Shown here piece by piece: positions 1 through 26,501 of a stretch of DNA of 26,501 nucleotides. The notes beneath the pieces are model-generated. The model searched no databases. It was given only the letters and a program-made list of their open reading frames with translations, and was not told the origin of the DNA. Source of the stretch: a virus; the IMG/VR virus record IMGVR_UViG_3300045999_010304, positions 1 to 26,501 of that record; one strand, 5' to 3'. The translations under genes and the position numbers were made by a program. Position 1 is the stretch's first letter, and every line of letters begins with the position of its first letter.

Positions 1-491
1 CACTAGGAGAAATTAATTCAGAATCAGCTAATGATATAATTCAATCAATATATGAAATTAATGATGAGGATATTGGAAAAACGCAAGTAGAGCCAATTAA
101 ACTAATAATTAATTCATTTGGTGGAGAAGTATATAGTGGACTAGCATTAATAGATACAATTGATAACTCATCGACTCCAGTTTATACAATATGCCATGGC
201 TCAGCCATGTCTATGGCTTTAATAGTATATTCTGCTGGACATAATCGATACGCTAGTAGAAATGCTACATTTATGTACCATGAAGCAGCATATCCAATTG
301 AGGGTAAGGTAGCGCATCATAAACAGGAGTTAAAAGAAGTAGAACGTGTTGATAGTATATGTGATAATTATCTATTATCTAAAACATCATTCACTCAAAA
401 ACAATTTAATACTGTTAAAAAAATACAAGGAGAATGGTATTTTGATGTGAAAACAGCACAAGAACACGGGTTAGTAAACGAAATTTTATAA
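1..491 (+). CDS. ClpP-like serine protease, 5' end missing
   Basis: The gene is open from base 3 and runs in from outside the window, ending in TAA at 489-491. It resembles the ClpP fold. INSFGGEVYSG matches the conserved glycine-rich strand, HGSAMSMA carries the nucleophile serine (residue 70 of the visible part), and FMYHEAA carries the catalytic histidine (residue 93). Aligning the C-terminal EHGLVNEIL with the ClpP end puts Glu where E. coli ClpP has its catalytic Asp, a conservative change. In tailed phages ClpP-type proteins usually act as prohead maturation proteases, cutting scaffold and capsid precursors, so capsid genes may lie upstream. A host-like housekeeping ClpP cannot be excluded, but the small phage-like genes downstream argue for the prohead role. 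Confidence 0.85.
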   Translation, partial: LGEINSESANDIIQSIYEINDEDIGKTQVEPIKLIINSFGGEVYSGLALIDTIDNSSTPVYTICHGSAMSMALIVYSAGHNRYASRNATFMYHEAAYPIEGKVAHHKQELKEVERVDSICDNYLLSKTSFTQKQFNTVKKIQGEWYFDVKTAQEHGLVNEIL

Positions 492-513
492 TATTTATAC
501 ATAAACGCATATA

Positions 514-819
514 ATGGCTGAAGTAAAACCAAAACTTAGAGTAGATGTAAATCATAACCCAACTAAAAAGGGTATTAAGGTACAATTCGTATTACCACAA
601 GAAATTGAAGGTGATGCTAAAGCAGCCGCTACACAGAAACTACAATCTAAATTAAACCAAGGATTATCCCAATACAATTTAACTGTATCTCAAGATACAG
701 ATGTACCATATTCAAATGTAATTGGATTCTTAATTCCAATTGCTGATTTTAAATTATTTATTAAAAATGCAATTAGCGGTGGTAGTAGCGTAGAAACTCC
801 ACCTCCACCTGCAGTATAG
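514..819 (+). CDS. Hypothetical protein, 101 aa
   Basis: Not recognised. It starts 22 bases after the ClpP-like gene and ends 2 bases before the next one, so it probably belongs to the same transcript. The N-terminal half is basic and beta-rich in character (KPKLRVDVNHNPTKKGIKVQF), followed by an Ala/Gln/Lys-rich helix-like stretch and a proline-rich tail (VETPPPPAV). No signal peptide or membrane segment is present. Its position after a prohead-type protease makes a minor structural or assembly role possible, but nothing in the sequence proves it. Confidence 0.7.
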   Translation: MAEVKPKLRVDVNHNPTKKGIKVQFVLPQEIEGDAKAAATQKLQSKLNQGLSQYNLTVSQDTDVPYSNVIGFLIPIADFKLFIKNAISGGSSVETPPPPAV

Positions 820-821
820 TT

Positions 822-1139
822 ATGATTAAAAACAAAAGAATGAGGCGAAAGATACCTGTTTTCAGAGTAAGCTTGCCACCAGGAACTTCCTACAACATAT
901 TAATAGAAACTCCTGCCATTCAACAAATCGTTATAGAAGAGACTTTATTTGCTATTAAAGAAGGCATCAATAAGAAGAAGAAATCTATTATGCTATTTGA
1001 ATTAGCCAATTCAGAATATTATATTGAGTTGAAGAAAGAGCAATGGAAGCCATCTCTTGAACATGCAATGGAATATTATGTTGAAAAGGAAGAATACAAT
1101 AAGTGTATTGAATGTAGAGAATTGATAAATAAACTTTAG
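822..1139 (+). CDS. Hypothetical protein, possible paralogue of the gene at 3796-4107
   Basis: Not recognised by family. It is a 105 aa, Lys- and Glu-rich soluble protein. Its C-terminal half follows the same residue pattern as the gene at 3796-4107: a KKEQWKP / DKPQYKE segment, a Met about ten residues later, then EEYNKCIECRELI / EEYELCAEIKKIL. This suggests two copies of one small family on either side of the RNA island. It sits tightly between its neighbours (2-base gaps), consistent with co-transcription. Function unknown. Confidence 0.7.
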   Translation: MIKNKRMRRKIPVFRVSLPPGTSYNILIETPAIQQIVIEETLFAIKEGINKKKKSIMLFELANSEYYIELKKEQWKPSLEHAMEYYVEKEEYNKCIECRELINKL

Positions 1140-1141
1140 TT

Positions 1142-1561
1142 ATGGAAGAACACACTCAGGGTATTAAAACATCAATTGAAAGTATAATTGGATCTGATAC
1201 TGTTTTAAAACGTAAACGTAAAACTGAAGACGATATTAACCGTGAATCGTTTGAAAAAATAATTCAAACAATGGAAGCGGTACAAGTTAGATCAACTTTA
1301 CTTCATAGTGAATTTAATTTAGATCTGCTTAGTTATGATGAGAAATTTTATGAAGTTATAGATAGATTATTTACTCTTCATTTCGGACAGGCAGCAGCTG
1401 AAATAATATTCTTCTACGTATATGAGAGAATGGATCCGGATGGTAATGCTAATCAACTACTAGATCAAGACGATAACCCAATACCATTGGAATCACCTTC
1501 AGATTTATGGTTATTGGTTAATCATTTAAGGGATAAAACTAGCAAAACAAAGAAAAAATAG
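1142..1561 (+). CDS. Hypothetical protein, 139 aa
   Basis: Not recognised. The protein has a charged N-terminus (KRKRKTEDD near residues 23-31), a predicted mainly helical middle, and a Lys-rich end (KTSKTKKK). Acidic and hydrophobic segments alternate and no signal peptide or cysteine motif is seen. Gaps of 2 bases to each neighbour place it in the same operon-like run as the ClpP-like gene. A virion assembly or packaging accessory role would fit the position but is only a guess. Confidence 0.7.
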   Translation: MEEHTQGIKTSIESIIGSDTVLKRKRKTEDDINRESFEKIIQTMEAVQVRSTLLHSEFNLDLLSYDEKFYEVIDRLFTLHFGQAAAEIIFFYVYERMDPDGNANQLLDQDDNPIPLESPSDLWLLVNHLRDKTSKTKKK

Positions 1562-1563
1562 TT

Positions 1564-2166
1564 ATGCCTGCTCCAAAAACATATAGTCGAGAAGACATTC
1601 TGCGCGCAATGCGCTTTACTAAATCAAACCGTGCTGCCGCTCGTTATTTAGGATGCTCATATCAACATTATAAACCATATGCTAAATTATTTAGATTAGA
1701 TGAATCCAACCCAACTTCACCTACTTTATTTGATGCTCATAAAAACCAAAGTGGAAAAGGAATCCCAAAATTCCTCCCTAACCGAAGAAAAGAACCAAAC
1801 GTCAAACTCATATTTGAAACCGGAACCGGATGGGAATCATTCACCCCAGAAAAAATCAAATCAAGAGGAATAGCTGAAGGCTATTTAAAGGAACAATGTT
1901 ATCATTGTGGTTTTGCTGAGCGACGAGTAACTGATTATAAGGTACCACTATTGCTTAATTTTAAAGATGGTAATCGTAATAATTATCTTGTTGATAATTT
2001 AGAATTGTTATGTTATAATGACTATTTCTTATTAGTAGCAGACCCACTAACACCCGATCAGGTACGTCATATTGAAGATAATACACAAGTTAAAGCAGTA
2101 TCTCATGAGTGGGATTTAGATGATGCTCATCTTGAAAATATGAAAGCATTAGGGCTTTTGGATTAG
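1564..2166 (+). CDS. Helix-turn-helix protein with degenerate HNH-type zinc fold
   Basis: The 200 aa protein begins with a helix-turn-helix-like segment (residues about 9-45, with SNRAAARYLGCS resembling the recognition region of Fis/Hin-like folds). After a basic linker comes an HNH-like domain: CYHC (C112, C115), then LNFKDGNRNN (131-140) and LELLCYND (147-153). In active HNH nucleases of this type the second block reads like HHIDGNRNN and the last like LCPNCH. Here the catalytic histidine positions are Asn/Phe and one distal zinc cysteine is replaced. The domain therefore looks kept for DNA binding rather than cutting, and the protein may be a regulator. The overall fold assignment is fairly secure; loss of catalysis is inferred from the missing residues. 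Confidence 0.7.
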   Translation: MPAPKTYSREDILRAMRFTKSNRAAARYLGCSYQHYKPYAKLFRLDESNPTSPTLFDAHKNQSGKGIPKFLPNRRKEPNVKLIFETGTGWESFTPEKIKSRGIAEGYLKEQCYHCGFAERRVTDYKVPLLLNFKDGNRNNYLVDNLELLCYNDYFLLVADPLTPDQVRHIEDNTQVKAVSHEWDLDDAHLENMKALGLLD

Positions 2167-2188
2167 GCAAAGTAAGGTTATATATTCA
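2157..2188 (+). promoter_or_regulatory. Bacteroidota-type promoter (TTTG-N20-TATATTCA)
   Basis: TTTG at 2157-2160, a 20-base spacer and TATATTCA at 2181-2188 match the -33/-7 layout of Bacteroidota housekeeping promoters (TTTG and TAnnTTTG), with TTCA in place of TTTG. The -33 box overlaps the end of the upstream gene, and the -7 box lies 17 bases before the ATG at 2206. Confidence 0.65.
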
Positions 2189-2205
2189 CACTATAAATAA
2201 AAAAT

Positions 2206-2493
2206 ATGCGTTACGAATTAGCACAACAATTTGCTGAGTATCAGCTACCAAAAGAAATTAAAGATGCCTTTAAACAAGGAATCCAAATGGTTGGTTCACT
2301 TAACTTTACTAAGATGATGATGTTTGCAAATGAAGTTCAATTAACTAATGATGATGTTGATTACTTCATGAACATGAAACCCCAACGTAGTGAAGATGAA
2401 TCATATGAGGACATGAAAATTAGAGGTCGATTCTCTAAAACACTCCTCAAATATAGACCACACCTATACGATTATTCAATTTACAATAAATAA
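2206..2493 (+). CDS. Hypothetical protein, 95 aa
   Basis: Not recognised. It is a soluble, probably helical protein with a Met-rich middle (KMMMFANEV) and a tyrosine-rich C-terminus. It is the first gene after the promoter at 2157-2188, and a short gap separates it from the DUF4494-like gene, so the two are probably one transcript that ends near tRNA-Met/Ile. Confidence 0.65.
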   Translation: MRYELAQQFAEYQLPKEIKDAFKQGIQMVGSLNFTKMMMFANEVQLTNDDVDYFMNMKPQRSEDESYEDMKIRGRFSKTLLKYRPHLYDYSIYNK

Positions 2494-2499
2494 AAACAT

Positions 2500-2724
2500 A
2501 TGCAATATTTTCAAGTTAAAGTACAATTCACTGTTGAAGACAGTAAAGGTAAAGTAAAAAAACAAAATGTAAATTATTTAGTTGATGCACAGTCAGTAAC
2601 TGAAGCCGAAGCTAGAACAGTAAAATTCCTTACTGATAACGATGAACAAGCGTTTGAAGTAAAATCAGCAAGTGAATCTAAAATATTTGATGTTATTTCA
2701 ACTGGAGCTTCGGAGACTGAATAA
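2500..2724 (+). CDS. DUF4494-like protein
   Basis: The 74 aa protein resembles the DUF4494 family of small Bacteroidota and phage proteins. It opens with YFQVKVQFTVED, then has VNYLVDAQSVTEAEART and ends with a block containing FEVKSASESKIFDVI. The strongest marker is the YLVDA..SVTEAEAR segment. The family has no known function that I can name. It lies between a small unknown gene and tRNA-Met/Ile. Confidence 0.7.
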   Translation: MQYFQVKVQFTVEDSKGKVKKQNVNYLVDAQSVTEAEARTVKFLTDNDEQAFEVKSASESKIFDVISTGASETE

Positions 2725-2734
2725 TGATTAGAAT

Positions 2735-2808
2735 TGACTCTTAGCTCAGTTGGTTAGAGCATCTGACTCATAATCAGAGGGTCCTCGGTTCAAGCCCGAG
2801 AGAGTCAA
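2735..2808 (+). tRNA. tRNA with CAU anticodon (Met or lysidine-type Ile)
   Basis: A full cloverleaf can be drawn. The acceptor stem is TGACTCT (2735-2741) with AGAGTCA (2801-2807) and the discriminator is A2808. The D-arm is AGCTCAGTTGGTTAGAGC. The anticodon stem TCTGA/TCAGA closes the loop CTCATAA, giving anticodon CAU, and the T-arm CTCGGTTCAAGCCCGAG is standard. CCA is not encoded. CAU could read Met or, after lysidine modification, the AUA Ile codon; the sequence alone does not decide. Confidence 0.93.
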
Positions 2809-2814
2809 CAAAAA

Positions 2815-2846
2815 TTTGGTTCGGTCAAAATAAGATCTTATATTCA
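2815..2846 (+). promoter_or_regulatory. Promoter with CGGTCAAAAT element
   Basis: TTTG (2815-2818), exactly 20 bases, then TATATTCA (2839-2846), 18 bases before the ATG at 2865. Positions 2815-2833 are identical to 11834-11852, including the CGGTCAAAAT block that recurs at 19389-19398. It lies just after the tRNA and may also drive the RNA island downstream. Confidence 0.75.
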
Positions 2847-2864
2847 CGTTATAAATAAAGATAA

Positions 2865-3092
2865 ATGATTTGGTATATTTACATAGTAAGCATTGCATAT
2901 TGTATTTGGAGAATGAGTGCAAGTTATAATAAGAAGTTTGGTAACGATCCTATCGGCCCAACACCCGGACTAGAAACACTATTCATTCTACCATTTGCTC
3001 CATTGCTTGCTGTTATTGATGCTAGTATGACCTGGATTAAGTGGTATAAGGAAGCTGAAGAGGCTAAGAGAAGGAATACTAACATATTTTAG
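2865..3092 (+). CDS. Small membrane protein, 75 aa
   Basis: Not recognised by family. An N-terminal hydrophobic segment (IWYIYIVSIAYCIW, residues 2-15) and a second one (LETLFILPFAPLLAVIDA, about 36-53) suggest two membrane spans. They are joined by a polar loop containing GNDPIGPTPG and followed by a charged tail. A recognisable promoter precedes it. It is the last protein gene before the RNA island. Confidence 0.65.
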   Translation: MIWYIYIVSIAYCIWRMSASYNKKFGNDPIGPTPGLETLFILPFAPLLAVIDASMTWIKWYKEAEEAKRRNTNIF

Positions 3093-3694
3093 TTAATTGT
3101 CAGGTGGTGAAAGGATATATCCACGGCATACACACCCACTCGTCTCGTGGGCGCTGAATTTGAGATAGGTAACGGGATATGGGTTGACCACAAAGCCGGC
3201 TATTTTGTCCACTACCGAATCACAGCATGGAGGTTCAACTCCTCCCCTGACAGCCTGAACACAGTGCTTCTTAAATTACTAGCCACTAGGCCAGTGGACC
3301 GAAAAGCAGCCGTGGCATACCGTAAGATCTGCTCGCTTAATAGCTCCTAATCGTTAGTAGGCACAGTTAGCAACTCTGGAGGCGTTACAAAAGTTGCAAA
3401 TAAGGTTGATTGGAATGTATTAATCAGCAGGGAATTGATAAGCCCCATTGCCAGGTAATGATAAACACAGGTCAAATCTGCTGGAATATGCTGAATTATT
3501 CGTCGGTTAGAAATGCCAATCGTAAAAGCAGATGTCCACTCACCCATCTTCTGCTTTCCTGAAACTTGTTGACACGCACGACAACTTGGGATGGTGCACG
3601 CTGAACAAGCTCTGTGAACGAACACGAAGAATACCTCACTGGTGCGTAGGTAAGTATCAAGTTCTTCTGACTGTGGGGAAATAGACCCACTCTA
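3093..3694 (+). ncRNA. Candidate large structured RNA between tRNA genes
   Basis: About 600 bases with no credible gene and visibly higher G+C than the AT-rich coding sequence on both sides. Several clean hairpins are visible: CCCAC/GTGGG (3135-3139/3147-3151), CCACT/AGTGG (3283-3287/3293-3297), an AGCAG/CTGCT stem around 3305-3334, TGATT/AATCA near 3408-3427, an 8-bp AAAGCAGA/TCTGCTTT stem (3525-3532/3550-3557) with inner GATG/CATC, and GTGGG/CCCAC (3673-3677/3686-3690) just before tRNA-Leu. Large ornate phage RNAs such as ROOL and GOLLD are of this size and are known to lie beside phage tRNA genes. That parallel is the basis of the call; I cannot confirm a family match. Strand is inferred from the neighbours. 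Confidence 0.55.
3098..3253 (+). other. tRNA-like ends enclosing an oversized middle
   Basis: TGTCAGG (3098-3104) pairs perfectly with CCTGACA (3246-3252). The 3' part also has a perfect T-arm: GGAGG, loop TTCAACT, CCTCC (3229-3245). A D-arm-like GTG/CAC with a GG in its loop follows the 5' strand. About 103 bases lie where an anticodon arm and variable loop of some 25-40 bases should be, and the one 7-base loop there (TCGTCTC) lacks the U before an anticodon. It may be a tRNA-like domain of the larger RNA, or a decayed or expanded tRNA. Confidence 0.5.
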
Positions 3695-3780
3695 GCCTGG
3701 GTGATGAAATAGGTAGCACATGCGAGACTTAAAATCTCGTGGGCTGAAAGCCCGTGCGGGTTCGACTCCCGCTCCAGGCA
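3695..3780 (+). tRNA. tRNA-Leu(UAA)
   Basis: This is a class II tRNA. The acceptor stem is GCCTGGG (3695-3701) with TCCAGGC (3773-3779), and the discriminator is A3780. The anticodon stem CGAGA/TCTCG closes the loop CTTAAAA with anticodon UAA (3730-3732). The long variable arm is GGGCTGAAAGCCC, and the T-arm is GCGGGTTCGACTCCCGC. CCA is not encoded. UAA reads TTA, the commonest Leu codon in this AT-rich sequence, so the tRNA fits the phage's own codon use. Confidence 0.95.
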
Positions 3781-3795
3781 CAGATATTTATTAGT

Positions 3796-4107
3796 ATGGC
3801 GTGTCATTATTTAACAATGAAAAACAGTGACGAATTCTACATGCGAATGAAGAATCGAGACGCTGATCTTATTTTAAAAATGGCAAAATGTGTTTTAAGT
3901 GCTTACAAACGAAATAAATCAAGTATTGATATATTTGATATTACGTTTAAAGTACTAAGCGACGGGTTAGTATTTACCATTGATAAACCACAATACAAAG
4001 AATTATTAGGTAATTGTATGAATGATTTAATTATAATAGAAGAATATGAACTGTGTGCTGAAATAAAGAAAATACTAGATAAGAAAAAAATTAAAGAAGT
4101 TCTTTAA
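3796..4107 (+). CDS. Hypothetical protein between tRNA-Leu and tmRNA
   Basis: Not recognised. I start it at 3796, 15 bases after tRNA-Leu; an in-frame ATG at 3817 is an equally good start, and an ATG further upstream lies inside the tRNA and is rejected. The protein is about 103 aa, charged and soluble. Its C-terminal half shares a residue pattern with the gene at 822-1139 (DKPQYKELL, then EEYELCAEIKKIL), suggesting a duplicated family. It is the only protein gene within the RNA island. Confidence 0.65.
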   Translation: MACHYLTMKNSDEFYMRMKNRDADLILKMAKCVLSAYKRNKSSIDIFDITFKVLSDGLVFTIDKPQYKELLGNCMNDLIIIEEYELCAEIKKILDKKKIKEVL

Positions 4108-4112
4108 TATAC

Positions 4113-4498
4113 GGGGATAACATGGTATCGATTTGGATGTTGAGGTGATACTACATGCAGGCGTTTGGTAGAGTCGCCTTAGAAAACTGCAAACAATAAC
4201 TGACGAAATGTCAACTATGACCTTCAACGACCTTATGGCGTTTGTAGGCGCCGACTACGCTTTAGCAGCCTAGTCCGCACTCGGGTGTGAGTAACCTAGG
4301 AACAGAAGACCACCGAGCGCTCACAATCGACTCGCTAAATAAGGACTGTGGATTAGTTTTCTTGATAGTCATAAAATCAAGTGGTGGAAACGACCATAAC
4401 GGTCAGCCCTACTGATCAGACTTGTTCAGATCTAAGCATGTGAGACGTTAGTATTATTGTCTCTTTCAAAGACGTGGGTTCGAATCCCACTATCTCCA
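4113..4498 (+). ncRNA. ssrA: tmRNA (transfer-messenger RNA), one-piece
   Basis: tmRNA rescues ribosomes stalled on broken messages by acting first as an alanyl-tRNA and then as a template for a degradation tag. The tRNA-like end is clear: GGGGATA (4113-4119) pairs with TATCTCC (4491-4497), the discriminator is A4498, and the T-arm is GTGGGTTCGAATCCCAC. CCA is not encoded. The first pseudoknot can be traced as GCAG and GGCG pairing with CTGC and CGCC between 4157 and 4190. The tag frame follows and ends YALAA-stop. The 386-base length is typical. Phage-borne tmRNA genes are known but uncommon. A strong terminator follows. Confidence 0.95.
4202..4273 (+). other. tmRNA tag reading frame, 23 codons
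   Basis: In E. coli tmRNA the resume codon lies 11 bases after the 3' strand of pseudoknot 1. Here the CTGC strand ends at 4190, followed by 11 bases (AAACAATAACT) and then GAC at 4202. From there the frame is open for 23 codons to TAG at 4271-4273, starting DEMSTMTF and ending GADYALAA. The last eight residues match the usual Bacteroidota tag form (G-x-x-x-YALAA); the preceding 15 residues are extra. Confidence 0.75.
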
Positions 4499-4509
4499 CT
4501 AATCTATTT

Positions 4510-4537
4510 AAAGGCAATCAGAAATGATTGCCTTTTT
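4510..4537 (+). terminator. Intrinsic terminator after tmRNA
   Basis: An 11-base perfect stem, AAAGGCAATCA (4510-4520) and TGATTGCCTTT (4525-4535), with a GAAA tetraloop and a T-run of five (4533-4537). It lies 12 bases after the tmRNA. A TATATTTA box (4537-4544) follows directly and could be the -7 element of the next operon, although no TTTG box lies 20 bases upstream. Confidence 0.9.
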
Positions 4538-4558
4538 ATATTTATAGCTGGTAAAAGT

Positions 4559-5035
4559 ATGAAACTATTTCTAACAACTATATTAATATTCCTGTCTAGT
4601 TTATTAAAGGCCCAACCAGTATCTGTATACGTTGGTAATGTGACTAACAAAGTTAAAATAGGTTCACTTACTGGTAATAAAAATCTTGCATTTGGTGTTA
4701 AGAATATAGTTGAAGAAGCAATACTTGATAAAGGATATGATTTAAATAATAATAGTAGTGCTTTTAAATTAGATCTTGAAATAATTTATTTCGATATTCA
4801 ACAAACATCAACTGGTATAAGTGTATTTCATAAAACAGAAAACGAAACAATAATTCGAATAAAAGGTATTCTTTATACAGATGCTAAAAAACCTAAAGAA
4901 TACATTGCAATAGGAAAGTCCTCCGAAATCTCAACATCAACAATGATTATCGATGAAGGTGGTGGTTTTAATCAAGCTTCGGCCCGTTCTGCATTAAAAA
5001 AAACCATTATTAATTTAATTGAAAATTTACTATGA
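4559..5035 (+). CDS. Secreted small protein, possible CsgG-like fold
   Basis: The start is placed at 4559 because it gives a good signal peptide (MKLFLTTILIFLSSLLKAQ, cleavage after AQ); the frame extends upstream into the tmRNA, which is not credible coding. The mature part, about 139 aa, alternates short strands and helices: a VYVGNVTN strand, a helix with GVKNIVEEAI, then KLDLEIIYFDIQ, and a C-terminal helix (SARSALKKTIINLIENLL). This order resembles the alpha/beta domain of CsgG and YajG/FlgO-like envelope proteins, but no decisive motif is seen. It overlaps the next gene by 4 bases (ATGA), so the two are probably translated together. Confidence 0.7.
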   Translation: MKLFLTTILIFLSSLLKAQPVSVYVGNVTNKVKIGSLTGNKNLAFGVKNIVEEAILDKGYDLNNNSSAFKLDLEIIYFDIQQTSTGISVFHKTENETIIRIKGILYTDAKKPKEYIAIGKSSEISTSTMIIDEGGGFNQASARSALKKTIINLIENLL

Positions 5036-6933
5036 AAAAAGTATTATTAGTCATAGCACTTTTAATCAGTCATGTAATAGTATTTGCCCAAACACCTCAA
5101 ATCGGACACTTCCAAACCTTAACTACTGTTAGAAGAGGTGATACATTAGATGTTACCTGGTTTTACCGTCCGGGTGCTGCCGATGTTCGCACATTTCAGG
5201 TTGACTGGCAGTATAAAAAGACATTATTAACCCATATTTCCACTACAGTTGACGCTTCAGTAAATGGAATGACTCCTGCTGTAAGTTATAAGACCTGGGA
5301 TAATTACAAATACGGTAGTTATTCAAATGGTACTTATAATTACACATCTAATTCAGAGTGGACTATAGGCCGTAACTATTTAGTATTATCGAGTGGTTCA
5401 ACTATTGGATCTAGTGGATATATTATTCACAATAAGTATAAGATTAACTCTGTATCACCAAACTATGTTTCAGATACAATTACTGTAAACTGGGCTCGTA
5501 TGTTTGACGTTAACGGTACTACAATTGGTGATAATGTAGCTCAACTTACAAATCAAAAATTAGCAATTAAACTATTAGGTAACTTAACATTATCAGGTAA
5601 AGTATGGTTAGGTCCAAGTATGACTTTAAGACCAACAGTATGGTGTTATAAAGCAAGTAATAATGCCTTTATTGATTCCGTAACTGTAAACGCTGATGGT
5701 AGTTATGTTTTAGATAACGTTGATGAAAATACAAAGTACAAACTAGATGTTAGATTCCCAGCTCCACTTACCGCTATTAGAGATAATGCCGTAACAATAG
5801 CAGATGCTGTTAAGACATATGACGAATACACGGTTACAGATGTTAACCAAACATTTAGTAGAACTTATTTAAAAAATGGCTTAGCTTATCTAATTGCTGA
5901 TGTCAATAAGACAGGTACATTAGATGGTGGTGATGCTTATAGTATTTATGCTTCAGTATCTGGCCTGAAACCAATTGATACAGCTAAATTAATTAATGTA
6001 TTTACCAAAAGTGTTTATGACTCATTAGCAATAGGTACTAATCAATGGAATGATTGGGCATCTTATATCAATGGAGTAACATATGTTTTTGATAGTGTAG
6101 GTACAGGTAACCTAACAGGAGTAGACATTAAATACTTTATATTAGGTGATGTTGATAGAACCCACTCTTCTCCAGTATATGATGCGGGCGGTGCTTTAGT
6201 AGCTGCTGCTAAGTATATTGGAACACTTGATGTTAATATTCCAAATGTAACTGCTCCAACAGGTCAAGCAATGTATGCTAATTTCAATATGAATACCAAT
6301 GGTATTAAAAATGACGGCTTACAGTTTGAAATGAAATATGATCCTGCTAAGGTTAAATTTGAAGAAATTATTTCAAATATTCAAGGACCATGGTTACAAT
6401 ATCTAACACATGATGAAACAAATGGTATTATCCGTTTTGGAGGAATGAATAATCAAATTTTAGGATCATTAACAGGTAATGTTACTCCTTTTAAACTTAA
6501 ATTCTCTCCAATCGGAAATAATGATATTCAAACAAACGTTTATGTTAGACGCTTAATGGATGCTAGTGATAGAAATGGAGATCATTTTAATATTAATTTA
6601 GCATCAGATTATGTAGTATTATCTTCAAGAGCTAACCCGGGATATGTATTGCCTTCACCTGAAAAGGAAATTACAGCTATGATTCGTCCAAACCCAACTA
6701 GTGGTTTTTTTGAGTTAGTAGTAATGTTCCCTAGATCAAATATGAACTCATTAGCTAGAGTTTATGATACTCAAGGACGTTTAATTAAAGAAATAGGTAA
6801 AGTATCTAGTACTGAATACTATACAACTGTAGTTAAGCAAGTAGATTTAACAGCTGCTATAAATGGTAACTATTTATTAGTATTAGATAATGGAAACCAG
6901 AAACGTTTAACAAAACAATTTATTAAAATTTAA
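5032..6933 (+). CDS. Secreted multidomain protein with T9SS C-terminal sorting domain
   Basis: This is a 633 aa protein. Residues 1-20 are a signal peptide ending FAQ. Residues about 25-180 look like an N-terminal beta-sandwich. Residues 187-245 resemble a carboxypeptidase-regulatory/Cna-B type repeat (LSGKVWLG, then VNADGSYVLDNV). Residues 290-301 (DVNKTGTLDGGD) are a dockerin-like calcium loop, and GDVDRTHSSPVYDAGG (372-387) is a second related loop. Residues about 397-535 resemble a cohesin-type sandwich (LQFEMKYDPAKVKFEEI). Residues 550-633 match the type IX secretion type A sorting domain (RPNPTSGFFEL, RVYDTQGRLIKEI, GNYLLVL, terminal KQFIKI). In Bacteroidota that domain sends proteins through the outer membrane and often anchors them at the surface. 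The start overlaps the upstream gene by ATGA. A surface adhesin or receptor-masking role is plausible; a virion role is an alternative. Confidence 0.85.
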   Translation: MKKVLLVIALLISHVIVFAQTPQIGHFQTLTTVRRGDTLDVTWFYRPGAADVRTFQVDWQYKKTLLTHISTTVDASVNGMTPAVSYKTWDNYKYGSYSNGTYNYTSNSEWTIGRNYLVLSSGSTIGSSGYIIHNKYKINSVSPNYVSDTITVNWARMFDVNGTTIGDNVAQLTNQKLAIKLLGNLTLSGKVWLGPSMTLRPTVWCYKASNNAFIDSVTVNADGSYVLDNVDENTKYKLDVRFPAPLTAIRDNAVTIADAVKTYDEYTVTDVNQTFSRTYLKNGLAYLIADVNKTGTLDGGDAYSIYASVSGLKPIDTAKLINVFTKSVYDSLAIGTNQWNDWASYINGVTYVFDSVGTGNLTGVDIKYFILGDVDRTHSSPVYDAGGALVAAAKYIGTLDVNIPNVTAPTGQAMYANFNMNTNGIKNDGLQFEMKYDPAKVKFEEIISNIQGPWLQYLTHDETNGIIRFGGMNNQILGSLTGNVTPFKLKFSPIGNNDIQTNVYVRRLMDASDRNGDHFNINLASDYVVLSSRANPGYVLPSPEKEITAMIRPNPTSGFFELVVMFPRSNMNSLARVYDTQGRLIKEIGKVSSTEYYTTVVKQVDLTAAINGNYLLVLDNGNQKRLTKQFIKI

Positions 6934-6937
6934 CAAT

Positions 6938-7252
6938 ATGTCAGAAGAATTAGAAAACTCAAATGATGGTACTTTGTCTGGATTAAAAAAGACCATTATC
7001 GGTGTAGTAACAACCGCAGTTATGGGATTAGGAACTTGGGGAGTAACCCAAATAACAGGTGGCAATGACGAACCAGCTCCAGTTCAACAAGCAGCTCCAA
7101 TAATTAATATCCAAAACACTCAAACACAGCAACAATCAGCAGGTAGTGGAAAAACTGTAATTATTAGAGAAAAAGAAACTATCAAAGAAACAGCACCAAA
7201 ACCTAAAAAGAAAGAGGGTGATCAATTTAAAGAAAAAGAACCTCTGTGGTAA
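6938..7252 (+). CDS. Single-span membrane protein, 104 aa
   Basis: Not recognised. An N-terminal acidic stretch is followed by one membrane segment (TIIGVVTTAVMGLGTWGVTQI, about 19-39), a Pro/Ala/Gln-rich section and a strongly charged C-terminus (IIREKETIKETAPKPKKKEG). One N-terminal span with a long charged, extended tail is the general layout of inner-membrane spanins, and two more small membrane proteins follow, so a lysis role is possible. No family motif supports it directly. Confidence 0.65.
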   Translation: MSEELENSNDGTLSGLKKTIIGVVTTAVMGLGTWGVTQITGGNDEPAPVQQAAPIINIQNTQTQQQSAGSGKTVIIREKETIKETAPKPKKKEGDQFKEKEPLW

Positions 7253-7271
7253 TTTATAAAAATTAAAGTAT

Positions 7272-7844
7272 ATGCAACAACCAACAGGATTTAAAGAATT
7301 ATTAAATGCAATGATGCGCCGTAGATGGTTTATCACTGCTATTGTATTAGGTGGTTTTATGATTATCATATTAGGTATATTTGCTGCTATAGTAGGTAAA
7401 ACTGAAATAGGCGGTGAATGGAAAGAATTATTATTGTTATTGTTAGGTGCCTTCATAGGTAGTTATGGCAAAATAATCGATTACTGGTTCAGTGATACAG
7501 ATAAAGATAAAATGTTAGTTCAAAAAATGGATGAGGAAGATGGTACTAGCATGTCTCATACAAATGACATGAAAGAATCAAACAAACCAATCACACCATT
7601 AATTCCAGATGCTTTCATTACGGCTGCTGCTCATGCACATCAAACTAATATGGTTGAACTTGATATGAAAAAAGATCAGCAAGAGCATAATCAAATGATG
7701 TCTAAAGATCAACAAGAACATGAGCAAGAAATGGAAAAGTTAGAATTTGAATTTCAATCTCATAGACAATGTGAGCATGAGTGGGGTGATAGTGATTATG
7801 ATGGTGAATTAGAATGCCAAAAATGTGGTAAAATAAAAGATTAA
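7272..7844 (+). CDS. Two-span membrane protein with coiled coil and zinc ribbon
   Basis: The protein has 190 aa. Two hydrophobic segments (about 20-42 and 52-71) are separated by a short loop. They are followed by a polar linker, a Gln/Glu/His-rich helical stretch (about 125-162, with KDQQEH repeated twice) typical of a coiled coil, and a C-terminal metal site: CEHEW (C167, H169) and CQKCG (C182, C185). The C-terminal ribbon resembles the small zinc ribbons attached to many unrelated proteins. The membrane topology next to another two-span protein could indicate a holin-like pair, but the long soluble tail is unusual for a holin. The gene is co-directional with its neighbours, with 19- and 21-base gaps. 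Confidence 0.7.
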   Translation: MQQPTGFKELLNAMMRRRWFITAIVLGGFMIIILGIFAAIVGKTEIGGEWKELLLLLLGAFIGSYGKIIDYWFSDTDKDKMLVQKMDEEDGTSMSHTNDMKESNKPITPLIPDAFITAAAHAHQTNMVELDMKKDQQEHNQMMSKDQQEHEQEMEKLEFEFQSHRQCEHEWGDSDYDGELECQKCGKIKD

Positions 7845-7865
7845 AAACCAATAAAAATTAAAAGT

Positions 7866-8108
7866 ATGAAACAATTCCTAAAACATCTATTTGATGACAG
7901 TAACACAATCAATGAAAAATCAGTTGTAGGATTTACTGCATTTGTAATGATGGTAGTAACATTATTAGCTGATATTGTAACTGGTGTAATGGGTAAAACA
8001 ATGCCTATCCATGAGTTTGTATTTGATGGATTTATGGTTATTGTATTAGGTGCCTTTGGTATTGCCTCTGTGGATAAGTTTATAAATAAAAGAAAAGGTA
8101 ATGATTAA
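7866..8108 (+). CDS. Small two-span membrane protein, holin-like
   Basis: The 80 aa protein has a polar N-terminus, two membrane segments (about 21-43 and 51-68) and a short Lys-rich end (KFINKRKGND). Size and topology fit a class II holin, which would open the inner membrane at lysis, but holins share little sequence and no endolysin gene is visible in this window. It overlaps the CsgG-like gene by 8 bases, so it could equally be part of the envelope-protein operon. Confidence 0.65.
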   Translation: MKQFLKHLFDDSNTINEKSVVGFTAFVMMVVTLLADIVTGVMGKTMPIHEFVFDGFMVIVLGAFGIASVDKFINKRKGND

Positions 8109-8856
8109 ATATAAAGCTCAAATAAAATCTTTATTAATTGTTATTGTTTGGTTTGCAATAATGTTTTTTATTGCTACTAAAAGTATTGGTCAAACAATAG
8201 GAACAACAAAAACAGAAGACTATAAAGCATCATTTGAGAAAAAATCAAACATTGATAGCTTACTTGAATATGATGGTCCTAAAATCCCTATTCAGATACT
8301 TAGCTTAGGCATCAGTGAAGAGGTTTATGCTATGTATCCTGAACTAAAGGATAAGCGTGTTGGGTTAGGTGTAACTAATATTGTAGTTGAATTCTTAGAA
8401 GAGACTAACCATTTTACTTTTACTGAAGATAAAACTGAGATTAAAAATAGAATGGTTAAGCAGTTTCAAGCATCACAATCTGGAATTACTCAAGATAAGT
8501 TAGATGGTAAAGGTAAAATACGTTTAGCTCATTACTTTGCTTATATTGAATGCTATGATTTCTCAGTTTCAGAAGATGAAACAGTAAACATGAAAGATGG
8601 AGTTAAAAACACAGTTGTAACTCGCTTAGGTTTACAAGTTAAATTCGTTAATGCTGAAACTGGAGAGTACTTTACTGGTTCTGGTTTAGGTGAAGCTAAG
8701 ACAGTTAGAGAATTAACATTAATGAATGATGATAACTTTTCGGAGGTTAAATTTAATCAATCAACAATAGGTACTTCAACTAAAAAAGCACTTGAAATAG
8801 CAGCTGGTAAAATACTACTTCGTATGCATAAAAAAGGCATATTCAAAATGCAATAA
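8101..8856 (+). CDS. CsgG-like curli-secretion family protein
   Basis: CsgG forms an outer-membrane pore that exports curli subunits. This 251 aa protein has a hydrophobic N-terminus (about 10-30, possible signal peptide or anchor) and then the features of the CsgG fold: IQILSLG strand, GLGVTNIVVEFLEETNHFTFTED (the family's helix then 'grF' strand, 88-110), a variable Gln/Lys linker, LAHYFAYIECYDF (142-154, where the family has 'adyli.G.i'), and GLQVKFVNAETGEYFTGSG (177-195, the 'R.vda.TGeil.s' block), ending in a helix (KKALEIAAGKILLRM). The mature N-terminus lacks a lipobox cysteine, which E. coli CsgG has. The family call is good; pore function is inferred. The likely partners are the barrel and lectin genes downstream. 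Confidence 0.7.
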   Translation: MIKYKAQIKSLLIVIVWFAIMFFIATKSIGQTIGTTKTEDYKASFEKKSNIDSLLEYDGPKIPIQILSLGISEEVYAMYPELKDKRVGLGVTNIVVEFLEETNHFTFTEDKTEIKNRMVKQFQASQSGITQDKLDGKGKIRLAHYFAYIECYDFSVSEDETVNMKDGVKNTVVTRLGLQVKFVNAETGEYFTGSGLGEAKTVRELTLMNDDNFSEVKFNQSTIGTSTKKALEIAAGKILLRMHKKGIFKMQ

Positions 8857-8887
8857 GACACCAAGTATTTAAAATAAAACTTGATGA

Positions 8888-10393
8888 TTGAGAAAATTAA
8901 AAACATATCTAAGTGTGTTACTTATCATTTGTCTCAGTTGGAAAGCTGAGGCACAGACACTTACTTACTCATTTACTGATCCTTGTACTAAAGCAATAAC
9001 TTTATTCTCAATTCCTGCTACAGGTACAGTAATATATTTCCAAGGACAATCAAAATCATTTACATCAGCAGATATTCAAAACGGTACATTTGCCTCTTGG
9101 ATAAATCAAGTTTATACTAACTACCGTAAAATAGCTCCTTGTGGACAACAGCAAGGACAAGTAACTCAAAACCAAATCACATCACAGATTATAAGCAACA
9201 CAGTTCAAAGTGTTGTTAGTAGTATTATGAGTCAAGCTCAATCAGCAGCCTCTAGTACTATTACGGGTGTTGCTACATCATCATCAACTGCTAATGCTTC
9301 ATTAGCTGGAGGGGACGATGCTGCTAGTAAAAATAATAAGAATAATGATTCAAAACAAAAGAAAAAAGGAAATAATAATACAAATACAAATAACCAAAAT
9401 AATACATCAAGCTCAAGTAACTCTAATAACACTAACGGAAATACTCAAAACAACAGTACGTCAAGCTCAAACAGCTCTAACAATACTGGTGAAAACACTC
9501 AAAACAATAATACATCAAGTTCAAATAGCTCTAATAACAATGGAGGGAACAGCAGTAGTGGGAGTACTAGCAATACTAGTACTGGACAAACTACTAATCA
9601 AACCAATACTAGAACTGAACAAAAAGGTAAGGAAGTAGTGTCTACAGTTACAATGAATATAGATCAACAAAATCAAAACAGTTCTAAAGACGATAATAGC
9701 AGTAGTGGAGGAGGTAAAAGTAAAAACGGTAAAAGCGGATCAACTAACCCTCTAATAGTATCATCTGATTTCACAACAGCTCAAAATCTAGATAAATCAT
9801 TTACTCCAATCCTTAACTTAAGTATGTCCCAATCATCAATGACAGGAATGTCAAGTTGGGGTTTAACATCAATGATATGGTTTAATTTTAAGCAGTTTGC
9901 CCTATCAGGTAAGTATACAAAGATTAGTTTTAGTAAAGATGGTAAATTAAAATGGATACATAATGTTAATTTAACTGGTGTTTATTCGTATGGTAATATA
10001 ATCGGATTTTTAGGTTATAGTGGAATATTAAATGCTGGAAAGTGGGGTGTAACTGGATTTAATGTAAGTGGAGCTATGACATTAGTAACTGGGGAAGAGA
10101 AAAATACATTCCTATCACCCTCAATAACAGCATTTTATACTAAACCATTTAAAGGTAATAAACGTTTAACTATATCTCCTGAGTTGTATCTTATATCAGC
10201 ACCGTTGATATACTCAACCAAAGAAAAAGTAACAACAACAGATAGAACATTCAGTGCATTTATAGGCAGTGGATTTGACTACCAAATAACAAGACGTTTT
10301 AAGTTGAATATGAATTATAAGGCAAATTTGTCTACTAACCCAGAATTTCCTATATTATCGTTCTTCCTAATAGGTAGTAAGATTAATTTATGA
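8888..10393 (+). CDS. Probable outer-membrane beta-barrel with Asn/Ser-rich linker
   Basis: A TTG start at 8888 is used because it gives a signal peptide (MRKLKTYLSVLLIICLSWKA, then EAQ); no in-frame ATG fits as well. The 501 aa protein has three parts. The N-terminal domain (24-90) has two cysteines. A low-complexity linker (about 145-290) is very rich in Asn, Ser, Thr and Gly, with 18-residue imperfect repeats. The C-terminal half (about 290-501) alternates aromatic and polar residues in beta-strand style (GLTSMIWFNFKQFALSG and so on) and ends in INL without a T9SS domain. The last part resembles an outer-membrane barrel of 8-10 strands. It overlaps the lectin-like gene by ATGA and follows the CsgG-like gene by 31 bases. 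Confidence 0.75.
   Translation: MRKLKTYLSVLLIICLSWKAEAQTLTYSFTDPCTKAITLFSIPATGTVIYFQGQSKSFTSADIQNGTFASWINQVYTNYRKIAPCGQQQGQVTQNQITSQIISNTVQSVVSSIMSQAQSAASSTITGVATSSSTANASLAGGDDAASKNNKNNDSKQKKKGNNNTNTNNQNNTSSSSNSNNTNGNTQNNSTSSSNSSNNTGENTQNNNTSSSNSSNNNGGNSSSGSTSNTSTGQTTNQTNTRTEQKGKEVVSTVTMNIDQQNQNSSKDDNSSSGGGKSKNGKSGSTNPLIVSSDFTTAQNLDKSFTPILNLSMSQSSMTGMSSWGLTSMIWFNFKQFALSGKYTKISFSKDGKLKWIHNVNLTGVYSYGNIIGFLGYSGILNAGKWGVTGFNVSGAMTLVTGEEKNTFLSPSITAFYTKPFKGNKRLTISPELYLISAPLIYSTKEKVTTTDRTFSAFIGSGFDYQITRRFKLNMNYKANLSTNPEFPILSFFLIGSKINL
9392..9545 (+). repeat. Imperfect 54-base tandem repeats inside the barrel gene
   Basis: About three copies of a 54-base (18-codon) unit encoding variations of NTQNNSTSSSNSSNNTGE, the middle copies differing mainly at third positions and by Asn/Ser swaps. 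It lies in frame inside the 8888-10393 gene, so length change by recombination would keep the reading frame. Confidence 0.75.
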
Positions 10394-11829
10394 GGCTATT
10401 ACTAATCATATTATTATTCCCCTTTATGCTGTTTGGACAGTCAATTACTGCTCCACCTGGTAGAACTTATCAAGTAAGTGTTAGTGGACAAGATGCAAGT
10501 GGATTTGTGATTAGTGGGTTTGGATCAGAAACATTATTAACATCAATCGGTTTTGTAAACCCACCAGCTGGGGTAACATTTAGTATCACTACAACTACAG
10601 GATTATCATTTACTACAGGTTATAATTCTTGGACTAATCAAACACGTTTAAGTTTTACAGGAACACAAGCTAATGTAAATAATGCTTTAGCATCTCTAAA
10701 AGTAAACACAAGTTCTACTCTAGGTAATGTCCAAATATCAGTATCAACTACAGTTAATCCAACAGGTTACTTTTATAATCCCATTAATGGACACTTTTAT
10801 AGACCGATAGCTGTAGGTGCTACTTATGATAATGCTAAGGCTTTATCTGCTGGTCAAACATTTAAAGGTCAAACTGGGTATCTAGTAACTATCACTTCAG
10901 CAAATGAAGAGTCATTTATCATAACAAATGTACCTCAAAGTAATATTTGGTTTGCTTTAACAGATAGAGCACAAGAAGGATTTTGGAGAGTAGATGCTGG
11001 ACCTGAAAATGGCACTTTAATTAAAACAGCTAATGGACAATTAACAGGTAATATAGCAGGTCAATATAATAATTGGTGTAGTGGAGAACCAAACAACGCT
11101 GGTGGTGAACACTATGCTGTTACTAAGTGGGGTGGAGGTAGTTGTTGGAATGATTTACCTGGTACAGCTAGTTGGGCGAATCCTTATATAGTTGAATTTG
11201 GTACATGGGCGAACCCATCCGATGCTACATTCACAGGATTTTATACGGCTAATACTATTAATACAGTAGCAATTACAAATATATTAACAGGTACAGTTAC
11301 AATCCCTGGAGGATTAAGTTCAAGACCATTACTTACACTCTATAGAGTAGTAAATGGAGTTGATCAACTTGTAGACTATAAAACAGTAGCTGTGAACGGT
11401 ACTTATACCTTTACTTTACCGAATCAAAATTCAACCTACAAATTAGTACCATCATTAACAACACAAGGCATAACATCAGCTGATTTTGATTTAGTATGGG
11501 GTGAGATACAAAATGAAAGTACACCACCTATTACTGCTCAAGGTTTAGTAATGACTGGAACTAAGCAGTGGAAAGCAGCTGATATAAATGAAAATGGAAT
11601 ATTGGATCTAGGCGATACCTATCTAATAGCAGCTCATAACTCAGGATACAGACCAATAACTAAAGTATTATGGTTTAATTCAACTAATTATGATAATATC
11701 ACTAGATTAAATTTTAACACTATTAATGCAGTAACATCGTTTACTTTAAACGTAGTAACATCAGATATAACTCAAAATATTAAATACTGTATATTAGGGG
11801 ATATTAATTTATCTCATTCAAGCCAGTAA
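10390..11829 (+). CDS. Secreted C-type-lectin-like protein, C-terminus truncated
   Basis: The protein has 479 aa with a signal peptide at 1-17 (ending LFGQ). A beta-sandwich-like N-terminal part is followed by a C-type lectin-like domain (about 128-272): GYLVTITSANEESFI, IWFALTDRAQEGFWRV, NNWCSGEPNNAGGEHYAV and SCWNDLPG. The EPN (233-235) and WND (253-255) motifs are those that bind calcium and sugar in lectins. A beta module and a dockerin-like loop (DINENGILDLGD, 398-409) follow, then CILGDINLSHSS. This tail aligns with residues about 285-380 of the 5032-6933 protein, which continues into a cohesin-like module and T9SS domain. Here the frame stops one residue after the alignment. The CCAGTA sequence is retained but shifted by one base, so a one-base loss plus deletion of the rest is likely. 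It probably sits in the periplasm or leaks out, unless exported by the CsgG-like route. Confidence 0.85.
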   Translation: MRLLLIILLFPFMLFGQSITAPPGRTYQVSVSGQDASGFVISGFGSETLLTSIGFVNPPAGVTFSITTTTGLSFTTGYNSWTNQTRLSFTGTQANVNNALASLKVNTSSTLGNVQISVSTTVNPTGYFYNPINGHFYRPIAVGATYDNAKALSAGQTFKGQTGYLVTITSANEESFIITNVPQSNIWFALTDRAQEGFWRVDAGPENGTLIKTANGQLTGNIAGQYNNWCSGEPNNAGGEHYAVTKWGGGSCWNDLPGTASWANPYIVEFGTWANPSDATFTGFYTANTINTVAITNILTGTVTIPGGLSSRPLLTLYRVVNGVDQLVDYKTVAVNGTYTFTLPNQNSTYKLVPSLTTQGITSADFDLVWGEIQNESTPPITAQGLVMTGTKQWKAADINENGILDLGDTYLIAAHNSGYRPITKVLWFNSTNYDNITRLNFNTINAVTSFTLNVVTSDITQNIKYCILGDINLSHSSQ

Positions 11830-11833
11830 TTTT

Positions 11834-11865
11834 TTTGGTTCGGTCAAAATAATATTATATATTTA
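11834..11865 (+). promoter_or_regulatory. Promoter with CGGTCAAAAT element
   Basis: TTTG (11834-11837), 20 bases, TATATTTA (11858-11865), 25 bases before the lipoprotein ATG. The first 19 bases are identical to 2815-2833. It begins 4 bases after the stop of the lectin-like gene, so the deletion that truncated that gene may have brought this promoter in. Confidence 0.75.
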
Positions 11866-11890
11866 CATCAACATAAAACAATTATATATT

Positions 11891-12061
11891 ATGAAAAAAG
11901 TAATGTTCGTATTCGCAGTTGCAACTATGTTGGTTGCATGTGGAGGAAATGCATCAGTTGAAACTACAAACACTGACAGTACAACTGTAGTTGATTCTTC
12001 AGTAGTAGCAACAGATTCAACTGTAGCCGCAATTCCAGCTGATTCAGTTTCAGCAAAGTAA
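11891..12061 (+). CDS. Small lipoprotein, 56 aa
   Basis: The short protein begins MKKVMFVFAVATMLVACGG, a standard lipoprotein signal with a lipobox (LVAC) and the cysteine at residue 17, and has a Ser/Thr/Val/Asp-rich tail. After lipidation it would sit in an envelope membrane; the residues after Cys (GGNAS) do not show the acidic motif linked to surface export in some Bacteroidota. Its own promoter and a downstream hairpin make it a single-gene unit, which suggests strong expression. Function unknown; small phage lipoproteins can act in superinfection exclusion or as outer-membrane spanins. Confidence 0.75.
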   Translation: MKKVMFVFAVATMLVACGGNASVETTNTDSTTVVDSSVVATDSTVAAIPADSVSAK

Positions 12062-12067
12062 TTAAGA

Positions 12068-12084
12068 GGGGGCGATGAGCCCCC
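12068..12084 (+). terminator. Hairpin after the lipoprotein gene
   Basis: GGGGGC (12068-12073) and GCCCCC (12079-12084) enclose GATGA. No real T-run follows (ACTTTA), but a TAATTTCA box (12089-12096) does, 5 bases before the next ATG. It belongs to a set of four GC hairpins placed just before start codons (also 20246, 21349, 22372). Confidence 0.6.
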
Positions 12085-12101
12085 ACTTTAATTTCAAAGT
12101 T

Positions 12102-12596
12102 ATGTATAAGATAAAGCAATTCTTTAAACGTATCTACAATCTATATCGTTGGTTTCCTATCATATGGAAGGATCAGGATTGGGATGATCATTATATTTTT
12201 GAGATTCTTAAATTCAAACTTAAGAATCAAGCTAAATATATTAGCTACCATAATCGTCATATTAGTGCTAAACGCGATGCTGAAATAATGATGTTATGTG
12301 TTCGTTTAATTGAAAAAGTACAAGATGAATACTATGGCGGTGAATACCAAAACTACAATAAGACAGAACTAAGATTTATAGATAGTGAAACTCACCCAGG
12401 AATGTATGAAATAGAAATAGAAGAAATATCAGAATGTTTCGATAAATACTTTAAAAAATATCCTCGCATTTACAAACAAGTAAACGGTATAAATAGACAT
12501 AATATAGCATTTAATATAGCTAGAATAAACGAAGAACGAGCACACAAATTACTATTTAAAATATTAGAACAAAACATTAAAAGATGGTGGGATTAA
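12102..12596 (+). CDS. Hypothetical phage protein, 164 aa
   Basis: The start is placed at 12102 because an earlier in-frame ATG (12075) lies inside the hairpin. The protein begins MYKIKQFFKRIYNLYRWFP, then WKDQDWDDHYIFEILKFKL, and is rich in Tyr, Lys and Glu. I recognise the general look of a small protein widely seen in large phages (an IWKDxDWDxxY..ILxxKL core) but can give no function. The 3' end overlaps the next small gene by 13 bases. Confidence 0.7.
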   Translation: MYKIKQFFKRIYNLYRWFPIIWKDQDWDDHYIFEILKFKLKNQAKYISYHNRHISAKRDAEIMMLCVRLIEKVQDEYYGGEYQNYNKTELRFIDSETHPGMYEIEIEEISECFDKYFKKYPRIYKQVNGINRHNIAFNIARINEERAHKLLFKILEQNIKRWWD

Positions 12597-12730
12597 TTAT
12601 TTTAACAGTAGCATTATTAGGTTCATTAATTTGGTTATGGGCTGGTGGGATCGACTATATGGCTAAACACCATCCCGATTATAAAGGTGAAGACTTCTTT
12701 AATGAAGAAGATAAGGATGAAGTATTATAG
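12584..12730 (+). CDS. Small membrane protein, 48 aa
   Basis: The frame begins inside the end of the preceding gene. The protein has one N-terminal membrane span (GLIILTVALLGSLIWLWAGG) and a soluble, acidic C-terminal tail (DFFNEEDKDEVL). It is not recognised. The overlap suggests coupled translation with the 12102 gene. Confidence 0.55.
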   Translation: MVGLIILTVALLGSLIWLWAGGIDYMAKHHPDYKGEDFFNEEDKDEVL

Positions 12731-12756
12731 CAAGCTTTCCAATTGCAAATATATTT

Positions 12757-12990
12757 ATGCCTGCTATGGTACGTACTACATCTGTAAATGGTAAGGAGTA
12801 TTATGTAATCACTACTTCAATTGAAGCAGGTGGAATAAAGGCTCCTGTTCAAATGTATATAGATGTTAATAAGTTAAGTAATGTAGATAAACATACCATT
12901 TGTCGTCACGCCAATCTGCTATTAGACCACCCATTCAAAGTAAGTACACCACAACCAAAGGCTAAAAAGCCATGGTATCAATTTTGGTGA
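12757..12990 (+). CDS. Hypothetical protein, 77 aa
   Basis: Not recognised. It is a small soluble protein with a beta-rich first half (SVNGKEYYVITTSIEAGG), a segment with paired His/Cys residues (KHTICRHANLLLDH) and a Pro/Lys/Trp-rich end (KAKKPWYQFW). The end of the frame overlaps the promoter for the next gene. Confidence 0.6.
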   Translation: MPAMVRTTSVNGKEYYVITTSIEAGGIKAPVQMYIDVNKLSNVDKHTICRHANLLLDHPFKVSTPQPKAKKPWYQFW

Positions 12991-13014
12991 AGGCCAAATA
13001 ATATATTATCTTTA
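12983..13014 (+). promoter_or_regulatory. Promoter, TTTG-N20-TATCTTTA
   Basis: TTTG (12983-12986), 20 bases, TATCTTTA (13007-13014). Only 4 bases separate the -7 box from the ATG at 13019, so a transcript from here would start at or almost at the start codon, a leaderless or near-leaderless message. Confidence 0.55.
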
Positions 13015-13018
13015 AATT

Positions 13019-13285
13019 ATGACAGTTAAAGAATTAATTGAATATCTACAAACAATAGATCCTGAATTAAGGGTATTTGTTAAAGGCTACGAAGCTGGAT
13101 TTAATGACGTTAATACTATTAATCATGAAGAAATGGTATTGAATGTGAATGGTGTTTGGTGGTATGGTAAGCATGATTTATTACGTAACATAGAAAAGAA
13201 AGATAAAATACTCGACAAAGAATCAAATCACAACTCCGTTAAAGGAATAATAATAGGTTATGAAGAAGACTTTAGTACTAGGTGA
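13019..13285 (+). CDS. Small phage protein, MTVKELIEYL family
   Basis: The 88 aa protein opens MTVKELIEYLQTIDPELRVFV, a pattern common in small phage and plasmid proteins (helix, then Asp-Pro-Glu and a strand). The gene starting at 26461 opens in the same way (MKVKDLIEQLSKF), so the window holds two members. No enzymatic motif is seen. The 3' end overlaps the metallophosphoesterase by 26 bases, indicating coupled translation. Confidence 0.65.
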   Translation: MTVKELIEYLQTIDPELRVFVKGYEAGFNDVNTINHEEMVLNVNGVWWYGKHDLLRNIEKKDKILDKESNHNSVKGIIIGYEEDFSTR

Positions 13286-14000
13286 TACACACGGCCGCTC
13301 AAATTGGAAATTAGCAATACATCAAGAACAACCTGATAGAGTTATCTTTATAGGTGATTATTTTGATTCATTTGAATTTAGTGGTGTAGAGCAAATTGAT
13401 AATTTCAAACAAATAATTCAATACAAAGAAAACAACCCACAAGTTGAAGTTGTATTATTGATTGGTAACCATGATCATCATTACTTCCCCGAAATCGGCT
13501 ACACAGGTACTAGTGGATACCAAAGCCGAATCGCCCCATCAATCACTCAGGTTATAGATGAAAATAGACATCATTTACAAATGGCTTATGGTTTTGATAA
13601 GTATCTATTTACTCATGCAGGTGTAAGTCCTGTGTTTATGGATCAAGTGTTTGGTGAAAATGATTGGAGTGTAGAGAGTGTAGTAGTAGATCTAAATGAA
13701 TTATTTAGATATAAACCTATGGCATTTGAATTTAATGGTTTTGATGCTTATGGAGATAATACAACACAAACACCAATTTGGATTAGACCTAGGTCATTAA
13801 TGTCTGCTAATAAAAAGCATAAGAAGAGTCTAAGAAAAGACTACATCCAAATTGTAGGACATACAGGAATGAAACGAATAGATATTGATGGTAGTGATAA
13901 ATTCACTGGTGGTAGATATTATTTTATAGACACTATGGAAACATCAGGGGATTATTTGGTTATTCAAGATAATAATATTAATGTTAACTCAGTAAAATAA
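13260..14000 (+). CDS. Calcineurin-like metallophosphoesterase
   Basis: The 246 aa protein carries the family's metal-binding motifs in order: GDTH (8-11), GDYFD (32-36), GNHDHH (69-74), FTHAG (117-121) and VGHT (199-202). These residues hold two metal ions that hydrolyse phosphoesters. The substrate cannot be read from sequence; phage relatives include protein phosphatases and nucleotide or RNA-end phosphatases. No signal peptide is present, so it works in the cytoplasm. It starts inside the preceding gene and is followed by the two small Tat-signal genes. Confidence 0.85.
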   Translation: MKKTLVLGDTHGRSNWKLAIHQEQPDRVIFIGDYFDSFEFSGVEQIDNFKQIIQYKENNPQVEVVLLIGNHDHHYFPEIGYTGTSGYQSRIAPSITQVIDENRHHLQMAYGFDKYLFTHAGVSPVFMDQVFGENDWSVESVVVDLNELFRYKPMAFEFNGFDAYGDNTTQTPIWIRPRSLMSANKKHKKSLRKDYIQIVGHTGMKRIDIDGSDKFTGGRYYFIDTMETSGDYLVIQDNNINVNSVK

Positions 14001-14010
14001 ATGTTATGGA

Positions 14011-14232
14011 ATGAGTAATAGAAGAAATTTCTTAAAGACATTTACAATGGCAGCAGTAGCAGCTGCTCTGCCATTGCCAAATATACAACCTAAAAAACTA
14101 GTTATTAAATCAACGGGATATGAGGGTATAGGTGTTGGAGTATATGGAGTAGAGCGAATGAGAATAACATCTAACGGTAACATCTGTTTAGGAACAACAA
14201 CTCCAAATACTAAATTAAAATTACATATCTAA
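14011..14232 (+). CDS. Small Tat-signal protein with tail-fibre-like motif
   Basis: The 73 aa protein begins MSNRRNFLKTFTMAAVAAAL, matching the twin-arginine consensus (RRxFLK) with a hydrophobic run, so it could be exported folded to the periplasm. The rest ends RMRITSNGNICLGTTTPNTKLK, a motif typical of phage tail-fibre and chaperone-associated repeats (ITSNGNVGIGTTTP). Here that motif is at the very end, as if a fibre gene were cut off after it, fused to an export signal. The stop overlaps the next start by one base. It may be a remnant or a true small secreted protein. Confidence 0.65.
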   Translation: MSNRRNFLKTFTMAAVAAALPLPNIQPKKLVIKSTGYEGIGVGVYGVERMRITSNGNICLGTTTPNTKLKLHI

Positions 14233-14507
14233 TGGAAAATAATCGTAGATCATTTTTTAAAGGACTAGCAACATTCGCTAGTGGAGTAGTAGCAGCTAAA
14301 GCGGCTTCTTATATTCCAAAGAAAGAAGAACCAAAAGAACAATTATTGGTATCTAGTGCTATTACTCTTAATCATGAAGGTAAAGAATATCACCCATTGG
14401 TAGTAGAAAAAACAACATATGATGGTATGGAATTTGTACCAACCAACATTAGTCATAGTTTCGCTATTCAAGGACATAAACCAAAAATTAGGGAAGCAAA
14501 CGTATGA
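14232..14507 (+). CDS. Second small Tat-signal protein, 91 aa
   Basis: It begins MENNRRSFFKGLATFASGVV, again with a twin arginine followed by FFK and a weakly hydrophobic, Ala-rich stretch ending near AKAASYIP. The mature part, about 60 aa, is beta-like (LLVSSAITLNHEGKEYHPLVVEK) with no metal or cofactor motif. Tat export normally serves folded or cofactor-bearing proteins, and none is evident here. It starts in the stop of the other Tat gene and overlaps thyA by 4 bases, so it is coupled on both sides. Confidence 0.65.
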   Translation: MENNRRSFFKGLATFASGVVAAKAASYIPKKEEPKEQLLVSSAITLNHEGKEYHPLVVEKTTYDGMEFVPTNISHSFAIQGHKPKIREANV

Positions 14508-15553
14508 ACAACATTGATCGTCAATATAAAGAACTATCATATCATATTCTGAATTTTGGAGTAGATAAAGCAGACCGTACAGGCACAGGTACTAAATCAA
14601 TCTTTGGTTGGCAAATTAGACACAATATGAAGGACGGATTTCCATTGCTAACTACAAAAAAGATGGCATGGAAATCGATTGTAACAGAATTGTTATGGTT
14701 TTTAAGAGGAGATACTAACATCAAATTCTTAGTTGATAATGGTTGTCATATTTGGGATGGGGATGCTTATAAGAATTATCTAAATCATACACAACATGAA
14801 GCATCTTATATAAAAGAACAATTTATCAATTTAATTAAAACGGATAAAGATTGGGCAAATGTGTGGGGTGATTTAGGACCAATCTACGGCGCGCAATGGA
14901 GGAAATGGGGAGGATTACAGGATTTAACTGATGATGATAAACCAATTTATTTAGACCAAATCGCAAATCTAATTAACGAACTTAAAACAAATCCAGATTC
15001 AAGACGATTAATGGTTAGTGCTTGGAATGTAGGTGAGTTAGATCAAATGGTACTTCCACCATGTCATTATGGATTTCAAGTTTATACTAGAAAATTGAGT
15101 TTAACTGAACGACGTAATTTAGTTACTCCTGAAATGCACCAACAAATTTATACTGGAGGTGACTCAAGTACACTATCACATTCAGAAATAGATCAATGGG
15201 GTGTTCCTAAACGAGCAATCTCATTAATGTGGAATCAACGTTCAGTAGATACATTTCTTGGTTTGCCATTTAACATAGCATCCTATGGTTTATTATTAGA
15301 AATTATTGCTAAGGAAGTAAATATGGTACCTGAAGATTTGATTGGCAATTTAGGTGATGTACATTTATATAATAATCATATTGAACAAGCTGAAGAGCAA
15401 CTTAGTAGAACACCTTATGAATTACCTAAACTAAAAATAGAAGATGAAGTAGTATGGAAAGAATATGACTGTCTACCTTCATATAAAGTAGGTGATTTTA
15501 CTTTAGAAAATTACCAATCACACCCAGCAATCAAAGCACCACTATCAAATTAA
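14504..15553 (+). CDS. thyA: Thymidylate synthase (ThyA type)
   Basis: It makes dTMP from dUMP with methylene-tetrahydrofolate, securing thymine for an AT-rich genome. The family signatures are clear: DRTGTGT (24-30, phosphate-binding Arg), WKSIVTELLWFLRGDTNIK, GPIYGAQWRKW, SRRLMVSAWNV, LPPCHYGFQVY with catalytic Cys187, RSVDTFLGLPFNIASYGLL and GDVHLYNNH. At 349 aa it is longer than the 264 aa E. coli enzyme. Two insertions explain this: about 88-121, before GDLGPIYG, and about 198-238, between the catalytic strand and the RSVDTFLG block. Such insertions occur in some phage and bacterial ThyA proteins. Translation is coupled to the upstream Tat gene. Confidence 0.95.
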   Translation: MNNIDRQYKELSYHILNFGVDKADRTGTGTKSIFGWQIRHNMKDGFPLLTTKKMAWKSIVTELLWFLRGDTNIKFLVDNGCHIWDGDAYKNYLNHTQHEASYIKEQFINLIKTDKDWANVWGDLGPIYGAQWRKWGGLQDLTDDDKPIYLDQIANLINELKTNPDSRRLMVSAWNVGELDQMVLPPCHYGFQVYTRKLSLTERRNLVTPEMHQQIYTGGDSSTLSHSEIDQWGVPKRAISLMWNQRSVDTFLGLPFNIASYGLLLEIIAKEVNMVPEDLIGNLGDVHLYNNHIEQAEEQLSRTPYELPKLKIEDEVVWKEYDCLPSYKVGDFTLENYQSHPAIKAPLSN

Positions 15554-15558
15554 TTTAT

Positions 15559-16164
15559 ATGAGTAAATTAAAATATGTACTACAAGATCTTAAATGGTTG
15601 AAGGTATTAAACAGCCCATTTAAACCATTTAATGTTAGATTTTATGCTGGTAAAACACAAATTGGTACCCCATATTTTCTACCTAGAAAATGGATAAAAG
15701 CGACTCCAGAATTGGCTAAAAAGGCAGCATTAGAAACAATAAAGTTTGAAAAACAGTGGAATGAACGAAACCCTAATTATGCTAGAAAAATAAAATCTTA
15801 CGAAGACATATATCAAGAGAAACTAACATATAGATTTCCAGTACCACTCAAAGTAGGATTTAGTTACTGTGGGTTAGGATGGAAAACAAAATGGACAGAT
15901 ACTGACTTTAGATATGAATGGGGTCCTGTACTATCATTTGTGTTCTTTGGTTATCAAGTAGCACTAATGGTAGGTCATAAACATAGCTCACATTATTGGG
16001 AAGCATGGTTGTATTATGAGTACGCTACTGATAAAACCAAATCAAAGCGTGAACGAATAGAACAATGTAGAAAGGAATTTAACCAAACATGGACAGTATC
16101 TTCTATGGGCAAAGAAGAAGTCGTAGATTACTATCAACGTATACTTAAAACTAAATATCTATGA
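15559..16164 (+). CDS. Conserved phage-like hypothetical protein, 201 aa
   Basis: Not assigned to a named family. It is an aromatic-rich soluble protein (many Trp, Tyr and Phe), with FSYCGLGWKTKWTDTDFRYEWGP (95-117) and VGHKHSSHYWEAWLYYEYAT (138-157) as the most distinctive blocks. The paired His and Trp residues could form a metal or ligand site. There is no signal peptide and no membrane span long enough to be sure of. It follows thyA by 5 bases and overlaps the next gene by 4. Confidence 0.65.
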   Translation: MSKLKYVLQDLKWLKVLNSPFKPFNVRFYAGKTQIGTPYFLPRKWIKATPELAKKAALETIKFEKQWNERNPNYARKIKSYEDIYQEKLTYRFPVPLKVGFSYCGLGWKTKWTDTDFRYEWGPVLSFVFFGYQVALMVGHKHSSHYWEAWLYYEYATDKTKSKRERIEQCRKEFNQTWTVSSMGKEEVVDYYQRILKTKYL

Positions 16165-16487
16165 GACACGCAGAACGAAAAGCAAATAAAGAAAGACAAT
16201 TTTTAAAGGAATTGATTGATAAAATGTTTGAACTTGCTGGTCACGATCTTAAATTTGAAGATGTTGAGGGTAGAAAAGATAATTGGTTTCAACAATACAC
16301 AATGACTGAAGCCCAAAATCAAGAGTGGAAAGAGTGGGGTGTGAAGCATATTAAGAAGAAAAAACGCTATTATTCAAAAATAGCTGAGCGTGAAATGGCT
16401 TTCCTTGATTTATATTGTGGATTAAAAATATCAGACTCTAAATTTTCAAATAATGAAGAAGAAAAAAGCACAACAAACGAAGCGTGA
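16161..16487 (+). CDS. Hypothetical basic/acidic helical protein, 108 aa
   Basis: Not recognised. A highly charged, probably all-helical protein with a Lys-rich middle (KHIKKKKRYYSK) and an acidic tail. It overlaps the gene before it (ATGA) and shares 35 bases with the gene after it, so the three are likely one translational unit. Confidence 0.6.
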   Translation: MRHAERKANKERQFLKELIDKMFELAGHDLKFEDVEGRKDNWFQQYTMTEAQNQEWKEWGVKHIKKKKRYYSKIAEREMAFLDLYCGLKISDSKFSNNEEEKSTTNEA

Positions 16488-16662
16488 GTGGTTTATAGTA
16501 ATGAATTCACAATTGGAATACTTTAGTGGAATGATGTATGGTGGTGAGTTAGTGTGGTGTAATGATTATAATGAGGCTAAACCATTAGATAATGAACGTA
16601 AATTCCAAACACTGAAAAGTCTTTGTTATGGTGAAGAATTAGTACTAGATTATATTAACTAA
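16453..16662 (+). CDS. Hypothetical protein, 69 aa
   Basis: Not recognised. It starts inside the preceding gene. A Lys-rich beginning (MKKKKAQQTKREWF) is followed by a compact Tyr/Gly/Trp-containing core (FSGMMYGGELVWCNDY). It ends 8 bases before the PRPP-synthetase-like gene. Confidence 0.55.
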   Translation: MKKKKAQQTKREWFIVMNSQLEYFSGMMYGGELVWCNDYNEAKPLDNERKFQTLKSLCYGEELVLDYIN

Positions 16663-16670
16663 AAATAAAA

Positions 16671-17522
16671 ATGGTAAACCTCAACCTTGCTTATCCCAAC
16701 GTCTCAGATATCACATTTAAAACAGTTCAATTTCCTGATGGTCAACAAGATATAGTACTTCAAACCTGGCCTACACCCTCTCAACCTGTCACTGTTAGGT
16801 CAAGAATGAATTCATTTAAAGACATTGAGTTGATTATATGTGCTAATAAAGCGCTTCGTAATTTAGGTTACACTGAAATTCATTTGAGTGTTCCTTACTT
16901 TTTGGGAGCTAGAAGTGATAGGAAATTTACAATGGGTGGTAATAATTATCTTAAAGATGTTGTATGTCCTGTTATTAATCTTCAAAAGTTTGCTACAGTA
17001 ACTACAATGGACCCTCACAGTGATGTAGTTGAGGCTTGTACTGATAATTTTAGAAAAATTAATAATGTTGAATTAGTAAAATGGGCTCTAACAGATATAG
17101 ACAACACATTTACAGCTCACGATAAAGTAGTAATTGTATCTCCCGACTCAGGAGCTGTTAAAAAAGGATACCATGTAGCTAAACGAGTTGGTTATACAAG
17201 AGAAATTATAACAGCAGCTAAAGTTAGAAACGTAACCACAGGACAGATTTTATACACTAGTGTCCCTATGGAACATGAATACGCTCAGGACTCTAAATTC
17301 GTTATGATTGATGACATTTGTGATACAGGTAGAACGTTTACTGAAGTGGTTAAAGTAATAAAACAAAAATATCCTGATGCTAAACAATATCTAATTGTAA
17401 CTCATGGAGTATTTAGTACAGGATTTGAGGAATTGGCCAAACATTTTGATTACATTTATACTACAAATTCAATAGCAGATGTTACTGGATTTGATTTTAT
17501 TAAACAAATGAATGTATATTAA
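16671..17522 (+). CDS. prs: Ribose-phosphate pyrophosphokinase-like protein (PRPP synthetase)
   Basis: PRPP synthetase makes PRPP from ribose 5-phosphate and ATP for nucleotide and NAD synthesis. The 283 aa protein has the expected layout: N-terminal FPDGQQDIVL, then LGARSDRKF (78-86, where cellular enzymes have ARQDRK), MDPHSD (113-118) in the usual catalytic-loop His region, VSPDSGAVKKGYHVAKRVG (157-174), and the PRPP-binding loop VMIDDICDTGRTF (211-223). It is somewhat shorter than the 310-320 aa cellular enzymes. In large phages such enzymes often go with a nicotinamide phosphoribosyltransferase; none is in this window. Its place near thyA fits a nucleotide-supply role. Confidence 0.85.
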   Translation: MVNLNLAYPNVSDITFKTVQFPDGQQDIVLQTWPTPSQPVTVRSRMNSFKDIELIICANKALRNLGYTEIHLSVPYFLGARSDRKFTMGGNNYLKDVVCPVINLQKFATVTTMDPHSDVVEACTDNFRKINNVELVKWALTDIDNTFTAHDKVVIVSPDSGAVKKGYHVAKRVGYTREIITAAKVRNVTTGQILYTSVPMEHEYAQDSKFVMIDDICDTGRTFTEVVKVIKQKYPDAKQYLIVTHGVFSTGFEELAKHFDYIYTTNSIADVTGFDFIKQMNVY

Positions 17523-17525
17523 ATT

Positions 17526-17720
17526 ATGAGAACAGAAGCCGAACGCCTTGCACATTATCGAGTAGCATTTTTAGAGAAAGTTAAGAAATGGAAATGGGAT
17601 GCTGTTGAGGAATGTACTTATAAACAACGAGGTCGTAAAGCTAAAGTAACAACTCGCCCTGAATCAAAACCAAGAACTAAATCAGAACAAGGCGCTTTTG
17701 CTTATAACTGGATAAAATAA
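17526..17720 (+). CDS. Small basic hypothetical protein
   Basis: A 64 aa, strongly basic protein (KQRGRKAKVTTRPESKPRTKSEQ) that could bind nucleic acid. It contains GRKAK but not the GRP core of an AT-hook. Not recognised. The gaps are 3 bases to the PRPP-synthetase-like gene and 6 bases to the next gene. Confidence 0.55.
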   Translation: MRTEAERLAHYRVAFLEKVKKWKWDAVEECTYKQRGRKAKVTTRPESKPRTKSEQGAFAYNWIK

Positions 17721-17726
17721 TAAATT

Positions 17727-17924
17727 ATGAATAAATACGAAGCATTAGGAGACAATTATTTCGGATTTGAATTATTTGAAGAAGTATTTAAAGTAATTAA
17801 TGAACGTGGCTACTCACATGATGATAACATGTTTAAAGCAGGTGTAGCAAGCGCTGAAGCTGCTGTAAGGCGTTTAAGAGAAGAATATTATGAAGCCATA
17901 TCTAAATCAGTAATGGATATGTAG
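17727..17924 (+). CDS. Hypothetical protein, 65 aa
   Basis: Not recognised. It is a small, probably helical, acidic protein (MNKYEALGDNYFGFELFEEVF). The stop lies 14 bases before the start I use for the secreted nuclease. Confidence 0.55.
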   Translation: MNKYEALGDNYFGFELFEEVFKVINERGYSHDDNMFKAGVASAEAAVRRLREEYYEAISKSVMDM

Positions 17925-17938
17925 TGATATTTATAGGT

Positions 17939-18571
17939 ATGAAATACCTATTATCACTCCTTCTATTAATTAGTTTTACTGTTTCAGCTCAAGATACAGT
18001 TACTATTACTCACAAAGCGTACAAAACAACTTATAGCAAATCCAAACATTACCCTGTCAAGGTTGAATGGTGGATAAGTAGAGCATCTATTACGTGTGAT
18101 GTTAAAGCAAAACGTGGAGATAAATTTATACCTGATCCTAAATTAGCTGCTGAAACTAATTTACAATCAGACTATACAGGTCAAGGATTTGATCGTGGGC
18201 ATAACTTCCCAGCAGCAGACGCATCATGTGATCAAGTAATAAATGATGAGTCATTTTACTTCAGTAATATGACAGCTCAATACCCAGCACTCAATCGTGG
18301 TGATTGGAAAACATTAGAGGAAATGACACGCACCGAGGCTAAATTATATGACTCAGTTTATGTTTGGTGTGGTTCAGTAGGCGAAGTTAAGAAAATAGGT
18401 AAAGTATCAGTACCAAAGCAATGTTGGAAAGTATTATATACTAAACGTTTAAACACATATAGCGCATTTCTATTCGACAACAATACTACTAAAGCAGATG
18501 GAGTTAAAAATAATGAAGTACCTTTAGAATTAGTCGAACAAATTTCTGGATTTAAATTTAAAGTTAAGTAA
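17939..18571 (+). CDS. Secreted DNA/RNA non-specific endonuclease (NUC1/EndoG family)
   Basis: I start at 17939 rather than 17924 because this ATG begins a proper signal peptide (MKYLLSLLLLISFTVSAQ). The mature protein has the betabetaalpha-metal nuclease signature: GFDRGHNFPAAD (83-94, catalytic His88), ESFYFSNMTAQYPALNRGDWKTLE (104-127, metal-binding Asn119) and CWKVLYTKR (162-170). These nucleases cut DNA and RNA with little sequence preference. Export points to the periplasm or outside, where it could degrade host or competing-phage DNA on entry, or extracellular DNA, without harming phage replication. Its stop overlaps the SpeD-like gene by 1 base. Confidence 0.9.
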   Translation: MKYLLSLLLLISFTVSAQDTVTITHKAYKTTYSKSKHYPVKVEWWISRASITCDVKAKRGDKFIPDPKLAAETNLQSDYTGQGFDRGHNFPAADASCDQVINDESFYFSNMTAQYPALNRGDWKTLEEMTRTEAKLYDSVYVWCGSVGEVKKIGKVSVPKQCWKVLYTKRLNTYSAFLFDNNTTKADGVKNNEVPLELVEQISGFKFKVK

Positions 18572-18969
18572 TGTTCGTACCAAACCATTTACACCTATTA
18601 GTTAAGGGTTATATTTCAAACCCACCAAAGTCAGAAGAAATACTAAACCAATGGTTTAGAGAATTAGTAAATAAAGTCGGAATGGTAGTTGTAGCAGGAC
18701 CTACCTCAGTATACGTTCATGAAGAAGGTAATGAGGGGATAACAGGTACTGTAACGTTAGCTACATCACACGCCTCAATACATGTTTGGGACGCTGCTAA
18801 TCCTCCAATGTTCCAATTTGATCTATATAGTTGCTCAGACTTTACACCTGAGCAAGTACTGAATCACATTGATGAGCATTTCAGTTTACAATCAGCAACA
18901 TGGCAGTTTATAGATAGAAACAGTGATGAATTTAAGTTAATTGATAGTGGAAAGTGGAGGGCAGAATAG
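18571..18969 (+). CDS. SpeD-like protein (AdoMet decarboxylase family)
   Basis: SpeD enzymes are pyruvoyl-dependent AdoMet decarboxylases of polyamine synthesis; they cut themselves before a serine that becomes the pyruvoyl group. The 132 aa protein matches the small bacterial type in length and core: TGTVTLATSHASIHVWD (58-74) aligns with the family's GVVIISESHLTIHSFPE, and FDLYSCSD (83-90) with VDVYTCGD. Ser66, His71 and Cys88 occupy the key positions, but the Glu before the processing serine is Thr65. So cleavage, or the substrate, may differ; SpeD relatives with altered substrates are known in phages. It is translationally coupled to the secreted nuclease. Confidence 0.7.
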   Translation: MFVPNHLHLLVKGYISNPPKSEEILNQWFRELVNKVGMVVVAGPTSVYVHEEGNEGITGTVTLATSHASIHVWDAANPPMFQFDLYSCSDFTPEQVLNHIDEHFSLQSATWQFIDRNSDEFKLIDSGKWRAE

Positions 18970-18983
18970 AAATTGTATATTCA
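18960..18983 (+). promoter_or_regulatory. Possible promoter, GGCAGA / TATATTCA
   Basis: GGCAGA (18960-18965) and TATATTCA (18976-18983), 17 bases before the ATG at 19001. It has no TTTG at the 20-base position, but the GGCAGA-to--7 spacing is the same as at 21917-21940. Part of the match is coding (the end of the SpeD-like gene), so it is weak. Confidence 0.4.
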
Positions 18984-19000
18984 TCTCAAATAAATAAAAT

Positions 19001-19183
19001 ATGGCTATTCAAACAAAAGACGATGCACAAAGTAAAGCGGACAGGAGAGTTGATAGATCATTCTTTAAGACTACAAAACAAAAACCACTAATGGAAATGA
19101 AATTCAGCGAAGTAATATCTTTAGCTGATCAGCTTGAGTGGCTTAGATTGAAAAAGATAGAGAAAGATAAACAATATAAATAA
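19001..19183 (+). CDS. Hypothetical protein, 60 aa
   Basis: Not recognised. A small, Lys/Asp-rich, probably helical protein without membrane segment or cysteine motif. It lies between a weak promoter and another small gene 6 bases on. Confidence 0.5.
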   Translation: MAIQTKDDAQSKADRRVDRSFFKTTKQKPLMEMKFSEVISLADQLEWLRLKKIEKDKQYK

Positions 19184-19189
19184 ATAAAC

Positions 19190-19381
19190 ATGACTAACGA
19201 CACAATGTATTTCAATTGTATGGCTATTGAGGAATTGGTTCGTAGTATGGTTATGAGAGGTATAGACGACAATCTTAAATTAGTAGCTGCTGTGGATAAA
19301 GAATTCCGTCCCCAAAACGCCTGGGAAATGGAGGTATATAGCGAAGCCATTATATATGCTAAGCAGGGAGTATTAAATTAG
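19190..19381 (+). CDS. Hypothetical protein, 63 aa
   Basis: Not recognised. Soluble, with a Met-rich first half (MTNDTMYFNCMAIEELVRSMVMRG) and a helix-like second half. Its stop is directly followed by the promoter for the DUF932 gene. Confidence 0.5.
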   Translation: MTNDTMYFNCMAIEELVRSMVMRGIDDNLKLVAAVDKEFRPQNAWEMEVYSEAIIYAKQGVLN

Positions 19382-19382
19382 A

Positions 19383-19414
19383 ATTGGTCGGTCAAAATTA
19401 TTACGGTACATTCA
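19383..19414 (+). promoter_or_regulatory. Promoter with CGGTCAAAAT element
   Basis: ATTG (19383-19386), 20 bases, TACATTCA (19407-19414), 29 bases before the DUF932 ATG. GGTCGGTCAAAATTA next to the -33 box corresponds to the shared element at 2818 and 11837, with one T missing. Confidence 0.7.
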
Positions 19415-19443
19415 ATGTATTAAATAATTAAAAAATAAAGGTT

Positions 19444-20235
19444 ATGTCAAACGAATTGAATTCAAACGTAATGATGAGCAGTAACACTTACTCGCTCGAG
19501 CAGATCAAAGCAATTGCCCCATCAGTATTCACTACTGATAAAGCACCTCACCTCACAGACAAGTACATTCAAACCCCAACATCACGTGTTGTAGAGGATT
19601 TGATGAGTATGGGTTGGCAGGTAACTAAAGCTCAAGAAGTTAAAGCACGTAAAGGTAAAGGATTTCAAAAACACATGGTTGTGTTCCGTAATCCAGAAAT
19701 CATGATTAAGGGAGCTGATGGTGATGATTCATTCCCTCAAATTCTACTCACCAATTCACATGATGGTAAAGCAGCGTTCAACTTTAGAGTAGGTATCTTC
19801 AGGTTGGTATGTAGTAATGGATTGGTTATTAGTGATGCTGATTTTAACAATGTATCAATTAGGCACATTAACTACTCATTCGAAACATTGCAAACTAAGA
19901 TTCAAGAGGTAATTGCTAAACTACCTAACCTGGTTAATAAGATTAACCTATTCAAACAAACAGAATTGACTGAAGCTCAAATGGCCGACTTCGCTCAGAA
20001 AGCAGCAGCACTCAGGACTAAACAGACCATTAACATTATGGATGTACTTACTCCTGATCGTCCACAAGATGCAGGTAATGACTTGTGGGTAGTATTTAAT
20101 CGCATTCAAGAGAAAGTAATTGGTGGTAACTACAAGTACGGGGGTAAGAATCGTAAAGCCCGTTCTGTTAAGAACTTTCAAAAGGACATTGAGCTGAATG
20201 AGCAACTGTTTGAGTTGGCTGAGAGTTACCTTTAA
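19444..20235 (+). CDS. DUF932-family protein
   Basis: The 263 aa protein matches the DUF932 family common on plasmids and phages: RVVEDLMSMGWQVTKAQEVKARKGKGFQKHMVVF (48-81), then FPQILLTNSHDGKAAFNFRVGIFRLVCSNGLVI (97-129) and ISIRH-like VSIRHINY. The NSHDG and RLVCSNG blocks are the most conserved. The role is not settled; links to plasmid stability and anti-restriction have been suggested. It has slightly higher GC and less biased codons than nearby genes. It has its own promoter with the CGGTCAAAAT element and a hairpin after it, so it forms a single-gene unit. Confidence 0.9.
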   Translation: MSNELNSNVMMSSNTYSLEQIKAIAPSVFTTDKAPHLTDKYIQTPTSRVVEDLMSMGWQVTKAQEVKARKGKGFQKHMVVFRNPEIMIKGADGDDSFPQILLTNSHDGKAAFNFRVGIFRLVCSNGLVISDADFNNVSIRHINYSFETLQTKIQEVIAKLPNLVNKINLFKQTELTEAQMADFAQKAAALRTKQTINIMDVLTPDRPQDAGNDLWVVFNRIQEKVIGGNYKYGGKNRKARSVKNFQKDIELNEQLFELAESYL

Positions 20236-20245
20236 TATATACTAG

Positions 20246-20267
20246 GTGGGGGTGTCAAAGCCCCCAC
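20246..20267 (+). terminator. GC hairpin after DUF932 gene
   Basis: GTGGGGGT (20246-20253) and GCCCCCAC (20260-20267) enclose GTCAAA (7 Watson-Crick pairs and one G-T). It starts 11 bases after the stop codon and is followed by TTACATTTA, which could serve as a -7 box (20269-20276) for the gene at 20293. It belongs to the four-member hairpin set. Confidence 0.7.
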
Positions 20268-20292
20268 TTACATTTATTTAAATAATAAGGTT

Positions 20293-20745
20293 ATGATGTT
20301 GAATGAACGAATAGAACAGTATACTCCAATTAAGTATAATCAATGGTATTGGTGGAGACGATTCAAATCGCGTGATACATTACACAAATATCAACCACTT
20401 GAAGCCAAAATTAAAAATGGTGATTTTGAAGTAAGTGATTATCATTGGTGGAAGTTATGGGAAGATGAATTGGAGAAAGAAGCTATAACCAAATTGGAAG
20501 ATCCTGATAAACAACATGAACTTAGATGTTTATTTGGAGAACGCAAACGTAGGTTAGCTGAAGACTATATTAAAGACGAAGCCAAGATACTAGAAGCAAT
20601 GTATAAAGACTTCCGTGTTGAGCTTAAAATGAAACAAGAAGAAGTAGAAGATGAAATGCTTCAGTTTGAAGGTACATTGTCAGAATTCTATTATTATATT
20701 TATAACAAAAAGAAAACAAATGGAAATCAAAGACATCCTCAGTGA
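20293..20745 (+). CDS. Hypothetical protein, 150 aa
   Basis: Not recognised. It is rich in Trp, Tyr, Lys and Glu (YNQWYWWRRFKSRDTLHKY near the start; DYHWWKLWEDELEKEA), and mostly helical in character with a coiled-coil-like C-terminal half. The first of two adjacent ATGs (20293) is used since it has the common AATAAGGTT context. The end overlaps the next gene by 26 bases. Confidence 0.6.
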   Translation: MMLNERIEQYTPIKYNQWYWWRRFKSRDTLHKYQPLEAKIKNGDFEVSDYHWWKLWEDELEKEAITKLEDPDKQHELRCLFGERKRRLAEDYIKDEAKILEAMYKDFRVELKMKQEEVEDEMLQFEGTLSEFYYYIYNKKKTNGNQRHPQ

Positions 20746-20917
20746 ATTAATCACAGTAGCAACAAATGTATTGAATGAAAAAGGTCAACCTGAAAATTTC
20801 GATTTGGAAGACTTCATCTCAGCAATGGAAAGTTATTATGAAGAATTGGACGAGATAGGAGCATTTCATTTTGAAGATGAAGGTGACGGATATGAGTTTG
20901 ACGAAGACGAATATTAA
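20720..20917 (+). CDS. Small acidic protein, 65 aa
   Basis: The start at 20720 (MEIKDILSELITVATNVLNEKG) lies inside the preceding gene; an earlier ATG at 20651 is less likely because it would add a frame-shadow stretch. The protein is very acidic at its C-terminus (FEDEGDGYEFDEDEY). Acidic mini-proteins in phages can mimic DNA and block host enzymes, but this is only a class resemblance. Confidence 0.55.
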   Translation: MEIKDILSELITVATNVLNEKGQPENFDLEDFISAMESYYEELDEIGAFHFEDEGDGYEFDEDEY

Positions 20918-20936
20918 TCAATTAAATTAAAATACC

Positions 20937-21200
20937 ATGAATAGAAATCAGCATCGCCTCCTCAATGACATTCAAATAGCAGACATTACATCTCAGGTAG
21001 CTTACGATTTAATCAAGTATAAAACAGAAACAGCAGAAGTGTTAATAGATCATTATTTGAGGGGTGATGCTGAGGGATTATTCGCTATAGTAAGTGAATG
21101 GATTGAAGTGGCTGAAGATGAAATAAAAAGACAACTCAATATGGAGTTAACAGAAGATTCATTTGATGATGATAATTACACTCCAAGTTACGATTTTTAA
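20937..21200 (+). CDS. Hypothetical protein, 87 aa
   Basis: Not recognised. Mainly helical and acidic, with a basic start (MNRNQHRLL) and an Asp-rich end (SFDDDNYTPSYDF). It is followed 1 base later by a small membrane protein. Confidence 0.55.
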   Translation: MNRNQHRLLNDIQIADITSQVAYDLIKYKTETAEVLIDHYLRGDAEGLFAIVSEWIEVAEDEIKRQLNMELTEDSFDDDNYTPSYDF

Positions 21201-21201
21201 T

Positions 21202-21345
21202 ATGGTTGTAATATCTATCGTTATATTAACTTTAATAGTATTTGTATTTTCATTTACTTCATATATTGATAATAAACCAAAATCAAATAAGATAAGGAAG
21301 TGGTGGAGTAAATATATTACTGATTTAGATGATAATTATAATTAA
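21202..21345 (+). CDS. Small membrane protein, 47 aa
   Basis: Start at 21202, since the upstream ATGs (21163) lie in the preceding gene. One N-terminal span (MVVISIVILTLIVFVFSFTS), then a basic segment with KWWSKY and an acidic tail. The KEWWSK-like ending also appears in the small membrane protein at 25582-25749. Function unknown. Confidence 0.5.
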   Translation: MVVISIVILTLIVFVFSFTSYIDNKPKSNKIRKWWSKYITDLDDNYN

Positions 21346-21377
21346 TTTGGTGGGCAGCTTAAAGCTGCCTACCTTCA
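21346..21377 (+). promoter_or_regulatory. Promoter whose spacer is a perfect hairpin (copy 1)
   Basis: TTTG (21346-21349), 20 bases, TACCTTCA (21370-21377). The spacer together with the box edges (21349-21373) forms an 11-bp inverted repeat around a 3-base loop: GGTGGGCAGCT / AGCTGCCTACC, with one G-T. The G of the -33 box and TACC of the -7 box are part of the stem. The box lies 15 bases before the ATG at 21393. The same arrangement recurs at 22369. Confidence 0.75.
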
Positions 21378-21392
21378 TTCAAATAATAAGTT

Positions 21393-21926
21393 ATGAAAAC
21401 ATTAATAATTCATCCACACGACGAATCAACACATTTCCTAAAACCAATATACGAGAGTATACCTAATAAAACAGTTATTACTGGTGGTTGGGGTATTGTT
21501 GAAGTAAGGACTCTAATTTCAATGCATGATCGAATAATAATGATGGGTCATGGTTCACCTAAAGGTTTATTTGGAATTAATTTTAATCGTAGTTATGTTA
21601 TAGATGAGGATACAGTAGACTCACTTCAATATAAAAAATGTATATTCATTTGGTGTCATGCTGATCAATTTGTAAAACAAAATGGTTTGAAGGGATTATA
21701 TAGTGGTATGTTTGTAAGTGAAGTAACTGAAGCATTAATATATAAATTGAAAGGTGATAAACAATTAGTAACCGAATCAAATAACACATTTGCATTTATG
21801 CTTGGCTCAGTTATTAACCAACCACTTCCCGAAATATATAAGCAAGTCAAAAAGGATTATGGTTGGTTAGCGGAGCGAAATGAAATAGCTAAATACAATC
21901 ATGAAAGATTAGCATTGGCAGAGTAA
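21393..21926 (+). CDS. Caspase-like (clan CD type) protein
   Basis: The 177 aa protein shows the two hallmark strands of clan CD cysteine peptidases: HDRIIMMGHGSPKG (45-58, hydrophobic strand then GHG with the catalytic His) and KKCIFIWCHADQFVKQNG (81-98, hydrophobic strand then Cys). The opening (MKTLIIHPHDESTHFL) and the SGMFVSEVTEAL block look like a conserved small family in Bacteroidota and their phages. The protein is shorter than caspases or gingipains. No prodomain or partner is visible. The His and Cys are in place, but activity is inferred. It is driven by the hairpin promoter. Confidence 0.65.
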   Translation: MKTLIIHPHDESTHFLKPIYESIPNKTVITGGWGIVEVRTLISMHDRIIMMGHGSPKGLFGINFNRSYVIDEDTVDSLQYKKCIFIWCHADQFVKQNGLKGLYSGMFVSEVTEALIYKLKGDKQLVTESNNTFAFMLGSVINQPLPEIYKQVKKDYGWLAERNEIAKYNHERLALAE

Positions 21927-21940
21927 AGGTATTATATTCA
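21915..21940 (+). promoter_or_regulatory. Promoter-like GGCAG..AAGGT element (copy 1)
   Basis: TTGGCAG (21915-21921), AAAGGT and TATATTCA (21933-21940), 27 bases before the ATG at 21968. Its 26 bases differ from 22649-22674 at 4 positions, with the same spacing. TTG to -7 is 15 bases, unlike the N20 promoters. Part lies in the end of the caspase-like gene. Confidence 0.5.
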
Positions 21941-21967
21941 TACAAATAAAAAATAAAAATAAAAGTT

Positions 21968-22363
21968 ATGAAAAAATCAACACTCCTCGCAGAATTCGAC
22001 CAAGCAGTACACATTGTAGACAGTTCATTTCCATCATTGTATACTAAGGATGATGTAATTAGGGTGCTTAGGAATCTTGAAGCTACTCTTAAAGACTTTA
22101 TAAATGAAAAAGAAGAAACATATGAATCAATTATTAATATCACTCCTGAACAGTATGATACGCTGATTGATAATATTGCTGATGAGGTTGATAATAATAT
22201 AAGTACTGGTGGTTGCATTGATGGATATGATTTCTCCTTAGCATACAATGAAATCCAAGTAGACAGTATCTCAGTTAGTAGAGATAATCTTAGGGATGTT
22301 ATTGAACAAGTAGTTAATGAGTGGGTAGTTGATATAAAGAATGATGACGATTGTGGTTGTTAA
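21968..22363 (+). CDS. Hypothetical acidic protein, 131 aa
   Basis: Not recognised. Acidic and mostly helical; the C-terminus ends DDDCGC, two cysteines at the very end that could be a metal or disulfide site. Three Ile/Asn/Asp-rich blocks alternate. It lies between two promoters and is probably a single-gene unit. Confidence 0.6.
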   Translation: MKKSTLLAEFDQAVHIVDSSFPSLYTKDDVIRVLRNLEATLKDFINEKEETYESIINITPEQYDTLIDNIADEVDNNISTGGCIDGYDFSLAYNEIQVDSISVSRDNLRDVIEQVVNEWVVDIKNDDDCGC

Positions 22364-22368
22364 TTAAA

Positions 22369-22400
22369 TTTGGTGGGCGGCTTTAAGCCGCCTACCTTCA
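22369..22400 (+). promoter_or_regulatory. Promoter whose spacer is a perfect hairpin (copy 2)
   Basis: TTTG (22369-22372), 20 bases, TACCTTCA (22393-22400), and an inverted repeat GGTGGGCGGCT / AGCCGCCTACC (22372-22396). Compared with copy 1, an A-T pair in the stem has become G-C, with both sides changed. It lies 15 bases before the ATG at 22416. Confidence 0.75.
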
Positions 22401-22415
22401 TCTAAATCAAATAAT

Positions 22416-22607
22416 ATGAATGAAATTCAAATGTATGATGCTATAACAGCATTCGGAAGACAAGTAATATATGATGTAATGGAGTTAGCAGCATGTTGTG
22501 ATCTTAAGGTAGCACATAAGTCATTTAAAAGCCTAAATATGAATCGACATGCCGAGTGTATTGAATATATGTTTAAAGCAGAATTGAATAAAAAATCAAA
22601 TAAATAG
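22416..22607 (+). CDS. Hypothetical protein, 63 aa
   Basis: Not recognised. Small, helical in character, with a double cysteine (LAACCDLK). Its only notable context is the hairpin promoter 15 bases before it. Confidence 0.5.
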   Translation: MNEIQMYDAITAFGRQVIYDVMELAACCDLKVAHKSFKSLNMNRHAECIEYMFKAELNKKSNK

Positions 22608-22630
22608 CTTATAGCTCACACACCACCCCA

Positions 22631-22652
22631 CCTAATCCGTATATACGATTGG
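22631..22652. promoter_or_regulatory. Inverted repeat, possible operator
   Basis: CCTAATC-CGTATATACG-ATTGG: a perfect 10-bp palindrome (CGTATATACG) flanked by near-complementary arms. It overlaps the start of the GGCAG..AAGGT promoter element (22649-22674), so it could be a repressor site. No T-run follows, so a terminator is less likely. Confidence 0.45.
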
Positions 22653-22674
22653 CAGGGTTAAGGTCATATATTCA
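22649..22674 (+). promoter_or_regulatory. Promoter-like GGCAG..AAGGT element (copy 2)
   Basis: TTGGCAG, TTAAGGT and TATATTCA (22667-22674), 20 bases before the ATG at 22695. It lies in non-coding sequence, so its similarity to 21915-21940 is not explained by protein constraint. Confidence 0.55.
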
Positions 22675-22694
22675 ATCAAATAAAAAATTAAAGC

Positions 22695-22877
22695 ATGAAA
22701 GAATTCAAAATTATCGAATCACGCCCAGCAACATACTATTGGGAGTTCATCGTTAAGGCGGAAAATGAGAATGAAGCGCTAGAGAAAGTACTTAACAGTG
22801 AGGTAGAAGTAGGCGAATCATGGTGTGAAGAAAGTGATAGTGATGAAAGTGAATTTGAAGTATACATAAATGAATAA
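22695..22877 (+). CDS. Hypothetical acidic protein, 60 aa
   Basis: Not recognised. A beta-strand-rich start (MKEFKIIESRPATYYWEFIVKAENENEALEKVL) resembles small phage proteins of the 'x.v.A.n..eA...v' type, then a strongly acidic end (EESDSDESEFEVYINE). It is the first gene of a tightly packed run to 23998. Confidence 0.55.
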   Translation: MKEFKIIESRPATYYWEFIVKAENENEALEKVLNSEVEVGESWCEESDSDESEFEVYINE

Positions 22878-22881
22878 AGAT

Positions 22882-23091
22882 ATGACAGCACAGGAAAAAG
22901 CAATCAAATTAGTATCAATGAACGAGTTAATAGTATTAGCAGAGGTAGGTAATAAATTAACACCAACCGAACGTAATAGCATTGCTAAACGCCAAGCAAT
23001 TGAAACTTGTAATGAGGTATTAGGGTTTATGGGTGCGGATAGAGGTTATTCATTTTGGGTTGAAGTAAAACAAGAATTAGAAAAATTATGA
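22882..23091 (+). CDS. Small protein, tandem paralogue A
   Basis: The start is placed at 22882 (MTAQEKAIKLV) because it lines up with the start of the next gene (MTPQEKAIELV); an ATG at 22870 lies in the preceding gene. The C-terminal YSFWVEVKQELEKL also matches the neighbour's YFQEVKIEIEKL. This is a small helical family common in phages; function unknown. It overlaps the next gene by 4 bases. Confidence 0.6.
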   Translation: MTAQEKAIKLVSMNELIVLAEVGNKLTPTERNSIAKRQAIETCNEVLGFMGADRGYSFWVEVKQELEKL

Positions 23092-23315
23092 CACCACAAG
23101 AAAAAGCGATAGAATTAGTTGATCATTTCATGGATCTAAGCGAAGAGCAAGAGTATGATACGCCAAGGTATATGTCTAAGGAAATGGCTATAAAATGTGC
23201 GTTGATAGCAGTAAATGAAATTATTAATAGTGAAAAATTTATTTGGGGTGGGTATAATGGAGATGAATATAGAAGGTATTTCCAGGAGGTAAAAATTGAA
23301 ATTGAAAAATTATGA
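23088..23315 (+). CDS. Small protein, tandem paralogue B
   Basis: The 75 aa protein belongs to the same family as the gene before it (common ends MTxQEKAIxLV and EVKxExEKL). The middle has diverged (MSKEMAIKCALIAVNEII). It overlaps the preceding and following genes by ATGA. Confidence 0.6.
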   Translation: MTPQEKAIELVDHFMDLSEEQEYDTPRYMSKEMAIKCALIAVNEIINSEKFIWGGYNGDEYRRYFQEVKIEIEKL

Positions 23316-23701
23316 GTACATTTACAATTGATTTCTTCGAATTAGCAATGTTAGCCGAAGCGTGTATACCGCCACGTCCAATTGCTCGAGCCATGTTTTG
23401 GCAAAGCTTAACAGACAAATATTGGTATCAATTGACCGAAGGAGAACGCGCTCATATGTTTGAGTGGTTGCAGAAGAGTTGGGTGTATGAGGAGAGTTTG
23501 GAGAAGGAAGAGGATACTCAGGAATTCCATGCTAGATTCAATCCAGATAACCAATATATGGTTACGACCAATTACGAAGGTAAGGTACAGGAACATAGAG
23601 CATTTAAAATGAGAGATAGATACTATATAAAACGCAATACGTGGATAACAGAGGAGAGTATTGTATCGGTTGAGAAATATACACCAATAAGAGAATACTA
23701 A
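23312..23701 (+). CDS. Conserved hypothetical protein, 129 aa
   Basis: The opening (FTIDFFELAMLAEACIPPRPIARAMFW) looks like a conserved small family of Bacteroidota phages and plasmids, but I can give no function. The second half is beta-rich with many charged residues (YMVTTNYEGKVQEHRAFKMRDRYYIKR). No catalytic motif is evident. Overlap with the upstream gene (ATGA) indicates coupling. Confidence 0.6.
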   Translation: MSTFTIDFFELAMLAEACIPPRPIARAMFWQSLTDKYWYQLTEGERAHMFEWLQKSWVYEESLEKEEDTQEFHARFNPDNQYMVTTNYEGKVQEHRAFKMRDRYYIKRNTWITEESIVSVEKYTPIREY

Positions 23702-23702
23702 T

Positions 23703-23894
23703 ATGACAGCAAAAGAAATAGAACAATTAGCCGAAACGCAATGGGAAGGATGTCACCATTGTGATGATAATGATAAATACTTTTGGATTAAGGGATATGT
23801 AATTGGTTATTTAAATGCTAGAGTGGATAATATAGAAAAACAGATGGAAGCAAGTCGTGCTAAAATAGCAGAAATGTTAATTAATAATCAATGA
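23703..23894 (+). CDS. Hypothetical protein, 63 aa
   Basis: Not recognised. It contains a CHHCDD block (17-22), which could bind zinc, and a helix (RVDNIEKQMEASRAKIAEML) of coiled-coil character. Coupled to the next gene by ATGA. Confidence 0.55.
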   Translation: MTAKEIEQLAETQWEGCHHCDDNDKYFWIKGYVIGYLNARVDNIEKQMEASRAKIAEMLINNQ

Positions 23895-23998
23895 ACATGA
23901 AGAACGAACAGTATTGGAATGGATTTATTTTAGGATTATTTGTAGGAGGTATTATTGGTATTGTGATATATGATTTAGTTATAAGAGGTATATTATAA
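23891..23998 (+). CDS. Single-span mini-protein, 35 aa
   Basis: A short frame starting in the stop of the gene before (ATGA), or 6 bases later at a second ATG. It encodes one Gly-rich membrane span (GFILGLFVGGIIGIVIYDLVI). The coupling and clean hydrophobic segment support it as real. Function unknown. Confidence 0.5.
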   Translation: MNMKNEQYWNGFILGLFVGGIIGIVIYDLVIRGIL

Positions 23999-24011
23999 AA
24001 ACAAATAAACT

Positions 24012-24230
24012 ATGGCACAACAAACAGCAATGCAAATCATGTACGATGAATTGATGGTATATGAATATACAATACCATTAGAATTGATTATTAAGTGTAA
24101 GGAGTTGATTGATGTTGAGAATGAGCAGATAATGAAAGCATTTTCCGATGGACAACAAACACCTATGAATCATCCAACTCTTCCACATTATAGTAGAGAT
24201 GAATATTACAATGAACAATATGGAAAATAA
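24012..24230 (+). CDS. Small conserved hypothetical protein, 72 aa
   Basis: Not assigned. A helical first half (MQIMYDELMVYEYTIPLELIIKCKELIDVE) and a polar, Tyr/Gln-rich C-terminus (DGQQTPMNHPTLPHYSRDEYYNEQYGK). The pattern is common among small phage genes. The 3' end overlaps the next gene. Confidence 0.55.
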   Translation: MAQQTAMQIMYDELMVYEYTIPLELIIKCKELIDVENEQIMKAFSDGQQTPMNHPTLPHYSRDEYYNEQYGK

Positions 24231-24426
24231 CATAGCAGCCGGAGATACAATAAAAACAAAGGTGGGTGGGCCATATAAGGTTATTAGCGTTAAGGATAAT
24301 TTAGTAACGTTTAAGATGAAAAACGGAATTGGAATGACTATAACACAACACGTGACGGAATTGATTAAGAATGTTGAGTTGAATTGTGAATATAGTGGAT
24401 TACCATCTGTTAAGGCATATGAATAA
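24211..24426 (+). CDS. Small beta protein resembling the YodC (DUF2158) type
   Basis: AAGDTIKTKVGGPYKVISV resembles the GDxVxLKSGGPxMxV block of YodC-like proteins, a small SH3-like fold. In-frame ATGs at 24199, 24211 and 24220 are all possible; I use 24211. It overlaps the gene before it by 20 bases. Function unknown. Confidence 0.55.
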   Translation: MNNMENNIAAGDTIKTKVGGPYKVISVKDNLVTFKMKNGIGMTITQHVTELIKNVELNCEYSGLPSVKAYE

Positions 24427-24447
24427 ACCCAGTAAATAAACACAAAT

Positions 24448-24576
24448 ATGAACAATAAACAATCAAATAAAATAGAAAACGTATTGTTTGTTATAGCGAT
24501 GATAGTCGGTTCGTTTGCTATTGTGTTGGGGTTTCTAGCGTTGGTGGGCAAGATAGTGATGAGTATATTTAGTTAA
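24448..24576 (+). CDS. Single-span mini-protein, 42 aa
   Basis: A short frame starting MNNKQSNKIENVLFVIAMIV with one long hydrophobic span (VLFVIAMIVGSFAIVLGFLA) and a short end. The length, start context (ACAAATATG) and clear span support it. Function unknown. Confidence 0.5.
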   Translation: MNNKQSNKIENVLFVIAMIVGSFAIVLGFLALVGKIVMSIFS

Positions 24577-24586
24577 ATAAATAAGT

Positions 24587-24793
24587 ATGAAAAATAAAGT
24601 ATGGTATAAAATAGAAATTGCGACGGAGGAACAAAATGTATCAATATATCCAACTGAAACCTATGATGGTATCATTGTAGAAACAAAAGAATTGGATGAT
24701 AAAACGGGAAGTCCAAAACTATATCTTAATAAAAATGAGATGGAATTGTTGATTGAAAGAATGATAGATATGATGAAATATGTTAAACAGTAA
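24587..24793 (+). CDS. Hypothetical protein, 68 aa
   Basis: Not recognised. Beta-rich first half (VWYKIEIATEEQNVSIYPTETYDG) and an amphipathic C-terminal helix (MELLIERMIDMMKYV). It ends 4 bases before the next ATG. Confidence 0.55.
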   Translation: MKNKVWYKIEIATEEQNVSIYPTETYDGIIVETKELDDKTGSPKLYLNKNEMELLIERMIDMMKYVKQ

Positions 24794-24797
24794 TAAT

Positions 24798-25091
24798 ATG
24801 AAAACATATAGAAAAATAGCAACAGTACAAGCTAAGATATTTGAAGAAGGTGATGAAGATGGATTCATAACCAGATATTACAATGATGAAGATGTTGATG
24901 ATGATGGATGTATTCACACTTCAGGTTTTGTTGGAGAACATGAGATTAAAGTACCATATGTATCTACATTGGAAAATCAAAAACATTTAAGCCATGGGTT
25001 TGGTAGGGAATATTTGTGTGTGGGTATTAAAGGAGAGAGATGGTTGGTTGAAAAAGAAATATTCGAATCAACATACGAAGAAATAAATTAA
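24798..25091 (+). CDS. Small phage protein with C-terminal KGE...FESTYE motif
   Basis: The start is placed at 24798 (MKTYRKIATVQAKIFEEGDE). The end (LCVGIKGERWLVEKEIFESTYEEI) matches a widespread small phage protein type whose C-terminus reads like GEKYPCKPDIFEATYE, and the N-terminal YRK..TVQA also fits it. The middle differs by a long acidic block (NDEDVDDDGCIH). Function unknown. Confidence 0.65.
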   Translation: MKTYRKIATVQAKIFEEGDEDGFITRYYNDEDVDDDGCIHTSGFVGEHEIKVPYVSTLENQKHLSHGFGREYLCVGIKGERWLVEKEIFESTYEEIN

Positions 25092-25101
25092 ATAATAAAA
25101 T

Positions 25102-25263
25102 ATGAGCGCAAGTAATGTAGTTATGTTGTTAGGTTGGTTAATTTTAATGGTAAGTTTTATGTGGCCGAGTAATAAATGGGGAGGAATCGTAGTAAAAACC
25201 GCCTTATCTGCGCTGAGTACTGGCCTTTTTTTAGCGAACGCTATACATACTTTTGTATCGTAA
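25102..25263 (+). CDS. Small membrane protein, 53 aa
   Basis: Two hydrophobic segments (VVMLLGWLILMVSFMW and VKTALSALSTGLFLANAIH) joined by a short polar loop. It is the last gene before the terminator at 25287. Function unknown. Confidence 0.55.
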   Translation: MSASNVVMLLGWLILMVSFMWPSNKWGGIVVKTALSALSTGLFLANAIHTFVS

Positions 25264-25286
25264 GGGTGGAAAACAAATTAGCGGGT

Positions 25287-25320
25287 GGGGACGTGGTTTT
25301 TTACTAACGTCCCCTTTTGT
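25287..25320 (+). terminator. Intrinsic terminator closing the small-gene block
   Basis: GGGGACGT (25287-25294) and ACGTCCCC (25307-25314) form a perfect 8-bp stem with a T-rich loop, followed by TTTTGT. It lies 24 bases after the last stop codon. Confidence 0.85.
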
Positions 25321-25581
25321 TATTAGTAGTGTATAGTATGTGGAATGAGGTGGTGTAGGTGGATGATGGTGTTGGGCAGAGTTCTGTTTTTTCTTCGCCA
25401 CTCCACACTTTTTTTATCGACAAGCAATACTTTTTTATTGCTAAGCAATACGACTTTTTTTTGTCTAAACCAAATTTGTTTTTGTCAAGATTTTTTTGTA
25501 ACTTCACCCCAATTTTAAGTTTTTTTTTTTTTGCTTAGAATTTTTTTTTTGTCGGCGGAGTTTTTTTCTTACATTCACGCC
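25321..25581 (+). other. T-tract-rich control region without genes
   Basis: About 260 bases with no credible coding sequence. It has many runs of 6-13 T on the + strand (for example 25520-25532 and 25541-25550), often followed by GTC. AAGCAATAC occurs twice, 21 bases apart (25422-25430 and 25443-25451). A promoter-like site lies at 25475-25506, and another at 25548-25577 (TTTG, 18 bases, TACATTCA) ends 4 bases before the ATG at 25582. Phased T-tracts bend DNA and are favoured by AT-hooks; the AT-hook gene lies just downstream. Confidence 0.6.
25475..25506 (+). promoter_or_regulatory. Promoter, TTTG-N20-TAACTTCA
   Basis: TTTG (25475-25478), exactly 20 bases, TAACTTCA (25499-25506). It lies 75 bases before the ATG at 25582, so the message would carry a T-rich leader. 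Confidence 0.5.
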
Positions 25582-25749
25582 ATGAAAGCATTTTTTTTTA
25601 TTAGTATGTTTGTGATTGCCTGGACTCTTAAGGATAATCCTAGATATGGTGCTATATGGAGAGCCTATAAGATTTTTTTCACCGTATTATTAGCTACACT
25701 CATGTTGGATTTTGCTAAGAAATCACTTAAAGAATGGTGGAGTAAGTAG
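25582..25749 (+). CDS. Small membrane protein, 55 aa
   Basis: I start at 25582 rather than 25531: the earlier start would read through T-tract and promoter sequence. The protein has two hydrophobic segments (AFFFISMFVIAWTL and IFFTVLLATLMLDF) and a basic end (KKSLKEWWSK). The coding sequence itself contains T-runs. Function unknown. Confidence 0.5.
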   Translation: MKAFFFISMFVIAWTLKDNPRYGAIWRAYKIFFTVLLATLMLDFAKKSLKEWWSK

Positions 25750-25797
25750 GTTTTTTTTGTCACAACATCCATCGTACATTCACCGAAATTAATAGTT

Positions 25798-26427
25798 ATG
25801 AAAGTTATAGAAAAACAATGGAAATACGGGAGTTTTTTAGCATACGACGAGATCGATGAGGAGTTTTTGGCAACCGAGAAGGGTATTCGTGTACTACCAG
25901 CGCCTTTTTTTTACGACAAGAAGTTATATTTTGAATTAAAACGCCGATACGAACCGGGTGAGAAAGCAATATTCCCCAACGGCGGATATGAGGTGGTGGA
26001 TATGAGTGGAGGCATCCGCTCGTACGACCTGGATCAGATAATCATCCACCCCCAGGTACTCCAACACAAGAAGATGTTGGATAAAATGGCTCGCCGCGCC
26101 GAGAAACAAGCTAAGAAACGTGAACGTACAATGAAAAAGATTGGACGTGAGAATAAACCCAAGCAAGGACGTAGGGGACGCCCAGCGATTGATCCAGCAC
26201 TCAAGGCAGCCAGAGCTGCACTCAAGGTAGAAGCCGGAGTGAGGAGTGGAGGTAAGCGTGGGCGTCCCAAATCGAGTGAGCCCAAGACGGTGTCTACACC
26301 TAAGATCTCTGGTGGTAGAAGAGGGCGTCCGGCGCTCACAGCAGAAGCGATCAAGCAACGTGCAGCAGACAAAGCAGCTACCACTAAACGTAGTGGTGGT
26401 AAGCGAGGTAGACCACGTCGGTCGTAA
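25798..26427 (+). CDS. Protein with four AT-hooks, probable DNA-binding architectural protein
   Basis: AT-hooks (core RGRP, flanked by basic residues) bind the minor groove of AT-rich DNA. This 209 aa protein has four: RRGRP at 125-129, KRGRP at 153-157, RRGRP at 174-178 and KRGRP at 202-206, each after a Gly and three of them in a GGxRGRP setting. Residues 1-90 form a separate globular domain of unknown type (WKYGSFLAYDEIDEEFLATEKG, then AIFPNGGYEVVDM). A Lys/Arg-rich helix (92-122) links it to the hooks. The gene is visibly richer in GC than its neighbours. The upstream T-tracts are natural hook targets, so autoregulation is possible. A -7-like TACATTCA (25775-25782) lies 15 bases before the start. 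Confidence 0.85.
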   Translation: MKVIEKQWKYGSFLAYDEIDEEFLATEKGIRVLPAPFFYDKKLYFELKRRYEPGEKAIFPNGGYEVVDMSGGIRSYDLDQIIIHPQVLQHKKMLDKMARRAEKQAKKRERTMKKIGRENKPKQGRRGRPAIDPALKAARAALKVEAGVRSGGKRGRPKSSEPKTVSTPKISGGRRGRPALTAEAIKQRAADKAATTKRSGGKRGRPRRS

Positions 26428-26460
26428 TTATTTTTCGTATATTTATCGAAATTAAAAATT

Positions 26461-26501
26461 ATGAAAGTAAAAGATTTGATTGAACAATTAAGTAAATTTG
26501 A
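26461..26501 (+). CDS. Start of a small protein, MKVKDLIEQL family (3' end missing)
   Basis: Only 13 codons are visible (MKVKDLIEQLSKF). They follow the same opening as the 13019-13285 protein (MTVKELIEYLQTID), so this is probably a second member of that family. A TATATTTA box (26438-26445) lies 15 bases upstream. The gene runs out of the window. Confidence 0.6.
   Translation, partial: MKVKDLIEQLSKF

Follow-up and report, generated by a model that had tools for sequence, protein, structure and literature searches.

The interval 4559–12061 of the window (the whole stretch of viral DNA analysed, 26,501 nucleotides, positions 1 to 26,501 of IMG/VR record IMGVR_UViG_3300045999_010304) encodes, by ORF reading, eight consecutive envelope proteins, P1 to P8, and one small lipoprotein. 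We confirm the block, and it does not represent a host fragment picked up by the phage. We propose, with about even confidence, that it is a surface display system (an adhesin complex) owned by the phage and made late in the infected Bacteroidota cell. The gene set and its domains recur in related phages, anchors and binding heads were exchanged between loci, and an endolysin gene lay close to the block in most relatives. A first-pass annotation had described the interval as a phage-carried envelope and surface block. This interpretation is partly supported: every gene that it named (signal-peptide proteins, a CsgG-like protein, a barrel, a T9SS-sorted protein, a lectin-like protein and a lipoprotein) is present, and the set, when looked for in related phages, was conserved there. 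Absent from that annotation were the small membrane proteins P3, P4 and P5, the cohesin and dockerin-like modules, and the hairpins flanking the block.

Organization of the block

All genes of the block lie on the plus strand and are preceded by a tmRNA gene. The ATGA overlaps described in the first-pass annotation were found exactly at two junctions, P1/P2 (5032–5035) and P7/P8 (10390–10393), and P5 and P6 share an 8-nt overlap (8101–8108). A terminator-like hairpin lies between the tmRNA gene and P1 (4510–4535, plus strand) and a GC-rich hairpin 3' of the last block gene (12068–12084, no strand assigned); such hits were no more frequent than in shuffled sequences (3 observed, mean of 3.8 in shuffles).

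By eye, the N termini of P1, P2, P6, P7 and P8 look like signal peptides, and the Sec pathway would carry these five proteins out of the cytoplasm. A crude signal-peptide pattern was passed by the window copies of P1, P2, P6 and P7 and failed by that of P8. Among relatives it was passed by 72/82 copies of P6, 76/82 of P7, 59/75 of P1 and 79/105 of P2/P8, the misses being partly cut or extended frames. The lipoprotein (11891–12061, plus strand, 56 aa) is Ser/Thr/Asp-rich, has no acidic residue directly after its cysteine (GGNAS) and is only loosely associated with the block.

Conservation among related phages

P6 is the most conserved member of the block, and a relative of it is encoded in 514 IMG/VR stretches. 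We analysed 82 loci, which take in the window and the isolated Flavobacterium phage immuto; one copy of the window (L081) was dropped. P6 was present in all 82 by construction, P7 in 80, P2/P8 in 79 and P1 in 75. P1, a P2-type protein, P6 and P7 occurred together in 73 of the 82 loci, which exceeds chance, and P6 lay near a contig end in eight of the nine others. A second sample, with no sampled 100-mer in common with the first, included 50 loci flanked by 6 kb on either side. All of these well-flanked loci carried P1, P2-type, P6 and P7; P7, P1, the gp14-type, the gp15-type and a separate gp13-type head gene were each found in 50/50. Dereplication at 90% P6 identity left 22 and 15 groups, with P7 in 21 and 15 and P1 in 20 and 15. 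L014–L016, with the same coordinates and near-equal identities, are probably copies of one genome.

The small membrane proteins were more variable (P3 in 61, P4 in 40 and P5 in 57 of 82 loci; P3 in 45/50 and P4 in 25/50 of the second sample), and the variable presence of P3, P4 and P5 speaks against display. An Endonuclease_NS family nuclease lies inside the block in 8/82 loci.

Recent capture of a host fragment was rejected, as the set is common to divergent phages and gave no sign of capture. When contigs of bacterial genomes were scanned with two peptide patterns, 96 stretches matched and only two of them held P6 relatives, both on metagenome-assembled contigs that carry block genes and a phage-type endolysin.

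Immuto (Immutovirus; host Flavobacterium sp. LMO8) has the block intact at 10–16 kb. Its gp13 is the lectin, gp15 carries cohesin and T9SS tail, and gp16, gp17, gp18 and gp19 correspond to P3, P6, P7 and P1; gp14 and gp16–gp19 are annotated as hypothetical. Immuto differs in that P2 is split into gp14 and gp15, and in that its first 29 kb contain no P4 or P5 match.

P2, a proposed surface scaffold

P2 (5032–6933, 633 aa) comprises a signal peptide, a dockerin-like module, a cohesin region and a C-terminal T9SS type A-like sorting domain (residues 553–631, 6688–6924). The sorting domain matched Pfam Por_Secre_tail at 3.2e-6 (27.8 bits against a cut-off of 27), in agreement with the T9SS-sorted protein of the first-pass annotation. 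Both features of T9SS type A cargo, this C terminus and a signal peptide (crude pattern), are thus present, and the tail would serve as an export signal in the host. Por_Secre_tail was also found at E 0.01 in 18/18 scanned P2 relatives, which were chosen as visibly tail-bearing; the group has 25 dereplicated P2 sequences, of which the alignment (A7) takes in these 18 and omits seven that show no tail (L080, L054, L045, L053, L021, L015 and L082).

The cohesin-like region of the window (6226–6636) was assigned solely through profile homology to a sister clade, in which 21/29 relatives matched Pfam Cohesin (best 1.5e-11). Cohesin was also matched by 4/18 tail-bearing P2 relatives and by immuto gp15 (5.9e-9). 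The region of the window itself had no Pfam match at E 1. Searches of PDB sequences with P2 profiles found no cohesin, and the region by itself matched a cohesin-bearing scaffoldin at only E 0.63. The dockerin-like module aligned with the C-terminal module of P8 (hhalign P 4e-16); it includes a segment (5899–5934, residues 290–301) that we take, from its loop pattern, to be a dockerin-like Ca loop.

In the sister lineage, P2 lacks the T9SS tail and a gene for a tail-like lipoprotein follows instead. The two are homologous (P 1.8e-5). Among 78 loci, 33 had the tail only, 41 the lipoprotein only, none both and four neither, as counted, in a table that was not dereplicated, with HMMs whose own sequences came from these loci; L082, whose P2 is gp13 by clustering, was scored as neither. 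A polar and then an acidic residue followed the lipid cysteine in 27/40 distinct lipoprotein-type ORFs versus 1/20 other lipobox ORFs, a pattern picked after a first, weaker motif test had been seen. That test (at least two acidic residues at +2 to +6) gave no clear separation (19/35 lipoproteins versus 9/25 in a background with some unclustered relatives from this family). The later pattern resembles the surface-export signals SDDFE and SDDDD given in PMC5080379. We propose that P2 is a surface scaffold, which would be fixed on the cell by its T9SS tail here; in the sister lineage, a surface lipoprotein with a tail-like domain, encoded by its own gene, would provide this anchor.

P8, a proposed exchangeable adhesin head

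P8 (10390–11829, 479 aa) consists of a signal peptide as read by eye, an N-terminal domain, a C-type lectin domain (10792–11187) and a dockerin-like C terminus. The window copy matched Pfam Lectin_C at 0.0013, below the cut-off. The family profile matched solved C-type lectins in the PDB (langerin, 1.4e-6), which bears out the lectin-like protein of the first-pass annotation. The motifs EPN (11086–11094) and WND (11146–11154), presumably the Ca/sugar site, were present in 51/57 P8 relatives, the other six lying outside alignment coverage; this alignment-based count replaced a crude regular expression that caught only 13 proteins. In the second sample, the signature was absent from 20/54 distinct best gp13 matches.

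A segment near the C terminus (11581–11616, residues 398–409) has the residue pattern of what we assume to be a type I dockerin Ca loop. Its positions 1, 3, 5, 9 and 12 are D, N, N, D and D in 44/57 relatives, with near variants in six and seven not covered. A second dockerin-like loop looks degenerate by eye, and the Pfam Dockerin matches (0.0091–0.024) were all below the cut-off.

Head domains in relatives included Lectin_C (up to 1.4e-16), PA14 (4.9e-7), GEVED (7.3e-13) and Laminin_G_3 (6.2e-12). In L002 the lectin part is exchanged, the DNA identity being 68–74% in 10.5–11.25 kb. A diversity-generating retroelement was considered as the source of lectin variation; in the one pair compared, the lectin differs as a swapped block. 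We propose that P8 is an exchangeable adhesin head: it would bind sugar in a Ca-dependent manner and dock through its C terminus on the cohesin of P2, and such heads would be exchanged between phages. At the level of sequence, the conserved lectin site and the exchangeable heads favour the adhesion role suggested by the first-pass annotation.

A putative envelope apparatus

P6 (8101–8856, 251 aa) has a signal peptide and is a predicted periplasmic or outer-membrane protein. It matched no Pfam family at E 1, and its profile matched nothing among PDB sequences at E 10. Its predicted fold (model pLDDT 73.9) is that of CsgG (Foldseek 1.3e-6; Z 11.7 over 165–170 residues, rmsd 3.8–4.1), as claimed in the first-pass annotation; PelC was nearly tied (Z 10.7) and LptE-like folds were close behind. 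The window copy has no lipobox, and a crude lipobox pattern occurred in only 7/82 copies. The candidate membrane hairpins are amphipathic strands with charged tips. Lacking a lipobox and clear CsgG-type hairpins, P6 may be a pore-less ring. A Pfam scan of the block proteins recognised no CsgE, CsgF or CsgA/B. P1 (4559–5035, 158 aa, signal peptide) is weakly colinear with the C-terminal part of P6, the CsgG-like core (hhalign P 0.0033, probability only 9.7%), and its profile had no credible PDB relative by sequence.

P7 (8888–10393, 501 aa, TTG start, signal peptide) was modelled as a small N-terminal domain with a helix, a disordered Asn/Ser-rich linker of ≈ 150 aa and a 12-strand barrel, consistent with the outer-membrane barrel of the first-pass annotation (mean pLDDT 66; linker region < 50). 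The barrel resembled FapF (Z 18.5) and NalP/EspP and others (Z 23–20), a likeness common to many barrels; the matches of the P7 profile in the PDB were low-complexity-like. A CsgF identity of the N-terminal domain, suggested by a resemblance at the N terminus, was not supported, the sole PDB match at E 10 being unrelated. A split of P7 in L148, where there is a second barrel protein, was rejected, as the 544-aa protein has its own barrel-like C terminus. P3 (6938–7252, 104 aa) has one transmembrane stretch, then a Pro-rich tail whose last residue is an invariant Trp (38 sequences).

P6, P1, P7 and P3 might together form an apparatus in the envelope that serves to export the complex or set it in place. 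P6 would be a CsgG-fold ring with P1 as its small CsgG-like partner, P7 a barrel in the outer membrane whose arm reaches into the periplasm, and P3 an arm anchored in the inner membrane. If the T9SS tail exports P2, P6 and P7 need not be exporters.

The lysis neighbourhood

The endolysin (PG_binding_1 and GH19) was encoded within 9 kb of P6 in 54/82 loci, within 6 kb in 30/50 loci of the second sample and, among 17 long relatives, within 5 kb in 12; four of these 12 (G007, G008, G009 and G013) share one identity value and probably belong to a single lineage. In immuto and several long relatives, endolysin and block are apart. This frequent adjacency, though not seen in all relatives, suggests instead that the block is expressed late, close to the time of lysis.

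These distances would also suit a module for lysis and egress across the outer membrane, in which P4 and P5 are holins, P3 is spanin-like, P6 and P7 weaken or open the outer membrane and P2 and P8 are accessory. We consider this unlikely. P4 (7272–7844, 190 aa) has two transmembrane stretches and an acidic Cys-containing tail, a putative holin-like topology; none of its matches was named holin among the 20 of 22 members scanned (alignment A10). P5 (7866–8108, 80 aa, two transmembrane stretches) is weakly holin-like: at most 4/30 members of its family matched PHROG holin families (best 0.0054). P3 weakly matched an Rz-like spanin PHROG (0.018). These matches point towards lysis, but the scores for holin and spanin do not rise above noise. 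CsgGF of phage Melnitz has been suggested to be a pinholin or secretin in lysis timing (PMC9004378). Against a lysis module, P2/P8-type proteins match P7 in constancy (79 and 80 of 82 loci; 50/50), and the annotated endolysin and holin of immuto lie ≈ 27 kb from its intact block.

Possible functions of the display system

Superinfection exclusion or receptor masking, in which the lectin would shield glycans of the very cell that displays it, or the exported proteins would stop other phages from adsorbing, appears doubtful to us. It fits the predicted surface location, the swapping of heads among close relatives (expected under an arms race) and the nuclease within some blocks. Known superinfection exclusion proteins are one-gene systems, against which the cost of so many proteins is large, and the proximity of lysis genes in most relatives is a poor fit.

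That the heads are receptor-binding proteins decorating the virion or tail is very improbable. Lectin and laminin-G domains are known from virion fibres of large phages (PMC7824862), head swapping is like tail-fibre evolution, and in some loci long ORFs that we took for tail fibres are neighbours of the block. Nevertheless, signal peptides and anchors on block proteins argue against virion components: N termini resembling signal peptides, together with T9SS tails and lipoprotein anchors, would route them away from the compartment of virion assembly. Outside 79–129 kb, the annotated tail and head genes of immuto lie at 131–160 kb, and its block at 10–16 kb. A literature search, with part of PMC7077304 among its sources, found no paper on immuto virion proteomics. 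Nutrient capture, in which the complex binds polysaccharide and feeds the infected cell, would suit glycan-binding surface heads and a Bacteroidota host but is hardly credible, as Pfam scans of the block proteins named no Sus-like transporter and no polysaccharide-degrading enzyme besides the endolysin.

Under the preferred reading, a display system, the lectin may bind glycans of neighbouring hosts, so that lysing cells, their debris and the progeny remain close to new hosts; alternatively, it may bind the cell's own surface glycans and mask receptors. Besides the inconstancy of P3, P4 and P5, several points weigh against display: the dockerin matches beneath the cut-off, the missing Pfam match in the window's cohesin region, the absent lipobox and indistinct hairpins of P6, a possible T9SS export of P2 that would leave P6 and P7 dispensable as exporters, the poor separation in the first lipoprotein motif test, the gp13 matches devoid of EPN/WND, the distance between endolysin and block in immuto and several long relatives, and the lack of clumping with Melnitz. 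More specifically, and only tentatively, the block could be an adhesion organelle of large Bacteroidota phages with a CsgG-fold/barrel apparatus, a cohesin–dockerin scaffold and swappable heads, by which lysing cells and progeny stay on sibling hosts. The head would then be a fast-evolving specificity cartridge, swapped like tail fibres and acting at the cell surface. If so, phages can provide their host cell not just with one exclusion lipoprotein but with an entire modular adhesion system, and models of progeny retention and cell-surface competition for aquatic Bacteroidota would change. Since the block is common and present in the immuto/LMO8 pair, the ideas of sibling capture and lysis timing put forward for CsgG-carrying phages become testable.

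Comparison with known systems

The CsgG/CsgF (curli) genes of Melnitz and the pelagimyophages also encode a phage-borne CsgG-fold protein with a proposed surface or lysis role. Melnitz csgGF is directly downstream of thyX and ssrA, similar to the position of the block after a tmRNA gene, and cell clumping was not observed with this CsgG/CsgF pair (PMC9004378). In contrast to those genes, the block has no recognised CsgF; it encodes a barrel with a long linker, proteins with cohesin or dockerin-like modules, heads that can be exchanged, and anchors of the T9SS or lipoprotein type; its hosts are probably Bacteroidota, judging from immuto, the T9SS tails and the signal peptides. P6 has the predicted fold of the CsgG (type VIII) channel and of PelC rings but lacks a Pfam match and, in the window copy, a lipobox, and no curlin was recognised. 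P7 shares a 12-strand barrel, a generic likeness, with the FapF exporter and autotransporters; it differs in its ≈ 150-aa disordered linker and its N-terminal domain. As in cellulosome scaffolds, cohesin domains and dockerin-like Ca loops are distributed over partner proteins. In contrast to cellulosomes, the dockerin matches are below the Pfam cut-off, no enzymes are recognised in these proteins, the heads are binding domains, and the whole set is encoded by a phage.

Organization of the block and its flanks

The block (window 4559-12061) consists of eight genes on one strand, encoding P1 to P8, and a small lipoprotein gene. It is bounded by a tmRNA gene on one side and by a GC-rich hairpin (window 12068-12084) at its far end. 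Near-identical relatives of the 26.5-kb window record are IMG/VR contigs. The genes overlap by ATGA at two junctions and by 8 nt at one. Five of the eight proteins read as exported from their sequences (P1, P2, P6, P7 and P8), and four of these, P8 being the exception, pass a crude signal-peptide pattern; P3 to P5 are three small membrane proteins.

The tmRNA gene (window 4113-4499; Rfam 72 bits; tag ending in ADYALAA) lies directly upstream of the block, with a hairpin followed by a T tail (window 4510-4535) between it and P1. Terminator-like matches across the region were no more numerous than in shuffled sequence. Among the ten closest loci scanned (L005 was left out), the tmRNA is immediately 5' of P1 in eight and absent from that position in L004 and L011; it adjoins P1 in none of the eight further loci scanned.

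The Ser/Thr/Asp lipoprotein (window 11891-12061) has a non-acidic residue directly after its Cys, and its relatives lie elsewhere in other loci (e.g. L003 5454 and L006 5658). The listed start of the gene after the block (window 12075-12596) falls inside the hairpin, and 12102 is the likelier start. Further on, two short overlapping genes (window 14011-14507) each open with a twin-arginine-like signal; the first is matched by Pfam TAT_signal and matches very long ORFs in three relatives (L030, L050 and L071) that are perhaps tail fibres. An Endonuclease_NS-type nuclease (window 17924-18571; 1.6e-38) has a signal-peptide-like N terminus. In 8/82 loci (L009, L013, L017, L018, L019, L023, L040 and L057) a relative of it lies within the block, separating either P6 from P7 or P7 from P8.

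Conservation across phages

A scan of IMG/VR with P6 gave 514 related stretches, the best 80 of which were retained; these, the isolated Flavobacterium phage immuto and the window make up 82 loci, L081, a copy of the window, having been removed. P7 was found in 80 of the 82, the P2/P8 family in 79, P1 in 75, P3 in 61, a P5-type protein in 57 and P4 in 40; 54 also encode an endolysin that combines PG_binding_1 and GH19 domains. P1, P2/P8, P6 and P7 occur all together in 73/82. Eight of the nine incomplete loci have P6 no more than about 2.3 kb from the end of the contig; for the remaining one, L032, direct comparison revealed a P1 match.

Scanning again with P6 of immuto yielded 80 further loci, which have no sampled 100-mer in common with the first sample. 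Over the 50 of these with at least 6 kb on each side, gp14 and gp15 (the two parts of P2 in immuto), P7 and P1 types are each present in 50/50, P3 in 45, the endolysin in 30 and P4 in 25. A single fused P2-type protein matches both gp14 and gp15 in 33/50, and a separate gene of the type of gp13, the immuto lectin head, is present in 50/50. Dereplication at 90% P6 identity left 22 and 15 groups, respectively, and the picture unchanged. The contig L148 (254 kb), assigned by binning to an uncultured Bacteroidetes genome, carries the block, a second barrel-like protein and an endolysin, and perhaps represents a large phage that has gone unrecognised.

Two alternative predicted anchors for P2

P2 bears a type IX secretion tail. 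In a sister clade this tail is missing and a tail-like lipoprotein gene follows. The 78 P2-type proteins encoded upstream of P6 divide into 33 with the tail but no lipoprotein after it, 41 with the lipoprotein but no tail and four with neither; none has both. This table was not dereplicated, and its HMMs were made from the same loci. P2 homology between the clades spans residues 2-538, stopping near the start of the tail; homology also links the lipoprotein to the tail (P 1.8e-5, probability 78%). Por_Secre_tail itself matches 12/27 lipoproteins at E 0.5 (best 5.9e-5).

Polar-then-acidic residues follow the lipid Cys in 27 of 40 distinct lipoprotein-type ORFs (two without a lipobox) and in 1/20 other lipobox ORFs of the same loci, a pattern picked after a looser test separated the groups poorly (19/35 versus 9/25). 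The motif resembles the Bacteroidetes lipoprotein surface-export signals described in PMC5080379. The strongest argument that P2 acts at the cell surface is that two different anchors would hold the same protein there.

Exchange of heads on a common module

P2 and the C-terminal end of P8 share a dockerin-like module (P 4e-16). A cohesin region of P2 was recognised in 21/29 sister-clade and 4/18 own-clade members scanned; that of the window's own P2 gave no match at E 1. Judged by its sequence, P8 belongs to the C-type lectins: the profile of its family matches langerin (1.4e-6) and also mannose-binding proteins, and an EPN plus WND site, a motif for Ca and sugar binding, is kept in all 51 of 57 relatives with alignment coverage.

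From 4 to 15 kb, the related locus L002 matches the window at 95.6-100% identity in 250-base bins, five bins excepted. Identity falls to 68-74% at 10.5-11.25 kb, the P8 N-terminal domain and lectin, and to 81-90% at 12.25-12.75 kb, where the gene after the block also diverges; below 4 kb it is 92-95% in the two bins shown. Over segment 53-285, the P8 of L002 agrees with that of L007 at 94% identity and with the window's at 69%; the flanks on both sides match the window at 99-100%.

A dockerin-like tail of the same type bears various heads in the immuto clade: PA14, GEVED, lectin, or laminin-G combined with lectin. Among ten proteins scanned with Pfam, L171 and L148 had no match, and L200 is of P2 type. 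The lectin signature is present in 34 of the 54 distinct best gp13 matches and missing from 20; a list of eight dereplicated proteins from the latter includes three (L180, L200 and L219) that look P2-type and matched gp13 through the shared module. PA14, GEVED, laminin-G and C-type lectin folds occur in the gp13 family of L160, L179, L192, L214, L218, L220 and L223; such different folds on one kind of tail offer ready-made material for work on glycan specificity.

Possible function of P6 and its partners

P6 is strongly conserved (70% mean column identity, 31 sequences), and its predicted fold is CsgG-like (Z 11.7 to CsgG, 10.7 to PelC). No CsgG match by sequence, no lipobox in the window's P6 and no clear membrane hairpin were found. 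The P7 model (mean pLDDT 66) is helical in its N-terminal part and has a long disordered linker and a 12-strand barrel; autotransporter barrels were its closest folds (Z 23-20), and FapF scored 18.5. P1 aligns colinearly, weakly, with P6 (probability 9.7%). From these topologies, P6, P1, P7 and P3 would form an envelope-spanning apparatus for export or seating.

No more than 5 kb separates the endolysin from P6 in 12 of the 17 long relatives that we selected. The two are far apart in G001 (the record of L009, whose P6 is 88% identical to the window's), G004, G015 and immuto; the endolysin match in G002 is weak, and G003 had none. This neighbourhood favours late expression of the block. Alternatively, P6, P1, P7 and P3 could act in lysis, a role put forward for CsgGF of the phage Melnitz (PMC9004378). 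We favour a surface adhesin system, because of the domain content, the anchors and the head exchange.

Comparison with known phage systems

No paper joining cohesin, dockerin and a bacteriophage genome was found in the open-licence literature, and open-licence titles and abstract openings named no comparable phage block. The main text of a jumbo-phage overview (PMC7824862) does not mention cohesin, dockerin, curli or CsgG, and a word search of PMC9853417 found neither cohesin nor curli. CsgG genes on phages are already known. For the curli genes of pelagimyophages, sibling capture has been proposed (PMC7029224); clumping was absent from Melnitz cultures (PMC9004378). In Melnitz, csgGF lies downstream of ssrA, in parallel with the position of the block downstream of the tmRNA. 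Here, the CsgG-fold gene has one for a sugar-binding head nearby.
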